Position numbers and translations under genes: made by a program. A stretch of DNA of 64,000 nt from Xanthomonas cucurbitae (GTDB lineage Bacteria > Pseudomonadota > Gammaproteobacteria > Xanthomonadales > Xanthomonadaceae). Numbering within the stretch: the stretch's first letter is position 1; every line of letters begins with the position of its first letter. Under the pieces are notes generated by a model, which worked only from the letters and a program-made list of their open reading frames with translations, made no database searches and was not told the origin of the DNA. Below, piece after piece: positions 1 to 64,000 of this stretch. The stretch spans positions 62,001-126,000 of the forward strand of contig NZ_MDED01000003.1 of the NCBI RefSeq assembly GCF_002939885.1, read 5' to 3'.

Positions 1-132
1 CGCCTGCAGGCCAGCTGCGGCTTTGTCGGCGCCGCCCGCCTGGCCGGCGCCGTGCGCCTGCTGCGCGGCGACCCGCAGTCGCGCACCGCACAGACCCAGT
101 TCCACGCGGCGGTGACGGCCTTGCTGCGCTGA
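1..132 (+). CDS. C-terminal end of an Hpt-domain (histidine phosphotransfer) protein, partial
   Basis: Forty-three codons in frame with the window edge, ending in TGA. The peptide has a run LQASCGFVGAARL, which resembles the helix after the phospho-accepting histidine of Hpt domains (typically H-x-L-K-A/G-S). The histidine itself would lie upstream of the window. Such domains end many hybrid sensor kinases, and a large hybrid kinase is the most likely parent. Only the tail is visible, so the family call is moderate and the full protein cannot be judged. It converges on recO. Confidence 0.55.
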   Translation, partial: RLQASCGFVGAARLAGAVRLLRGDPQSRTAQTQFHAAVTALLR

Positions 133-150
133 GCCACGCCGCGCGGGCGC

Positions 151-873
151 TCAGCGATGGCGCGCCAGATCCTCGAGCATTTCCCAGGATTTCAGGCCGC
201 GCCCGTTCAAATGCTGCAGCAGCACGCGGCGCATGCTGCGCCGCAGGCCGGGCATGTCCTCGGCGGCCGGCATGCGGTCTTCCCCCAGGGCCAGCAACCC
301 CGCACCGGTAACGGTTTCGCGCCGGTCCTGCGCCAGGCGTTCGCTCAGCACACGCATGGCGCCGTCCTGGGCATCGAGCCGATACCGCGCAGCCGGGTCG
401 ATCGGCTGGCCATCACTGTCGTGTTGCAGATCGAAGCCGAACCCCAGCCCCTCCAGCACGTCGCGCTCGAACCGGCGCAACCCCCAGGCCAGTGGCAGTT
501 CGGAGGCCAGATGCGCGCGCGCCTGCGCATAGCACGCGTACAACTCCGGCACCGCATCATTGCGTGGCGCAAGGCGCAGCAGCAGTTCGCACATATAGAA
601 ACCGGCCAGCATGCGTTCGCCGACCAGACGCGGCGCGGTATCCAGCGCCTCGGCCTGGCGCAACTGTGCGAGCTCGCCGCGTTGCACGGCACTGAACTGG
701 ATCAACTGCAACGGCTGCAATGCCGCCCGCAACGCCTGCTTGCGCGGCCCGTGCACACCACGCGCCAGCAGTCCCACCCGCCCGTGCTGTTCGGTCAGCA
801 CCTCCACCAGCAAGCTGGTTTCGCGCCAGGCCCGCACATGCAATACGAAGCCGGGCTCGTGTTCGATCAGCAT
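151..873 (-). CDS. recO: DNA repair protein RecO
   Basis: 240 aa, the usual RecO length. RecO works with RecR and RecF to load RecA on SSB-coated gapped DNA and to anneal complementary strands. The N-terminal OB-fold opens with [13 protein letters not shown] and has the characteristic [12 protein letters not shown] segment around residues 34-45. The rest is the helical C-terminal domain ([24 protein letters not shown]). It lies downstream of era, as in many proteobacteria, but a 200-base spacer with a heptamer repeat separates them, so it may or may not share the era transcript. The start ATG at 873 gives the canonical MLIEHEPGF-type beginning. Confidence 0.95.
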
Positions 874-1043
874 GCGAGGAGGAGCCGGGACTTGGGAAAA
901 GCCAGGGCAAGCAGCTGCTCGCCACGTCGCCGAAAATGCACGCCGCCGTCGCCGCCAAATCCAAGCGCCATGCGGTCAGCACCAAAGGCGCACCACAGCG
1001 CCGTTTTCCGCTTGCTTCGGATGAACGCTCCAGCGCTCTTCCC

Positions 1044-1071
1044 GGGTCCCGGGTCCCGGGTCCCCGGTCCC
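1044..1071. repeat. Four-unit GGGTCCC heptanucleotide tandem repeat after era
   Basis: Three exact GGGTCCC units follow one another from 1044 to 1064, then one variant CGGTCCC. The array ends four bases before the era stop codon at 1076-1078. The unit is also seven bases long, like the GATTCCC units elsewhere in this window, but its sequence differs. Being self-complementary (GGGTCCC/GGGACCC) it can fold back on itself. Confidence 0.8.
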
Positions 1072-1075
1072 GGCC

Positions 1076-1972
1076 TCATTCGTAGCCGAACGCCTTCAAC
1101 GCCGCCTCGTCGTCCGACCAGCCTTCGCGCACGCGCACCCAGGTTTCCAGGAACACCTTGGCACCGAACAGCCGCTCCATCTGCAGGCGCGCCTTGCCGC
1201 CGATGTCCTTCAGGCGGGTGCCGCCCTTGCCGATCACGATGGCCTTCTGGCCTTCGCGCTCGACCCAGATCACCGCACCAATGCGCAGCAGCGCGCCGTC
1301 TTCGGCAAACCGTTCGATCTCCACCGTGGTGGCATACGGCAATTCTTCGCCGAGCTGACGCATCAGCTGCTCGCGGACCAGCTCGCCGGCCAGGAAACGC
1401 TGGCTGCGGTCGGTGATTTCGTCCTCGCCGAACATCGCCTCGGCTTCGGGCACCAGCTTGAGCAGATCGCTCACCAAGGCTTCCAGCCCCTTGCGCTTGA
1501 GCGCGGAGACCGGATGCACCGCCGCGAAGGTGCGCCCTTCGCTGACCTGGGCCAGGAACGGGAACAGCGCGGTCTTGTCCTTGAGCCGGTCCACCTTGTT
1601 GACCACCAGCACGACCGGCACGTTGGCATCGCTGAGCACGCGGAAGGCCAGGGTGTCCTCTTCGTCCCAGCGGCCGGCCTCGATCACCAGCACGGCCGCA
1701 TCCACACCTTCGAGCGAGCCGCGCGCGGCACGGTTCATCACCCGGTTCATCGCGCGCTTCTGCTCGCGATGCAGCCCGGGCGTGTCGACCAGCATCAGCT
1801 GGCCTTCCGGGAAGGTGGCGATGCCCAGCAAGCGGTGGCGCGTGGTCTGCGGCCGGTTGGAGACGATGCTGACCTTGGCGCCCACCAGGGCATTGGTCAA
1901 GGTGGATTTGCCGACATTCGGCCGGCCGATCACGGCAACGCTGCCGCTACGGTGGGGAGTGGTTTCGCTCAC
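1076..1972 (-). CDS. era: GTPase Era
   Basis: 298 aa essential GTPase that binds 16S rRNA and assists 30S maturation at the membrane. The G1 loop GRPNVGKS is at residues 16-23, followed by the G3 DTPG and the G4 NKVD. The C-terminal KH domain carries VIGKGG. A longer open frame exists upstream, but the sensible start is GTG at 1972: it overlaps the rnc stop by four bases (GTGA) and gives the conserved [10 protein letters not shown] start. The coupling to rnc implies one operon (lepA-lepB-DUF4845-rnc-era), the common proteobacterial order. Confidence 0.96.
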
Positions 1973-2649
1973 GTATTGACATCCAATTGTGCGATGACGG
2001 TGGCCGCCGCCTGTTGTTCGGCAAGACGGCGCGAGGTGCCCTGGCCTTCGGCACGCGAGAAGGGCTGCTCCAGGATGCAGGCCACATGGAACTGCTTGGC
2101 GTGCTCGTCGCCGCTTTCGCTGAGCAGGGCGTAGGTGGGCAATGGCAGCTGCCGTGCCTGCAACCATTCCTGCAGCCGGGTCTTGGGATCTTTTTCCGCC
2201 TTGCCGACCGGCAATGCCGCCAGCGAGGGCTCGAACCACGGCAACACCACTGCCCGGCAGCGCTCGAAGCCGCAGTCCAGGTAGATGGCCGCGACGATCG
2301 CCTCGACCGCATCGGCCAGGATGGAATCGCGGCGATGGCCGCCGGATTTGAGCTCGCCCGGCCCCAGGGTCAGCCGTTCGCCCAGGTTGAGCGTGCGGCC
2401 GATCACCGCCAGCGCACCTTCGCGTACCAGCTCGGCGCGTGCGCGGGTCAGTGCGCCTTCGTCGGCCTTGGGCCAGCGCTGGTACAGCGCCTCGGCGATC
2501 AGCAGGTTGACGATCCCGTCGCCGAGGAACTCCAACCGCTCGTTGTGCGGCGTTCCGGCGCTGCGATGGCGCAGCGCCTGGGCGAGCAGACCCGGATCGG
2601 CGAACGCATGCCCGATCGGATCACCGCGCTGGAAGGTTCTATTCGACAC
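1969..2649 (-). CDS. rnc: Ribonuclease III
   Basis: 226 aa double-stranded-RNA endonuclease for rRNA and mRNA processing. The catalytic signature is present as [10 protein letters not shown] near residues 37-46, and the second acidic cluster as [17 protein letters not shown] dsRNA-binding domain fills the C-terminus (KTRLQEWLQ to [10 protein letters not shown]). The residue after the catalytic GD is glycine where E. coli has serine; this is outside the metal ligands and probably neutral. The start at 2649 overlaps the end of the DUF4845 gene by 11 bases, and the stop overlaps era, so translation is probably coupled through the operon. Confidence 0.96.
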
Positions 2650-3016
2650 TGCGCCCTTTCATGTCCTCGGACGTGTCGAACTTACCCACGATATCCAGAT
2701 TACCGATCAGCTCGCGACGCACTTCGTAGTTGACCTTCATCCGCCAGCCGCCATCGATCCGCTCGAACTTGACGTCCTCTTTCTTGACGTTTTCCGAGTA
2801 ATTGATATACAGCCGACGAAAGAACAGATCCTGTAACTTGGACGGGTCCATGTTGGCACTCCCCGGCTCGTTGGCCAGGCCCTTCATCGCGGTGCGCACG
2901 GAGTAGTACTCCTGGTACATCGGAAACAGCTTCATCCCGATATACAGGCCGAACCCGACCACCGCCAGCACCACCACGAACGAGGTCAACGTCATACCGC
3001 TCTGCTTGCGCTTCAT
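2639..3016 (-). CDS. DUF4845 single-pass membrane protein
   Basis: 125 aa protein of the DUF4845 family, found between lepB and rnc in many gammaproteobacteria; its function is not established. One N-terminal membrane helix ([19 protein letters not shown]) precedes a small soluble domain with [12 protein letters not shown] and a basic, strand-rich tail. I chose ATG 3016 because AGGGGAA lies just upstream; an ATG at 3046 would add ten residues but has no clear ribosome-binding site. The prepilin-like start [10 protein letters not shown] is noticeable, but there is no GFTLIE motif. Confidence 0.88.
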
Positions 3017-3046
3017 TGTGCTTCCCCTGGCACGCCGTGCGTGCAT

Positions 3047-3847
3047 TTACTGGATTCCGGTCCCGATCCGCGATGGATCGAAACTCCCCTTGCAGAACCA
3101 CCCTTCGCAATTGAGCCAGATCAGGAACGCCTTGCCGCGCAGATTGGCTTCCGGCAGGAAGTGCGTCTGGGTCCAGAACCGGCTGTCTTCGCTATTGTCG
3201 CGATTGTCCCCCATCACGAAATAGCTGTCTGCCGGCACCGTCCAGTCGCCCTGGCCGGCCGGCATGTTGCGGCCCACCCACTCCAGCACGGTATGCGTGC
3301 GACCGGGCAGGTCTTCCACCAGCAGCGAGGTGCCGGTCATTTCGGCGCCCTTGCCCTTGCCGATGTACTCGCCCTTGACCGTGTAGCGCATGGGCTTGTC
3401 GTTGATGTACAGCGTGTCGCCGTGGAAACCGATCCTGTCGCCGGGCAGGCCCACCACGCGCTTGATCCAGTTCTGGTCCGGCGCATGCGGCGGCTTGAAC
3501 ACCACCACGTCGCCGCGCTTGGGCTCGCCGATGGGGATGAACTTGGTATTGGTGATCGGCAGGCGGAAGCCGTAGGCGAACTTGTTGACCAGGATGAAAT
3601 CGCCGATCAGCAGGTTGGGCATCATCGAGCTGGACGGAATCTTGTACGGCTCGGCCACGAAGCTGCGCAGGATCAACACCACCGCCAGCACCGGGAAGAA
3701 GGCGCGCGAGTAGTCGATGATGGCCGGCTCGCTGTCCAGCAACCCGGCCCGTGCGGCCCGGCGCTTGGCCAGGAACAGCTTGTCCAGCAGCCAGATGAAG
3801 CCGCTGCCCAGGGTCAGCACAACCAGGATGATTTCAAACCATTTCAT
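3047..3847 (-). CDS. lepB: Signal peptidase I
   Basis: 266 aa inner-membrane protease that removes Sec signal peptides. Two N-terminal helices (about residues 5-27 and 49-64) precede the periplasmic catalytic domain. The nucleophile motif PSSSMMPNLLIGD places the catalytic serine at residue 74, and the lysine is K129 in WIKRVVGLPGD. The terminal signature GDNRDNSEDSR is intact. It lies downstream of lepA, separated by about 100 bases that hold a palindromic heptamer repeat, so read-through may be partial. Confidence 0.96.
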   Translation of the reverse strand: MKWFEIILVVLTLGSGFIWLLDKLFLAKRRAARAGLLDSEPAIIDYSRAFFPVLAVVLILRSFVAEPYKIPSSSMMPNLLIGDFILVNKFAYGFRLPITNTKFIPIGEPKRGDVVVFKPPHAPDQNWIKRVVGLPGDRIGFHGDTLYINDKPMRYTVKGEYIGKGKGAEMTGTSLLVEDLPGRTHTVLEWVGRNMPAGQGDWTVPADSYFVMGDNRDNSEDSRFWTQTHFLPEANLRGKAFLIWLNCEGWFCKGSFDPSRIGTGIQ

Positions 3848-3864
3848 TGGTGTTCCTTCGGAAA

Positions 3865-3948
3865 GGGAATCGAGAATCGAGAATGGGGAATCGGAACAGC
3901 AGGAGCGCTCGCGCTCTTGCGATTCCCGATTCCCGATTTACCATTCCC
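3865..3948. repeat. Palindromic heptamer-repeat element between lepA and lepB
   Basis: Left side has degenerate GGGAATC units (GGGAATCGAGAATCGAGAATGGGGAATCGG in pieces) and right side has two GATTCCC units plus ATTCCC, with a GCGCTCGCGCTCTTGC core. The two sides are inverted, so a transcript would fold into a long hairpin. It belongs to the same family as the elements at 5819-6068 and 54276. It fills the lepA-lepB spacer and could attenuate transcription between the genes. Confidence 0.8.
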
Positions 3949-3950
3949 AG

Positions 3951-5756
3951 CTACTTATCCATCTGCAGGACAGCCAGGAAGGCCTCCTGCGGAATCTCCA
4001 CGCGGCCGACCTGCTTCATGCGCTTCTTGCCTTCCTTCTGCTTTTCCAGCAGCTTTTTCTTGCGCGAGACGTCGCCACCATAGCACTTGGCCAGCACGTT
4101 CTTGCGCATCGCCTTGACCGTGGAGCGCGAGATGATCTGCGAGCCGATCGCCGCCTGGATCGCCACGTCGAACATCTGCCGCGGGATCAGCTCCTTCATC
4201 TTTTCGCACAGCTCGCGGCCGCGCCGGTCGGCGTGGCTGCGGTGCACGATCAGCGACAGCGCATCGACCTTGTCGCCGTTGATCAGCACGTCCACGCGCA
4301 CGAACGGGCCGGCATCGAACCGCACGAAGTGGTAATCCAGCGAGGCATAGCCACGGCTGACCGACTTGAGCTTGTCGAAGAAATCCAGCACCACCTCGGC
4401 CATCGGCAGCTCGTAGCTGATCTGCACCTGGCTCCCCAGGTAGTTGATGCCGATCTGGGTGCCGCGCTTTTCCTCGCACAGCTTGATGATGTTGCCGATG
4501 TATTCTTCGGGCGTCAGCACGTTGGCGCGGATGATCGGCTCGCGGATCTCCTCCACCAGGTTCAACTGCGGCAACTTGGCCGGGTTGTCCATGTTGATGA
4601 CCGAGCCATCGGTCTTGAGCACTTCGTACACCACGGTCGGCGCGGTGCTGATGAGATCCAGGTTGTACTCGCGCTCCAGCCGCTCCTGCACGATCTCCAT
4701 GTGCAGCATGCCCAAAAAGCCGCAGCGGAAGCCGAAGCCCATCGCCTCGGAGCTTTCCGGCTCGAAGCGCAGCGCCGCATCGTTCAGGCGCAGCTTGCCC
4801 AGCGCCTCGCGCAGGTCCGGGTAGTCCTCGGCATCGACCGGAAACAGGCCGGCGAACACGCGCGGCTGCATTTCCTGGAAGCCGGGCAAGGCATGCGGGG
4901 CGGGGTCGCCGGCCAGGGTCAGGGTGTCGCCGACCGGCGCACCGTGCACGTCCTTGATCGAGGCATTGATCCAGCCCACTTCGCCGGCGCCCAGGGCCGC
5001 CAGCTCCTTGCGCTTGGGCGTGAACACGCCGACCTTGTCCACCAGATGCGTGCGGCCGGTGGACATCACCAGGATCTTGCTGCCTGGCTTGATCTGGCCC
5101 TGCATCACGCGCACCAGAGAGACCACGCCCAGGTAGTTGTCGAACCAGGAATCGATGATGAGCGCCTGCAATTTATCGGTATCGCGCGGGGTCGGCGGCG
5201 GAATGCGCTGCACGATGGCTTCCAGCACCAGATCGATGTTCAGGCCGGTCTTGGCGCTGACCGCCACCGCGTCTTCGGCATCGATGCCGATCACCGCTTC
5301 GATCTCGGCCTTGGCGCGGTCGACGTCGGCGGTGTGCAGGTCGATCTTGTTGAGCACCGGCACCACTTCCAGGCCCTGCTCCACTGCCGTGTAGCAGTTG
5401 GCCACCGACTGCGCTTCCACGCCCTGCGCCGCATCCACCACCAGCAGCGCGCCTTCGCAGGCAGCCAGCGAGCGGCTGACTTCATAGGAGAAGTCCACAT
5501 GCCCGGGGGTGTCGATGAAGTTCAGGTGGTAGGTCTGCCCGTCCTTGGCGGTATACGGCAGGGACACCGACTGCGCCTTGATGGTGATGCCGCGCTCGCG
5601 CTCGATCGGGTTGGAGTCCAGCACCTGGGCCTCCATCTCGCGCGCCTGCAGGCCGCCACACAACTGGATGATCCGGTCGGCCAGGGTCGATTTACCGTGG
5701 TCGACGTGGGCAATGATGGAGAAATTGCGGATGTTCCGCATTGAATCAGAGGACAT
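3951..5756 (-). CDS. lepA: Elongation factor 4 (LepA), back-translocating GTPase
   Basis: 601 aa (596 if ATG 5741 is used). The N-terminal GTPase domain has [17 protein letters not shown] and NKID; elongation-factor domains follow, and the C-terminus has the LepA-specific end [23 protein letters not shown]. LepA acts on the ribosome during initiation or stalled elongation and associates with the membrane. The start at 5756 ([12 protein letters not shown]) is kept because related Xanthomonas proteins begin similarly; the internal ATG has no better ribosome-binding site. Confidence 0.96.
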
Positions 5757-5818
5757 TGAGGTGGGCGCCGGCGCAGCCGTCGTCAGGGTAACGCAGCATT
5801 ATCGCACGGCCAGCCCCG

Positions 5819-5940
5819 TTGGGGCCGGGGAATCGGGAATCGGGAGTGGGGAATCGGAAAAGCAAGACGAGCCATCGCCTCGCGGACCCGCTCTTGCTCT
5901 TGCTCTTGCCCATTCCCGATTCCCGATTCTCCATTCCCTC
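5819..5940. repeat. Heptamer-flanked palindromic element, copy 1 of a tandem pair
   Basis: A 122-base unit: TTGGGGCCGGGG, then GAATCGG-type heptamers, a core with GCAAGACGAGCC and three CTCTTG units, then CCCGATTCCCGATTC and a terminal CCATTCCCTC. The ends are inverted relative to each other. It lies between lepA and mucD. Confidence 0.85.
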
Positions 5941-6068
5941 TTGGGGCCGGGAATTGGGAATCGGGAGTGGGGAATCGGAAAAGCAAGACGAGCCATCGCC
6001 TCGCGGACCCGCTCTTGCTCTTGCTCTTGCCCATTCCCGATTCCCGATTCCCGATTCTCCATTCCCTC
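5941..6068. repeat. Heptamer-flanked palindromic element, copy 2 of a tandem pair
   Basis: Nearly identical to the adjacent 5819-5940 unit but 128 bases long: it has one additional GATTCCC heptamer on the right side, one fewer G in the left GGGG run and one G-to-T change (GAATTGGG). It ends two bases before the mucD stop codon. The difference in heptamer number is direct evidence of slippage within this family. Confidence 0.85.
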
Positions 6069-6070
6069 CC

Positions 6071-7654
6071 TTAGCCGCCGGCCTTCAGGGCCACATAGCT
6101 GGTCGCCGTGCCGTCGGTGACCAGCAGCATGACCACGTCGCCCTTCTTGTAGCTGGACAGCGCGCGGTTGAGGTCGGCGACGCTGCCCACCTTGGTGCGG
6201 GCGACGCGGGCGATGACCAGGCCCGGCGACAGCGGCGGCTGGGTGCTGCGCGCGGCGGCGCCGGTGACTGCCGCGATCCGCACGCCCTCGCCCGCCGCAA
6301 GGCCCAGGCGGCTGCGCTCGGCGGCCGTCAGGTCGGCCACCTGCAGGCCGAGCAAGGCCACGCTGGCCGGGGCCTCCGGCGTGGCATCGGCGGCGGCGGT
6401 GCGCGGTGCGGCGTCTTCGCTGCCATCCTGCAACGGCGCCAGGGTGACGCTGACCTGGCGCGGCTTGCCGTCGCGCAGCACGTCCAGGACGACCTTGGTG
6501 CCTGGTGCCAGCAGGCCGATCATCGGCGGCAGATCGCTGGAGGCCTCGATCGGCTTGCCATTGACCGCACGGATCACATCACCCACCTCGACCCCGGCCT
6601 TGGCAGCCGGGCTACCGGCAGGTATGTCGTTGACCAGCGCACCACGCGTATCCGGCAGCCCCAGGCCCTGTGCCTTCAACGCATCGATCGCGCCAACCTG
6701 CACCCCCAGCATGCCGCGACTCACGCGCCCGGTCGCCTTGATCTGCTCGGCGGCGCCGAAGGCCAGGTCGATCGGGATCGCGAAGCTGATCCCCATGTAG
6801 CCGCCGGAGGCGGAGAAGATCTGCGAATTGATGCCGACCACTTCACCGCGGGTATTGAGCAGCGGGCCGCCGGAGTTGCCCTGGTTGATCGCCACGTCGG
6901 TCTGGATGAAGGGCACGTAGCGCTGGTCCGCATACGGATTGCTGCGGCCGGTGGCACTGACGATGCCGGCAGTGACCGAGTGGTCCAGGCCGAACGGCGA
7001 GCCGATCGCCACCACCCACTGGCCCGGCTTGAGCGTGTTGGAATCGCCCAGGCGCACGGTCGGCAGGCCCTTGGCCTCGATCTTCAGCAGCGCCACGTCG
7101 TACTGCGCGTCGCTGCCCACCACCTTGGCCTTGAACTCACGACGGTCGGTCAGCTTGACGGTGACTTCGCTGGCGCCATCGACCACATGGTGATTGGTCA
7201 GCACATAGCCGTCGGCGGAAATGATGAAGCCCGATCCCATCGACTTGCCAGCGATGCCGCCATCGTCATCGCCACCACCCGGCCCCCGACGTGGGCCGCC
7301 CGGCATCTGGAAATCCGGGCCGAAAAAGCGCTTGAAGAATTCCGGCATCTGCTCGTCGTCGGGCATCGCCCCGCCGCCACGGCCACCCGGGCCGCTGCGC
7401 TGCTGCCGCGCCATCGCATCCTTGCGGGTAATGGTGGTTTCGATATTGACCACGCCCGGGCCGACCTGCTCGACCAGGTTGGTGAAGTCCGGCAAGCCCG
7501 CCACCAACTGTGGCGCCGGGGTGGTGCTGCGGTTGGCGGCGATCGGCGCACTGGCCTTGGCCGGTGCCGACGGCGGCGTCTGCTGGGCACAGGCTGCCAG
7601 CGGCAAAGTCATGGCGATCAGGCCAAACATCTGGGTACGCATACGGTGATTCAT
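6071..7654 (-). CDS. mucD: MucD/DegP-type periplasmic serine protease (HtrA family), predicted lipoprotein
   Basis: 527 aa from ATG 7654, which follows GGAGGC. The signal peptide ends in the lipobox LAAC, giving a lipidated C22, which is unusual for classical DegP. The trypsin-like domain has the triad H156 (TNHHVVD), D186 (YDVALL) and S261 (NQGNSGGPL). A Gly/Asp-rich loop (about 90-135) precedes it. A PDZ domain follows (GMLGVQV to VLRDGKPRQVSV) and a second, more degenerate one ends the protein. It degrades misfolded envelope proteins and in this genus forms an envelope-stress unit with rseA and rpoE. The gap from rseA is 109 bases. Confidence 0.93.
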   Translation of the reverse strand: MNHRMRTQMFGLIAMTLPLAACAQQTPPSAPAKASAPIAANRSTTPAPQLVAGLPDFTNLVEQVGPGVVNIETTITRKDAMARQQRSGPGGRGGGAMPDDEQMPEFFKRFFGPDFQMPGGPRRGPGGGDDDGGIAGKSMGSGFIISADGYVLTNHHVVDGASEVTVKLTDRREFKAKVVGSDAQYDVALLKIEAKGLPTVRLGDSNTLKPGQWVVAIGSPFGLDHSVTAGIVSATGRSNPYADQRYVPFIQTDVAINQGNSGGPLLNTRGEVVGINSQIFSASGGYMGISFAIPIDLAFGAAEQIKATGRVSRGMLGVQVGAIDALKAQGLGLPDTRGALVNDIPAGSPAAKAGVEVGDVIRAVNGKPIEASSDLPPMIGLLAPGTKVVLDVLRDGKPRQVSVTLAPLQDGSEDAAPRTAAADATPEAPASVALLGLQVADLTAAERSRLGLAAGEGVRIAAVTGAAARSTQPPLSPGLVIARVARTKVGSVADLNRALSSYKKGDVVMLLVTDGTATSYVALKAGG

Positions 7655-7763
7655 CGAGTTGCCTCCGATGGCAGGGCGACAGGAACCGGAACCCGTGCAG
7701 CGACACGGGTCCGACAAGATAATGGGAGGGAGGGCGCCGAATGGATGAAGATCGGCCGCCGGG

Positions 7764-8633
7764 TCAGTGCTGCAGGCCCTGCGCCGACGGCGGCAGGCTG
7801 GGTTGCGCAGTCCGGACCGCCTGCGGCGCTGGTTCGAACGGATAGAACGCCGGGCCCTGGCGGCTCTGGCTGAAACTGGCGTTGAGCGGGCTGTCGCCAG
7901 CGCCGGACAGTGCCGCGCGCGGCCAGGGACGCGCCTGCAAGGTGGTATCCGGGTGCGTGAACGGGTTGGACGATAACGCCGGGTTCGCCGCAGCCGGGGT
8001 GGCAGCAGCCATCCTCTGCGCCGGCGCCTGCTGCTGGCGCGCGGCCACACCGCGCGCCACCTGCTGGTTGCGGGTGGCGCCGCTGCGGCGCGTGGAGGCC
8101 AGCGCAGCGGCCGGGACGGCGGCAACAAGCGCGCCGCCGTCGCCAGGATTGGCCGGGGCGGGCGTTGCCGGCGCCTTTGGCGCGACCGGCGGTTGCACGG
8201 CGGCAGGCAGCTGCGCCGCGGTGGCATACACCGGCACCTCGGTCACCGTCGGGGCCGGTTCCGGCAAGCGCTCGCGCGCCATGAACATGGCGATCGCCGC
8301 GACCGACGCGGCAATCGCCGCGCCACCACCCCACCGCCAGCGTGCGGCCGCGCGCGGCGCCGGCTGTGGCAGAGGGGCAGGCTCATCGGCAATCGCGCTG
8401 CGCACGCGCGCGGCGAAATCCAGCGGTGCCGGCGCACTGGCCGCGCCGCGCAACACATCGCCGCACAGCTGCCAACGTTCGTGGCAGCCGGCGAGTTCGT
8501 CGTCGTGGGCCAGCCGGCGCAACAGGAAGCGCGATTCGTCCGCGCTCAGCTCGCCATCCACCAGCGCGGACAACTGCTGCCGGTAGTGGCGGTCGAACTT
8601 ATCGGTGGTGGACATATCGGGGTGATGGCTCAT
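7764..8633 (-). CDS. rseA: Anti-sigma-E factor RseA/MucA
   Basis: 289 aa inner-membrane anti-sigma factor. The N-terminal cytoplasmic RseA domain is plain (QLSALVDGELSADESRFLLRRLAHDDEL, given here as landmarks), followed by one membrane helix at about residues 95-115 and a long Ala/Pro/Gln-rich periplasmic region. It should hold RpoE inactive until proteolysis under envelope stress. The ATG at 8633 overlaps the rpoE stop by four bases (ATGA), giving coupled, near-stoichiometric synthesis; the second ATG at 8615 lacks this advantage. The periplasmic part is low-complexity and poorly conserved in the family. Confidence 0.9.
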   Translation of the reverse strand: MSHHPDMSTTDKFDRHYRQQLSALVDGELSADESRFLLRRLAHDDELAGCHERWQLCGDVLRGAASAPAPLDFAARVRSAIADEPAPLPQPAPRAAARWRWGGGAAIAASVAAIAMFMARERLPEPAPTVTEVPVYATAAQLPAAVQPPVAPKAPATPAPANPGDGGALVAAVPAAALASTRRSGATRNQQVARGVAARQQQAPAQRMAAATPAAANPALSSNPFTHPDTTLQARPWPRAALSGAGDSPLNASFSQSRQGPAFYPFEPAPQAVRTAQPSLPPSAQGLQH

Positions 8634-9250
8634 ACGCGGTGTCGCTCACGGGTAGCGCTTTCGGTCTCCAGCAGAGGCCGCAGCTCGATGTCGATGGCCT
8701 CGCGCGCTCGGAAGATGCGCGAGCGCACCGTTCCGATCGGGCAATCCATCTTTCGCGCGATGTCTTCGTAACTCAGGCCTTCCACCTCGCGCAGAGTGAT
8801 GGCCAACCGGAGTTCTTCCGGCAGGGCTTGGACCGCGCGCATCACCGTTTGTTCCAGCTCCTGTCGCATCAGTTCACGCTCCGGGGTGTCGGTGTCGCGC
8901 AACCGGGTGGCCCCATCGAACTGCTCGGCATCGCTGATCTCGATGTCGTCGGTGGGCGGCCGGCGGTTGTGCGCAACCAGATGGTTCTTGGCGGTGTTGA
9001 CGGCAATGCGGTGCAACCATGTATAGAACTGCGAGTCGCCGCGGAAACTGTTGATCGCGCGGTACGCGCGCACAAACGTGTCCTGGGCCACATCCTGGCA
9101 TTCGCTCCAGTCGGCGATGTAGCGCCCGATCAAGGCGACGATCCTGTGCTGGTACTTGCGCACCAGCCCATCGAACGCCGCGCTCTCGCCGCGCTGCACG
9201 CGCCGGACCAGTTCCAGGTCCAGCTCCTGAGGTGTATCGACTTCGGCCAT
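8630..9250 (-). CDS. rpoE: RNA polymerase sigma-E factor (ECF)
   Basis: 206 aa ECF sigma factor. Region 2 includes YQHRIVALIGRYI, the DVAQDTFVRAYR stretch and FYTWLHRIAVNTAKN; region 4 carries LREVEGLSYEDIARKMDCPIGTVRSRIFRARE, the helix-turn-helix that reads the -35 element. The frame stays open to 9343, but ATG 9250 is chosen because the protein then starts at the conserved MAEVDTPQELDLELV and because a sigma-E-type promoter lies at 9290-9316, inside the longer version. It heads the rpoE-rseA-mucD unit. Confidence 0.95.
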   Translation of the reverse strand: MAEVDTPQELDLELVRRVQRGESAAFDGLVRKYQHRIVALIGRYIADWSECQDVAQDTFVRAYRAINSFRGDSQFYTWLHRIAVNTAKNHLVAHNRRPPTDDIEISDAEQFDGATRLRDTDTPERELMRQELEQTVMRAVQALPEELRLAITLREVEGLSYEDIARKMDCPIGTVRSRIFRAREAIDIELRPLLETESATRERHRV

Positions 9251-9289
9251 GGTGGGCCGCACTCCTGTCAGCCCACCGAAGTCGGGCAA

Positions 9290-9316
9290 TGAGACCGCGA
9301 TTGAAGAGGAAAGTTC
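9290..9316 (-). promoter_or_regulatory. Sigma-E-dependent promoter of rpoE
   Basis: On the minus strand GAACTT (9316-9311) is followed after exactly 16 bases by TCTCA (9294-9290). The sigma-E consensus is GAACTT-N16-TCTGA, so only one base differs. Transcription would begin around 9283, some 30 bases before the rpoE ATG. It predicts positive autoregulation of the operon. Confidence 0.75.
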
Positions 9317-9486
9317 ATACCGATCCGTCCGCGCGTCACGCATCCGGGTAGTGGTACCGATGCGTCGCCAGCGACGTCCCGCCGAGGCACGTGCCGCCCC
9401 TGTCGACAGGTATGGGCATTTGACGTGAAGGAAACAACCTCTGGATGATAACGGCCTTTCCTCACTATCGCCGGACGGCCAACCGC

Positions 9487-11565
9487 ATGCTTCCAGGTTT
9501 CGACGGGCTACGATTCAGCCACTGGCAGGCCGACCTGCGCGAGGACGGCGTGCTCGTGCTCAGCCTTGATCGCCAGGGCGCAGCGGTCAACGCATTTTCG
9601 CAGGAGGTGCTGCTCGAGCTGGGCGCACTGGTGGAACGGCTGGCACTGGACCCGCCCAAGGGCGTGGTGCTGCGCTCGGCCAAGGCCAACGGCTTCATTG
9701 CCGGGGCCGACCTCAAGGAATTCCAGGACTTCGACCGCAAGGGCACGGTCAACGACGCGATCCATCGCGGCCAGCAGGTGTTCCAGAAGCTGGCCGAACT
9801 GCCCTGCCCCACGGTGGCGGCCATCCACGGCTTCTGCATGGGCGGCGGCACCGAGATCGCGCTGGCCTGCCGCTACCGGGTGGCCTCCGACGACGGCAGC
9901 ACCCGCATCGGCCTGCCGGAAACCAAGCTCGGCATCTTCCCCGGCTGGGGCGGCAGCGCCCGCTTGCCGCGCCTGATCGGCGCACCGGCGGCGATGGACC
10001 TGATGCTGACCGGCCGCAGCGTGTCGGCCAAGGCCGCGCGTGCCCTGGGTCTAGTGGACAAGGTCGCCGCACCCCCGGTGCTGGTCGATGTGGCCGCTGC
10101 CCTGGCACTGGCCGGCACCACGCGTTCGCTCAAGCAACGTGCCACCGCCTGGGCCACCAACATCCTGCTGGCGCGCAAGCTGCTGGCCCCGCAACTGCGC
10201 AAGCAGGTCGCGCGCAAGGCGCGCAAGGCGCATTACCCGGCGCCATACGCCTTGATCGACGTGTGGGAACGCGCCGGTGGCGGCGGCATCCAGGCGCGCC
10301 TGGCCGCCGAACGCAAGGCGGTGGTCAAGCTCGCCAGCACCCCGGCCGCACGCAACCTGATCCGCATCTTCTTCCTCACCGAGCGGCTGAAGGCGCTGGG
10401 CGGCAGGGACGCGGAAGGCGCGGCGGCACCGATTCGCCATGTGCATGTGATCGGCGCCGGGGTGATGGGCGGCGATATCGCGGCATGGGCGGCCTACAAG
10501 GGCTTCGAGGTCACCCTGCAGGATCGCGAGCAGCGCTTCATCGACACCGCGCTGGGCCGTGGCGGCGAGCTGTTCGCCAAGCGGGTCAAGGACGAGACCA
10601 AACGCCCGGCGGTGGCTGCACGCCTACGGGGTGATCTGGCCGGTGCCGGGGTGGCGCAGGCGGACCTGGTGATCGAGGCGATCATCGAGAATCCGCAGGC
10701 CAAGCGCGCGCTCTACCAATCGATCGAACCGCAGCTCAAGCCCGATGCGGTGCTGACCACCAACACCTCGTCGATCCCGCTGACCGAGTTGCGCGGCCAG
10801 CTGTTGCGCCCGGCCCAGTTCGCCGGCCTGCACTACTTCAACCCGGTGGCGATGATGCCGCTGGTGGAGATCGTGCAGCACGATGGGCTGGATCCGGCCA
10901 ACGTGGCGCGCCTGGCGGCGTTCTGCAAGGCGCTGGACAAGTTGCCGGTGCCGGTGGCCGGCACTCCCGGCTTCCTGGTCAACCGCGTGCTGTTTCCGTA
11001 CCTGCTGGAAGCGGCCACTGCCTATGCCGACGGCATTCCGGGACCGGTGCTGGACAAGACCGCGGTCACGTTCGGCATGCCGATGGGGCCGATCGAGCTG
11101 ATCGACACCGTGGGCCTGGATGTGGCCGCAGGCGTCGGCGCCGAGCTGGCGCCGTTCCTGCACCTGCCGATTCCAGCCGCACTGGCGACCGTGGACCCCG
11201 GCAAGCGCGGCAAGAAGGATGGACAGGGGTTGTACAAGTGGGAGAACGGACGCGCAGTCAAACCAGAGGTGGCCAGCGGCTACGAAGTGCCGGCCGATCT
11301 GGAAGACCGCCTGGTCCTGCCACTGCTCAACGAAGCGGTGGCTTGCCTGCATGACGGGGTGGTGGCCGATGCGGACCTGCTCGACGCCGGCGTGATCTTC
11401 GGCACCGGCTTCGCCCCGTTCCGCGGCGGCCCGATCCAGCACATCCGCACCGTTGGCGCCGATGCGCTGCTGGCCCGCCTGCAGGCGCTGCATGCCCGCT
11501 ACGGCGAGCGTTTTGCGCCGCGCCCGGGCTGGGACGCGCCGCTGTTGCGCGCGCCGGTGGCCTGA
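9487..11565 (+). CDS. fadJ: Fatty-acid oxidation multifunctional enzyme (enoyl-CoA hydratase / 3-hydroxyacyl-CoA dehydrogenase), FadJ/FadB-like
   Basis: 692 aa from ATG 9487; an ATG at 9445 would add 14 residues. The N-terminal crotonase domain shows GADLKEF, CMGGGTEIALACR and PETKLGIFPGWGG. After a linker, the NAD-binding fold begins with HVIGAGVMGGDIAAW, followed by LHYFNPVAMMPLVEIV with the dehydrogenase histidine, and a C-terminal helical domain (FGMPMGPIELIDTVGLD). It would hydrate enoyl-CoA and oxidise the hydroxyacyl-CoA during beta-oxidation. No thiolase partner gene is adjacent. It stands alone between rpoE and a metal exporter and is followed by a terminator hairpin. Confidence 0.9.
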   Translation: MLPGFDGLRFSHWQADLREDGVLVLSLDRQGAAVNAFSQEVLLELGALVERLALDPPKGVVLRSAKANGFIAGADLKEFQDFDRKGTVNDAIHRGQQVFQKLAELPCPTVAAIHGFCMGGGTEIALACRYRVASDDGSTRIGLPETKLGIFPGWGGSARLPRLIGAPAAMDLMLTGRSVSAKAARALGLVDKVAAPPVLVDVAAALALAGTTRSLKQRATAWATNILLARKLLAPQLRKQVARKARKAHYPAPYALIDVWERAGGGGIQARLAAERKAVVKLASTPAARNLIRIFFLTERLKALGGRDAEGAAAPIRHVHVIGAGVMGGDIAAWAAYKGFEVTLQDREQRFIDTALGRGGELFAKRVKDETKRPAVAARLRGDLAGAGVAQADLVIEAIIENPQAKRALYQSIEPQLKPDAVLTTNTSSIPLTELRGQLLRPAQFAGLHYFNPVAMMPLVEIVQHDGLDPANVARLAAFCKALDKLPVPVAGTPGFLVNRVLFPYLLEAATAYADGIPGPVLDKTAVTFGMPMGPIELIDTVGLDVAAGVGAELAPFLHLPIPAALATVDPGKRGKKDGQGLYKWENGRAVKPEVASGYEVPADLEDRLVLPLLNEAVACLHDGVVADADLLDAGVIFGTGFAPFRGGPIQHIRTVGADALLARLQALHARYGERFAPRPGWDAPLLRAPVA

Positions 11566-11594
11566 ACCCCGGCCCGGTCCGCGCGTCGAAAAAT

Positions 11595-11621
11595 CGCCTG
11601 CCGCAAGAGTGACGGCAGGCG
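11595..11621 (+). terminator. Terminator hairpin after fadJ
   Basis: Perfect nine-base arms CGCCTGCCG / CGGCAGGCG around a nine-base loop, followed by GCTCGGCTTTTGC. It lies 30 bases after the fadJ stop. Confidence 0.7.
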
Positions 11622-11746
11622 GCTCGGCTTTTGCTGTGCACCGACCGGGTGTCGCCTGTGCCGTGCACTCCTGCGCGGCACGCAAGGCCCGACTGGACCG
11701 CCGCCGGCCTGCATGGCACAGCGCTCAGGGACGCACATGCCGGACG

Positions 11747-12712
11747 TCAGTGCGGGTGGCGATGCCCGGCATGCGCGTGACGAGGATGATCGTGCCCCTC
11801 GCTCGCCTGCGCAGACCTGGGCGCGCCGCACGGCGGCGTACCGCAATCGCCGCCCTCCACCTGCAAGGTGACGTGGTCGATGTCGAAACGCACATGCAGC
11901 AACGTGGCGAGCGCATCACGCAACTGGTCCCGATCGGCACGTTCACCGACCACCACATGCGCGGTAAGCGCGGGCGTGCTGGAGGCCAGTGCCCAGACAT
12001 GCAGATCGTGCACGTCCTCAACGCCCGGATGGCTGGCCAGTACCTGCCGCACCTGGGCCAGGTCGATGCCCTTGGGCACGCCTTCCAGCAGCACATTGAT
12101 CGCTTCGCGCAGCAGCACCCAGGTGCGTGGCAGCACCCACAGGCCGATCAGCACGGCCAATACCGGATCGATCCACTGCCAGCCGGTCCAGCGGATCAGC
12201 AAGGCGCCGATGATGACCGCCACCGACCCCAGCATGTCGCTCCACACTTCCAGGTAGGCGCCCTTGACGTTGAGGCTTTCGCCGCTACCGGCATGCAGCA
12301 GCTTCATCGCGACCAGATTAATCACCAGGCCCAACCCGGCGATCAGCAGCATGCCGTTGGAGGAAATGTCCTGCGGCGCGCGAAAGCGTTGTGCGGCTTC
12401 CCACAGGATGTAGGCGCCCACGCCAAACAGCAGCGCGCCATTGGCCAGCGCACCCAGCGCTTCCAGCCGCACATAGCCATAGGTGCGACGCGCATCCGCT
12501 GGACGCCGGCTCAGGCGCACTGCGAGCAACGCGATCATCAAGCCGAGCGTGTCGGTGGCCATGTGCGCCGCATCCGACAGCAAGGCCAGGCTGTTGGACA
12601 CGAAGGCACCGATGACTTCGGCCACCAGGAAGGTAGCCGTCAGACCAAGCGCCCACCACAACGGCGTTTCGTGGCGGATCTCGCTGGGGGCGTGGTTGTG
12701 GTCGTGTCCCAT
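11747..12712 (-). CDS. Cation diffusion facilitator (CzcD/ZitB-type metal exporter)
   Basis: 321 aa with six membrane helices and histidine-rich ends (MGHDHNH at the start, HDHPRHAHAGHRHPH at the end). It exports divalent metal, probably zinc, in exchange for protons. In TM2 the metal site SDAAHMATD supplies D47, H50 and D54. In TM5 the usual HxxxD is ExxxD (E155, D159 in LEVWSDMLGS), which could alter selectivity. The C-terminal cytoplasmic domain carries DVHDLHVWALAS. ATG 12712 is chosen over 12742 because GAGG lies nine bases upstream. Confidence 0.92.
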   Translation of the reverse strand: MGHDHNHAPSEIRHETPLWWALGLTATFLVAEVIGAFVSNSLALLSDAAHMATDTLGLMIALLAVRLSRRPADARRTYGYVRLEALGALANGALLFGVGAYILWEAAQRFRAPQDISSNGMLLIAGLGLVINLVAMKLLHAGSGESLNVKGAYLEVWSDMLGSVAVIIGALLIRWTGWQWIDPVLAVLIGLWVLPRTWVLLREAINVLLEGVPKGIDLAQVRQVLASHPGVEDVHDLHVWALASSTPALTAHVVVGERADRDQLRDALATLLHVRFDIDHVTLQVEGGDCGTPPCGAPRSAQASEGHDHPRHAHAGHRHPH

Positions 12713-13036
12713 GCTGTGCGGCCTCATGCAGTGCGCACACACAGTAGGCGCGTGGGCATGCGGAGACTATTACACCTGTGCGTGATGAAATCACATCACG
12801 TGAGCGCGGCGCCATTGCACTGGCCGGGTAGCACCTTGAAGCGGCTAACAAAGGCACTCGACCACCGTAGCAATGGCAACAGGTACTGACCCCACTGCCT
12901 TCATGGGCGCGTGGAGTGATGTCGTCTTGGCAGTGAAAGTGCTCGAATGAGGCGAGACTAACCAGACCGCGCTTCGTCAGACGGCAACGCTGCATGCACT
13001 GCTTGCAAGCATGCATACCGACCATCTCGACCGGTA
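12713..13036. other. Intergenic region upstream of the metal exporter
   Basis: No convincing gene. Around 12783-12800 there is a short dyad (GTGATGAAATCAC) that could bind a regulator of the exporter, but it does not match a known operator closely. The rest shows no protein-like frame. Confidence 0.4.
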
Positions 13037-13136
13037 CTTGCCCGCCTAGCGTCGCGGGACCTTATGCGGCATGGATGCCGCATAAGCGCCTACAGGGATG
13101 TACTTGCGGCGTGTCCCGCGACGGTAGGCGGGCAAG
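13037..13136. repeat. Nested inverted-repeat element
   Basis: Outer arms of 23 bases at 13037-13059 and 13114-13136 match with a single mismatch (CTTGCCCGCCTAGCGTCGC... against its complement). Inside lies a perfect 11-base palindrome TTATGCGGCAT-GG-ATGCCGCATAA at 13062-13085. The double-palindrome layout suggests a non-coding dispersed repeat (REP/MITE-like). It contains no gene. Confidence 0.7.
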
Positions 13137-13223
13137 GGCCTCGCAGCCAAGCCGCAGATCATCGCTCTGCCCCCTACGCCCCCCGTTCGATCACCTGCAC
13201 GACGGAGGCGAGTGACAACGCCG

Positions 13224-13251
13224 ACGACGCCCACCTGGCGGTGGGCGTCGT
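13224..13251. terminator. Hairpin terminator downstream of mmsB
   Basis: Perfect 12-base arms ACGACGCCCACC / GGTGGGCGTCGT with a TGGC loop, starting 18 bases beyond the mmsB stop. The T-run (GGTTTTAT) lies on the plus strand, so on the mmsB strand it works as a stem without a strong U-tract. It could be bidirectional. Confidence 0.6.
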
Positions 13252-13268
13252 GGTTTTATAAGCCGCTC

Positions 13269-14156
13269 TCAAACCTTGGCGACCAGCTTGACCACACTGG
13301 AAAAATCCAGCGCGCCGTTACCCGCCTGACTATTCATCGCATACAGGTTGCGCGCCAGCTCACCCAGCGGGATCGAGACCCCGGCCTGCACCGCCGATTC
13401 GGCCACCAGCCCCAGATCCTTGAGCATCAGATCATTGCCGAAGCCGCCGCTGTAGCCGCGCGAAGCCGGCGCGTTGGGTAGCACGCCCGGCCAGGGGTTG
13501 CAGACCTCGGTGGCCCAACTGCGGCCGGTACTGACCGCCATCATTTGCGACAGCACGGTTGGATCCAGGCCTTGCGCCACGCCCAGCGCCAGCGCTTCGC
13601 CAGTGGCCGCCATGATGACGCCCAACGCCATGTTGTTGCACAGCTTGGCGACCTGGCCGGCACCGTTGTCGCCAACGTGAAAGATGTTCTTACCCATCAC
13701 CAGCAGCACACCGCGCGCGCGCTCCAGTGCATCGGCAGCACCACCGACGATGAAGGTCAGCGTGCCGGCCACCGCACCAGCGGTGCCGCCGGACACCGGC
13801 GCGTCCAGCATCGCCAACCCGCGCGCGCGCGCGGCGTCGGCCAGCTTGCGCGCGGACACCGGTGCGATGGTGCTGCAGTCGATGACCAGCGCGCCGTCCG
13901 GGATCTGCGCCAGGAGGCCGCCATCGCCCAGGTACAGGCCTTCCACATGGCGGCTGGCCGGCAACATCGAGATGACGATCTCGGCCTCGGCCAGGGTGTC
14001 GTGCGCCGAGCCGGCCACCTGCGCACCGGCGGCCGCAGCGGCGTCCAGCGCGGCGGACACCAGGTCGAACACGCGCACCTGGTGCCCGGCCTTGACCAGG
14101 TTGGCGGCCATCGGGCCACCCATGTTGCCCAGGCCGATAAAGGCGATCTTGCTCAT
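13269..14156 (-). CDS. mmsB: 3-hydroxyisobutyrate dehydrogenase
   Basis: 295 aa, standard for the family. The Rossmann fold opens with IAFIGLGNMGGPMAANL, followed by the substrate motif MLDAPVSGGTAGAVAGTL and the catalytic lysine in GAGQVAKLCNNM. It oxidises 3-hydroxyisobutyrate to methylmalonate semialdehyde with NAD+, the fifth step of valine degradation after transamination. GGAGAG lies nine bases before ATG 14156. It is last in the five-gene operon, with 139 bases between it and the hydrolase gene and a hairpin after it. Confidence 0.95.
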   Translation of the reverse strand: MSKIAFIGLGNMGGPMAANLVKAGHQVRVFDLVSAALDAAAAAGAQVAGSAHDTLAEAEIVISMLPASRHVEGLYLGDGGLLAQIPDGALVIDCSTIAPVSARKLADAARARGLAMLDAPVSGGTAGAVAGTLTFIVGGAADALERARGVLLVMGKNIFHVGDNGAGQVAKLCNNMALGVIMAATGEALALGVAQGLDPTVLSQMMAVSTGRSWATEVCNPWPGVLPNAPASRGYSGGFGNDLMLKDLGLVAESAVQAGVSIPLGELARNLYAMNSQAGNGALDFSSVVKLVAKV

Positions 14157-14295
14157 CGTGTGGCTCTCCAGGTTGGAGCATGCTTCAAAACAAACGGATC
14201 ATGCCCTGGCCTGCAATGAACGCATGGCCGCAGGCATGCAGAATCGCTGTGTCACGCCGTCGCGCCGGCCTGCACGCCACCGCGCATCGCCACGC

Positions 14296-15468
14296 CTAGC
14301 GCCTGCCCAGGTCGGCCAGCGGATGTTGCTCCGCCGGCCAGGGGGCATCGAAGAATCCCGCAGCCCACGCCGCATCGGCCTGGGCCAGCGACGCCGGTTG
14401 CCACTGTGGCTGGCGGTCCTTGTCGATCAGCAGGGCGCGAATGCCTTCGGCAAAATCGCCGTGCGCGGCGGCATGCAGCGCAACCACGTATTCAGTACGA
14501 AACGTCTCGGCCAGCGTGGCGGTGCCGGGATGGCGTTGCAGCTCCCAGGCCAGGCGTACCGAACCGGGCGCACCGGCGGCCAGCGTGGTGCGCGCGGCCT
14601 GCAACCAGGCATCTTCGCTTTGCAGGGCATCGATGGCCGCAACGACCTGTTCCAGCGTGTCGCCGGACACCAACTGCGCGATCAACTCCGCATGCAACTG
14701 CAGCGGGCCGGGTTGCAGCGGCTGTGCAATGCCTTGCAGGAACGCAGCCAGTTGCGTGCGATCCTCCTGCGCATCGCCGCTCCATGCATGCGCGCTCAGG
14801 GCATCGAGCACCGCCGGGTACTGCGCATGTTCCAGCTGCACGTCGGCCAGCCCGGCGTGGATGGCATCGCTGGCATTGAGCACAGCGCCGGTCAATGCCA
14901 GGAACAGGCCGGCGCCCTGCGGCACGCGGCGCAGCAGCCAGCTGCCGCCTACATCCGGAAACAGGCCCACGCTGATCTCGGGCATGGCCAGGCGCGAGCG
15001 CTCGGTGACCACGCGATGGCTGGCGCCGGACATCAGCCCGATGCCGCCGCCCATCACGATGCCATGGCCCCAGCACAGCACCGGCTTGGGATAGGTGTGG
15101 ATACGGTAATCCAGCCGATATTCTTCTTCGAAGAAAGTGGCCGCATGCACGTTGTCCTGCGGCCTGGCGCGCCGCCGCGCAGGTTCGGGCACCGCGTCGC
15201 GATGCGCGCGCATGCTCTGGTAGAGACCATGCAGATCGCCACCGGCACACAAGGCCTTGTCGCCGGCGCCACGCAGCACCACGCAGGCCATCTGCGCGTC
15301 GTCGGCCCAGGCCCGCAACTGCGCATCCAGCAGCCGCGTCATCTCCAGCGACAGCCCATTGAGGGTCTTTGGCGCATTCAAGGTGGCAATGCCGATGCGG
15401 TGCCCATCGGCGCAGTCGCGCTGCTCCAACAGCACCGGCGCATCCTCGCGCGTGCTGGCCTGCGGCAT
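14296..15468 (-). CDS. 3-hydroxyisobutyryl-CoA hydrolase (enoyl-CoA hydratase/isomerase superfamily)
   Basis: 390 aa, longer than ordinary enoyl-CoA hydratases and the right size for HIBYL-CoA hydrolases. Crotonase-fold landmarks are CAGGDLHGLYQ, GIVMGGGIGLMSGASHRVVTE and MPEISVGLFPDVGGS; the last is diagnostic of the hydrolase branch. A C-terminal extension ends AGFFDAPWPAEQHPLADLGRR. It releases CoA from 3-hydroxyisobutyryl-CoA, which prevents loss of carbon as toxic methacrylyl-CoA. ATG 15468 shares one base with the stop of the preceding gene (TGATG), fixing the start although the frame is open further upstream. Confidence 0.92.
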   Translation of the reverse strand: MPQASTREDAPVLLEQRDCADGHRIGIATLNAPKTLNGLSLEMTRLLDAQLRAWADDAQMACVVLRGAGDKALCAGGDLHGLYQSMRAHRDAVPEPARRRARPQDNVHAATFFEEEYRLDYRIHTYPKPVLCWGHGIVMGGGIGLMSGASHRVVTERSRLAMPEISVGLFPDVGGSWLLRRVPQGAGLFLALTGAVLNASDAIHAGLADVQLEHAQYPAVLDALSAHAWSGDAQEDRTQLAAFLQGIAQPLQPGPLQLHAELIAQLVSGDTLEQVVAAIDALQSEDAWLQAARTTLAAGAPGSVRLAWELQRHPGTATLAETFRTEYVVALHAAAHGDFAEGIRALLIDKDRQPQWQPASLAQADAAWAAGFFDAPWPAEQHPLADLGRR

Positions 15469-16265
15469 CAGCGCGCGCTCCAGCGCGGCGCGCGTTTTTC
15501 CAGGAATGCCGCCACGCCCTCGGCCTGGTCGACCTGCTCGAACAAGTCCACAAAGGCCTCGCGCTCGGCCACCAGGGCTGCGGCATGGGTCCCGTTGCGG
15601 GTGGCCTGCACCAACCGCTTGCAAGCGGCGACACTGACCGGACTCTGCTTGCCGGCACGTTGCGCCCAGGCGATCGCCAGCGCGCGTGACTCGCCCTGGC
15701 CGACGACCTCTTCCACCAGCCCGATGCGCTGCGCGGTGGCGGCATCGATGCGCTCGCCGAGCAGGATCATGCGCTTGGCCCAGCCCTCGCCAACCAGCCG
15801 CGGCAGGTTCTGGGTGCCACCGGCACACGGCAGCAGGCCCACGCTGGCTTCCGGCAAGGCGAGCTGCGCGTGCTGTTCGGCGATGCGCAGATCACAGGCC
15901 AGCGCGCATTCCAGTCCGCCACCCATGGCATACCCGTTGATGGCGGCGATCGACACGCCGCGGAACGCACTCAATGCCTCGAAGGCTTCGCCGAAGCGAC
16001 GCGCGGCCTCGCGCGCCACGGCCGGGTCGCTACTAGCGAACTGCTTGAGGTCGGCACCGGCACTGAAGAACTTCTCGCCTTCGCCGGTGATAACCAACGC
16101 ATAGACGCTGCGGTCGGCATCCAGGGCATGTACCAGGTCGCGCAAGGCGGCCAGGCTCTGCACGGCCCAGGTGTTGGCCGGCGGGTTGCTCAGCGTGACG
16201 ATGGCCACGTGGCCATCGCGTTCGACCTGCAGGCCGGTATGTACACGTCCTTCCCATTCGCTCAT
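15468..16265 (-). CDS. Enoyl-CoA hydratase (probable methacrylyl-CoA hydratase)
   Basis: 265 aa crotonase-family enzyme. The oxyanion-hole segments FSAGADLKQF and AMGGGLECALACDLR, and both catalytic glutamates (in GGGLE and LPEASVG), are present. In this operon it should add water to methacrylyl-CoA to make 3-hydroxyisobutyryl-CoA. ATG 16265 overlaps the stop of the acyl-CoA dehydrogenase gene by four bases (ATGA), and its own stop touches the hydrolase start, so the three middle genes are translationally coupled. Substrate is inferred from the neighbours; the fold alone cannot tell it from other short-chain hydratases. Confidence 0.9.
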   Translation of the reverse strand: MSEWEGRVHTGLQVERDGHVAIVTLSNPPANTWAVQSLAALRDLVHALDADRSVYALVITGEGEKFFSAGADLKQFASSDPAVAREAARRFGEAFEALSAFRGVSIAAINGYAMGGGLECALACDLRIAEQHAQLALPEASVGLLPCAGGTQNLPRLVGEGWAKRMILLGERIDAATAQRIGLVEEVVGQGESRALAIAWAQRAGKQSPVSVAACKRLVQATRNGTHAAALVAEREAFVDLFEQVDQAEGVAAFLEKRAPRWSAR

Positions 16266-17443
16266 CGCAATTCCTCCTCGCCGTTGAGCAGATGACGCGC
16301 CACGATCATGCGCATCACTTCGTTGGTGCCTTCCAGGATGCGATGCACGCGGCTGTCGCGCAACAATCGCTCGATTGGATATTCGCGGATATAGCCATAC
16401 CCGCCATGAATCTGCAGTGCCTCGTCACAGATGGAAAAACCGGCATCGGTGGCAAAGCGCTTGGCCATCGCGCACCACACCGTGGCGTCGCGACTGCCGG
16501 CGTCGAGTTTGCGTGCGGCGGTATGCACCATCTGCCGCGCGGCCACCAGTTGCGTGGCCATGTCGGCCAGCTTGAACTGTAGCGCCTGGAAATCGGCCAG
16601 TTTCTTGCCGAACTGGCGTCGCTCGCCCATGTAGCGGCGCGCGGCATCCAGCGCGCCCTGCGCGGCACCCAGCGAACAGGCGGCGATATTGATGCGGCCG
16701 CCATCCAGCGCCTTCATCGCGATCTTGAAGCCTTCTCCCTCCCGGCCGAGCAGGTTGCCCGCCGGAATGCGCACATCGGCGAAGGTCACCCCGCGCGTGG
16801 GCTGGCTGTTCCAGCCCATCTTCTCTTCCTTGCGGCCGTAGCCGATGCCGGGCGCGTCGGCCGGCACCACGAAGGCGCTGATGCCGCGCGCGCCGTCTTC
16901 GCCGGTGCGCGCCATCACCACCAGCACATCGGTAGCGCCCGCGCCGGAAATGAAGGCCTTGCTGCCGTTGAGCACGTAGCTGTCGCCATCGCGCTGCGCG
17001 CGGGTCTTCAGCGATGCCGCGTCCGAGCCACTGCCCGGTTCGGTCAGGCAGTACGAGCCCAGCTTGGCGCCGCTGGTCATCACCTGGCCCCACTGCGCGC
17101 GCACCGCATCGCTGCCATAGCTGGCGATCAGCCAGGTGGCCATGTTGTGGATGCTGATGAAGGCCGAGGTGGAGGGATCCACCGTGGCGAGCTCCTCGAA
17201 CACCACGGCCGCATCCAGCCGGCGCAGGCCCAGGCCACCCACGCCCTCGTCGGTATACAAACCGCAGAAGCCGAGGTCTGCGGCCTTGGCGATGGCCTCG
17301 CGCGGGAAGTGCCCTTCCGCGTCCCATCGCGCGGCGTGCGGCGCCAGTTCCTTGTCGGCAAAGTCGCGTGCGGCGGCGCGGAAGGCCTGCTGCTCGTCGT
17401 TCAGATCGGCCGTGTTGGGATGGAGCTGGATGGCTGCGTTCAT
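16262..17443 (-). CDS. Acyl-CoA dehydrogenase (probable isobutyryl-CoA dehydrogenase)
   Basis: 393 aa flavoprotein, typical length. FAD/substrate motifs are YCLTEPGSGSDAASL and the C-terminal QIHGGYGYIREYPIERLLRD; the catalytic base is E371 in HRILEGTNEVMR. It would convert isobutyryl-CoA to methacrylyl-CoA, passing electrons to ETF. ATG 17443 sits 10 bases after the mmsA stop; an in-frame ATG at 17485 would overlap mmsA by 32 bases and add a Ser/Pro-rich stretch not expected in the family. Isobutyryl specificity is inferred from the valine operon. Confidence 0.92.
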   Translation of the reverse strand: MNAAIQLHPNTADLNDEQQAFRAAARDFADKELAPHAARWDAEGHFPREAIAKAADLGFCGLYTDEGVGGLGLRRLDAAVVFEELATVDPSTSAFISIHNMATWLIASYGSDAVRAQWGQVMTSGAKLGSYCLTEPGSGSDAASLKTRAQRDGDSYVLNGSKAFISGAGATDVLVVMARTGEDGARGISAFVVPADAPGIGYGRKEEKMGWNSQPTRGVTFADVRIPAGNLLGREGEGFKIAMKALDGGRINIAACSLGAAQGALDAARRYMGERRQFGKKLADFQALQFKLADMATQLVAARQMVHTAARKLDAGSRDATVWCAMAKRFATDAGFSICDEALQIHGGYGYIREYPIERLLRDSRVHRILEGTNEVMRMIVARHLLNGEEELR

Positions 17444-17453
17444 GGCGATCGGC

Positions 17454-18959
17454 TCACTTGAGGGAGATGGTGGTGTTGACGCCATGGCTCAGCGTCTGGT
17501 CGTCGAACCAGCGCGCGGTCACGGTCTTGGTCTGGGTGTAGAACATCACCACCTGCTTGCCATACGGGCCGAGGTCGCCGAGCTTGGAGGCGCGCGAGCC
17601 GGTGAAGGAAAACAGCGGTACCGGCACGGGAATCGGCACGTTGATGCCGACCTGTCCCACGTCGATGTCTTCCTGGAAACGCCGCGCCGCCGCGCCGGAC
17701 TGGGTGAACAGCGCGGTGCCATTGCCGTTGGGATTGGCGTTGACCAAGGCGATGGCTTCGTCGAGCGTCTCGGCGCCCAGGATCACCAGCACCGGCCCGA
17801 AGATCTCTTCGTCGTAGATGCGCATGCCCGGCCTGACCCCGGAAAAGATCGTCGGGCCGACGAAGTTGCCCTGCTCGAAACCCGGCACGGCCGGCGCACG
17901 CCCGTCCAGTTCCAGCGTGGCGCCCTGCTCCACGCCCGAGGCGATCAGCGCTTCCACGCGCGTACGCGCGGCGCAGGAAATCAGCGGACCGACATCGGTG
18001 CCAGCGGCGTTGCCGGCACCGAGCTTCAGGCTCCTGGCCTTGCTGACCAGCGCCGGAATCCACTGCCGCGCCTCACCCACCAGCACCAGCGTGGAGGCGG
18101 CCATGCAACGCTGCCCGGCGGCACCGAATGCAGCACCGACCATCGCATTGAGCGTCTGCTCCTGGTTGGCATCCGGCAGCACCACGGCGTGGTTCTTGGC
18201 GCCCATCATGCATTGCACGCGCTTGCCGGCCAGCGATGCGCGACGATAGACGTGCGTGCCCACCTTGGTGGAGCCGACGAACGACAGCGCCTTGATCTCC
18301 GGGTGATCGCACAGCGCGTTGACCACCGCTTCGCCCCCGTGCACCACGTTGAGCACGCCCTTGGGAATGCCGGCCTCCAGGGCCAACTCCACCAGCCGCA
18401 TGGTCACCATCGGGTCCTGCTCGGACGGCTTGAGCACGAAGGTGTTGCCGGTGGCAATGGCCATCGGGAACATCCATAGCGGAATCATCGCCGGGAAATT
18501 GAACGGGGTAATGCCCGCACACACGCCCAGCGGCTGCAGCAGGCTGTAGGTATCCACGCCGGTGGCGACATTGTTGGCCAGCTCGCCCAGTTGCAGGTTG
18601 CCGATGGCCGCGGCGTGCTCCACCACTTCCAGCCCACGGAACACATCGCCTTCGGCATCGGCCAGGGTCTTGCCCTGCTCGGCGCTGAGCAGCGCGGCCA
18701 GTTCGGGCATGTGTTCGCGGATCAGCTGCTGGTACTTGAGAAAGATGCGCGCACGGGTGCCGATCGGCGTCTTGCGCCAAGTGACGAAGGCACGGCTGGC
18801 AGCGGCAACGGCGGCATCGACTTCGGCAATGGTGGCGAATGGCACCTGCGCCAGCACGGCCTGGTCGGCCGGGTTGACCACGTCCTGCCACTGGTCGCTG
18901 GCCGACACCACCATTTCACCATCGATCAACAAGGACACGCGGGGGACGGATTGGCTCAT
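17454..18959 (-). CDS. mmsA: Methylmalonate-semialdehyde dehydrogenase (acylating)
   Basis: 501 aa CoA-acylating aldehyde dehydrogenase. The cofactor fold shows [19 protein letters not shown] and [10 protein letters not shown]; the catalytic cysteine is C285 in AGQRCMAAS, and EIFGPVL is present near the C-terminus. It makes propionyl-CoA from methylmalonate semialdehyde, the last step of valine catabolism, and can also serve myo-inositol degradation. It is first in the operon and divergent from the XRE/acyl-CoA regulator, with a TGCGAA direct-repeat site at 19006-19020. ATG 18959 is preferred to the GTG just before it. Confidence 0.95.
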
Positions 18960-19005
18960 CACGGGGCTCGCTCACAGGGGGCATCGGGCCACGCTGGCCC
19001 AGTGC

Positions 19006-19020
19006 TTCGCATTGTTCGCA
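19006..19020 (-). promoter_or_regulatory. TGCGAA-N3-TGCGAA site upstream of mmsA
   Basis: Read on the mmsA strand the sequence is TGCGAACAATGCGAA: two TGCGAA half-sites in direct orientation with a three-base gap. It lies 47 bases before the mmsA start. An identical arrangement recurs at 19081-19095 on the other strand. It probably binds the regulator encoded next door. Confidence 0.65.
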
Positions 19021-19080
19021 TCACAAACCGGCATTCCCAGCATTCGACTGCTTAATCACGCTAAGCTCCCCGCAGAATCT

Positions 19081-19095
19081 TGCGAATTTTGCGAA
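19081..19095 (+). promoter_or_regulatory. TGCGAA-N3-TGCGAA site touching the regulator start codon
   Basis: TGCGAATTTTGCGAA, the second copy of the direct-repeat motif, oriented with the regulator gene. Its last A is the first base of the ATG at 19095. Binding here should block transcription of the regulator itself (autorepression). Confidence 0.65.
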
Positions 19096-20486
19096 TGCCG
19101 TATTCCCTTCCCCCGTCGCGTCACCAGCTCGGCCTGCGCCTGCAGCGGCTGCGCCAGCGTCACGGCCTGACCCAGGCCGAGCTGGCGCGCCGGCTGGGCC
19201 TGTCGCCCAGCTATCTGAACCAGATCGAGCGCAACCAGCGGCCGCTGACGCTGGCGATCCAGCAGCGGCTCAAGACGGTGCTGGGCGCGCTGGACGGGCT
19301 GCACGATCTGGACGACCCGGCTGCGCTGGTCGAGCCACTGGACGACTCCCTGCGCAGCCTGGGCCATGCGCTGTCGCCGGCCGAGCTGCGCGCACTCACC
19401 GGCAACCTGCCGCAGGTGGCGCAGGCAGTGCTGGATCTGCACCGCAGCCATCAGCACCTGCTGGAGCGCAATGCCGCGCTGCAGCTGCAGATCGGGGTGG
19501 AGCATGCGGCGATGCCATCGCTGTCGCCCGGCGAGCAGGTGCGCGATTACTTCAACCGCGCGCACAACTATCTGCCCGAACTGGACGAGCGCGCCGAAGC
19601 ACTGCATGCCGAACTCGGTGCGACCACCGACAACCTGCCGCTGCGGCTGCGCCAGCGCCTGGCCGACCGCCACGGCCTGCGGGTGCAGCAATCGCCAGAC
19701 CTGCACCACGACAAGCGGCATGTGGATGCGCAGGCGCGCGTGCTGTGGCTACCTGCGCACCTGCGCCCGGGCCAGCAGGCGTTCCAATTGGCCGCGCAAC
19801 TGGCCTTGCTGGAGTGCTCAGCGCTGCTGGACGCACGCATTGCCGATGCCGGTTTCGCCGATGCCGAGCGCATCGCGCTGTCGCGGATCGGGCTGTCGAA
19901 TTATTTCGCCGGCGCGCTGGTGATGCCCTACAGCGATTTCCTGCACAGCGCACAGGCCTCGCGCTACGACATCGAATGGCTGGCGGACCGGTTCGGGGTG
20001 GGCTTCGAAGCGGTCTGCCATCGTTTGAGCACGCTGCAGCGGCATGCTGCGGCCGGGCTGCCGATCTTCTTCATGCGGGTGGACCGCGCCGGCAATGTCT
20101 CCAAGCGCCACTCGGCCACCGACTTCCATTTTTCCCACGTCGGTGGTGCCTGCCCGCTGTGGATCGTGTACGAGGCCTTCAACCAGCCCGACCGCATCCT
20201 CACCCAGATCGCGCGCATGCCCGACGGGCGGCGCTATTTCTGGCTGGCACGCCAGGTCAGCAGCGGACCGCCGGGCTACGGCCGCCCGCGCAAGACCTTC
20301 GCGCTGGCAATGGGCTGCGACCTGCGCCATGCCGACCAACTGGTCTACACACGCGGCTGGGATCTGGACGCGGTAGACGATGCAGTGCCGATCGGCCCGG
20401 GCTGCCTGACCTGCGAACGCAGCGACTGCGTGCAACGCGCGTTCCCCGCCCTGCCCCGGCTTGCGGCCAGTGCGCGCGGAGAATGA
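19095..20486 (+). CDS. XRE-family short-chain fatty-acyl-CoA transcriptional regulator (ScfR/RamB/PrpR-like)
   Basis: 463 aa. An N-terminal HTH (RLRQRHGLTQAELARRLGLSP, about residues 13-35) is followed by an IrrE/ImmA-like region and the large C-terminal domain typical of RamB/PrpR-type regulators. Near the end lie C437, C440 and C445 (GCLTCERSDC), a cysteine cluster that is an Fe-S ligand set in mycobacterial PrpR. Members control propionate, acetate or acyl-CoA metabolism. Being divergent from mmsA, it probably senses an acyl-CoA from valine breakdown. ATG 19095 is preceded by no clear Shine-Dalgarno, so translation may be leaderless. Confidence 0.88.
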   Translation: MPYSLPPSRHQLGLRLQRLRQRHGLTQAELARRLGLSPSYLNQIERNQRPLTLAIQQRLKTVLGALDGLHDLDDPAALVEPLDDSLRSLGHALSPAELRALTGNLPQVAQAVLDLHRSHQHLLERNAALQLQIGVEHAAMPSLSPGEQVRDYFNRAHNYLPELDERAEALHAELGATTDNLPLRLRQRLADRHGLRVQQSPDLHHDKRHVDAQARVLWLPAHLRPGQQAFQLAAQLALLECSALLDARIADAGFADAERIALSRIGLSNYFAGALVMPYSDFLHSAQASRYDIEWLADRFGVGFEAVCHRLSTLQRHAAAGLPIFFMRVDRAGNVSKRHSATDFHFSHVGGACPLWIVYEAFNQPDRILTQIARMPDGRRYFWLARQVSSGPPGYGRPRKTFALAMGCDLRHADQLVYTRGWDLDAVDDAVPIGPGCLTCERSDCVQRAFPALPRLAASARGE

Positions 20487-20835
20487 GGCCAGGGCACACG
20501 GCCGCGACCTGGGCAACTTTCGATCCCCTGCGGCACCATCCACGCCGGAGTGTGACGAAACAGACACTAGCGCTGCACTGCAGCATTCCAAGCCAGGATA
20601 GCTCCCGCAAAATGCTTCATTGGAATGGAATGACTCGCGCTTCTACCCTGAAGCGGACACATGCAGGACAGGGGGACGCCAACGCGCTCGTCGAGCGGCT
20701 TGGCGCCACACAAGTACACCGCAACACGCCTTACCGCCTCACGCCACGCCGGCCCATTCGCGCCTCGCACACCGGCGCCGGCAGGCCGCCGCCAACCATC
20801 TTATTCGGTCACTTTATCCTGGGAGGGATCCACCG
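20487..20835. promoter_or_regulatory. Intergenic region upstream of the galactan-type TonB receptor
   Basis: No gene is visible. Two inverted octamers, CATTCCAA at 20584-20591 and TTGGAATG at 20620-20627, are separated by 28 bases and could be operator halves for the sugar locus. No clear -35/-10 pair could be chosen by eye. Confidence 0.35.
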
Positions 20836-23529
20836 ATGCCTGTTCACCACACCCGCCGCCCGGCCAGCCGGCCTGCGCGCCGCATGCCGGTCCGCGACGT
20901 TCTGTGCACCACCATCGCCTTTGTGCTGGTCGCCGCATTCAGCGCGCAGGCGCAGGACACTGCACCGGTGGCACCGCCGGCCAACGACGCCAGCAGCGGC
21001 GCCAGCAATGGCCAGGCGCCGGTCACCCTGGACAACATCACCGTCATCGGCCAGCGCGCCAGCCTGAACCGCGCGGTGCAGGCCAAGCAGATGTCCGACC
21101 ACGTCGTGGAGGTCATCTCCGCCGACACCATGGGCCAGATGCCCAACGTCACCGTGGCCGAGGCGCTGGTGCGCCTGCCTGGCGTCAACGGCACCCGCGA
21201 CCGCGGCAACGAGAGCCTGGCCACCGTGCGTGGCCTGGGCCCGCGCATGACCATGGGCACCGTCAACGGCCGCGAAATCGCCTCCTCCGAGCCCAACCGG
21301 GCGGTGCGCTGGGAAGTGTTTCCCACCGAGGTCGTCTCCACCGTCAAGGTCTACAAGACCCAATCGGCCGACCTGGTGGCCGGCGGCCTGGCCGCCACCG
21401 TGGACATCTCCACCATCAGCCCGCTGGACTACACCGGCCCTGGTTTCGTCGGCACCGCTGGCCCGGTGTTCTACGACCACGCCAAGGACGTCCCCGGCTA
21501 CACCCCGTGGGGCAGCCGCTTCGGCGCCAGCTGGGTGCACAAGCTCAATGACAATCTCGCCGTTGCCTTGGGCGCCACCTACCAGAAACAGAAGAACGCC
21601 GGTTCCTCGATCGGCAGCTGGGGCTATACCGATGCCGCTAGCGCACGCGACATCAATGGCGATGGCACTCCCGATCCCACCCCGTGGGGCGCGGCCGACC
21701 AGCTCAAGCTGATCGACCAGACCCGCACCGGCGCCATGGGCACGGTGCAATGGCGCTCGGGCAACCTCGAATTGAAGCTCGACGGCCTGTATTCGCGCAT
21801 CGCCATCGAAGAGGACCAGCTGCAGAACTGGTTCAACGGGCTGGCTTACAGCGTCTTCTCCAGCGGCGCCAATCCCTACACCACGCCCGGGTCGTCCTAC
21901 ACCATCGTCGGCGGCGACGTGGTGGCCGGCACGCTCGCCAACTCCAACCTGCAGGTCGACCATGTGGTCAGCCATTACAACGAGATCAAGACGCTCGCCG
22001 CCGGCGGCCTGAACGCCAAGTGGAGCGGCGATGTGTGGACGCTGGCCGGCGATCTGTCGTTCTCGCAGGCCAAGCGCGACAACGAATGGCGGGCGGTGCG
22101 CTTTGGCAGCAATCCGGACACGCTCTCCTTCGACTTCCGCCGCACCGTCAAGCCCACCATCAGCACCAGCTCGGACGCGCCTGAGTGGGGCCTCAACGGC
22201 CAGACCGACCCGCAGGCACTGCGCGACAAGATCGCCGCGCTGGCGCTCAACGCCAGCCGCGCAGTGGACGCAGGCCCGTTCACCACGCTGGAAGTGGGCG
22301 CACGCGCGGCGCAACGCGAGAAGCAGAATCGACGCTTCCTGAGCACCCAGTCGAACTTCGACCAACCGATCTCCGCCTACCAGGGCCTGATCTACCCGGT
22401 CACCATGCCGGGCTTGAACGTGCCCACGCTGACCGGCGGCAACCTGGACGACATCGCCCGCATCGGCTTCGGCGGATTCGACCGGGCCCTGCTCAGCGAA
22501 CAGATGCTCGATCACTGGGCGGTCAAGGAAGACGTGCGCGAAGCCTTTGCCAAGGCGGTCTTCAGCGCGCAGCTGTTCGGCACCGACGTCACCGGCAATA
22601 TCGGCGTGCGGCTGGTCAACACCAAGACCGATAGCCAGGGCTTCGATTCGGTGGGCAGCACCATCCAGCCCAGCAGCGCCAGCAAGCAATACACCGATGT
22701 ACTGCCCAGCGCCACGCTCAACTTCCTGATCGACGAGCAGCGCATCCTGCGCATGGCGGTGGCCAAGGTCATCGCCCGCCCGCCGCTGGACGAACTGCGC
22801 ACCGGTCGCCGCCTGGACGATCCCAACGTCACCGTCGGCCAGCTCACCGGCAGCGGCGGCAATCCGCAGCTGGACCCCTTCAGGGCCACCCAGCTCGATG
22901 TGTCCTACGAGTGGTACTTCCACAAGGAGGCGCTGGCGGCATTGGCGGTGTATCGCAAGGAAGTGGACTCAAGCATCGGCTACCGCACCGACCGCGAAGT
23001 CATCAACGGGCTGGATTACCTGGTCAGCGCGCCGTTCAACGGCGGCGGCGGCCACATCAATGGTGTTGAACTCACCTTGCAGACGCCGTTCTTCTTCATC
23101 CCGCACCTGGAAAACTTCGGCGTGTACTCCAACTACTCGCTGGTGGATTCCAACCTCAAGGAATTCTCGCCGGAAGACAACCCGCTGCCGCTGAGCGGCC
23201 TGGCGCGTAGGACCGGCACCTTCGACCTGTGGTACAGCAACGGCACCTTCGAAGCACGCGTGGGCTACAAGTACCACAGCCCTTACACCGTGGTGTACGG
23301 CTGGAACGCGGCACGCCTGGCCCGGCTGCAGAGCGAGGGCACGGTGGATCTGAGCTTGAACTGGCAGTACAGCAAGCAGCTCGGTTTCCGCTTCCAGGCG
23401 AGCAATCTCACCAACGAACCGCTGCGCGCCTACACCGACAACCGCCCCAACCGCCTGGCCAATCAGGACGATGGCGGCTACCAGTTGTTCGGCCGGCGCT
23501 ATCAGCTGGAGGCGACCTACCGCTTCTGA
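20836..23529 (+). CDS. TonB-dependent outer-membrane receptor, probable galacto-oligosaccharide importer
   Basis: 897 aa from ATG 20836 (GGGAGGG nine bases upstream). A long signal peptide ends near AFSAQAQ, then a TonB-box-like segment DNITVIGQRA and a plug domain (VAEALVRLPGVNGTRDRGNES). The rest is a 22-strand barrel ending in the terminal aromatic YRF, as required for outer-membrane insertion. It lies directly before a GH53 galactanase and a GH2 galactosidase, so it probably imports galactan fragments. Substrate is inferred from the neighbours only; no SusD homologue is present, as expected in Xanthomonas. Confidence 0.9.
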   Translation: MPVHHTRRPASRPARRMPVRDVLCTTIAFVLVAAFSAQAQDTAPVAPPANDASSGASNGQAPVTLDNITVIGQRASLNRAVQAKQMSDHVVEVISADTMGQMPNVTVAEALVRLPGVNGTRDRGNESLATVRGLGPRMTMGTVNGREIASSEPNRAVRWEVFPTEVVSTVKVYKTQSADLVAGGLAATVDISTISPLDYTGPGFVGTAGPVFYDHAKDVPGYTPWGSRFGASWVHKLNDNLAVALGATYQKQKNAGSSIGSWGYTDAASARDINGDGTPDPTPWGAADQLKLIDQTRTGAMGTVQWRSGNLELKLDGLYSRIAIEEDQLQNWFNGLAYSVFSSGANPYTTPGSSYTIVGGDVVAGTLANSNLQVDHVVSHYNEIKTLAAGGLNAKWSGDVWTLAGDLSFSQAKRDNEWRAVRFGSNPDTLSFDFRRTVKPTISTSSDAPEWGLNGQTDPQALRDKIAALALNASRAVDAGPFTTLEVGARAAQREKQNRRFLSTQSNFDQPISAYQGLIYPVTMPGLNVPTLTGGNLDDIARIGFGGFDRALLSEQMLDHWAVKEDVREAFAKAVFSAQLFGTDVTGNIGVRLVNTKTDSQGFDSVGSTIQPSSASKQYTDVLPSATLNFLIDEQRILRMAVAKVIARPPLDELRTGRRLDDPNVTVGQLTGSGGNPQLDPFRATQLDVSYEWYFHKEALAALAVYRKEVDSSIGYRTDREVINGLDYLVSAPFNGGGGHINGVELTLQTPFFFIPHLENFGVYSNYSLVDSNLKEFSPEDNPLPLSGLARRTGTFDLWYSNGTFEARVGYKYHSPYTVVYGWNAARLARLQSEGTVDLSLNWQYSKQLGFRFQASNLTNEPLRAYTDNRPNRLANQDDGGYQLFGRRYQLEATYRF

Positions 23530-23685
23530 TCCCCCCGTGCCTGGCGCGCGCCATCAAACGGGCGCGGCCACTGCGCGGCAGCGAACTGCAACCCCGGTTG
23601 CAGTTCCGCACACCCGCCGCGCGGCACGCCGGCCGCATGCAGCACGCTGTCGGCCGCTCTATTGTTGCTTTGCCTGAGGAATCGC

Positions 23686-24885
23686 ATGCGCTCCACACGC
23701 CGCTTCTGGATGCCGACGCTGCTGGCGTTGGCCGTCTCCGTCTCCGCCCACGCCGCCGCACCCGCCACGCTGTATCTCGGCGCGGACCTGTCCTACGTCA
23801 ACGAGATGGAGGAATGCGGCGTTCGCTACCGCGACAACGGCGTGGTCACCGATCCGTTCGAACTGTTCCATGCGCATGGCGCCAATCTGGTGCGCGTGCG
23901 GCTGTGGAACGATGCCCGCTGGACCAAGTACAGCGACCTGTCCGACGTCAAGAAGACCATTGCCCGCGCACGCGCGCAGGGCATGCAGGTGCTGCTGGAC
24001 CTGCATTATTCCGACGAATGGGCCGATGGCGACAAACAGCTGATTCCCAAGGCCTGGGCCAGCATCACCGATACCGACGAGCTGGCCCGCATCCTCTACG
24101 GCTTTACCTACGACACGCTCAGTGCGCTGGATCGCGCCGGACTGATGCCGGAACTGGTGCAGGTCGGCAACGAAAGCAATTCCGACCTGATGGCCAGCCA
24201 GCCCTGGGACAAGCAGCGCCCCATCGACTGGCAACGCAATGCCAAGCTGTTCAATGCCGGCATCCAGGCCGTGCGCGACATGAGTACGCGTTCTGCGATC
24301 AAGCCGCGGGTGATGCTGCATATCGCCCAGCCAGAGAACGTGGAACCGTGGTTCGCCGCCGCCACCAAAGCCGGCGTCACCGACTTCGACTTGATCGGCA
24401 TCAGCTACTACCGCAAGTGGTCCACCCAATCGATGGCGCAGTTGGGCAAGACCATCCAGCGCCTGCGCGGGCGCTTCGCTGCCGACGTGGTGGTGGTGGA
24501 AACCGCGTATCCATGGACCCTGGAATCGGGCGACACCTCGCCCAACCTGCTCGGCGCAGACTCGCTGATCGCCGGCTACCCCGCCACCCCGCAGGGGCAG
24601 GCACGCTACATGATCGACCTGACCCAACTGGTGATCGACACCGGTGGCGCCGGCGTCGTGTACTGGGAGCCGGCCTGGACCAGCAGCAGCTGCAAGACCC
24701 GCTGGGGCACCGGTTCCTCGTGGGAGAACGCCAGTTTCTTCGACTTCCGGCACGGCAACGAACTGCTGCCTGCCATCGACTTCATGCGCCACCCCTACAC
24801 CGGTGCGCCGGCCTCCTACCATCCCGGCACGCGTGCGCCGGGGGCGGACAGGCCGGCCACGGTCCGCAAGGAGACCCAGCCATGA
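23686..24885 (+). CDS. GH53 arabinogalactan endo-beta-1,4-galactanase
   Basis: 399 aa secreted enzyme. A Sec signal peptide (residues 1 to about 24, ending SVSAHA) is followed by the GH53 barrel: LGADLSYVNEMEECG, VRLWNDARWT, LDLHYSDEWADG. The acid/base glutamate is E163 in VGNESNSD and the nucleophile E272 in VVVETAYPW. It cuts beta-1,4-galactan side chains of pectin, releasing oligosaccharides for the adjacent receptor. GAGGA lies five bases before ATG 23686. Its TGA overlaps the ATG of the GH2 gene. Confidence 0.94.
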   Translation: MRSTRRFWMPTLLALAVSVSAHAAAPATLYLGADLSYVNEMEECGVRYRDNGVVTDPFELFHAHGANLVRVRLWNDARWTKYSDLSDVKKTIARARAQGMQVLLDLHYSDEWADGDKQLIPKAWASITDTDELARILYGFTYDTLSALDRAGLMPELVQVGNESNSDLMASQPWDKQRPIDWQRNAKLFNAGIQAVRDMSTRSAIKPRVMLHIAQPENVEPWFAAATKAGVTDFDLIGISYYRKWSTQSMAQLGKTIQRLRGRFAADVVVVETAYPWTLESGDTSPNLLGADSLIAGYPATPQGQARYMIDLTQLVIDTGGAGVVYWEPAWTSSSCKTRWGTGSSWENASFFDFRHGNELLPAIDFMRHPYTGAPASYHPGTRAPGADRPATVRKETQP

Positions 24886-27449
24886 CCGGCATCAATCGCC
24901 GCACACTCCTGCGCGGCATGCTTGCAAGTAGCGTCAGTGCCGCCCTGCCGGTGGGTGCTGCCGGCGCCCTGGCACCGGCCGTTGCCGGCGCCGCAGCGGC
25001 GAGCGCGAGCAATACCGCAGCAACCGAAACACTGGGCGATGCCGCGCTGGCACCGCGCGACCGACTGCTGTTCGATTTCGGCTGGCGCTTCCATCTGGGC
25101 CACGCCAGCGACCCCGCGCGCGATTTCGAGTTCGGCACCTTCCAGCGCAGCTTCGCCAAGGCAGGCAAGGACACCGCCACCGCAGCGCAGCTGGACTTCG
25201 ACGACAGCGCCTGGCAGCAGGTGGATCTGCCGCACGATTGGGCAGTGACCCTGCCCTTCCGGCGCGAGCCGATCTCGGCAACCATGACCGAGGAAGACCC
25301 GGCCGCCTCGCACGGCTACAAGGCGCTGGGCACCAGCTTTCCAGAAAACAGCGTCGGCTGGTATCGGCGCATGCTGCAGATTCCCGCAGACGACCTGGGC
25401 AAGCGCATCTGCCTGGTGTTCGACGGCGTGTTCCGCGATTGCATCGTGTTCTGCAATGGCCACATTGTCGGCCGCAATGCCAGCGGTTACTGCGGCTTTG
25501 AGGTCGACCTCAGCGAAGTGCTCGACTACGGCAAGCCCAATGTCATCGCCGTACGCGTGGATGCCACCCTGGGCGAAGGCTGGTTCTACGAAGGCGCCGG
25601 CATCTACCGCCACCTGTGGTTGCAGAAGACCGATCCGCTACATGTGCCACCGCACGGCGTGTTCGTGCGCAATACCATCGAATCCGGCAACGCTACCGCG
25701 CAGGTCTCCACCGAGGTGCGCAACGACGGCACCGTGCCGCGCCAGTGCGCGGTGCAAACGCGTATCACCGCGCCCGACGGTCGCGTCGTCGCGCAGGCGG
25801 TCAGCGCCGTGGTCACCGTTGCGCCCGGCCAGGTGCAGCAGGTCGAACAACACTTGCCACTGGGCCAGGCCGCACTGTGGTCGGTGGAGACCCCACAGCT
25901 CTACAGCGCCACTGCCAGCATCCACAGCCAGGGCCGCGCGACCGACGCGGTGACTGCCACCTTCGGCGTGCGCAGCATCGCCTTCGACGCGCAGCGCGGC
26001 TTCCTGTTGAACGGCGCACCGCTCAAGCTACACGGCACCAACAATCACCAGGACCATGCCGGCGTCGGCACCGCCATTCCCGATGCCTTGCATGAATGGC
26101 GCCTACGCCAGCTCAAATCGATGGGCTGCAACGCGTACCGCAGCTCGCACAACCCGGCCACGCCCGAACTGCTGACCCTGTGCGATCGCCTCGGCATGTT
26201 GGTGATCGAAGAAACCCGGCGCATGTCCACCGACCCGGAGGCGATGGGCGAGCTGGAAACGATGGTGCGGCGCGGCCGCAACCATCCCAGCGTGATCCTG
26301 TGGTCGCTCGGCAACGAAGAACCGCAGCAGGTCACCGAACGCGGCGCGCGCATCGTCACCCGCATGCAACAGCGCGTGCGCCAGCTCGACCCCACCCGCC
26401 CCACCACCTTCGCCATGGACAAAGGCTTCGGCGATGGAGTGGGCCAGGTGGTGGACGTGGTCGGCTTCAACTACCGCACCAGCCAGATGGATGGCTTCCA
26501 CGCGCGCTACCCGAACATTCCGATCTACGGCAGCGAGACCGGCAGCACCGTGTCGGTGCGCGGCAACTACCGCCGCGAAGACACCCGCGGCTATACGCGC
26601 GCCTACGACCTGGACCACCCCTGGTGGGCCAGCACCGCCGAAGCCTGGTGGAGCTATGTCGCCCAACGCCCCTATGTTGCCGGCGGCTTTATCTGGACCG
26701 GCTTCGACTATCGCGGCGAACCCACCCCGTACAACCGCTGGCCCAACGTCGCTTCGCAGTTCGGCGTACTCGACAGCTGCGGCTTCCCCAAGGACAACTA
26801 CTGGTACTACCGCGCACAGTGGACCAGCGAACCGGTGCTGCACCTGTTCCCGCACTGGAACTGGGACGGCCTGCTGCAACCGGACGACAATGGTCACATC
26901 GCCGTCTGGTGCCATAGCAACCTGGAAGCGGTGGAACTGCTGGTCAACGGCGTCAGCCAGGGACTGCAGCAGGTTCCTGCCTATGGCCATGTGGAATGGC
27001 GTGTGGCCTACGCTCCGGGCGCGATCGAAGCGCGCGGCTATCGCGGTGGCAAGCTGGTGCTGAGCGAGCGCCGCGAAACCACCGGCGCAGCAGCCGCTAT
27101 TCGCCTGAGTTGCGATCGCGATGCGTTGCGCGCCGATGCCGAGGACGTAGCGGTGGTCAAGGTGGAAATCGTCGATGCCCAAGGTCGCCTCGTGCCCGAT
27201 GCCGACCACCTGGTGCAGTTCGCGCTGCGTGGCCCTGCCAAGCTGATCGGCGTAGGCAACGGCGACCCCACCAGCCACGAAGACGACAAGGCACCGCAGC
27301 GCAAGGCGTTCAATGGGCTATGTGCGGCGCTGCTGCAAACCACCCGCAACAACGGCGATATCGTGCTACAGGCGACCGCGCCTGGACTGAACTCGGCCAG
27401 GTTGCGCCTGCGCACAGATGCGGTGAAAGCGCGTACCTGGGTGGTTTAA
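24882..27449 (+). CDS. GH2 beta-galactosidase with a Tat-type signal
   Basis: 855 aa. The N-terminus NRRTLLRGML followed by an Ala-rich helix is a twin-arginine signal, so the enzyme should be exported folded to the periplasm. GH2 sugar-binding and Ig-like domains (to about residue 365) precede the barrel. The acid/base is E479 (SLGNEEP) and the nucleophile E552 (YGSETGS). Extra C-terminal DUF4982/Ig-like modules end the protein. It would finish imported galacto-oligosaccharides to galactose. ATG 24882 overlaps the GH53 stop (ATGA) with AAGGAG nine bases ahead. Confidence 0.92.
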   Translation: MTGINRRTLLRGMLASSVSAALPVGAAGALAPAVAGAAAASASNTAATETLGDAALAPRDRLLFDFGWRFHLGHASDPARDFEFGTFQRSFAKAGKDTATAAQLDFDDSAWQQVDLPHDWAVTLPFRREPISATMTEEDPAASHGYKALGTSFPENSVGWYRRMLQIPADDLGKRICLVFDGVFRDCIVFCNGHIVGRNASGYCGFEVDLSEVLDYGKPNVIAVRVDATLGEGWFYEGAGIYRHLWLQKTDPLHVPPHGVFVRNTIESGNATAQVSTEVRNDGTVPRQCAVQTRITAPDGRVVAQAVSAVVTVAPGQVQQVEQHLPLGQAALWSVETPQLYSATASIHSQGRATDAVTATFGVRSIAFDAQRGFLLNGAPLKLHGTNNHQDHAGVGTAIPDALHEWRLRQLKSMGCNAYRSSHNPATPELLTLCDRLGMLVIEETRRMSTDPEAMGELETMVRRGRNHPSVILWSLGNEEPQQVTERGARIVTRMQQRVRQLDPTRPTTFAMDKGFGDGVGQVVDVVGFNYRTSQMDGFHARYPNIPIYGSETGSTVSVRGNYRREDTRGYTRAYDLDHPWWASTAEAWWSYVAQRPYVAGGFIWTGFDYRGEPTPYNRWPNVASQFGVLDSCGFPKDNYWYYRAQWTSEPVLHLFPHWNWDGLLQPDDNGHIAVWCHSNLEAVELLVNGVSQGLQQVPAYGHVEWRVAYAPGAIEARGYRGGKLVLSERRETTGAAAAIRLSCDRDALRADAEDVAVVKVEIVDAQGRLVPDADHLVQFALRGPAKLIGVGNGDPTSHEDDKAPQRKAFNGLCAALLQTTRNNGDIVLQATAPGLNSARLRLRTDAVKARTWVV

Positions 27450-27461
27450 AGAAGCGGCGGC

Positions 27462-27495
27462 CCTGCGCCATGCGGGAGGCACCGCATGGCGCAGG
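27462..27495 (+). terminator. Terminator-like hairpin after the GH2 gene
   Basis: Perfect 14-base arms CCTGCGCCATGCGG / CCGCATGGCGCAGG around the hexamer loop GAGGCA, 12 bases past the GH2 stop. There is no T-run, so it could instead be a stability stem. Confidence 0.65.
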
Positions 27496-27557
27496 ACCAA
27501 TCAGCGCCTCTCATGCATCGTCAGGCCCGTGAACGGCACGCCCCAGCGATGCACTCC

Positions 27558-27582
27558 CCCACGCGGCGCATGGCCGCGTGGG
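27558..27582 (-). terminator. Terminator-like hairpin after the GH29 gene
   Basis: Nine-base arms CCCACGCGG / CCGCGTGGG around a seven-base loop, 11 bases past the fucosidase stop. With the neighbouring hairpin it separates the two converging genes. Confidence 0.55.
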
Positions 27583-27593
27583 CTGGTCCGCTT

Positions 27594-29522
27594 TCATCGC
27601 AGGCGCGAAAACGCACCGATACCGGCGATCGCCAGCCGCTCGGCGGGCACCGCCGTCTCCGCGAACGACAACCGCAGGTAGCGGATCTGGCGGACCTCGG
27701 GGAAATTCAGGCGCTGGGTCGAGAGCGCATAGGCGATATTGGGCAGTTCGCCGGCACCGGCCGGCTGCCAGCGTTGACCATCTTCGCTGGTTTCGGCGCG
27801 ATAGCCCTTCGGTGGCGCCGCGCCGTTCATCACTGCGCGCGAGGGCGTGAGGCTGAAGCCAGCGACCTGGCGCAGCGCACCTAGGTCGATGGTTGCCTGC
27901 ACGGAATGTCCCGGCGTGGGCGCGGGCGTGACCCAGACCGTGCTGGCATCGTCGTCGAGCAGCTTGTCCGCCCCGGGCGCGCTCGCCTCGACGATGCGCC
28001 AGCCAGCAGTAGAGAGCACGTCCGGCGCATTCGCCGTCGGCCGCGCAACTGGCACTGGCGCAACGGCACGAAACAGCGCGAATTCGCTGATCGCCGGGCA
28101 GACCGGCGCCTCCAGCACCACCAGCCGGACCCGACGCGCGGCGACCGGGCGGTCCAGCCGCAGGATCCGCTGCGCACCGATGCACTGCGCTTCGGCCAAC
28201 CGCTGCCATTGCCCATCGGTCTCGGCTTCGACCGCGAAGCGGGTGACGCGCACGCCCAGCGGCAGGTATTCGCGCAACCGGACCAGGTCGAAGCTGTGCA
28301 CCGCCGACAGTTCCAGCGTCAACGTCGGCGTGGTGACCGCATCCGGCGTGGACCAGTAGCTGTCCGGCTGGCGGTCCAACACGCGCGCCGGCTCGAACCC
28401 AGCACCGCGCGAGGCGCTGGCACTGGCCTTGGCCCCCTTGGTGAGATCGATGGCGAAGCTGGCGCGAATGGCGTCGCCAAAACTGTGCAGCACCGCCACG
28501 TCGTGGTCGGGAATGCGGCCGCGTCGGTCGGGCGGAAGATTGAGGTTCATGTTGGTGCCGCGCGCGACGGACGTGTCGAAATAGCGCACCAGATTCTCCG
28601 GGCTGCGCACCTTGCTGTCTTCATCGGCATGGTAGAACCAGCCCGGGCGGATCGACGTATTGGTTTCGGCCGGCCACCACAACGCCGCCCCGCGCACGCC
28701 GAAATTACCGTTTTCCTGGGTGTACGGGGCATTGGGCATGGTCGGCCAGCTCGGATCGCCGGCGACACCGTCCTCGTTACCGCCCCAGCGGATATCGGCA
28801 CCAAGCGGGTCGAAGGTGCAGGCCATCGGCTGGTGCTGATGCACCAACGCGATCATCCGTGGCCAGTTGTAGTACGCAGGCGCATCGATCTTGCGCGATT
28901 CGCGCGCTCCACCGTAGTAGCCGTCGCCGCCATTGGCGCCGTCGAACCAGAATTCGAACAGGTCGCCGTAGCCGGTGCAGAGCTCGACGATCTGCTTGCG
29001 AAAATAGTCAAGATAGCCGGGGCGTCCATACTCGGCATGGTTGCGATCCCACGGCGAGAGATAGATGCCGAACGCCAGGCCAGCGCGTCGGCACGCCGCT
29101 GCCATCTCCCCGACAATGTCGCCCTTGCCGTTCTTGTAGGGCGAGTTCCGAATGCAATGCTCGGTCAAGCGTGTCGGCCAAAGGCAGAACCCATCGTGAT
29201 GCTTGGCCGTGAAGATAAGACCTTTGAGGTTGCCAGCCTTGGCAGCCGCGACGATTTGATCGGGTGAAAAATCGCTGGGATCGAATTTGCGCGGATCCTC
29301 GTCGCCGTAGCCCCATTCCTTGTCGGTGAAGGTGTTCATCGCAAAATGCACGAAAGCGTATTGCTCCCACCGATGCCACCGCAGCTGTCGCGCGCTGGGC
29401 ACCGCCCCCCACGGCGCCGGTCCACGGGCGTGCGGCACCTGCGCGATCCGAGCCGCCGATGCGCTGTAGCTGGCGGCAACGGCGGCCACACCCGTGGCAA
29501 GAAAAGTACGACGGTCGATCAT
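27594..29522 (-). CDS. GH29 alpha-L-fucosidase with C-terminal discoidin-like domains
   Basis: 642 aa from ATG 29522, which follows GGAGGGG. The start [16 protein letters not shown] is a Tat-type signal. The GH29 barrel shows TAKHHDGFCLWPT, LSPWDRN and the nucleophile D194 in FEFWFDGANGG. After the catalytic part, two F5/8-type (discoidin-like) modules are visible: one from about residue 360 (ARVLDRQPDSYWSTPDA) and one near 520-640. It removes fucose from plant glycans such as xyloglucan or arabinogalactan. It converges on the galactan genes and is not in their operon. Confidence 0.93.
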   Translation of the reverse strand: MIDRRTFLATGVAAVAASYSASAARIAQVPHARGPAPWGAVPSARQLRWHRWEQYAFVHFAMNTFTDKEWGYGDEDPRKFDPSDFSPDQIVAAAKAGNLKGLIFTAKHHDGFCLWPTRLTEHCIRNSPYKNGKGDIVGEMAAACRRAGLAFGIYLSPWDRNHAEYGRPGYLDYFRKQIVELCTGYGDLFEFWFDGANGGDGYYGGARESRKIDAPAYYNWPRMIALVHQHQPMACTFDPLGADIRWGGNEDGVAGDPSWPTMPNAPYTQENGNFGVRGAALWWPAETNTSIRPGWFYHADEDSKVRSPENLVRYFDTSVARGTNMNLNLPPDRRGRIPDHDVAVLHSFGDAIRASFAIDLTKGAKASASASRGAGFEPARVLDRQPDSYWSTPDAVTTPTLTLELSAVHSFDLVRLREYLPLGVRVTRFAVEAETDGQWQRLAEAQCIGAQRILRLDRPVAARRVRLVVLEAPVCPAISEFALFRAVAPVPVARPTANAPDVLSTAGWRIVEASAPGADKLLDDDASTVWVTPAPTPGHSVQATIDLGALRQVAGFSLTPSRAVMNGAAPPKGYRAETSEDGQRWQPAGAGELPNIAYALSTQRLNFPEVRQIRYLRLSFAETAVPAERLAIAGIGAFSRLR

Positions 29523-29744
29523 TAGCCCCTCCAACGCTGCACAAGCTTCGATCTTAGCGTTTCCAAAGGTGAAGAGCCCTCCCCCCGAAGCGACAGGCGC
29601 GCGTGCAAGGCACCGCGCGCAGGCAGATCTCTACACGGCTGACGTTGAACAACGTCACGGGCAGCCTGCGAACATTCCTGGCGTGATGGCCGAGTGCCCC
29701 GCCCCACGCTGCCTTGCTGCCGCTCGCAAGGCGCGGTCGCATGC

Positions 29745-30038
29745 CTAGGGTAGATCCACATCGCGCGGGAAATAGCGGCGAAACTTCTCTTCCCACGCCT
29801 GAAATTGTGCCAGCGTGTATTCATCCATTGGCCGTTCCACCTGTGCGGTCGCCTTGTTCTGCGCTGCGTAGGCAATGCGCTGGGACGACAATTCATCCCA
29901 TACCTTTCTGAGCGCGACAGGGTCGGAATGCGAGACCAACATCGCCTCCAGCACAGTGGCCTGCGCGATGCGCGCAGCCAGCAGGTCACTAAGCGCCTCG
30001 CTGACTGCCTGCATCCATTCCTGCTGTCGGTTATCCAT
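29745..30038 (-). CDS. Hypothetical protein, 97 aa
   Basis: Starts at ATG 30038 (MDNRQQEWMQAVSEAL) and ends in a TAG at 29745. It looks helical and amphipathic, acidic-to-neutral, with no signal peptide or membrane helix and no motif that I recognise. The C-terminal half (EYTLAQFQAWEEKFRRYFP) is aromatic and charged. It lies just downstream of the rhs remnant and might belong to that accessory island, possibly as an orphan immunity gene, but nothing in the sequence proves this. Confidence 0.5.
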   Translation of the reverse strand: MDNRQQEWMQAVSEALSDLLAARIAQATVLEAMLVSHSDPVALRKVWDELSSQRIAYAAQNKATAQVERPMDEYTLAQFQAWEEKFRRYFPRDVDLP

Positions 30039-30208
30039 GTTCGGTATCTGTACGCCGGTGTAGCTGGGCACTCTAGACCCGTCGATGACACGGCGATGTG
30101 GAGCTGATGCGAGCTTCCGCCAGCTCAGCTGCCGCATGCAGGCGCTCGGACGTACCTCTGCACCGGCCCGCAAGGCCCACCGCCCGCTACCCTTGCGCGT
30201 TCAGATTC

Positions 30209-30218
30209 GGGGGGGGGG
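30209..30218. repeat. Homopolymer of ten guanines
   Basis: An uninterrupted G10 run lies directly beside the left edge of the rhs remnant. Tracts of this length are slippage-prone, and the count could also be a sequencing error. Confidence 0.8.
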
Positions 30219-30597
30219 ACGTCGATTCAGGATCGTGTTGACATTTCCATTGGCGTCGTATTGATACTCAAGCGAAGCAAAGTTTGCATCACGAACCTGT
30301 TAAGGCATCTGACTGCCATTGAGTACCAGGGAGTGGCTGACGCTATTGCCGTAGGTAAACTGGCGCGCGGCGCCATTGGGGTAATAGCCAATGCCCGATG
30401 CGTAGACGTTGCCCAAGTGATCGCGCACGTCGGTCGGTTGACCCAACGCATTGGGTGCGTAATTGACCGACAACCCAGTCGGATACACCTGATTGGCGAG
30501 CGCTCCGTTGGCATCGTAGCCATAGCCAATGGACCAGGTATACCAACTGGTCTGACCCGACGATTCGGACGTCAGCATCCGGCGCTTGGACGGCCTC
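30219..30597 (-). pseudogene. Truncated rhs fragment (displaced copy of the Rhs core)
   Basis: About 375 bases that repeat 32617-32990 of the intact rhs gene at roughly 90% identity by eye. They encode the same YD-repeat stretch (MLTSESSGQTSWYTW, NALGQPTDVRDHLGNVYASG). An in-frame TAA replaces a glutamine codon in the QMPQQVRD segment, and neither end has a start or a toxin tip. It lies downstream of the immunity gene in the same orientation, where orphan rhs modules usually sit. It is best read as the decayed remnant of an earlier toxin exchange. Confidence 0.85.
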
Positions 30598-30646
30598 AAG
30601 ATTCAATGGTCCCAAGGTTCCCACACGAATCCGCGATGAGCCAAAC

Positions 30647-31264
30647 TTACTTTTTAGTCTTACCGGCTGAAGTCTTTAGTCGTCCAACTCTCCGCATCTT
30701 TTTGACTTCTTTGCCAAGCACCGGGTCGTCTCTAAGCTCGTGCAAGAGCATCTGAGCCTTGGCGTCCTTTGATCTAGCTAGAGCAGCCAAAAGTGGGGTA
30801 CGGTCGAACCCCAAGGTGTCATCCTTAGCGATGCGGATGACATCGTCAATGACACTGTCGTCAGCAGCCACACTCAAGGCACAAGCGGCTGCCCAACGGA
30901 GGTTGTCAGGCGAGCTTGTGGCGGTGTTGAGCAAGTCGATTAAAACAGACCAATAGGGACGCGAGTCAGGCACCGCCAACGCCCGGATGATGCCTTCCTT
31001 GATTCGGCTCGGGTAACTTGGGCGTAAATGCTCAACAAGAACGGGAATGGCCTCCGGGTAGGGCTTAGCGGTATTGACCAAATCCCAAACAGACTTCACC
31101 GGGCATCCAGCAGACTCTAACGCCTGCACCAGCGGTTCTTCTGCTTTCGCCCAAGCAGCACGCTGCTTGGCCATCTCCTCGTCTCGCGCCTTGCGCATGG
31201 CCAAGTAATCTTGGTCGGCGGCTAGCTCAGCGATCAACTCAGCTGCGGTTTGTTGCTCTTTCAT
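30647..31264 (-). CDS. HEAT-repeat-like protein, presumptive immunity to the Rhs toxin
   Basis: 205 aa, cytoplasmic, no signal peptide. The middle and C-terminal parts read as consecutive helical pairs of HEAT/Armadillo type: YPEAIPVLVEHL, RIKEGIIRALAV, PDNLRWAAACALSVAADDSVIDDVIRIAKDD, PLLAALARSKDAKAQMLLHELRDD. ATG 31264 overlaps the toxin stop by four bases (ATGA), with GGAGAA upstream. That placement, immediately after the variable C-terminus, is what marks it as an immunity gene; HEAT-like immunity proteins are known in polymorphic toxin systems. Direct sequence evidence for binding the toxin is absent. Confidence 0.7.
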   Translation of the reverse strand: MKEQQTAAELIAELAADQDYLAMRKARDEEMAKQRAAWAKAEEPLVQALESAGCPVKSVWDLVNTAKPYPEAIPVLVEHLRPSYPSRIKEGIIRALAVPDSRPYWSVLIDLLNTATSSPDNLRWAAACALSVAADDSVIDDVIRIAKDDTLGFDRTPLLAALARSKDAKAQMLLHELRDDPVLGKEVKKMRRVGRLKTSAGKTKK

Positions 31265-34200
31265 CGGCAAACTTCTCCAATAACGCAGATCTTAACATCT
31301 CCCCGTTTGGCTGCCTCCTTCAAAGGACCAGAGATCTTCGTGTCGGATCGCACATAGAGATTAAAGTCACGGCCAGTTTGCTTCGAAATTTCTGCGTAGT
31401 CACGGATCTGAGCGCTGTAGCCTTGGTATTTAACATTCTTGACCTCGCTGATGACAGAATCGGTTACGCCGTCTGGAATTCGGGTTACTCCCCTAACTTC
31501 AAATGCCATCTTCGGACCAATATCGACCGCTGCACGCACAGCGCTCTCTCCAGCCTGTCCAATACGCACCATCGCCGCTCCAGCACGAGCAATCTTAACA
31601 GGCGGCAAGACTGCAGCAATCTCTAAGCCGGCACCGACCATGGTGCCACCACCCGAGGATGACCAACCCTTGTCGGCCATCTGGCTAATGCTTTCGGCTC
31701 CAAATACCGTCCAACTTGCTTTAAGGCCTGCCCAGGCAGCACACGAGACCGGACCGCACCCGTCAGCTCCGGCGTCGATCATTTGGCCGACGCTGTCTCT
31801 CCCATCCGGATCAGTGAACCGATACGGATTGTTGTTCGCATACCAGTAGCGATTGAAGTTGGCTGCCAGCACCGAGTCTGCGGCCACCGGATCCACGCTC
31901 AGGAACCGCCCCAGGTCCTGGTCGTAGTAGCGCTGCTGCATGTAGGTCAGCCCGGTCGCCCCGTCCATGGCATGACCTGTGTAGCCGATGCCATCGACCG
32001 TCTTGCCGATGGGACTGCCATACGGCTGGTAGTCGGTCCGCTCGATCACTTGACCAGCAGCATTCGTCACCGCGATCGGGCTGCCCAATGCATCGGTGTG
32101 CTGGAACTTGATCGCCCCTGCGTTACGCGTGGCGAGCAGGCTCCCGTTGAGGTAGACGTATTCGGTGTTGCCCTTGCTCGACGTTTCTGTATAGAACAGC
32201 TGACCTGCCTGCGTGTAGACCTGAACAGTCCGCGTTGTCGGTTGCCCGGCCACAGTGCGGCGGCCATACGCATCGTAGACGTAGCTCTCCTTACCCGTGA
32301 CATCTCGCAGGCGGTTGCCGTAGTCGAAGCTGTAGATCTGGCCGTTCTTGTTCTTGAGGTTGCCCTGCAGGTCGTAGCTCAACCCAACGGTGGTCGCGCC
32401 TGCATTGTTCTGAACATTGGTCAGACGGTTTCTGGCGTCATACCAGTAGTTTTTCTCACTTACCCCCGGCAGCTGTGCACTGAGCAGGTTGTCCAATACG
32501 TCGTAGGCGTATCGGTTCCAAGCATCCCCACCGAAGCGCCATGATCCAGCGTCGGTCAAGCGATCCAAACCGTCGTAAGCCATGTGCCGGTTGTAAACCG
32601 ACCCCATCTGCTGATCCAGGATCGTGATGACATTTCCATTGGCGTCGTATTGATACTCAAGCGATGCAACGCTCGCATCACGAACTTGCTGAGGCATCTG
32701 GCGGCCATTGAGCAGCAGCGAGTGGCTGACGCCATTGCCATAGGTGAACTGCCGCGCTGCGCCATTGGGGTAATAACCAATGCCCGATGCGTAGACGTTG
32801 CCCAAGTGATCGCGCACGTCGGTCGGTTGACCCAACGCATTGGGTGCGTAATTGACCGACAGCCCAGTCGGATACACCTGGCTTGCGAGCGCTCCGTTGG
32901 CATCGTAGCCGTAGCCAATGGACCAGGTATACCAGCCGGTTTGACCCGACGATTCGGACGTCAGCATCCGGCGCTTGTTGTAGTTGTAAGCATTGACAAC
33001 GGACGAGCTGCCAGCATCGTTCCATGTCGTCACTTGTGAAGGCAGTCCATCCGGCGTGTAGGTCCAGTCCTGGTTGCCATTCTTGTCAGGGAACCGCAGC
33101 GTCTTGAGACGGTTGCGGGTGTCGTAAGCGCGAGTAACCTGCCGGCCGCTTGCAGCAGCGGCATCCAAGTCGCAACTGGTGGTGCTGGGAAGGTCCAACC
33201 CGCTAGCCGACCAGGCCAGGTTGCCTGCAGCATCGTAGGCCATCACTGTTGAGCCGTTTTCGGGCTCGATCACCTTGCATAGCTGTTGGTTTGCGTCATA
33301 GACGTAGCTGCGAGCGATGGAGGCAGGTCCCTGGGGGGGCTTGACCGTTAGCAGAACTTGGCCAGAATCAGCAGTCAGGCCATTGACATCGCGTGCGATT
33401 GCCTTGAGGCGGTAGCTGCCCGCAGCCAGGTTGTTGAGAGCCACCTGATAGGGCGCGGACGCGACCGTTCCTATGAGCGCATCATTCGCGTAGAACGAGA
33501 CACTGGCCAGCCCGCCCTCTGGATCGCTGGCATTGGCCCGCACGGTGGCGTTGCCGGGCGCATAGAGTGTCTTTCCATTGACTGGCTCGGTCAGTGATAC
33601 CTGCGGTGGACGATTGACCGCCTGGACATTGATGACCTGGTTGGGACTGGCTTCACCGAACCAGGTCACGCTCTCTTGCAGCAACCTCCATTGAAAGTTG
33701 AGCGAGCCGGCCACCTGAGGCACCGCATTGAATGCGATCCGGACGGACTGCCCTGGGGGAACATCATTGGGCAACTCAACCCTGACGATGCCCCACATCC
33801 AGGTATCAGCTGGGTCGACCACCCCCAAGCGGTAGTTTGAGGACCTGCGCCAAGTGACGTTCCCGGTGTTGCGGAACATGACCTCTGCCGGATAGGACTG
33901 CCCGACGGTCATCGCTGCGGGCACGGACTGGCTGACAAATACCGAGCTACGGTCAATCGCCGGAACTCGCAGGCTTCCAGACCCTGCGATCGTATCGTTC
34001 GACGCACCCACAGGCGACAATCCGTGGATGAAGATTGCCTTACCACCGTTCTGCAGGATGAAGTTTTCATCGATTGGGAACGCGAATCGGTAATTTGCTG
34101 CCGACGTTCCGCAGGCAGCCGCTATCCCGCCGTCGCTTGGAAGATTGGCCTTGGTTGCTCCGCCAAAGTTCCCTGACCCAGCGGCGCCTCCAAGATACAT

Positions 34201-34836
34201 GTGCACATCAATGGACTGAGTGAGATTGGTGGAGCATGCCCAGCCGGAGATCACCGTGTTACTGATACCGTCAATGCTTCCTTTGATGACAGACGGAAGA
34301 AGATTGATGTAAACCGGGTAACTCACTCCACCAAACCAGGCAACGCCATCCCTCACCATTCGCCATTGAAAAAGAGTGTTTCCCGGTGTGAGAGGCGCAC
34401 GGACAGCGAAATTAAAGGTAGTGCTCGACGGATAGGCAACGCTCGTAGGCAGTTCGACACGACCGGTTCCCCAAGTCAGGTTATCCGTTGGCCCTTGGCT
34501 TCCGAGACGATAGCCCTCTTGCGGCGTCCATGCCTTCCATCCGGTATTTTGGAAAGTTATGCTTGCGGCATATGTCTGGCCCACAACCATTGTCGTCGGC
34601 ACTGAGCCGCCAATGTATTTGGAATCGTTCTCCTTTAGCTCTACCGGCGTGGGGCACTCATTGGCCGAACCGGCGGTCGATCCATCGGGGCATTTCCGCG
34701 CGGCCCATGTGGGCACGGCAATCATGCAGAGCACGATCAAGGCAGCGCTTATCCAGTATGCGGGCAACCTGCGAAGGGAGTGCGTAGGGCCTATTGAGCG
34801 CGCGCTCATCGTTGTCGATTTCTTTCGCTCGCTCAT
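31261..34836 (-). CDS. Rhs toxin protein with NBR1/Ig-like domains and C-terminal restriction-endonuclease-fold toxin (Tox-REase-7-like)
   Basis: 1191 aa. A hydrophobic export segment (about 28-45) leads to two similar Ig-like domains of NBR1 type (about 75-175 and 300-405, each with a F-x-N-T-G and Q-W-R pattern), then a Big-type Ig domain (RPPQVSLTEPVNG, about 410-500). The YD-repeat Rhs shell follows, ending with NPYRFTDPDG near residue 1010. The last ~180 residues are the variable tip: RIPD (D1122) and EVK (E1131, K1133) fit a PD-(D/E)xK nuclease. ATG 34836 overlaps the upstream rhs gene (ATGA). No PAAR or VgrG features appear, so this is not a standard type VI effector. GC content looks lower than in the neighbours. 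Confidence 0.88.
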   Translation of the reverse strand: MSERKKSTTMSARSIGPTHSLRRLPAYWISAALIVLCMIAVPTWAARKCPDGSTAGSANECPTPVELKENDSKYIGGSVPTTMVVGQTYAASITFQNTGWKAWTPQEGYRLGSQGPTDNLTWGTGRVELPTSVAYPSSTTFNFAVRAPLTPGNTLFQWRMVRDGVAWFGGVSYPVYINLLPSVIKGSIDGISNTVISGWACSTNLTQSIDVHMYLGGAAGSGNFGGATKANLPSDGGIAAACGTSAANYRFAFPIDENFILQNGGKAIFIHGLSPVGASNDTIAGSGSLRVPAIDRSSVFVSQSVPAAMTVGQSYPAEVMFRNTGNVTWRRSSNYRLGVVDPADTWMWGIVRVELPNDVPPGQSVRIAFNAVPQVAGSLNFQWRLLQESVTWFGEASPNQVINVQAVNRPPQVSLTEPVNGKTLYAPGNATVRANASDPEGGLASVSFYANDALIGTVASAPYQVALNNLAAGSYRLKAIARDVNGLTADSGQVLLTVKPPQGPASIARSYVYDANQQLCKVIEPENGSTVMAYDAAGNLAWSASGLDLPSTTSCDLDAAAASGRQVTRAYDTRNRLKTLRFPDKNGNQDWTYTPDGLPSQVTTWNDAGSSSVVNAYNYNKRRMLTSESSGQTGWYTWSIGYGYDANGALASQVYPTGLSVNYAPNALGQPTDVRDHLGNVYASGIGYYPNGAARQFTYGNGVSHSLLLNGRQMPQQVRDASVASLEYQYDANGNVITILDQQMGSVYNRHMAYDGLDRLTDAGSWRFGGDAWNRYAYDVLDNLLSAQLPGVSEKNYWYDARNRLTNVQNNAGATTVGLSYDLQGNLKNKNGQIYSFDYGNRLRDVTGKESYVYDAYGRRTVAGQPTTRTVQVYTQAGQLFYTETSSKGNTEYVYLNGSLLATRNAGAIKFQHTDALGSPIAVTNAAGQVIERTDYQPYGSPIGKTVDGIGYTGHAMDGATGLTYMQQRYYDQDLGRFLSVDPVAADSVLAANFNRYWYANNNPYRFTDPDGRDSVGQMIDAGADGCGPVSCAAWAGLKASWTVFGAESISQMADKGWSSSGGGTMVGAGLEIAAVLPPVKIARAGAAMVRIGQAGESAVRAAVDIGPKMAFEVRGVTRIPDGVTDSVISEVKNVKYQGYSAQIRDYAEISKQTGRDFNLYVRSDTKISGPLKEAAKRGDVKICVIGEVCR

Positions 34837-37634
34837 CGAGCACCTCGCTCGATCTTGATCGGCTTGCCGAAGACATCCCGGATGATGGACGTCCGGGCAG
34901 ATTCGGGTAACTCTACAAAAACGGGGGCGTCGTAGACCGGCTGGTCAAATGCTTGGTAGCTGGTCCTCGTCTGCGCGCCACGGGGGTTCGTCACCAAGGT
35001 TTGGAGACTGGGGAGATATTGAGTGACGGTCGTCAGCAGCCCCTGCTCGCTATCCTGGGATACCGCCGTCGGCCTCCCCATCACATCAAACTCAGTCCAC
35101 ACGCCAGTGTTCGCAGCTTCGCTATTGCTGGGGTACGACGCAAAGACGGCTCTTCCCTCATGGTCGTAAACGAAGCGTTTGACTCGAAGTGTTCCCGCCA
35201 CGTTTGCCGCATCGTACTCCCGAATCAGTAGCGGCTGCCAAAGCGCATCAAAGTAGGTAATTTTCTGTGCATTTCCAGTGGTCACGGTCTGGCGCCAATG
35301 GCCGGCAGCAATACCATATTCGTCACCGCCTACCCTTTCAAACGCCTGTGCCGTCGAGTTCCAAGCGGTACTGTCACCCGATGGGTAACTCGTGCCAGTT
35401 AGCCGCCCCATCGCGTCGTAGCCATAGGTGGTCGCAAATCCGTTCTCGTCGTTGGTTTGACGAATCCACCCGTTGTCGTCCACCGAGGCGGACTTGGCTG
35501 TGCCGTCGGGGTTTGCAACGGTCTGGGGGATGCCGCGCTTCCAGCCAGACAGGGTCGTTGCATTCCCGAGTCCATCCTTGACCTGGGCCAGGGTCCCATC
35601 GGGATTGTAGGTGTAGGTTGCGATCAGCTTCCCGTTGCGCCGTTGCGTCTGGGGCAACGCATTGCTGCCGTAGTCGACTTGGGAGGTGACGATGCCTGTG
35701 TTGACATTACGAGCAATGGCGGTCTGCCCCAAGACCCACGCACCGCGCTCGTCGTAGTACGTCGTATCGTCGGTGCGGCTATGCCAAGGGCTGAATCGCT
35801 CAACGCGGGTTGGCCTTGCGAACTCGTCGAAACACGGCTGACCATTGCAATCGGCGATGCGCCAAACGAACTGGTCGCCGTTATCGATCGTGATGACCTG
35901 ACGCACGGGCCGCTGCCTCGCTGCCACAGTGTTGTCCCCGTAGTCACCAGCCGGATACATGGTCCGCGCCGCGTAAGGCGCCGCATCAAAGGCTGCGTAA
36001 TCACTCACCTTGCTGCGTTTGGCCGTCGAACCGTTCCAGCCAAAGTCCTGCTGAAGTAACAGGCCTTCATTGGACCAATGGCGATTGCCGAATCGATAGC
36101 GGGTAGCTTGGCCCGCCGGGTCTTTGACTGTGATGTCTCGCGTGATGGGCGAGCCCGCGTTGCATTCGACATACTTGGATGGATCGCTTGGATTCGGATT
36201 TGTGCCCGGCTTCCAGCAATTGTTCGGGCTGCCGTAGTCGTAGGACCAAGTCAGCCCCTGCGCCGGCAAGCCGGGACCGGAGATGCGCCTGCTGGTCACA
36301 GCCATGACATAGAACTGATAGGGAATTTCTGAGTAGGCGTCCTGGATATTGCACATCCTGGGAACCCACGACCTCCCCATCAGCATGGAGTTGAGGGTGT
36401 AGTCACTGCGAGCGCCGGTAGGGGCAGTGATGCTGCCTACGACATTGCTGCGGGACCACGGGCGGATGTTGTCGCACCCTGGCGGCTGGCCGTAGGTCAC
36501 GCGTGCACGGGACAAAGCAACCAGATCGAAGGTCCAGCCGCTGCCGTCAGGCAGCGTCACTGTATCCACAGTATCGCTGTAGCCATAAGACCAAGTTCTA
36601 CCTCCGGTGCTCACGGAGGTGATGATGCTGCCATCCCCGCCGGCATACGATAGGTCGATGCGACGCCCATCGCTGGCGACAATGCTTAGAAGTTGCCACG
36701 GAGCCCCGGGATTCCAGTTGTAGACCACAGTGTTGCCAAAGCGATCGGTCACTCGCGTGGGATAGATCAAGACCTCTTTGCGAACCAGGATGTAGTTTTT
36801 GGCTACCATTGGAACGATGTTACCGATGCCGGCTGTTCTCATGCCCACTCCGCCAGCGGACGCCATGCCAACGGAATTGGCCTGCGGAGCAGGCGACGAT
36901 TTGCTCAAGGGCGGATAGGAGCGCGACACCATATGGTTGAACGCGTACACGCTGCCTTGTGTGTCGACCAGTTCAAACCCTTCCCCGCGCGCACTCGTCT
37001 CGCTCGCTCCATCAAGCGAGGCCAGGCAACGCACTGCGGAGCCGTCCTTTAAGACGATGGGGTAGGTTCGACCGTCGCTTGGGCGGAGCGCTTGCGCCGA
37101 TGCTTGCAGTAGCTCTTGATCGCCGCTTCCTGGCCGGTAGAGAAAGCTTCCCCGCCAGAATTCGGAAGGATCGAAAAAGCCGCCCTGGTTCTCGAACGCC
37201 GGAGGAACGCTGTAGCGACTGCATCGGTTGTAAGCCGTCTCCCTGGTCCCGTTGACTACCCAGCCATCCGGCGCGATGTTCCCACCAGGGAAGCCGAAAA
37301 CCCCGTGCATGTAAGGAATATCCAGGTCCCAGAGCTTGAAGTGTCCCTTTGTGGGACTGCCGACGGAAAACCGACGACCAATGCGCACCTGCAAGGCATT
37401 GTTGCCCTTCAGGTCCACGTCGGTTTGAACGATCTCCATCGACCCGGTGTACAGGTTGATGTTTTCCCCAAACAGCTGGCCGCCGGGGCTCCTTACCACT
37501 GCGCCCGATTGGATCAACTTGCCATAGTCGTCGTAGACATCCTCGGCAATGCCTGCTGCAGGAAACAATCCTGCCAACGCAGCCAGCATCAATCCAATCG
37601 CGCGCAGCTGGCGCCGCTCTGTGCCCAGTTCCAT
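34833..37634 (-). CDS. Rhs-repeat protein, exported, first partner of a split Rhs pair
   Basis: 933 aa with a signal peptide (LMLAALAGLFPAAGIAE). It lacks a toxin tip: the C-terminus ends at RDVFGKPIKIERGAR. An N-terminal region of about 350 residues includes GENINLYTGSMEIVQTDVDLKGNNALQVRIGR, which is like the start of other secreted Rhs/WapA-type proteins, followed by YD repeats (DRFGNTVVYNW, DAMGRLTGTSYPSG, DVMGRPTAVSQ). Its TGA overlaps the start of the toxin-bearing gene, so the two are coupled. By analogy with TcB/TcC, the two may form one cocoon; that is inference. GGAA lies seven bases before the ATG. Confidence 0.85.
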   Translation of the reverse strand: MELGTERRQLRAIGLMLAALAGLFPAAGIAEDVYDDYGKLIQSGAVVRSPGGQLFGENINLYTGSMEIVQTDVDLKGNNALQVRIGRRFSVGSPTKGHFKLWDLDIPYMHGVFGFPGGNIAPDGWVVNGTRETAYNRCSRYSVPPAFENQGGFFDPSEFWRGSFLYRPGSGDQELLQASAQALRPSDGRTYPIVLKDGSAVRCLASLDGASETSARGEGFELVDTQGSVYAFNHMVSRSYPPLSKSSPAPQANSVGMASAGGVGMRTAGIGNIVPMVAKNYILVRKEVLIYPTRVTDRFGNTVVYNWNPGAPWQLLSIVASDGRRIDLSYAGGDGSIITSVSTGGRTWSYGYSDTVDTVTLPDGSGWTFDLVALSRARVTYGQPPGCDNIRPWSRSNVVGSITAPTGARSDYTLNSMLMGRSWVPRMCNIQDAYSEIPYQFYVMAVTSRRISGPGLPAQGLTWSYDYGSPNNCWKPGTNPNPSDPSKYVECNAGSPITRDITVKDPAGQATRYRFGNRHWSNEGLLLQQDFGWNGSTAKRSKVSDYAAFDAAPYAARTMYPAGDYGDNTVAARQRPVRQVITIDNGDQFVWRIADCNGQPCFDEFARPTRVERFSPWHSRTDDTTYYDERGAWVLGQTAIARNVNTGIVTSQVDYGSNALPQTQRRNGKLIATYTYNPDGTLAQVKDGLGNATTLSGWKRGIPQTVANPDGTAKSASVDDNGWIRQTNDENGFATTYGYDAMGRLTGTSYPSGDSTAWNSTAQAFERVGGDEYGIAAGHWRQTVTTGNAQKITYFDALWQPLLIREYDAANVAGTLRVKRFVYDHEGRAVFASYPSNSEAANTGVWTEFDVMGRPTAVSQDSEQGLLTTVTQYLPSLQTLVTNPRGAQTRTSYQAFDQPVYDAPVFVELPESARTSIIRDVFGKPIKIERGAR

Positions 37635-38551
37635 AGCATTTTCCAGGTTAACGACTGCCCGAGATCCGGGTAAACCTCATCGCTTACACGAACTCGCGCG
37701 CATGCAGGGCCAAGGCATGAGAACGCATGCCCAGCCAAGCCACCGGCCGGTGTTCGTGTCCAAAGAATCCAGAGGGTGCGCGAAGCGCGACCGCGAGGTC
37801 ATTCCCCAATCCCCCCACGCCGCCTAAGGTTGCGCGGCGCCAATTTGATGTCAACCGCCTACGATCGCTTGCCAGTGCATGAGGGAGCCGGGGCGCAGAA
37901 CGGCAAGTGCTTGACGTTATGGGGAATAGCTCACGAAAGACGGTGCCGAGACCGGTTTTCCTACAAAGAATTCAGAAAATTCTGACGCTGTTTTCAGTAG
38001 TTATCTGACAACACTCGACAATGCTATTGACGTGCTTACGACACGCAGAACTCGCCACTTCCCCTGTTGCGCAGCTAGCGCATGTTATGAACCCTGAACC
38101 CGCCCGGCTATCGTAGGCGGGTGAGGCAGCCGCACCCCTATCCGGATGCCAGCAACGTTACCGAGCGAGGAGCGACGCGTGCCCTGCGGGCAACACCCAG
38201 CCATTTCAGGGGTCGTGGCCGGCTTTCCTGCGTAAAAGCCGAGCCAGGCAGGAGCCTCCGTATTGCCATTCAGGATTCGACAGGGCTTTCGCTCTTCGTC
38301 CGAAGGCCTCGGCCCGATGGCCGACCGCCCGCTGCAATCCTTGGCCCGCACCCTCGCGACCGATCGCTCAAGGATTTGTTGGCAGGTGCGCTTAAACTTG
38401 ACCCGTGCCGCCTTGAGGTGGTTCGTTTGGTCGCAACATCCTGTGCCATCCCAGCCGCTCGTCCGTTTCATCGCAACAACGCCGCAACAAACTTCACCGT
38501 CCCTTGCCGTTACCGCCCCTGATTGACCGCCACATCCCGGAAGAACATTTC
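37635..38551. other. Long intergenic region between the rhs operon and mutS
   Basis: About 900 bases with no convincing gene. The part at 37960-38040 is AT-rich and likely holds the rhs promoter. From 38085 to about 38250 there are several short stems: CCCGCC...GGCGGG at 38099-38119, TGCC-CTGC-GGGCA near 38179-38192, and GGCTTTCCTGCGTAAAAGCC at 38221-38240. This looks like structured RNA or a decayed repeat, but I could not match it to a known family. Confidence 0.35.
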
Positions 38552-41173
38552 TTGCAAAGCACTGACACAAAAGAAAAAACCAAGAACACCGGTGGGGCTG
38601 TAGAGCACACCCCCCTCATGAAGCAGTTCTTCGCCGCCAAGTCGGACTACCCCGACCTGCTGCTGTTCTTCCGCATGGGCGATTTCTACGAGTTGTTCTA
38701 CGACGATGCGCGCAAGGCGGCGCGCCTGCTGGACATCACCCTGACCCAGCGTGGCAGCTCGGGCGGGGCACCGATTCCGATGGCCGGCGTGCCGGTGCAT
38801 GCCTACGAGGGCTATCTGGCGCGGTTGGTGGCCTTGGGCGAGTCGGTGGCCATTTGCGAGCAGATCGGTGACCCCGCGCTGGCCAAGGGCCTGGTCGAGC
38901 GCAAGGTGGTGCGCATCGTCACGCCCGGCACGGTGACCGACGAGGCGCTACTGGACGAACGCCGCGACACACTGCTGATGGCGATTGCGCGCAGCAAGCA
39001 GGGCTACGGCCTGGCCTGGGCGGATCTGGCCGGTGGCCGGTTCCTGGTCAACGAAGTGGACAGCGTCGATGCGCTGGAGGCGGAAATCGCGCGGCTGGAA
39101 CCGGCCGAGCTGCTGGTGCCGGACGAAGACAACTGGCCGGAGTTCCTGCGTGGGCGCATCGGCGTGCGGCGGCGGCCGCCGTGGTTGTTCGATGCCGACA
39201 GCGGGCGGCGTCAGCTGTTGGCGTTCTTCAAGCTGCACGACCTGTCCGGCTTCGGCATCGACGACAAGCCCTGCGCCACCGCCGCTGCCGGCGCGCTGCT
39301 CGGCTATGTGGAAGAAACCCAGAAACAGCGCCTGCCGCATCTGACCGCGATCGCGATGGAAGTGGCCAGCGAGGCGATCGCGATGAACGCGGCCACGCGC
39401 CGGCATCTGGAGCTGGACACACGCGTAGATGGCGACACCCGCAACACCTTGCTCGGAGTGCTGGACAGCACCGTCACCCCGATGGGCGGGCGCCTGCTGC
39501 GGCGCTGGCTGCATCGGCCGCTGCGCCTGCGCGAGGTGCTGATGCAGCGGCACCATGCCGTCGCCATCCTGATCGCCTCTGCTGCCGATGCCGAGGTGCG
39601 CGAAGCCTTCCGCGCGCTTGGCGATCTGGAACGCATCCTCACCCGCGTGGCACTGCGTTCGGCCCGTCCACGCGACTTTTCCACCCTGCGCGATGGCCTG
39701 GCACTGCTGCCGACGCTGCGCAGCATCCTCGCGCCGCTGGATTCGCCGCGCCTGCAGGCCTTGTTCGCCGAACTTGGCGAACACGATGCCACCGCGCACC
39801 TGCTGGTCAGCGCGGTGGCCGAGCAGCCGCCGCTCAAGCTCAGCGACGGCGGCGTCATCGCTTCCGGCTACGACGCCGAGCTGGACGAGCTGCGCCGCCT
39901 GTCCACCAATGCCGACCAGTTCCTGATCGACCTGGAGCAACGCGAGCGCGAGGCCAGCGGCATCGGCACGCTCAAGGTCGGCTACAACCGCGTGCATGGT
40001 TACTACATCGAGATCAGCAAGGGCCAAGCCGACAAGGCGCCGCTGCACTACAGCCGCCGCCAGACCCTGACCAATGCCGAACGCTACATCACCGAAGAAC
40101 TCAAGAGTTTCGAAGACAAGGTGCTGTCGGCACGCGAGCGGTCGCTGTCACGCGAAAAACTGCTGTACGAAGGTCTGCTGGATGCACTGGGCAGCGAGCT
40201 GGAAGGTTTGAAGCGCTGCGCAGGCGCACTGAGCGAACTGGACGTGCTGGCGGCCTTCGCCGAGCGCGCACAGGCGCTGGACTGGTCGCATCCGGAGCTG
40301 GACACCGCGCCGTGCCTGCGCATTGAGCGCGGCCGCCACCCGGTGGTCGAGGCGGTGCGCGAGCACCCCTTCGAACCCAACGACCTGGACCTGCACAGCG
40401 ACCGCCGCATGTTGGTCATCACCGGCCCGAACATGGGCGGTAAATCGACCTATATGCGGCAGAACGCGTTGATCGTGCTGCTGGCGCACATCGGTAGCTT
40501 CGTGCCGGCCAGCCGCGCGGTGATCGGGCCGATCGACCGCATCCTCACCCGCATCGGTGCCGGCGACGACCTGGCACGCGGGCAATCCACCTTCATGGTG
40601 GAAATGGCCGAGACCAGCTACATCCTGCATCACGCCACGCCGCAATCGCTGGTGTTGATGGACGAGATCGGCCGCGGCACCTCCACCTACGACGGCCTGG
40701 CGCTGGCCGACGCGGTGGCACGCCATCTGGCGCAGAGCAATCGCTGCTACACCCTGTTTGCCACGCATTACTTCGAACTCACCGCGCTGGCCGACGAATC
40801 GCATGGCGGCGGCGGTAGCGGCATCGCCAACGTGCACCTGGACGCCGTCGAACATGGCGAACGCCTGGTATTCATGCATGCCGTGAAGGATGGCCCGGCC
40901 AATCGCAGCTTCGGCCTGCAGGTGGCGGCGTTGGCCGGCCTGCCGAGGGCGGCGGTGACGCAGGCGCGCCGCCGGCTGGCCGAGCTGGAGCAACGTGGCG
41001 GGGAAAGTCACAGTGTGCAGATGGCGCCCGCCGCGCTGGACGCACCGCAGCAGTTCGGGTTGTTCACCACGCCCTCCTCTGCCGCCCAGGAGGCGCTACA
41101 CGCGCTGGACCCGGACGAACTCACCCCCAAGCAGGCGCTGGAAGCGCTGTACAGGCTGAAAGCGCTGCTCTGA
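38552..41173 (+). CDS. mutS: DNA mismatch repair protein MutS
   Basis: 873 aa from TTG 38552, which follows GGAAGAA. The mismatch-binding domain begins [35 protein letters not shown] (F-x-E motif as FYELF; only landmarks given). The ATPase has GPNMGGKST as Walker [13 protein letters not shown] as Walker B, and FATHYFELT. MutS recognises mispairs and recruits MutL. An alternative in-frame TTG at 38504 would add 16 residues. In both cases the start is TTG, where relatives begin with methionine at the matching site. Neighbouring genes are unrelated. Confidence 0.95.
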
Positions 41174-41329
41174 GCGCACCGCCAGGACCACGCGCGGCCC
41201 TGGCGATTCCTGCCTGCGCCGGAGAGCGTGCCAAGCGTCTTCCTGCCGACGGCAGGGACGCGGTGAGGTGATGGTGCAACTTCGCATCCGCACGGCAAGA
41301 CGAAGCAGCGGACAGCTGCTCATCGAAAG

Positions 41330-41350
41330 ATATGTTATATCATTTCATAT
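41330..41350. promoter_or_regulatory. Zur-box-like dyad upstream of the G3E GTPase gene
   Basis: ATATGTTAT-ATC-ATTTCATAT: two nine-base arms matching at seven positions, in an AT-rich island inside GC-rich DNA, 112 bases before the ATG at 41462. It resembles the TGTTATNATATAACA-type boxes bound by the zinc regulator Zur. A second, stronger dyad lies at 47670. Confidence 0.5.
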
Positions 41351-41461
41351 GCAATTTAATCCCCATGCTCAAGCCGCAGCACGCGTGCCGCACCGGTTGC
41401 GCCATGCCGCGCATTGCGCCCCATCCCCTGTCCTGCCTTTTGCGGGCGCGAGGACTCTGTC

Positions 41462-42424
41462 ATGACTGCCGCCCAACTCCCCGTCACTGTGTTGACCGGC
41501 TTCCTCGGTGCCGGCAAGACCACCTTGTTGAACCGCATCCTCACCGAGTCGCATGGCTACCGCTACGCGGTCATCGTCAATGAGTTCGGCCAGACCGGGA
41601 TCGACAACGACCTCGTGGTGGACGCCGACGAAGAAATCTTCGAGATGAACAACGGATGCATCTGCTGCACCGTGCGTGGTGATCTGATCCGTATCCTCGA
41701 TGGACTGATGAAGCGCCGCGACATCGATGCGATCCTCATCGAAACCACCGGCCTTGCCGATCCTGCGCCGGTGGCACAGACCTTCTTCGTCGATCCGGAC
41801 GTTGCGGCCAGGACCCGGCTGGATGCCATCGTCACCGTGGTCGATGCGGTGCACCTGCAGACCCACCTGGACGAGGCACACGAGGCGGCCGAGCAGATTG
41901 CCTTTGCCGATGTCGTCCTGCTCAACAAGATCGACCTGGTGCCGCCAGCGCAGCTCGACGGCCTGCGCTCGCGCATCCGCAGCATCAACCCCTATGCGCG
42001 CATCCATCACAGCACGCGTGGCGATGTGCCGTTGCAGGCGATCCTGGGGCTGCAGGCCTTCAGCCTGGAGCGCGTGCTGGAGATCGAACCGGACTTTCTC
42101 GACGCAGACCATGTACACGCGCATGACCAGGCCATCGGCTCGGTGTCGTTGCAATTACACACACCGCTGGACCCGGTGCGCTTCGAGCGCTGGTTCGGCC
42201 AGTTGCTGTCTACGCATGGCACCGACCTGCTGCGCTGCAAGGGCATCCTGGAGCTGGCCGGGCAATCGCGGCGCTATGTCGTGCAGGGCGTGCACATGCT
42301 CACCGATGGCAGCTTCCTGGACGCCTGGCCGGAAGGACAACCGCGGGTATCACGCATGGTCTTCATCGGCCGCCATCTCGAACGCATGCAGTTGCACGAC
42401 GGCTTCCATGCCTGCGCGGCATGA
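41462..42424 (+). CDS. CobW/COG0523-family G3E GTPase, putative zinc metallochaperone
   Basis: 320 aa. Walker A is GFLGAGKT (13-20), the metal-binding GCICC motif is at 65-69, and NKIDL follows near 155-159. The CobW C-terminal domain starts around residue 205 ([14 protein letters not shown]). The segment DADHVHAHD is histidine-rich and could bind zinc. Proteins of this group deliver zinc under starvation, and the upstream Zur-like dyad supports this. ATG 41462 has GAGGA seven bases ahead; its last codon overlaps the next gene (ATGA). Confidence 0.9.
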
Positions 42425-43455
42425 ACGCAGCGCCACTGCCAGCGTTGCCGTTCAAACCGCGCAAGGCGCGTTCCGGGCTCACCCTGCATCTGGATGCGGT
42501 GCCGGTTGCCGTGGTCGCATGCGCCGCGCAGCTGGTCACGGCATGGGGCGATGGCGGCCTGCGCTATTTCGCCCGGCAGCAGACACCGGACTGCCTGCAG
42601 GTCCACGCGGGCGCCATCCTGAGCCTGGCCGCCGATGCCGGCGGCGGCGTGTTGAGCGGTGGCGACGATGGCGTGTTCGCCCTGGTCGAAGCACGCTGCA
42701 TCCAGGTGCTGGCGCGGTTTCCGGGCCGGTGGGTGGAGCATGTGGCAGGCGCTGTCGATGGCAGCCGCGCCTGCGCGGTCGGTCGGCAGGTGCATCTGTG
42801 GGAGGCCGATGGCCGCCAGCATGTGCTGGAGCATCCATCCAGTGTCGGCGGCATCGCCTTCGACCCGGCGGGCGGGCGGCTGGCCGCCTCGCATTACGGC
42901 GGCGTCACCGTCTGGACCCGCGCGGATGGCCACTGGCGTGCCAGCCCGCAGGCCTGCCGCGGCAGCCACCTGGCGGTGACCTGGTCGCCGGATGGTCGTT
43001 TCGTGCTCAGCAGCATGCAGGAAGGCGCCGTGCATGGCTGGCGCGTGGCCGACCCGATGCAGCTGCATATCGGTGGCTACGCGAGCAAGATCCGGCAATG
43101 GGGCTGGGTGGGAGCGGCGCCCTGGCTGGTCAGCGGCGGGGCCAGCGCCGCGATCCTGTGGCCATTCGACACTGACGAGGGCCCCATGCAGCGCGCTGCG
43201 TTGCAGCTGTTCGACGATGACGCGCAGACCCTGGTCACCGCCATCGGCACGTTGGCCGATCCGCCACGCGTTCTGGCCGGCAGGCACGATGGCAGCGTGC
43301 TGCTCGGCGACCCGGGCGACCCGCTGCGGTGGTACAGCCTGCCATCTGCCGGCCGTGCACCGGTCGTGCTGCTTGCCGTCTTGCCCGCACCGCACTGGCT
43401 GCTGGTCGCCCACGCCGACGGCGACGTGCTGTGGATGCCCTTGCAGCTGCCATGA
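42421..43455 (+). CDS. WD40-repeat-like beta-propeller protein
   Basis: 344 aa, no signal peptide. Recurrent WD-type blades are visible: [52 protein letters not shown], and [20 protein letters not shown] (short quotes of the landmarks). WD40 proteins scaffold partners; the exact job here is unknown. It is coupled to the G3E GTPase gene by an ATGA overlap, and this GTPase-propeller pair recurs in Zur-type clusters in the genus as far as I know, suggesting a cytoplasmic zinc-delivery complex (inference). Confidence 0.75.
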
Positions 43456-43513
43456 CGCCGTCATTCCCCGCCGCCACAGCGGCCACGTTGCATTCCCTCA
43501 AGCACCCGTTCGC

Positions 43514-45715
43514 ATGACATCTTTCTCGTTTCGTTCCCGCACCCCGCACCTCGCTGCCTGCACGCGCTGGCACCTGCTGACGCTGTTGTCAGCGCTGACG
43601 CTGCCGCCAGGCGCAGTAGCGCAGGACACCGGCCGCACGCTGCAAACCCTGGACGAAATCGATGTGCATGGCACCGCATCCGCCACGGACGTGGTGCAGC
43701 CCACCGCCAGCCGGCTGGCGCTGTCGCCGGCGCAGACACCCGCCTCGCTGGACAGCATCGATGCGCACGCCATGCAGACGCGCGGGCTGCAGAGCGTGGA
43801 GTCTGCCGTCACCCGCTTGCCGGGTGTCACCAGCGGCGGCTCGCCCGGCAATCTGTCCAGCCTGTCGATGCGCGGCTTCACCGGCGACCAGATCACCTGG
43901 CTGCACAACGGCCTGTACCTGGGCCCGTCCAGCATGACCGCCCGTCCCCAGAACAGCTTCAATCTGCAGGCAGTGGAGGTGCTCAAGGGGCCGGCTTCAG
44001 TGCTGTACGGGCAAGGCGCCATCGGCGGCGTGGTCAATGTCATCGACAAGCAACCACGCTTTGGCCCTGACAGCGTCGATCTGCTGGCAGAAGTCTCGCG
44101 ATTCGGTGGCCGTGCGCTGGGCATCGGCGGTGGCGGCCAGCTCGGCGACGCTCTGGCCTACCGCGCCGACATCAGCCGCCTATCGTCCGACGGCTTCGTG
44201 CACGCCGCCGGCTCGCAGGTGTTCAACGGCAGTGCGGCGATGCTCTGGCGGCCCAGCGACTCCCTGAGCCTGCAGCTGGCGATCGACTACGCCAACGATC
44301 ATCCCAGTACCTATTTCGGAACCCCGCTGCTGCCGGCCGATGCAGCGCGCGCCCCGCTACGCGGAGTGCTGCGCAGCGCCGATGGCAGCGTGGTGGATGC
44401 CACCCAGCGCAACACCAACTACAACGTCGTCGACGCGCAGATTTCCGCACGTCACAGCTGGCCGCAGGCAACCCTGGTGTGGTCGCCAAGCACGCACATC
44501 ACCGTGCGCAGCCTGTGGTTCGCCTTCGATGCTTCGCGGCGCTGGATCAATGCCGAAAGCTACGCCTACGACCCGGCAAGCCGGCAACTGGACCGCGACC
44601 GGTTCTTCGTCTTCCATCAGCAGCACCTGTGGGGCACTCAAACCAGCGTGCGTTTCGACCAGCCACTGGGGCGGCTATCCAACCAGTTGGTGATCGGGCT
44701 GGACTACAACCGCCTGCACTTCGTGCGCGAGCGCGGCTTCCCGGACGGCGACAGCGTCGATCCGGCAGTGCCCGGGCCGAGCGGTGTGTTCGGCACGTTG
44801 CAACCGCGGCGCAGCCCGACGCAGTGGAGCAACACCGCCGTGTTCCTGGAAGACGCGTTGGACCTGGACCCCCAGCTCAAGCTGGTGCTGGGCGGGCGCT
44901 GGGAAATGCTGCAGCTGGAACGTCGCAACTTCGACGCCGCCGGCCAGTTCCAGCCGGCCAGCAGTTTCAGCCGCAGCTATCGGCCGAACAACCTGCGGGT
45001 CGGCCTGGTGTATGCGCTGAGCCCGTCGGTGACGCCGTATGTGTCCTATACCACCGGCAGCGACCTTCCCGGCTCGAACATCCTGCTGGTCAATGCCGCG
45101 GAGGATTTCGGCATGAGCCGCGCGCGCCAGTACGAAGCGGGCATCAAGGCCGCACGCAGCGACCAGCGCGCCAGTGCCACCCTGGCGTTGTACGACATCC
45201 GCCGCGAGAACATCCTCACCCTGACTGGCCAGGACATGGTCAGCAATGTCGGGGCGCAAACCGCGCGTGGCATCGAACTGTCGCTATCGGCGCAGCCCAC
45301 TGCGCAGTGGGCCGTGGAGGCCAATCTGGCCTATACCGACGCGCGCTATCACGACTTCATCGACCCGGCCAGCGGCCTGGATGTTTCGGGCAATCGTCCC
45401 GCCAACGTCCCACGCACGGTCTTCAATCTCGGCTCCCACCTGGACGACATCGCCGGCCTGCCGCTGGAACTGGGGCTGGACCTGCATGGCGTGGGCGCAC
45501 GCGCAGGCAACCTGGCCAACAGCTTGCAGCTGGAGCGCTACCTGCTCACCGGCGTGTATGCCAACTATCGCCTGAACTCCTCGCTCACGCTGGGCGTGCG
45601 TGCCGACAACCTGTTCAACACCGCTTACGTGCAGTGGGCCGATGTGTCCTATCCCCGGCAGGTTCTGCTGGGCCAGCCACGTAGCTACGCGCTGACCCTG
45701 CGTGCAGCGTTCTAG
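43514..45715 (+). CDS. TonB-dependent receptor, siderophore/metallophore type
   Basis: 733 aa from ATG 43514. A signal peptide (to about GAVAQ) precedes LDEIDVHGTA, a TonB-box-like segment, and a classical plug: ESAVTRLPGVTSGG, LSMRGFTGDQITWLHNGLYLG, VEVLKGPASVLYGQGAIGGVVN. The last phrase is the ferric-siderophore receptor signature. The barrel ends LRAAF. In the context of a Zur-like box and a PepSY partner, it may import a zinc-chelator complex rather than iron. The overlap with the next gene is 14 bases, so expression is coupled. Confidence 0.9.
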   Translation: MTSFSFRSRTPHLAACTRWHLLTLLSALTLPPGAVAQDTGRTLQTLDEIDVHGTASATDVVQPTASRLALSPAQTPASLDSIDAHAMQTRGLQSVESAVTRLPGVTSGGSPGNLSSLSMRGFTGDQITWLHNGLYLGPSSMTARPQNSFNLQAVEVLKGPASVLYGQGAIGGVVNVIDKQPRFGPDSVDLLAEVSRFGGRALGIGGGGQLGDALAYRADISRLSSDGFVHAAGSQVFNGSAAMLWRPSDSLSLQLAIDYANDHPSTYFGTPLLPADAARAPLRGVLRSADGSVVDATQRNTNYNVVDAQISARHSWPQATLVWSPSTHITVRSLWFAFDASRRWINAESYAYDPASRQLDRDRFFVFHQQHLWGTQTSVRFDQPLGRLSNQLVIGLDYNRLHFVRERGFPDGDSVDPAVPGPSGVFGTLQPRRSPTQWSNTAVFLEDALDLDPQLKLVLGGRWEMLQLERRNFDAAGQFQPASSFSRSYRPNNLRVGLVYALSPSVTPYVSYTTGSDLPGSNILLVNAAEDFGMSRARQYEAGIKAARSDQRASATLALYDIRRENILTLTGQDMVSNVGAQTARGIELSLSAQPTAQWAVEANLAYTDARYHDFIDPASGLDVSGNRPANVPRTVFNLGSHLDDIAGLPLELGLDLHGVGARAGNLANSLQLERYLLTGVYANYRLNSSLTLGVRADNLFNTAYVQWADVSYPRQVLLGQPRSYALTLRAAF

Positions 45716-47213
45716 CCGCTGGCTGTGGGCGCAACTGGCCACGCTGCACCGCTGGTTGGGAACGCTGCTATGCCTGTGCTTCCTGGTGTGGTTCAGCAGC
45801 GGCCTGGTGATGCTGTTCGTCCCGTTTCCCAGCCTCACCGATGCGGCGCGCCGCGCGCAGAGCGAACCGCTGGCGCTGGCCGGCGTCCGGGTGGCGCCAG
45901 CGGCCGCGCTGCTGCGTAGCGGCGGTGGCAGCGCCCTGCGCCTGCTGTCGGTCGATGGCGTGCCGCGCTATGTGGTCACCCAAGGCGAACGGCTGACCAG
46001 CGTCGACGCCGGCAGTGGTGCGGTGCTCGGCCTGCTCAGCCCTGCGCAGGCACGCGCGGTGGCTGAAGGTTTCGGCCGGCGGCCGGTGCGCACGTTGAGC
46101 GGGCCGTTGCAGGTCGATCAGTGGACGGTGCACCAGCGCCTGGATCCATGGCGACCGTTCTATCGCGCCGCGCTCGACGACGCCGATGGCACCACGCTGT
46201 ATGTCTCGGCGCGCACCGGCGAAGTGATGCAACGCACGCGCGCCGCCGAGCGGTACTGGAACTGGCTGGGGTCCATTCCGCATTGGCTGTACTTCAGCGC
46301 GCTGCGTCGCGATTTCGCGCTGTGGGATCGTACCGTCTGGTGGCTGGCGTTGAGCGCCCTGGCCGCCGCGCTGGCCGGCACCGCCCTAGGCATCCATCGC
46401 AGTCTGCAGGCACGGCGCCGCCCGGTGCCGGACTGGTCGCCCTACCGCAACCTGCTGCGCTGGCATCATGGCCTGGGACTGGTCGCTGCGGCGATCGTCC
46501 TGGCGTGGATCTTCAGTGGCTGGCTGTCGATGGACCATGGCCGCCTGTTCTCGCGCGGCCAGCCCTCACCGCAGGCGTTGCAGCGCTACGCGGGAGGCGA
46601 CCTGGGGACGGCATTGGCCGCCGTCGCACCGGCGACGCTGCAGCGGCTGGACGGATCCAGCGAGATCTGTTTCCAGCTGGTCGGCGGACAGGTGTGGGCA
46701 AGCGGGTACGGCCGGGCCGCCGCCAGCACGATCGACCTTCAGGGCGCCGATCGCACACCGCACCGCTTGACCCGCGCCGAACGCGCGGCGGCCATCGCCC
46801 GGGCCGCCGCGCGCGCCTGGGCCGTGGCCGACACCACCACCCTGCCGTCCGACGCACTCTACCGGCAAGCCGACGCCGTCGCAGACGATGCGCTGCGCCT
46901 GACCCTGAAAGCCCCCACCGGAGCGCAGCTGTATTTCGATGCCGTCTCCGGCCAACCCCTGCTGCTGCTGGACAGCAGTCGCCAGGCCTACGCCTGGCTG
47001 TATTTCGCCGTGCACACCACCCGCCTGCCGGGAACCGCGCAACGTCCGCGCCTGCATCTGGCCATCCAGCTGACGCTGTTGGGATTGGGATGGTGCCTGA
47101 GCCTGAGCGGCCTGCTGCTGGGAATACGCTTTCTGCGCAGGCGCGTCGGGCAGCGCGCGCCTGCGCGCCCGGCTAGACCCCTTCCGAGCACCGCGACGAA
47201 TGGTGGCCGGTAA
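45702..47213 (+). CDS. PepSY-associated membrane protein (putative metallophore reductase/uptake partner)
   Basis: 503 aa, GTG start inside the end of the receptor gene. Four membrane segments are clear: about 20-42 (LGTLLCLCFLVWFSSGLVMLF), 212-230 (WLALSALAAALAGTALGI), 256-276 and a C-terminal one (LAIQLTLLGLGWCLSLSGLLLGI). Between them are periplasmic PepSY-type domains (LYVSARTGEVMQRT; LYFDAVSGQPLLLLD). Histidines in the helices (LHRWLG, RWHHGLG) could bind heme, as in PiuB/FoxB-type reductases that work beside TonB receptors. It shares 41 bases at the 3' end with the converging SnoaL-like gene. Confidence 0.85.
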   Translation: MQRSSRWLWAQLATLHRWLGTLLCLCFLVWFSSGLVMLFVPFPSLTDAARRAQSEPLALAGVRVAPAAALLRSGGGSALRLLSVDGVPRYVVTQGERLTSVDAGSGAVLGLLSPAQARAVAEGFGRRPVRTLSGPLQVDQWTVHQRLDPWRPFYRAALDDADGTTLYVSARTGEVMQRTRAAERYWNWLGSIPHWLYFSALRRDFALWDRTVWWLALSALAAALAGTALGIHRSLQARRRPVPDWSPYRNLLRWHHGLGLVAAAIVLAWIFSGWLSMDHGRLFSRGQPSPQALQRYAGGDLGTALAAVAPATLQRLDGSSEICFQLVGGQVWASGYGRAAASTIDLQGADRTPHRLTRAERAAAIARAAARAWAVADTTTLPSDALYRQADAVADDALRLTLKAPTGAQLYFDAVSGQPLLLLDSSRQAYAWLYFAVHTTRLPGTAQRPRLHLAIQLTLLGLGWCLSLSGLLLGIRFLRRRVGQRAPARPARPLPSTATNGGR

Positions 47214-47622
47214 TCAGCCACTGGCCGTCGATCTCTTCGAAGGTGAACAGAAAGCGCGCATGCACCGGTTCGCTGACACCGTCGCGCTCGAACACGAAGG
47301 TGTAGAGACCACCGATCACCACCGTGCCCAACTTGGCGCTCACCCGCTTCTTCTGCACGGTGACACCGCAGCTCAGCCCATCGGCAGCCAGAAACGAGGC
47401 GAAGTAGGCCCGGCGATCCGCATCGCGCCCACGGATGTCGTCGGACAAGGTCGGCACCAGGATGGCGTCCGGCGCGTACAGCGCCAGCACCGCCTCGATA
47501 TCCCGCCGCCCGACCGTCTCGGTCCAGTGCAGCAGCATCTTGTCTGCCGCGGCCAGGCAATAGGCGGCCGTGCGCACGGCGGGAACGGGGCGGTGGTCGG
47601 CGAGGATGGCATTGGCGGTCAT
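47173..47622 (-). CDS. SnoaL-like / SgcJ-EcaC family protein
   Basis: 149 aa with a cystatin-like NTF2 fold: helical start ADKMLLHWTETVGRRDIEAVLALYAPDAILV, the turn DIRGRDADRRAYFASF, and strands GGLYTFVFERDG and FLFTFEEIDGQWLITGHHSS. The fold is shared by polyketide cyclases, isomerases and binding proteins; function cannot be chosen. A good AGGAG precedes the ATG. The start lies downstream of a Zur-like dyad (47670-47684), so it may be part of the zinc response. Its 3' end overlaps the PepSY gene on the opposite strand. Confidence 0.85.
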   Translation of the reverse strand: MTANAILADHRPVPAVRTAAYCLAAADKMLLHWTETVGRRDIEAVLALYAPDAILVPTLSDDIRGRDADRRAYFASFLAADGLSCGVTVQKKRVSAKLGTVVIGGLYTFVFERDGVSEPVHARFLFTFEEIDGQWLITGHHSSRCSEGV

Positions 47623-47669
47623 GGCAGGCTCCTGGAGGAAAAGCGGGGCGGATCAGCCCACAGATAAAA

Positions 47670-47684
47670 TGTTACTTTATAACA
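47670..47684. promoter_or_regulatory. Zur-box-like dyad upstream of the SnoaL-like gene
   Basis: TGTTA-CTTTA-TAACA: perfect five-base arms around a five-base centre, 48 bases before the SnoaL-like start, within an AT-rich stretch (ATAAAATGTTACTTTATAAC). It matches the TGTTA...TAACA type of Zur operator and mirrors the dyad at 41330-41350 at the other end of the cluster. Confidence 0.55.
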
Positions 47685-47852
47685 AATCAAGCCTAGATGA
47701 CGTAGCCGGCCGCGCCGCCGCGTCCTGTCACGGGCAGCCGGGCCTGGCGCTGTCATCGCGCTGGGTGGCAAGTTGTTCGGCAGGCGTCGAACATTCCGCC
47801 CAACTGGCGTCAGCATCGGCGCGCCGTCCATAGCGGCACACTATCGATACGT

Positions 47853-47871
47853 TTGAATAATTCGAATTCAA
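47853..47871. promoter_or_regulatory. AT-rich dyad upstream of katG, possible OxyR target
   Basis: TTGAAT-N7-ATTCAA, with ATCG and CGAT at matching distances outside it. The 4-7-4 spacing is like OxyR sites, but the ATAG/CTAT tetrads are imperfect. katG is OxyR-controlled in Xanthomonas, so the site is plausible; the match is weak. Confidence 0.3.
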
Positions 47872-48078
47872 TAAACGATCAGCGCTATTTATGGTGTAAC
47901 CCTACTCCTTGCCGCGCCCGCTCGATGCCGCTTCGTTTCCGCCGTGCTCCGCTCGCCACCGTGTATCGGGCACCCCAGCCAGCCGTTAGCATCGGCATGC
48001 CCGATGCCACTGCGGACGCGGGAGCCACGCCCCCTGCCGATGACCCTGCCCTGAGCTGCGCATGACCCGCCACAATGA

Positions 48079-50391
<2,313 letters not shown>

Positions 50392-50439
50392 GCCGCCGGA
50401 TCGTTCGATCCGACTCGAGCAACCGCTGACGCCATCGAC

Positions 50440-50465
50440 AAACGCCCCGGACAACCGGGGCGTTT
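50440..50465 (+). terminator. Rho-independent-type terminator after katG
   Basis: Perfect 11-base arms AAACGCCCCGG / CCGGGGCGTTT around ACAA. The arms end in A and T runs, so it can stop transcription from both sides (katG and hslR). Confidence 0.88.
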
Positions 50466-50492
50466 GCGTGTGTTCGCCCTACCAGCTCGCCG

Positions 50493-50900
50493 CTACAGCG
50501 CGTCGATATCGCCTAGTGCATGGATCAACCGGCGAGCGCGCTTGTCGGGCTTGCCTTCCGGTGCCCGGTAACCGGTACGCTCGGCGGCGCGCTGTAGCCG
50601 CCATTGCGCGCGCGCCTCACGCGACGGCTCGCCCTCCACGTACAGCGCCTGGGCCACCGGTGCCGGACCGCGCACCTCGCTGAGCGCCGCCACCGTGATC
50701 TGGAAGATTTCGCCGCCACGGTCGATGCGCAGCTGCTCGCCGCAGCGCAGGCCACGCGAGGGCTTGGGCCGCTGGCCACCCACGTCCACCTTGCCGGTGT
50801 CCACCGCATGCTTGGCCAGGCTGCGCGTCTTGAAGAAGCGCGCGGCCCACAACCACACATCCAGTCTGACCGTCGTGCCCTGTTCCAACTCCGGATTCAT
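50493..50900 (-). CDS. hslR: S4-domain heat-shock protein Hsp15 (HslR)
   Basis: 135 aa. The N-terminal S4 RNA-binding domain reads VRLDVWLWAARFFKTRSLAKHAVDTGKVDVGG, followed by a basic C-terminal tail (GYRAPEGKPDKRARRLIHAL). Hsp15 binds free 50S subunits carrying nascent chains and recycles them. ATG 50900 is chosen over the open frame extending to 51203 because it gives the standard length and start of the family. It converges on katG across the shared terminator. Confidence 0.92.
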   Translation of the reverse strand: MNPELEQGTTVRLDVWLWAARFFKTRSLAKHAVDTGKVDVGGQRPKPSRGLRCGEQLRIDRGGEIFQITVAALSEVRGPAPVAQALYVEGEPSREARAQWRLQRAAERTGYRAPEGKPDKRARRLIHALGDIDAL

Positions 50901-51012
50901 GCGCCTTGCTGTCTTGATCTGCCTGGTAACCGATGTTTGGGCAGCCACCGGGAACTCAAGCTGGGCAGCCAGGGCTGCAATGCTGGTTGAATGCCAGGTC
51001 GATGATTTGCAC

Positions 51013-51144
51013 GCCCCCATCCGCCCTACGGGCACCTTCCCCCGCAGGCGGGGGAAGGGAGTGGTTGTCCACTTGCAGGAGCGCGCCAGCCCCAGCCCTT
51101 CTCCCGCCTGCGGGAGAAGGTGGCGCGCAGCGCCGGATGAGGGG
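51013..51144. repeat. REP-type pair of palindromes (BIME-like)
   Basis: Two GC-rich palindromes, CCTTCCCCCGCAGGCGGGGGAAGG near 51035-51058 (in part) and CCTTCTCCCGCCTGCGGGAGAAGG near 51097-51120, face each other. The outer flanks also pair imperfectly (CCCCATCCGCC... with ...GGATGAGGGG). This is the layout of an interspersed REP pair; the same core recurs in many Xanthomonas genomes, as far as I know. It occupies the hslR-MATE spacer. Confidence 0.8.
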
Positions 51145-51259
51145 ACGCGTCCCTGCTCTACAGCGCATGCGAGCGCGAAAGCGCAACGCCGATGGCACCG
51201 CATCGGATCTCACACGGCGATGCTAGTGTGCACAGCTCCTGCTGCGACGATACCCAGCG

Positions 51260-52735
51260 ATGCCCACTTCCGCCGTCCTGACCGAAGGCCCGATCGGCAA
51301 GAGGCTGTTGCTGTTCGCGATGCCCATCCTGGCAGGCAACATCGCCCAATCGCTCAATGGCTCGATCAATGCGATCTGGGTCGGCCGTTACCTCGGCGAA
51401 GCAGCGCTCACCGCCGCAGCCAACGCCAACAGCATCCTGTTTTTCCTGGTCGGTTCGGTGTTCGGCATCGGCATGGCCTCCACCATCCTGATCGGCCAGG
51501 CCATGGGCGCGCGCGACATCGCCCAGGCGCGCAAGGTCATGGGCACCAGCGCCAGCTTCTTCGGTGGGCTCTCGGTCGTGATCGCCCTCCTTGGCTGGTA
51601 TCTGTCGCCGCAGCTGCTCGCCGCGATGGGCACGCCAGCCGCCTCGCAGGCGCTGGCCGAAGACTATCTGCGGGTGATCTTCCTGGCGATGCCCACGCTG
51701 TATCTGTTCGCGTTCCTGTCGGCGGCCCTGCGCGGCACCGGCGATGCACGTACACCGTTCCGCTTCCTGTTGCTGTCGGTGGTACTGGATATCGTCTTCA
51801 ACCCGTTGCTGCTGTTCGGCATCGGTCCATTTCCGGCGCTGGGTATCGCCGGTGCGGCCTGGGCCACGCTGATCGCGCAGGTGGCCGCGCTGGCCGGGCT
51901 GCTGGTGTCTCTGCGCCGGAAGCGCCACATCCTGTGGCTGGGACGGCGCGACCTGCACCTGTTCCGCATCGACACCGCGATTCTGCGCGCGCTCATCGTC
52001 AAGGGCGTGCCGATGGGATTGCAGATGGTACTGATCTCGCTGGCGATGATCGCCATGCTGACGCTGGTCAACGGCTTTGGCACCGACACCGCCGCAGCCT
52101 ACGGCGCGGCCTTGCAGCTGTGGACCTATGTCCAGATGCCGGCGATGGCGCTGGGCGCGGCCTGCTCGACAATGGCCGCGCAGAACGTAGGCGCCGGCCT
52201 GTGGGCGCGCGTGGATGCCACCGCGCGCACCGGTATCGCCGCCAATTTCCTGATGACCGGCCTGCTGATCGCGCCGCTGATCCTGTTCGACCGCTGGACC
52301 CTGGCGCTGTTCCTGCCCGGCGACAGTCCCGCATTGGAGATAGCGCGCCATCTCAACCACATCTCCATCTGGTCGTTCCTGCTGTTCGGCGTGACCTTCG
52401 TGATTTCCGGCGTCGTCCGCGCCACCGGCGCGGTGATCCCGCCACTGCTGATCCTGGCCTTCGCGCTCTGGGGCGTGCGTATCCCGTTGGCGAACCTGCT
52501 ACTGCCGGAGCTGGGCGCCGATGCGGTGTGGTGGAGCTTCCCGATCAGTTCCGCCTGTTCGATGTTGCTGTCGCTGGCGTATTACCGTTGGGGCGGTTGG
52601 CGCAGGGTGCGCATGCTGGCAACGCCACCGGCCCCGGAAGAAGTGGCCGTGCCAGCCGAAGTCTCCACGCACCCGGCCAATCTGGTGGCCGATCCAGCCC
52701 CGGTGCCCCCTGCACCCCGGCAACCAACGCGCTGA
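51260..52735 (+). CDS. MATE-family multidrug/cation efflux protein
   Basis: 491 aa with 12 hydrophobic segments in two similar halves: the first from KRLLLFAMPILAGNIAQSLNG, the second from LIVKGVPMGLQMVLISLAMIA. Typical MATE phrases are INAIWVGRYLGEAALTAA and SAALRGTGDARTPF. It exports organic cations by Na+ or H+ antiport; the substrate is unknown. The last 60 residues form a Pro/Ala-rich cytoplasmic tail. No regulator lies beside it, and the upstream spacer is taken up by a REP pair. Confidence 0.92.
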   Translation: MPTSAVLTEGPIGKRLLLFAMPILAGNIAQSLNGSINAIWVGRYLGEAALTAAANANSILFFLVGSVFGIGMASTILIGQAMGARDIAQARKVMGTSASFFGGLSVVIALLGWYLSPQLLAAMGTPAASQALAEDYLRVIFLAMPTLYLFAFLSAALRGTGDARTPFRFLLLSVVLDIVFNPLLLFGIGPFPALGIAGAAWATLIAQVAALAGLLVSLRRKRHILWLGRRDLHLFRIDTAILRALIVKGVPMGLQMVLISLAMIAMLTLVNGFGTDTAAAYGAALQLWTYVQMPAMALGAACSTMAAQNVGAGLWARVDATARTGIAANFLMTGLLIAPLILFDRWTLALFLPGDSPALEIARHLNHISIWSFLLFGVTFVISGVVRATGAVIPPLLILAFALWGVRIPLANLLLPELGADAVWWSFPISSACSMLLSLAYYRWGGWRRVRMLATPPAPEEVAVPAEVSTHPANLVADPAPVPPAPRQPTR

Positions 52736-52896
52736 CCTGCGAAGACGCGCCGCGTGGCGGATGCCGCCACCCAGCGCATCCACCGGCGTCACTGGGCCGT
52801 CGGATCAACAGCAGACCACCGAGCGGGCTGGCGCAACATCGCTCAGGCAGTCAGTGACCGGCCACCGTCGGCGCAACGCATCTTCCGCAAACGCAA

Positions 52897-52918
52897 ACGG
52901 CCGCCCGGAGGCGGCCGT
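52897..52918 (-). terminator. Terminator hairpin after rplS
   Basis: Nine-base arms ACGGCCGCC / GGCGGCCGT with a four-base loop, followed on the rplS strand by TTTGCGTTTGC. It ends the rpsP-rimM-trmD-rplS operon, about 40 bases past the rplS stop. Confidence 0.8.
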
Positions 52919-52957
52919 CTGGCAGCGGCAGGTCGAAGGACCTGCCAGCGGTGTGGC

Positions 52958-53365
52958 TTACTCGGCCTTGGCAGCTGCCTGGCGAGCGGCCTTGGCCTGT
53001 GCAGCAGCGGCCAGATCTTCCTTGATGCGGGCAGCCTTGCCTTCCAGCCCACGCAGGTAGTACAGCTTGCCGGCGCGGACCTTGCCGCGGCGCTTGACTT
53101 CGACCGAGTCAATGATGGCGCTATGGGTCTGGAACACGCGCTCGACGCCGAAGCCGTGCGAGATCTTGCGCACGGTGAAAGCGGAGTTCAGGCCGGCATT
53201 CTTGGTGCCGATCACCACGCCCTCATAGGCCTGCACGCGCTCGCGGTTGCCTTCCTTCACCTTGACGTTCACCACGACGGTGTCGCCCTGGTTGAATTCC
53301 GGCAGCTTGCGCTGGATCTGGGCGGCTTCGAAGTCAGCCAGGATGGTCTTGTTGAGTTTGCTCAT
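52958..53365 (-). CDS. rplS: 50S ribosomal protein L19
   Basis: 135 aa. It starts [16 protein letters not shown] and shows the L19 core [47 protein letters not shown] and [20 protein letters not shown]. An Ala/Lys-rich extension of about 20 residues follows. L19 sits at the subunit interface. ATG 53365 is the family start; the open frame to 53461 is not used. It is the last gene of the classical four-gene operon. Confidence 0.97.
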
Positions 53366-53509
53366 GGTGGGCACCGCGTGTCTGGTGATATTGGACCGGC
53401 AGTCGCCGCACGGCGATTGCTCGAGGTTCGTAGGAGGGCCAGACGCAAGGCTGGCCAGCAAGCCGCATATTGTACCCCAATCAAATCTTCAAGGGCTAGG
53501 GGTGCGCCC

Positions 53510-54268
53510 TTATTTCTCGTCGCCTGGGTCGAGTTCGCGGCGAAACTCTTCCAGCAACCGGCGATCGTGCTTGTCCAACCCGGCCTCGTCCAGCAGGTCC
53601 GGGCGACGCAGCCAGGTCCGGCCCAGCGACTGCTGCCGACGCCAGCGCGCAATGGCGCCGTGATTGCCCGACCGCAGCACCTCCGGCACATCGCCCCATG
53701 CGTGGGTGGAGGGATGGCTGTAGTGCGGGCAGTCCAGCAGGCCTTGCGGCCCTTCGAAACTGTCCTGCGCGGCCGATTCGGCGTCGTTCAACACACCGTC
53801 CTGCAACCGCGTCACCACATCCACCAGGACCGCCGCACCGAGCTCGCCACCGGACAGCACGTAGTCGCCGATGGAGATTTCCCTATCCACCGCCTGGTCG
53901 AGGAAGCGCTCGTCCACGCCCTCGTAGCGGCCGCACAACAGCACCATGCGCGGCAACTGCGCCAGCTCGCGGGCGAGCGACTGCGTGAGCGGCCGCCCTT
54001 GCGGGCTGAGGTAGATCACCGGTGCCGGCCGCGGGTCGGCGGCCTGCGCCGCTTCCAGGCAGGCCCGCAACGGCTCGATCAACATCACCATGCCGGGCCC
54101 GCCACCGAACGGACGATCGTCCACCCGGCGGTAGTTGCCCTGTGCATGATCGCGCGGATTCCAGCCCTGCAATTCCAGCAATCCACGCTCCTGCGCCCGC
54201 CCGACCACGCCGAACGCCGCGCACTGCGCGATGAACTCGGGGAACAGGCTGATGACGTCGATGCGCAC
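53510..54268 (-). CDS. trmD: tRNA (guanine-N1-)-methyltransferase TrmD
   Basis: 252 aa SPOUT methyltransferase that makes m1G37. It shows [36 protein letters not shown] and the trefoil-knot signature [14 protein letters not shown]; the catalytic aspartate is in [11 protein letters not shown]. The start is GTG 54268, as the preceding frame ([11 protein letters not shown]) is only translated heptamer repeat. A heptamer-type element occupies the region immediately upstream, so spacing to rimM is repeat-filled. Confidence 0.95.
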
Positions 54269-54275
54269 TGGCAGA

Positions 54276-54325
54276 GATTCGGGAATCGGGAATGGGTAAG
54301 GCAAGAGCGAAGCGGATGGCTTCGA
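54276..54325. repeat. Partial heptamer-type element upstream of trmD
   Basis: GATTCGGGAATCGGGAATGGG at 54276-54296, followed by a GCAAGAGCGAAGCGGATGGCTTCG core resembling the core of the elements at 5819-6068. Only one side of the palindrome is present. It occupies the trmD-rimM gap entirely. Confidence 0.7.
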
Positions 54326-54841
54326 TCAGAAATCCGGGTCCCAGTCGACCACGATCAGGTTGGCCTCGAAATCCACCGACTTGACGAAGTCCGGCAACAC
54401 GAACGGAATCATCCGCTCACGATCGCCGCGCACCACCACCACCACGTCGTTGGAACCGGTGGAAAACAGGTGCGACACCGTGCCCAGCTCGACGCCCTCG
54501 ACGGTCTGCACCTGCAAGCCTTCCAGGTCCACCCAGTAATACTCATCGGGCTTGGGCGGCGGCAACGCACTGCGGGGAACAAAGATCTCGGTCCCGTGCA
54601 TGGCTTCGACGGTGTCGCGGTCGGTAATATCGGGGAACACCGCAATCAGGTTCTTGCCCTGATCGCGTCCACGTACTCCACTGAGCACCGATTCCTGGCC
54701 GGAGGGCGAGCGCACGATCCACGGCTGGTACCGGAAGATCGCCGTGCGCGGCTCGGTCCAGGATTCGAGCTTGAGCTCGCCCTTGACACCAAAAGCGCCG
54801 ACTATCCTGCCTAACAGGATGCGGCGCTCGATCGGCTTCAT
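54326..54841 (-). CDS. rimM: Ribosome maturation factor RimM
   Basis: 171 aa. The N-terminal RimM domain opens [23 protein letters not shown], and the C-terminal PRC-barrel includes [13 protein letters not shown] and [17 protein letters not shown]. It ends [15 protein letters not shown]. It binds S19 and assists 30S head assembly. The order rpsP-rimM-trmD-rplS is conserved across bacteria. The stop lies 57 bases before the trmD GTG, an interval filled by the repeat. Confidence 0.96.
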
Positions 54842-54884
54842 CTGTGTCGACTCTGGGCCAGGCAGTCATGCCCGGCCCTCAGGA

Positions 54885-55142
54885 TCAGGCCGCAGCGGCC
54901 TGGGACTTGGCTTCGCGATACAGGTTGCGCACCTTGTCGGTGAGCTGTGCACCGTTGCCGACCCAATGGTCGACACGGGCAGTATCGAGCACGATGCGCG
55001 GTTCGGCGCCCTGTGCCACCGGGTTGTAGTAACCCAGACGCTCGATGTTGCGGCCGTCGCGCGCGCTGCGCACGTCGGTCACGATGATGTGGTAGAACGG
55101 ACGCTTCTTGGCGCCGCCGCGGGTCAGTCGAATCTTGACCAT
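54885..55142 (-). CDS. rpsP: 30S ribosomal protein S16
   Basis: 85 aa beginning [30 protein letters not shown] and containing ERLGYYNP, both family signatures. The ATG at 55142 is preceded by GAGGAAAAC. It leads the four-gene operon; the upstream spacer (55143-55252) probably contains the promoter. Confidence 0.97.
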
Positions 55143-55252
55143 GGTGTCGTTTTCCTCAAGTTGCCCAGTCGCCAGTGTGGCGCGGTAAGCCGGCGATTAT
55201 AGCCGGCCGCGCCAGCGAAGCCAAGCCACCCCACCCAACTGGGCCAGATCGC

Positions 55253-56050
55253 TCAGATCGCTTGCCAGGCATGGGTTTGCAGGGCCCGCTCCAGCAGCGG
55301 CAACTGCGCGGCATGCGGCACCCAGCGTGCCGACCCCAGCGCCACGATGGCCTGCTGGCCGCGTGCATTGCAGGCGAATGCGCCATCGAAGCGGCCCAGC
55401 TCGGCCAGCTCCACCGGCCGGCTCACCTGGGCGATGCCCAAGGTTTTCAGGCCGGACTGCAGCAATTGTTGTCGCGTGCCTAGCAGCGCCGGACCCTGCG
55501 GCCACACCACCCCGCCGCGCTCCCACAGCCCCAGATTCCAGAACGCCCCCTCCAGCAGCCTGCCCTGCCGATCCTGCAGCACCACATCGTCGTGGTCCGC
55601 CTGCATGGCCAGGCGGCGCAGGTGCAGCAACGGAAACGTGCCGACATGCTTGAGTTCCGGCCGTTCGCGCACGTAATCGGTCACTTGCACGCGCAGCCCG
55701 GTCTCGGGCATGTCGGCCGGCGGCGACAGGGCGACCAGCACCTCCAGTGCAACCTCGCGCAAGGGGTTGCGGAAATCGTAGTCGGGCGCGAACACGGTAA
55801 CGCGCAGGCTGGCATCGGCCATGGCCGATGCTGCCAGCGCGGCACGCAGTTGCGACCGCAGCTGCCGCGGTTCCAGCGCCTGGCCGAACAGCGCGCGACT
55901 GCCCTCCTGCAGGCGCTGCAAATGCAGATCCAGCCCCAGCGTGGCACCGTTGCGCACCTGCAGCGTGGTGAAGTGGCCGTAGTTGACCAGCGCTGCGGCG
56001 CCAAGTTGCTGCGCGCTGGCCGGCACGCCGTTGCAGAAGATCAGCGACAT
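55253..56050 (-). CDS. Class IV PLP aminotransferase / aminodeoxychorismate lyase-like (PabC-like)
   Basis: 265 aa, PabC-like size. The start MSLIFCNGVPAS and the phrase NYGHFTTLQVRNG match the N-terminus of PabC-type enzymes. The PLP lysine is likely in ELKHVGTFPLLHLRR, and the cofactor-binding EGAFWNLGLWE resembles the usual EGTxxN. LGTRQQLL and NARGQQAIVAL are also family-like. Aminodeoxychorismate lyase gives p-aminobenzoate for folate; a D-amino-acid or branched-chain role cannot be excluded. The ATG at 56050 overlaps the preceding gene by ten bases; the frame is open further upstream. Confidence 0.8.
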   Translation of the reverse strand: MSLIFCNGVPASAQQLGAAALVNYGHFTTLQVRNGATLGLDLHLQRLQEGSRALFGQALEPRQLRSQLRAALAASAMADASLRVTVFAPDYDFRNPLREVALEVLVALSPPADMPETGLRVQVTDYVRERPELKHVGTFPLLHLRRLAMQADHDDVVLQDRQGRLLEGAFWNLGLWERGGVVWPQGPALLGTRQQLLQSGLKTLGIAQVSRPVELAELGRFDGAFACNARGQQAIVALGSARWVPHAAQLPLLERALQTHAWQAI

Positions 56051-57120
56051 AACAGTGCCTGCGCCTGCTCCCACCACTGCGTGACCAGTTCGCCAGCCGG
56101 TTGCGCGGGCGCCATCCAGGCCGACTGCCCGGCCCAGGCCTGCATTGCGTCCAGGCGATTGTCGCGGGTGGCGGCCTGACGCATCGGTGCAGTCAGCGCG
56201 CGCTGCACCGGGTACGGTGCCGGCGGCGGTGCATCCGCAGCGATGGCGGCCTGCACGTAAGGCGTTGCCAGCGCGCGGCCGAGTCGTCCGGAAAATGCGC
56301 GGGTGGGCTGGGTCTGCTCAGGTTCGGACGCGGCCAGCGCGTCGGCCCAGGCGCCGGGCAGTGCCGCCTCGGGCGTGCGCAGCAGGCCGGTGCCGATCTG
56401 CACGGCGCTGGCCCCCAGCAGCAGCGCCGCCGCAATCCCGCGTGCGTCGGCGATCCCGCCTGCGGCGATCACCGGGATGTCCAGCTGATCGACCAGGCGC
56501 GGCACCAGCGCAAACAAGCCGGTCATCTGCCGCTCGGCCTGACCGGCATCGAACGCACCGCGATGGCCGCCGGCCTCCGCGCCCTGCGCAACCACCGCAT
56601 CGGCGCCAGCGCCCTGTGCCACACGCGCCTCCTGCAGGGTCGTGGCGCAGGCGAACCAGGCGATGCCGGCCGCCTTCAACCGCGCCACCTGATCGGGACG
56701 AAACACCCCCATGATCGAAGACGCCACCGCTGGGCGCGCAGCGAGCAAGGCCTCGAACTGCGCATCGACGTCGGCTGGCACAGCGTCGCCAGCCGACTCG
56801 GGGACTGGCGGCCCCCATTGCGCGAGAAACGCGCGCACCCGCGCTTCCGCGTCCGCATCGCGCGCGGGCACCGGATCAGGAATCCAGAGATTGATCTGTG
56901 CAGGGCCCTTGCTTGCCGCACGGAAGGCCGCCATCCACGTCGAGATGTCCTGTGGCTGCGACAACACCGCGCCCATCGCGCCCATGCCACCGGCAGCGGC
57001 AACCGCCGCCGACAGCGGCACCGGGCAGGCGCCGGCCATGGGACTGAGCAGGATCGGCAGGCGTAGCCCGAAGCGCTGCTGAAAGGCATCCGCGTTCGAA
57101 GATCTGCTCATCAACACCAT
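56041..57120 (-). CDS. Nitronate monooxygenase-like flavoprotein (2-nitropropane dioxygenase family)
   Basis: 359 aa TIM-barrel FMN protein. The start FGLRLPILLSPMAG, the middle GADAVVAQGAEAGGHRGAF (with the FMN/substrate histidine) and PVIAAGGIADARGIAAALLLGASAVQIGTGLLRT (landmarks only) are typical. It would oxidise alkyl nitronates and is sometimes annotated as enoyl reductase. The start may be ATG 57120 or 57111; neither has a clear ribosome-binding site. It is coupled by a ten-base overlap with the PabC-like gene, an association of unknown meaning. Confidence 0.85.
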   Translation of the reverse strand: MVLMSRSSNADAFQQRFGLRLPILLSPMAGACPVPLSAAVAAAGGMGAMGAVLSQPQDISTWMAAFRAASKGPAQINLWIPDPVPARDADAEARVRAFLAQWGPPVPESAGDAVPADVDAQFEALLAARPAVASSIMGVFRPDQVARLKAAGIAWFACATTLQEARVAQGAGADAVVAQGAEAGGHRGAFDAGQAERQMTGLFALVPRLVDQLDIPVIAAGGIADARGIAAALLLGASAVQIGTGLLRTPEAALPGAWADALAASEPEQTQPTRAFSGRLGRALATPYVQAAIAADAPPPAPYPVQRALTAPMRQAATRDNRLDAMQAWAGQSAWMAPAQPAGELVTQWWEQAQALLCR

Positions 57121-57400
57121 CGACAGCCATGGGATGGCGCATGGTACCTGCGATATTCGATGGCGATGCAGACGCGGGTGGCCAACGGATGTTGCCAGAC
57201 GCGCCGTAGCGCAGAGGTCGGCGCGTCGGGAGCGACAGCGATGGCCGCCCCTACATTTCCGAGAACGGCGTACATCTCACGCAACTCTCGACTGCGACGG
57301 CAGCCGGTCCGGGTGTCGCAATCAAGCGCGTCGGCAGGGGGATGCATGCAGGCCAAGCACGCCTGCGACATTGCGCACCGCGCGCAGGGGTGAGGCGATC

Positions 57401-58777
57401 TCAGCGGAACGGCATGCCGCCGCGGCCACCCATGGCGCCCATCATGCCCTTCATGTTTCGCATCAGGCCCTTCATGCCGCCGCCGGCCAGCTTGCCCATC
57501 ATCTTCTCCATCTGCTGGTACTGCTTCATCAGCTTGTTGACGTCGGCCGGCTGCATGCCGGAACCGCGTGCGATGCGGGCGCGGCGCGAGCCGTTGAGCA
57601 ACGCCGGGTTGCGGCGCTCCTTCTTGGTCATCGAATTGATGATGGCGATCATGCGCGGCACTTCCTTGCCGGTGACCTGCTGCTTGACGTTGTCCGGGAT
57701 CTGGCCCATACCCGGCAGCTTGTCCATCAGCCCATGGATGCCGCCCATGTTCTGCATCTGCTCGAGCTGCTCTTTCATGTCGTTGAGGTCGAACTTCTTG
57801 CCCTTGGCGACCTTGGCGGCGAGCTTGGCGGCCTTTTCCTGATCGACGCTGTGTTCGACCTGCTCCACCAGCGACAGCACGTCGCCCATGTCCAGGATAC
57901 GGCTGGCGACGCGGTCCGGGTGGAACACGTCCAGGCCGTCGGTCTTCTCGCCGGTACCGACGAACTTGATCGGCTTGCCTGTGATGTAGCGCACGCTCAA
58001 CGCGGCACCGCCGCGAGCATCGCCGTCAGTCTTGGTCAGCACCACGCCGGTGAGCGGCAGCGCCTCACCGAAGGCCTTGGCGGTATTGGCCGCGTCCTGG
58101 CCGGTCATGGCATCGACCACGAACAGGGTTTCGGTGGGGTTGACCGCAGCGTGCAGCGCCTTAATCTCCTCCATCATCGCCGCATCGATCGCCAGTCGGC
58201 CGGCGGTATCGACCAGCAGCACGTCGACGAAGGACTTGCGCGCATCGCTGATGGCCGCGCGCACGATGTCCACCGGCTTTTGCGAGGCGTCGGAGGCGAA
58301 GAACAGCACACCGACCTGGTCGGCCAGGGTCTTGAGCTGCTCGATCGCGGCCGGGCGGTAGACGTCGGCCGAGACCACCATGACCTTTTTCTTGCGCTTT
58401 TCCTTCAGGTGCTTGGCGAGCTTGCCCACCGTGGTGGTCTTGCCCGCGCCCTGCAGGCCGGCCATCAGCACGATGGCCGGTGCCGGCACATTGAGATTGA
58501 GGTCGGCAGCGGCCGCGCCCATCACCGCCGTCAGCTCGTCGCGCACCACCTTGATGAGCGCCTGGCCGGGTGTCAGCGACTTGAGCACTTCCTGGCCAAC
58601 TGCGCGCACCTTGATGCGCTCGATCAGCGCCTGCACCACCGGCAGCGCGACGTCGGCTTCGAGCAGCGCGATACGCACTTCGCGGGTCGCTTCGCGGATG
58701 TTCTCCTCGGTCAGGCGGCCGCGGCCGCGCAGGCGCTCCATGGTGCCGGAGAGACGTTGGGTAAGGGACTCGAACAT
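57401..58777 (-). CDS. ffh: Signal recognition particle protein Ffh
   Basis: 458 aa. The N domain (MFESLTQRLSGTMERLRGRG) is followed by the G domain with GLQGAGKTTT, DTAGR and TKTDGDARGG, and the methionine-rich M domain (GMGQIPDNVKQQ to the terminal MKGLMRNMKGMMGAMGG). It binds 4.5S RNA and signal sequences and delivers ribosomes to FtsY. ATG 58777 is the canonical start; the open frame continues upstream through the heptamer array, which is not coding. Confidence 0.97.
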   Translation of the reverse strand: MFESLTQRLSGTMERLRGRGRLTEENIREATREVRIALLEADVALPVVQALIERIKVRAVGQEVLKSLTPGQALIKVVRDELTAVMGAAAADLNLNVPAPAIVLMAGLQGAGKTTTVGKLAKHLKEKRKKKVMVVSADVYRPAAIEQLKTLADQVGVLFFASDASQKPVDIVRAAISDARKSFVDVLLVDTAGRLAIDAAMMEEIKALHAAVNPTETLFVVDAMTGQDAANTAKAFGEALPLTGVVLTKTDGDARGGAALSVRYITGKPIKFVGTGEKTDGLDVFHPDRVASRILDMGDVLSLVEQVEHSVDQEKAAKLAAKVAKGKKFDLNDMKEQLEQMQNMGGIHGLMDKLPGMGQIPDNVKQQVTGKEVPRMIAIINSMTKKERRNPALLNGSRRARIARGSGMQPADVNKLMKQYQQMEKMMGKLAGGGMKGLMRNMKGMMGAMGGRGGMPFR

Positions 58778-58933
58778 GCGCAAGGGACCGCGAAGGGGAA
58801 ACGGGCAGCGATTATAGCGGCACCGGCCAACACCCCGCCCCAAGCGACCGGCTGCGCGCCAAGCGACACCGACCCGCCGGAGGAGCCCCCCCCTCTGCCA
58901 GCCCCCCGCGCCCCGCGGCCGCCAGCTTTTCCC

Positions 58934-59031
58934 GATTCCCGATTCCCGATTCCCGATTCCCGATTCCCGATTCCCGATTCCCGATTCCCGATTCCCGATT
59001 CCCGATTCCCGATTCCCGATTCCCGATTCCC
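58934..59031. repeat. Fourteen-copy GATTCCC heptanucleotide array
   Basis: Fourteen perfect tandem units of GATTCCC, 98 bases, preceded by TTTTCCC. It lies between ffh and the cytochrome c assembly gene and ends 26 bases before the latter's ATG. Translated, it would read GIGNRES repeats, but in frame with nothing real. Confidence 0.97.
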
Positions 59032-59057
59032 AGCCCCCAGTATGCGAAACTTCCACG

Positions 59058-59849
59058 ATGACAATCGTTCTCATCGCGTTCGCCCTGTACCTGCTGGCTG
59101 CGGCCCTGCTCACCCGTGCGGTGCTGCGTGATGGCAACCAGGCGCCCGCGCGCTGGCTGGCGCCGGCGCTGGCGGCAGTGGCGCTGCATGCCGGCTACCA
59201 CGCGTTGGTGGCCTTGCGCACCGCCGGCGGACCGGACATGCACTTCTTCGCGGCACTGTCGCTGACCGGGCTGGGCATGGCCGGGCTGACCGCGGTGTTC
59301 GGCGGGCGCGGCAGGACTGCGGCGGTGGGCGTGGTGGTGTTCCCGCTGTCGGCGATCCTGCTGGCCTGTTATCACGCCTACGGCCACGAGCCCAGCGCGG
59401 ACCTGGGCTGGCGGCTGGAGCTGCACGCCTGGATGGCCTTGCTGGCCTATGCCACGTTGGGCATCGCCGCGCTGCTGGCGATCATGTTGTGGCTGCAGGA
59501 GCGTGCGCTGCGGCGGCGCGACTTCCACACCTGGCTGCGTGCGCTGCCACCGCTGACCGAGCTGGAGACGCTGCTGTTCCGCACGATCACGGTCGGCTTC
59601 GTGCTGCTGAGCCTGACCCTGCTGACCGGCCTGCTGTTCGTGCAGGACTTCCTCGCGCAGCGCCTGCTGCACAAGACCGTGCTCAGCATCCTGTCGTGGG
59701 TCGTCTTCGGCGCACTGCTGATCGGCCGCTGGCGTAACGGCTGGCGCGGCACCAAGGCGGTGCACTGGACGCTGACCGCAATGGCGCTGCTGGTGCTGTC
59801 GTTCTTCGGCAGCAAGTTCGTGATCGAGCTGGTGCTGGGCCCGCGCTGA
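59058..59849 (+). CDS. Cytochrome c assembly (CcsA/HemX-type) membrane protein
   Basis: 263 aa with eight hydrophobic segments. The CcsA-like tryptophan/histidine region is LELHAWMALLAYATLGIAALLAIML, and the C-terminus has LHKTVLSILSWVVFGALLIGRWRNGWRG (landmarks). Conserved histidines (H44, H48 near the start, H in LHAWM and in LHKTVLS) fit heme handling. It likely supports cytochrome c maturation or heme delivery; in gammaproteobacteria it commonly lies beside ffh. Just 26 bases separate its ATG from the 14-copy heptamer array, leaving little room for a promoter outside the repeat. Confidence 0.88.
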   Translation: MTIVLIAFALYLLAAALLTRAVLRDGNQAPARWLAPALAAVALHAGYHALVALRTAGGPDMHFFAALSLTGLGMAGLTAVFGGRGRTAAVGVVVFPLSAILLACYHAYGHEPSADLGWRLELHAWMALLAYATLGIAALLAIMLWLQERALRRRDFHTWLRALPPLTELETLLFRTITVGFVLLSLTLLTGLLFVQDFLAQRLLHKTVLSILSWVVFGALLIGRWRNGWRGTKAVHWTLTAMALLVLSFFGSKFVIELVLGPR

Positions 59850-59897
59850 TTGCGATGACGTCGGGTGACCGGCCGTCACCGAGGGTAGACGCAGCCA

Positions 59898-60947
59898 CTA
59901 GCCATCCAACGCAGCGCTGACCACCTCCCACGGCCGCTCCGGGCCCGGGTTGGCGAAGCGATAGGCGATGCGACGATGGTAGACCTCGCCCGGGCGCAGG
60001 ATGGTCGACGGGAAGTGCGGCTGATTGGGCGCGTCAGGGTAATCCTGCGGCTCCAGGCAGATGCCGCGGCCCAACCCGGGGTGATGCGCGTCCAGATGCT
60101 GCCCTTCGTAAAGCTGCACCGCCGGCGCATCGCTGCTGATGCGCATCGCCACTCCGCTTTGCGGCGAGTACAGCTCGGCGACGCAGTGGGCGCCTTCCGC
60201 CAGTATCAGACATTGGTCATAACCCTGGCCCAGCACGATCTGCGGATGCGCCGGGTCGATCCGTTCGGCCAGCGCGGCAGGCGTGCGGAAGTCGAACGGT
60301 GTACCGGCCACTGCGGCAACCTCCCCGGTCGGAATCAATTCGGCATCCACCGGCAGATAGCGGTCCGCCGGCACCCGCAACACCTGCGATGCGGCACGCA
60401 GCTGCGGGTCGCCGGACAGGTTGAAATAGGGGTGATGGGTCAGGTTCAACGGCGTGGCGGCATCGCAGCGCGCCTCCAAGTCCAGCTGCAGGGTGTGGCC
60501 ATGCAGCGCCAGCCGTGCACGCACCTGCAGGTTGCCGGGATAGCCTTCTTCACCGTCGGGCGAGTCGTAGCCCAGCAGCAGCTGGTCGGCGGTGTGCTCG
60601 AGCACGCTCCAGACCCGCCGCCCGAAACCGCGCAGGCCGCCGTGCAGGTGGTTGCGTCCCTCGTTGGCGGCCAGCGCATGGGTGACGCCATCGAGCGTGT
60701 AGCGCGCACCGGCGATGCGGTTGCCGAAGCGGCCGACCAGGATATTCAGGCTATCGCCATCGCCGGCATAGGCGGGCAGATCCGGCAGGTTCAACACCAG
60801 CGGCACCACGCCCTGTGCGGTCGTAAAACGCAGCGTGTGCAGGATGCCGCCATAGGTCAGCACCTCCGCTTCCAACCCGGCATCGCTGCGCAGGGTCAAC
60901 GCGTGGACCTCGGTCCCGTCTGGCAACTGCCCGAACACTCGCTGCAT
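59898..60947 (-). CDS. galM: Aldose 1-epimerase (galactose mutarotase)
   Basis: 349 aa. The conserved NHLHGGLRGFGRR and THHPYFNLSG supply the catalytic histidines, and the glutamate is in GICLEPQDYPDAPN. It interconverts the anomers of galactose and related sugars before their phosphorylation or oxidation. GGAG lies before ATG 60947. It is divergent from the GH51 gene, with 240 bases between them, suggesting joint control of pentose/hexose release. Confidence 0.94.
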   Translation of the reverse strand: MQRVFGQLPDGTEVHALTLRSDAGLEAEVLTYGGILHTLRFTTAQGVVPLVLNLPDLPAYAGDGDSLNILVGRFGNRIAGARYTLDGVTHALAANEGRNHLHGGLRGFGRRVWSVLEHTADQLLLGYDSPDGEEGYPGNLQVRARLALHGHTLQLDLEARCDAATPLNLTHHPYFNLSGDPQLRAASQVLRVPADRYLPVDAELIPTGEVAAVAGTPFDFRTPAALAERIDPAHPQIVLGQGYDQCLILAEGAHCVAELYSPQSGVAMRISSDAPAVQLYEGQHLDAHHPGLGRGICLEPQDYPDAPNQPHFPSTILRPGEVYHRRIAYRFANPGPERPWEVVSAALDG

Positions 60948-61186
60948 GGATCGCTCCGCCGCTGATTGAAGTACGCGAGCATAGCCGCCCGGCGGCGGCG
61001 CCGGCCATGCACCCGCGCACATCCTGGCCGGCCGAACGATGCCCGGGCATGCATCGGCCTCTGCATGCGGCAGTGACGGCCGGTGCCACAGCGACAGACG
61101 GCCCCACACGCACTACCCTACTGTCGCGCCTGCCGCGACGAAGGCGCACGCCCTCGCCCACCGACCAGCACAGGAGCGCCCAGCCG

Positions 61187-62770
61187 ATGCAGTGGATTTC
61201 CCTGGCGTTACAAACCTCCCGCAACAGGCTGCTGCCCTCCGTGGTTGCGGCCAGCGTGGCGATCACCGCATTGGCGGCCTCTGCGGCCGAGGTCAAGGTG
61301 ACTGGCACGCTGCGTGTGGACCAGCCGGGCGCGCAGGTGTCGCGCCAGGTGTTCGGGCAGTTTGCCGAACACCTGGGCACCGGCGTCTATGGCGGGGTGT
61401 GGGTGGGTGAGGAGTCCCCGATTCCCAATACCCGCGGGTATCGCAACGACGTGCTTGCGGCCTTGAAGGCCATCGCCGTGCCCAACATCCGCTGGCCGGG
61501 CGGCTGTTTTGCCGACGAATACCATTGGCGCGACGGCGTAGGCGCACCGGCCAGGCGCCCGATCCGCATCAACACCCACTGGGGCGGCGTGGAGGAATCC
61601 AACCGGTTCGGCACCCACGAGTTCATGGACTTCACCGAACTGGTCGGCACCCAGGCGTACATCGCCGGCAACGTGGGCAATGCGGCACCGGAGGAGATCG
61701 CGCAGTGGAGCGAGTACATGACCGCCCCCACCCGCTCCAGCCTGGCCAGCGAGCGCCGCGCCAATGGCCGCGATGCGCCCTGGCAGGTGCCTTACTTCGG
61801 TGTGGGCAACGAGCTGTGGGGCTGCGGCGGCAACATGCGGGTGGAATATGCGGCCGACGTGTACCGGCGCTACCAGACCTTCGTCAAGGTGCCGGCCAAC
61901 CAGACGATCCTCAAGATCGCGCCCGGCCCGAACAACGACGATTATCACTGGACCGAGGTGATGATGCGCGAGGCCGGCAACTTGATGGATGGCCTGAGCC
62001 TGCATTACTACACCGTGCCCGGCGGCTGGCCGCCACGCGCCTCGTCCACCGATTTCGACGAGGCCGCATGGATCGACACGCTCTCGCGCACCCTGGTGAT
62101 GGACGAGCTGATTACCAAGCACAGCGCCATCATGGACAAGTACGATCCGGGGAAGAAGGTTGCACTGGTAGTGGACGAATGGGGTACCTGGTACGCCGGC
62201 CTGCCTGGCGCGAACCCAGGCTTCCTGCATCAGCAGAACAGCCTGCGCGATGCATTGGTGGCCGCGCTGAATATCGACATCTTCAGCGCGCATGCCGAGC
62301 GCGTGCGCATGGCCAACATCGCGCAGATGGTCAACGTGCTGCAGGCGATGATCCTCACCGACGGCGACAAGATGGTGCTGACGCCGACCTACCACGTCTT
62401 CGCGCTGTACAAGCCCTACCAGGACGCCACGCAGCTACCGCTCGAACTGCGCACGCCCGAGTACCGCCACGGCAGCGTACACGTGCCGGCAGTGCACGGG
62501 TCGGCCGTTAAGGCCAAGGATGGGCATGTATATGTGGCGCTGACCAACCTGGATGCGGGCACAGCGGCTACCGTCAGCGTGAATGTGCAGGGATTGGCCG
62601 CACGCCGTGTCGAAGGACAGATCCTCACCGCCCCCGCGATGACTGCGCACAACACCTTTGCGCAGCCGCGCGCGGTGGAGCCAACCGCGTTCAAGGGGGC
62701 ACGCCTGCAAGGCAAGGCGCTGACCGTGGCGCTACCCGCACGCTCGGTGGTGATGCTCAGGCTTGAGTGA
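61187..62770 (+). CDS. GH51 alpha-L-arabinofuranosidase
   Basis: 527 aa with a signal peptide (to about ALAASAAE), so it acts in the periplasm or outside. The GH51 barrel opens VSRQVFGQFAEHLGTGVYGG and has IRWPGGCFADEYHWRDGVG. The acid/base is E209 (YFGVGNELWGCG) and the nucleophile E331 (VVDEWGTWY). A C-terminal beta-sandwich closes it. It removes arabinose from arabinan, arabinoxylan or arabinogalactan. AGGAG precedes the ATG by 11 bases; the longer open frame upstream is not used. Confidence 0.94.
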   Translation: MQWISLALQTSRNRLLPSVVAASVAITALAASAAEVKVTGTLRVDQPGAQVSRQVFGQFAEHLGTGVYGGVWVGEESPIPNTRGYRNDVLAALKAIAVPNIRWPGGCFADEYHWRDGVGAPARRPIRINTHWGGVEESNRFGTHEFMDFTELVGTQAYIAGNVGNAAPEEIAQWSEYMTAPTRSSLASERRANGRDAPWQVPYFGVGNELWGCGGNMRVEYAADVYRRYQTFVKVPANQTILKIAPGPNNDDYHWTEVMMREAGNLMDGLSLHYYTVPGGWPPRASSTDFDEAAWIDTLSRTLVMDELITKHSAIMDKYDPGKKVALVVDEWGTWYAGLPGANPGFLHQQNSLRDALVAALNIDIFSAHAERVRMANIAQMVNVLQAMILTDGDKMVLTPTYHVFALYKPYQDATQLPLELRTPEYRHGSVHVPAVHGSAVKAKDGHVYVALTNLDAGTAATVSVNVQGLAARRVEGQILTAPAMTAHNTFAQPRAVEPTAFKGARLQGKALTVALPARSVVMLRLE

Positions 62771-63223
62771 GTCACTGCCTGCCAATCCCACAACGTCAGA
62801 CGCGTTGTCGCCTTCATCGGCATTGAACCTGGGCCTCATCGTTTCCCGCGACTCCATCGCCGCGGGGGATGCGGCGCCTGGCGCGGCCAAGCCGAAGATA
62901 TACCTTGGTATATCGCACAGGTCCTCATGCCTGCTGGCAAGCACATAGCCGCAATGGGAAAATTCACGCTGTCGTCGGCTTGAATCAACGCGACAACACG
63001 CGCTTGGCAGCCGCCCATCGTGCAGGGCGAGTGGTGACATGGTGATTGAACAGAACTGGATAGGAAGACGTTTATGGATCCCGACCCGAGCAGGCGCGCG
63101 TGCGCGCCCAACAGCCAGCCCGATCAGCCCATGAACGCAACGACGTATCGGGCGCTAGCCCCAAGGCTCTCGCACGCCTGAGCGCGTGAGAGACCTCCCG
63201 GCTGCGTGCCCATGGAGGATCTC
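62771..63223. other. Intergenic region after the GH51 gene
   Basis: No gene is recognised. A weak stem (CTCTCGCACGC...GCGCGTGAGAG, 63168-63193) could terminate transcription. No promoter could be picked by eye. Confidence 0.4.
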
Positions 63224-63508
63224 ATGCCATTTCTCTACAACCATCGCACTGATGCTCCGCAAGGCGCACTGCACGCCGCTGCCGCATCCCATGGTGCCGC
63301 CGCACTTCGCGTCCTGCTGACATCGGACGGCAATCGGGCAATCGCAGGGGCGCTGTCCACACTGTTCGCATCGGATCGCGGTGCCGATCTGTGCCACCTG
63401 CCTTGCGCCTCGCGCAACCGTTTGTGTGAGGCAGAGGGTCTTCCTGCACAGGAGCCCTTACCCACGCGATCGGCCGCAGCCGCCTCGCCGCTGTTCCTGC
63501 TTTGGTAG
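63224..63508 (+). CDS. Small hypothetical protein upstream of the efflux adaptor gene
   Basis: 94 aa from ATG 63224, which follows GGAGGATCTC. It contains two cysteine-bearing stretches (ADLCHLPCASRNRLCEA) and an alanine-rich start, with no clear signal peptide. It resembles small genes placed before RND metal-efflux operons (CzcI-like) in position only, not in recognisable sequence. It could also be non-coding. Composition agrees with the neighbourhood. Confidence 0.35.
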   Translation: MPFLYNHRTDAPQGALHAAAASHGAAALRVLLTSDGNRAIAGALSTLFASDRGADLCHLPCASRNRLCEAEGLPAQEPLPTRSAAAASPLFLLW

Positions 63509-63660
63509 AGGGGCACGGAGAGCGAAGACGCCAACGGTTTCATCAGGGCATCCACGTCCGCCCTCTCCTGGTGCCAAGCCACGGCATCCCCCGTCCTCAG
63601 TTGGGAGCGAGGCGGTCAAGCCACGTCCATTCCACATCGACCCACGCCCTGGATGTTCCA

Positions 63661-64000
63661 ATGAAAACTACCACCCTGATCGCGACCTTCCTTTGCGCCG
63701 CATTACTGACGGCGTGCAGCGACAAGCATCCTGACGCCGATGCCTCCAATGGTAACGTGGCAGAGGCTGGCGACCTTCAGCGCCAGGGTGCACTGGTGAC
63801 AGTGCCGGCGGCGTCACCGCTGCGCAAGAGCCTGGTCGTCAGCCCGGTCGAGCAGCAGGCGTTCGCACAGACGATCGACGCGCCCGGAGTGATCCAGGCG
63901 GCACCCGAAAAGCTGGTGAAGATCACACCGCCGCTGACCGGCCGCATCGTGCGGCTGCACCACCAACTCGGCGATGCAGTCAGGGCTGGCGATGCACTGG
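63661..64000 (+). CDS. RND efflux periplasmic adaptor subunit (CzcB/CusB-like lipoprotein), partial
   Basis: First 113 codons; the gene runs off the window. The signal peptide MKTTTLIATFLCAALLTAC ends in a lipobox with C19. The mature part leads to the beta-barrel/lipoyl start KLVKITPPLTGRIVRLHHQLGDAVRAGDAL, the hallmark of membrane-fusion proteins. The partner would be a metal-type RND pump (CzcA/CusA) and a TolC-like channel, probably downstream. Heavy-metal specificity is inferred from this subfamily's features. Confidence 0.85.
   Translation, partial: MKTTTLIATFLCAALLTACSDKHPDADASNGNVAEAGDLQRQGALVTVPAASPLRKSLVVSPVEQQAFAQTIDAPGVIQAAPEKLVKITPPLTGRIVRLHHQLGDAVRAGDAL

What the first reader, a model, noticed from the sequence alone, without database searches (positions are those of the whole stretch)
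30647..37634. Split, exported Rhs pair with a PD-(D/E)xK tip and HEAT-like immunity gene
Two rhs genes overlap by ATGA, each has its own export signal, and only the second carries a variable C-terminus. Its tip has D1122 (RIPD), E1131 and K1133 (EVK), fitting Tox-REase-7-type nucleases, and the next gene overlaps by ATGA as immunity genes do. No PAAR, VgrG or TcA-like gene is present in the window, so delivery cannot be the usual type VI route. The two-protein arrangement recalls TcB/TcC cocoons but with signal peptides on both. I know of no description of this exact layout; novelty itself is not proven by the sequence.
Basis: partly seen in the sequence, partly recalled or inferred. Interest (0 to 1): 0.85.

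Follow-up and report, generated by a model that had tools for sequence, protein, structure and literature searches.

The report
Two-piece exported Rhs nuclease bacteriocin
A Xanthomonas bacterium carries what looks like a toxin against rival bacteria whose protein shell is made as two separately exported pieces, next to a matching antidote gene; relatives cut the same shell at other joints, which suggests that such toxins are put together outside the cell interior.

Summary
In detail: two rhs genes overlap by ATGA, each with a Sec-type signal; the second ends in a Tox-REase-7 nuclease (PF15649, E 1.3e-17; D1122, E1131, K1133) and a HEAT-like gene overlaps it by ATGA. Toxin-immunity pairing holds: of 8 other loci with this nuclease, 7 have a relative of the immunity gene next door, one on an actinobacterial plasmid; 1 (G204) does not. 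Only this one of 35 Xanthomonas genomes has the immunity gene, and orthologues with 91-96% identical cores carry unrelated tips. The split is not decay: in 29 fused relatives the halves join over 5-17 residues, where the window's chain is cut. Of 81 loci (window included) 29 are fused, 11 are cut like the window with a signal on the second piece, 25 are cut later (shell, then core plus tip); 39 of 47 detached tip pieces have a signal. The later cut matches Bcn-A, a published type-II-secreted Xanthomonas bacteriocin. Best reading: a Bcn-A-like exported toxin whose shell assembles outside the cytoplasm. Tip, HEAT immunity and Sec-exported Rhs toxins were known; recurrent fission with a signal on each piece seems new.

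The parts
34833..37634 (-). rhs1 (933 aa): signal peptide plus first part of the Rhs/YD shell (segments A and B); no variable end
   Evidence: ORF; RHS_repeat; stops 3 residues after the end of segment B
37551..37634 (-). Sec-type signal of rhs1 (about residues 1-28)
   Evidence: heuristic
31261..34836 (-). rhs2 (1191 aa): signal, Ig-like modules, second half of shell, core, toxin tip; start overlaps rhs1 stop by ATGA
   Evidence: ORF; Pfam; RHS core TIGR03696
34702..34836 (-). Sec-type signal of rhs2 (about residues 1-45; an inner ATG at residue 10 is also possible)
   Evidence: heuristic
33337..34701 (-). Ig-like modules of rhs2 (two N_BRCA1_IG stretches and Big_7, within residues 46-500), absent from the junction of fused relatives
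   Evidence: Pfam; junction of 5-17 residues in 29 of 29 fused relatives
32197..33327 (-). second half of the YD shell (segment C, residues 504-880)
31783..32121 (-). RHS core/plug (segment D, residues 906-1018) with near-invariant R969, D972, D982, D1009-P-x-G1012
31264..31782 (-). variable tip (residues 1019-1191): pre-toxin linker and nuclease
31321..31560 (-). Tox-REase-7 domain (PF15649, residues 1093-1172; D1122, E1131, K1133)
30647..31264 (-). HEAT-like immunity gene (205 aa, no signal by the rule), ATGA overlap with rhs2
30219..30590 (-). displaced rhs shell fragment (equivalent to rhs2 residues 620-743, one stop inside), remnant of an earlier exchange

Best explanation
The locus encodes a secreted antibacterial Rhs toxin made as two chains. 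rhs1 supplies the first part of the YD-repeat shell; rhs2 supplies the rest of the shell, the plug and a PD-(D/E)xK nuclease tip. Both chains are made in coupled translation, exported by Sec, fold in the oxidising periplasm and close there into one cocoon around the tip, with the Ig-like modules of rhs2 outside. The complex leaves the cell through the Xps-type type II system, like Bcn-A, reaches another bacterium and releases the nuclease, which must get into its cytoplasm by a step not known. The HEAT-like protein stays in the producer's cytoplasm and blocks kin toxin. Shown by sequence: gene layout, domain content, tip exchange, tip-immunity linkage, place of the cut, recurrence of cuts. Inferred: signal-peptide function, coupled translation, association of the pieces, T2SS release, nuclease activity, target.
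For: Tip: PF15649 E 1.3e-17; GxxxE, I/VxD, E[VI]KN and Q align in the tips examined, 9 rows with the window, the motif that Zhang 2012 gives for Tox-REase-7. Immunity: relative directly downstream in 6 of 6 other Tox-REase-7 places among 398 order genomes and beside the tip in the one plasmid record with a tip match; imm in 1 of 35 genus genomes. Exchange: 81 core+tip units fall into 60 tip clusters; 92 of 94 pairs with cores at least 75% identical have unrelated tips. One shell cut in two: B-C gap 5-17 residues in 29 of 29 fused ORFs; in 11 of 11 loci cut between B and C the first protein ends 3-5 residues after B. Signals: 39 of 47 detached tip-bearing pieces against 5 of 29 fused ORFs with any signal-like start near either junction. 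Export: rhs1 C138, C203, C387, C428 in 48 of 48 rows, rhs2 C520 in 47 of 47 rows that reach it. Recurrent cuts: 22 changes of layout on a tree of 66 of the 81 loci; the two-gene class 7 changes, bootstrap range 6-7. Precedent: Bcn-A needs ORFA (1398 aa Rhs), ORF2 and ORF4 (290 aa, signal, RhsA/WapA-like), has an immunity ORF, and lost activity in a T2SS xpsD mutant (PMC7259588); the layout TamB, Rhs, two small ORFs, signal+core+tip is in L039 and L040. GspD over cut-off in 35 of 35 genus genomes.
Against: No structure, interaction or activity was tested. 8 of 47 detached tip pieces had no signal by my rule, and some calls of the rule look doubtful (L074, L109, L126). The tip relative in G204 has an unrelated gene downstream. 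Rhizobium plasmids hold an imm relative without a tip. L125 is cut inside C with no signal on the second piece. The window locus is not at the TamB site, lacks the small ORFs of which one (ORF2) Bcn-A needs, and Bcn-A's own sequence was not at hand to compare. The plug reads DPDGR where the T6SS Rhs motif is DPLGL (PMC8636562), so self-cleavage is uncertain. GspD is in every genus genome searched, so it gives no correlation.
Confidence: 0.63

Rival explanations
1. The pieces do not assemble: rhs2 alone (Ig modules, half shell, tip) is the toxin, and rhs1 is an independent exported adhesin or leftover.
For: No interaction data; rhs2 has its own signal and Ig-like modules that could bind surfaces.
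Against: rhs1 is kept intact next to rhs2 in other Xanthomonas (L031, L033, L035); it corresponds to the missing first part of the same shell, cut within the 5-17-residue joint of fused forms; in Bcn-A both shell and core+tip ORFs are needed.
Confidence: 0.15
2. Surface-anchored, contact-dependent toxin like bacterial teneurins or WapA, rather than a released bacteriocin.
For: Ig-like modules are common surface parts (recalled); teneurin-like toxins are proposed to be displayed on the surface (PMC13018210).
Against: No lipobox seen by eye; Bcn-A activity is in the supernatant and XpsD-dependent.
Confidence: 0.15
3. Delivery by the type VI system present elsewhere in the genome.
For: VipB in G000 and one PAAR protein; most rhs genes are said to lie in T6SS clusters or hcp-vgrG islands (PMC8636562).
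Against: Sec-type signals on both proteins, no PAAR found in them, invariant cysteines; intact pair in G014, where no VipB was found in a genome given as 100% complete.
Confidence: 0.05
4. Insecticidal Tc-like B/C pair aimed at eukaryotes.
For: Division of a shell over two proteins resembles TcB/TcC.
Against: No SpvB/TcdB-type Pfam domain listed for rhs1; no TcA_TcB_BD match in the own genome, although that search had no positive control; immunity gene linked to the tip.
Confidence: 0.03
5. Broken gene or assembly error.
For: Rhs loci often decay (recalled); L036/L068 and L038 here look broken.
Against: Same cut with signal and Ig modules in 11 of 81 loci, window included; no stop inside either gene.
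Confidence: 0.02

Closest known systems
Bcn-A bacteriocin locus of Xanthomonas perforans (PMC7259588: abstract, outline, passages, sections 21-22 seen)
   Same: Exported Rhs shell protein plus a second Rhs-like piece with a signal, immunity ORF downstream, Xanthomonas; T2SS dependence shown there
   Different: By layout, cut after segment C (shell, then core plus tip) with two small ORFs between (one needed) and TamB upstream; the window is cut between B and C, has Ig modules on the second piece, no small ORFs and lies by mutS. In the passages seen the authors link ORF4 with Bcn-A loosely but do not describe one divided shell; sequences not compared here
TcB/TcC part of ABC toxins (PMC11067744: abstract and outline seen; rest recalled)
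   Same: One Rhs shell made from two proteins, variable toxin at the end of the second
   Different: No TcA or SpvB part found here, each piece has a signal, linked immunity gene
Tox-REase-7 with HEAT immunity (PMC3482391: passages seen)
   Same: Same toxin family, motif and immunity type
   Different: Nothing at the level of the tip
Bacterial teneurin-like toxins (PMC13018210: abstract, outline, passages, sections 6 and 10 seen)
   Same: YD-shell polymorphic toxins, many with signals, with immunity genes
   Different: Superfold of FN-plug, NHL and YD-shell, mostly with a TIP domain; no two-chain form in the passages seen
T6SS Rhs effectors (PMC8636562: passages seen)
   Same: YD shell, plug with conserved Asp, C-terminal toxin
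   Different: PAAR/EagR delivery, DPLGL cleavage motif, one chain before self-cleavage
C-terminal tip displacement in rhs loci (PMC2935791: passages seen)
   Same: Unrelated tips on near-identical cores and a displaced core fragment behind the gene
   Different: Described there in Enterobacteriaceae

Membership tests
Rhs polymorphic toxin | YD/RHS repeats and RHS core | tested here: met
Rhs polymorphic toxin | variable C-terminal toxin on a conserved core | tested here: met
Rhs polymorphic toxin | adjacent specific immunity gene | tested here: inconclusive
   linkage met in 7 of 8 other loci (exception L137); neutralisation not tested
Tox-REase-7 | PF15649 and GxxxE, IxD, ExK, Q | tested here: met
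Imm-HEAT | HEAT repeats beside Tox-REase-7 | tested here: inconclusive
   HEAT_2 weak, under cut-off; relative annotated as HEAT repeat protein; linkage
Bcn-A type bacteriocin | shell piece and tip piece, both with a signal | tested here: met
   by the heuristic rule
Bcn-A type bacteriocin | cut after segment C, two small ORFs, TamB upstream | tested here: not met
   window is cut between B and C with overlapping genes; MutS is the gene upstream and a fucosidase the next recognisable one downstream
Bcn-A type bacteriocin | XpsD-dependent secretion | not testable with these tools
   GspD present
T6SS Rhs effector | N-terminal PAAR domain | tested here: not met
   none listed for rhs1 or rhs2
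TcB/TcC | SpvB/TcdB domains and a TcA partner | tested here: inconclusive
   no such domain listed for rhs1; TcA search without positive control
Bacterial teneurin-like protein | FN-plug, NHL and YD-shell in one chain | tested here: not met
   two chains; TEN_YD-shell only 13.5 bits, under its cut-off of 50, in rhs1
Known anti-phage defence | PADLOC model match | tested here: not met
   0 families for the three proteins at E 0.01

The most novel reading that the evidence does not exclude
In Xanthomonadales and some relatives, Rhs cocoons are modular kits built outside the cytoplasm: the shell is cut at any of at least three joints into two or three separately exported pieces that close in the periplasm, and the core-plus-tip piece is an exchangeable cartridge loaded after export. 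Bcn-A's ORFA and ORF4 would be one such divided cocoon, so toxin packaging in Rhs shells need not be a folding event within one chain in the cytoplasm.
Probability: 0.5. Interest if true: 0.78.

Novelty: new variant of a known kind. Interest (0 to 1): 0.6.

Why it matters
Rhs shells are mostly studied as single-chain capsules for T6SS or as the Tc B/C pair. Repeated cutting of an exported Rhs shell, with a signal on the tip piece, predicts assembly and cargo loading in the periplasm and gives a mechanism for a bacteriocin (Bcn-A) whose required ORFs had no clear joint role. It makes a clean test possible: do separately exported halves form one closed particle, and is it a type II substrate?

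Tried and rejected
T6SS as the carrier, Tc toxin, broken gene and anti-phage defence were considered and set aside (see rivals). A link of the system with T2SS presence could not be tested by co-occurrence because GspD is in 35 of 35 genus genomes. The window tip clustered with tips of L090 and L129, but by the sequences printed only the pre-toxin linker is shared: their toxin ends differ and no imm relative was found in those loci; they are therefore not among the 8 loci with the nuclease. A TcA search rang in no control genome and so shows nothing. Structure prediction of rhs2 and rhs1 (alignments A2, A3) never ran, so no fold comparison was made. Signal peptides rest on a home-made rule; no SignalP was at hand. 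Paper searches on this subject (eight in all) showed Bcn-A and the Zhang survey as the nearest; absence from print is claimed only for these searches in an open-access library, and of their listings I opened only the six papers named.
Full report
What is there. On the minus strand of the window lie rhs1 (34833-37634, 933 aa), rhs2 (31261-34836, 1191 aa) and a 205-aa gene (30647-31264), each joined to the next by a 4-base ATGA overlap. The flanks are MutS and CobW genes on one side and a fucosidase, a GH2 enzyme and a TonB receptor on the other. rhs1 shows only Rhs repeats; rhs2 shows two NBR1-type Ig stretches, a Big_7 Ig domain, Rhs repeats, the Rhs core and a C-terminal Tox-REase-7 domain. 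By a simple rule of my own (positive start, hydrophobic stretch, AxA-like cut) both Rhs proteins begin with a Sec-type signal and the third protein does not; the rule rings at 11 of 466 internal methionines. It is not SignalP.

The tip and its immunity gene. Tox-REase-7 is rare in the order: 7 places in 6 of 398 genomes, the own one included. In all 6 other places the gene directly downstream is a relative of the window's third gene (E 7e-16 to 7e-70). In 72,556 plasmid records the tip matches one, from Aeromicrobium, and there the neighbouring gene is again a relative, annotated as a HEAT repeat protein. Against this stand G204, found in a search of 369 class genomes, where the gene behind a tip relative is unrelated, and seven Rhizobium plasmids of one length that hold a relative of the immunity gene but no tip match. 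Nine aligned tips, the window's included, share GxxxE, I/VxD, E[VI]KN and Q, allowing for a poorly aligned start in the plasmid tip; this is the motif given for Tox-REase-7 by Zhang and colleagues, who also list HEAT repeats as its immunity protein (PMC3482391, passages). So this part is a known pair.

Tip exchange. The immunity gene is found in 1 of 35 genus genomes and in 2 of 369 class genomes, the second weakly (E 4e-4). In its Xanthomonas relatives rhs2 matches up to residue 1014-1016 and then stops, where the frame reaches that far: cores of L051, L055, L053 and L068 are 91-96% identical to the window's, their tips unrelated. Over all loci taken, 81 core+tip units make 60 tip clusters, and 92 of 94 pairs with cores at least 75% identical have unrelated tips (87 loci were given to the script, some of which may come from one genome held in two collections). 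Behind the immunity gene lies a 90-92% identical piece of the shell with one stop, as expected of displacement (PMC2935791, passages). Of 8 relatives whose tip-bearing proteins I scanned, one has a clear HNH domain (L036), one an M15 peptidase (L044), one a weak HNH match under its cut-off (L031); the other five had no recognised toxin domain. The gene after the nuclease tip has no signal in the window, in L068 (the L036 locus) and in L051 (the L031 locus), and has one after the M15 tip in L044: few cases, but fitting an immunity protein placed where the toxin acts. Over all 76 downstream candidates chosen by a loose rule, 26 had a signal.

The split. A scan of the genome collection (one genome each for 84,980 species) confirmed 276 relatives of rhs1, of which the best 80 were kept. 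I marked segments A and B (rhs1), I (Ig part), C and D (shell half and core of rhs2) in these 80 and the window. Of 81 loci, 29 are fused A-B-C-D+tip; 12 are in the class A-B | C-D+tip, of which 11 (window included) have a signal on the second piece and 1 (L125) is cut inside C without one; 25 are cut A-B-C | D+tip (23 with a signal); 7 have A-B without intact C-D, 7 have A-B-C without D within 3 kb (5 of them near the end of the locus), and 1 (L117) is cut A | B-C-D. In the 29 fused proteins 5-17 residues lie between B and C; in the 11 loci cut there the first protein stops 3-5 residues after B. All 11 signal-bearing C-D proteins have Big_7 or NBR1-type Ig domains between signal and C, next to C in some and over 100 residues before it in L077 and L122 (L051, L053 and L055 were scanned as L031, L033 and L035, the same contigs). 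Of 47 detached tip-bearing pieces 39 have a signal by my rule; of 29 fused proteins 5 have any signal-like start near either junction (9 of 435 starts). At least 18 of 37 split loci have a -4 or -1 overlap to a signal-bearing start (which lists at most four starts a locus). One unnamed Xanthomonas (L044) has three pieces, B-C, D+tip and A, in that order; A's signal was missed by the rule but looks like one by eye.

How often. On a careful tree of 66 loci built from A and B alone (the 15 loci without a complete layout were left out), the three layouts need 22 changes; the two-gene class needs 7 (6-7 in bootstrap trees, at least 4 forced by well supported branches) (quick tree: 20). Neighbours such as L070 and L088, or L089 and L098, differ in layout. 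The count cannot tell gain from loss, and recombination between loci may add to it. Either way the covalent joint is dispensable again and again while both halves are kept, which is hard to explain unless they come together after synthesis.

Export and release. Four cysteines of rhs1 are kept in 48 of 48 rows (the window and 47 of 88 available segments) and C520 of rhs2 in 47 of the 47 rows that reach it (of 50), as in proteins that fold in the periplasm. GspD is over cut-off in 35 of 35 genus genomes, twice in the own one.

Closest precedent. Bcn-A of X. perforans is a 1398-aa Rhs protein (ORFA) with small ORF2 and ORF3, a 290-aa ORF4 with signal and Rhs/WapA likeness, and immunity ORF5; ORFA, ORF2 and ORF4 were needed, activity was in the supernatant and was lost in an xpsD mutant; TamB lies upstream (PMC7259588: abstract, outline, passages, sections 21 and 22). 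L039 and L040 have that layout: TamB, a 1400- or 1401-residue open frame A-B-C, two small ORFs, then signal-D-tip. I identify them as Bcn-A-like from layout; the deposited sequence was not at hand. In this light ORFA and ORF4 are one shell cut after segment C, and the window is a second version cut between B and C. The passages seen link ORF4 loosely with Bcn-A but do not say this.

Verdict. The layout is real and looks functional: a new variant of a known kind, an exported two-piece Rhs bacteriocin with a Tox-REase-7/HEAT pair. What seems new is the repeated division of the shell with a signal on each part. Assembly in the periplasm, T2SS release, self-cleavage (plug Asp residues kept, but DPDGR in place of DPLGL) and entry into the target are inferences. 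Structure prediction could not be run (and the tries before it).

Noticed in passing
L044 (G019) 4672-11560: Bcn-A-like site (TamB upstream) with the shell in three pieces in the order B-C, D+tip, A; the tip is an M15-type peptidase and the gene behind it has a signal.
   Followed up: partly
window 31561-31782 against L090 and L129: Pre-toxin linker of the window tip is shared with two Luteimonas tips whose toxin ends differ, so exchange also happens inside the tip.
   Followed up: partly
window 30219-30590: Displaced rhs shell fragment behind the immunity gene, 90-92% identical to rhs2, without core end or tip.
   Followed up: yes
window 29748-30173: 142-aa open frame behind the displaced fragment, no Pfam or NCBIfam match that passes a cut-off.
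   Followed up: no
L151 2587-7158 (own genome, contig C11): Another Rhs-type gene of the genome, 1523 aa, signal-like start by eye, DUF6531 and Rhs repeats, one chain.
   Followed up: no
L146 (Rhizobium plasmid, and six records of the same length): Relative of the HEAT-like immunity gene without a tip match in the record, a possible orphan immunity gene.
   Followed up: partly
L066, L088, L109: Extra signal-bearing core+tip pieces on the other side of one A-B-C shell gene, as if one shell served several cartridges.
   Followed up: no
L049 (G049): Order reversed: a C-D+tip frame upstream of a signal-bearing A-B frame; the tip looks by eye like a HINT-type domain.
   Followed up: no
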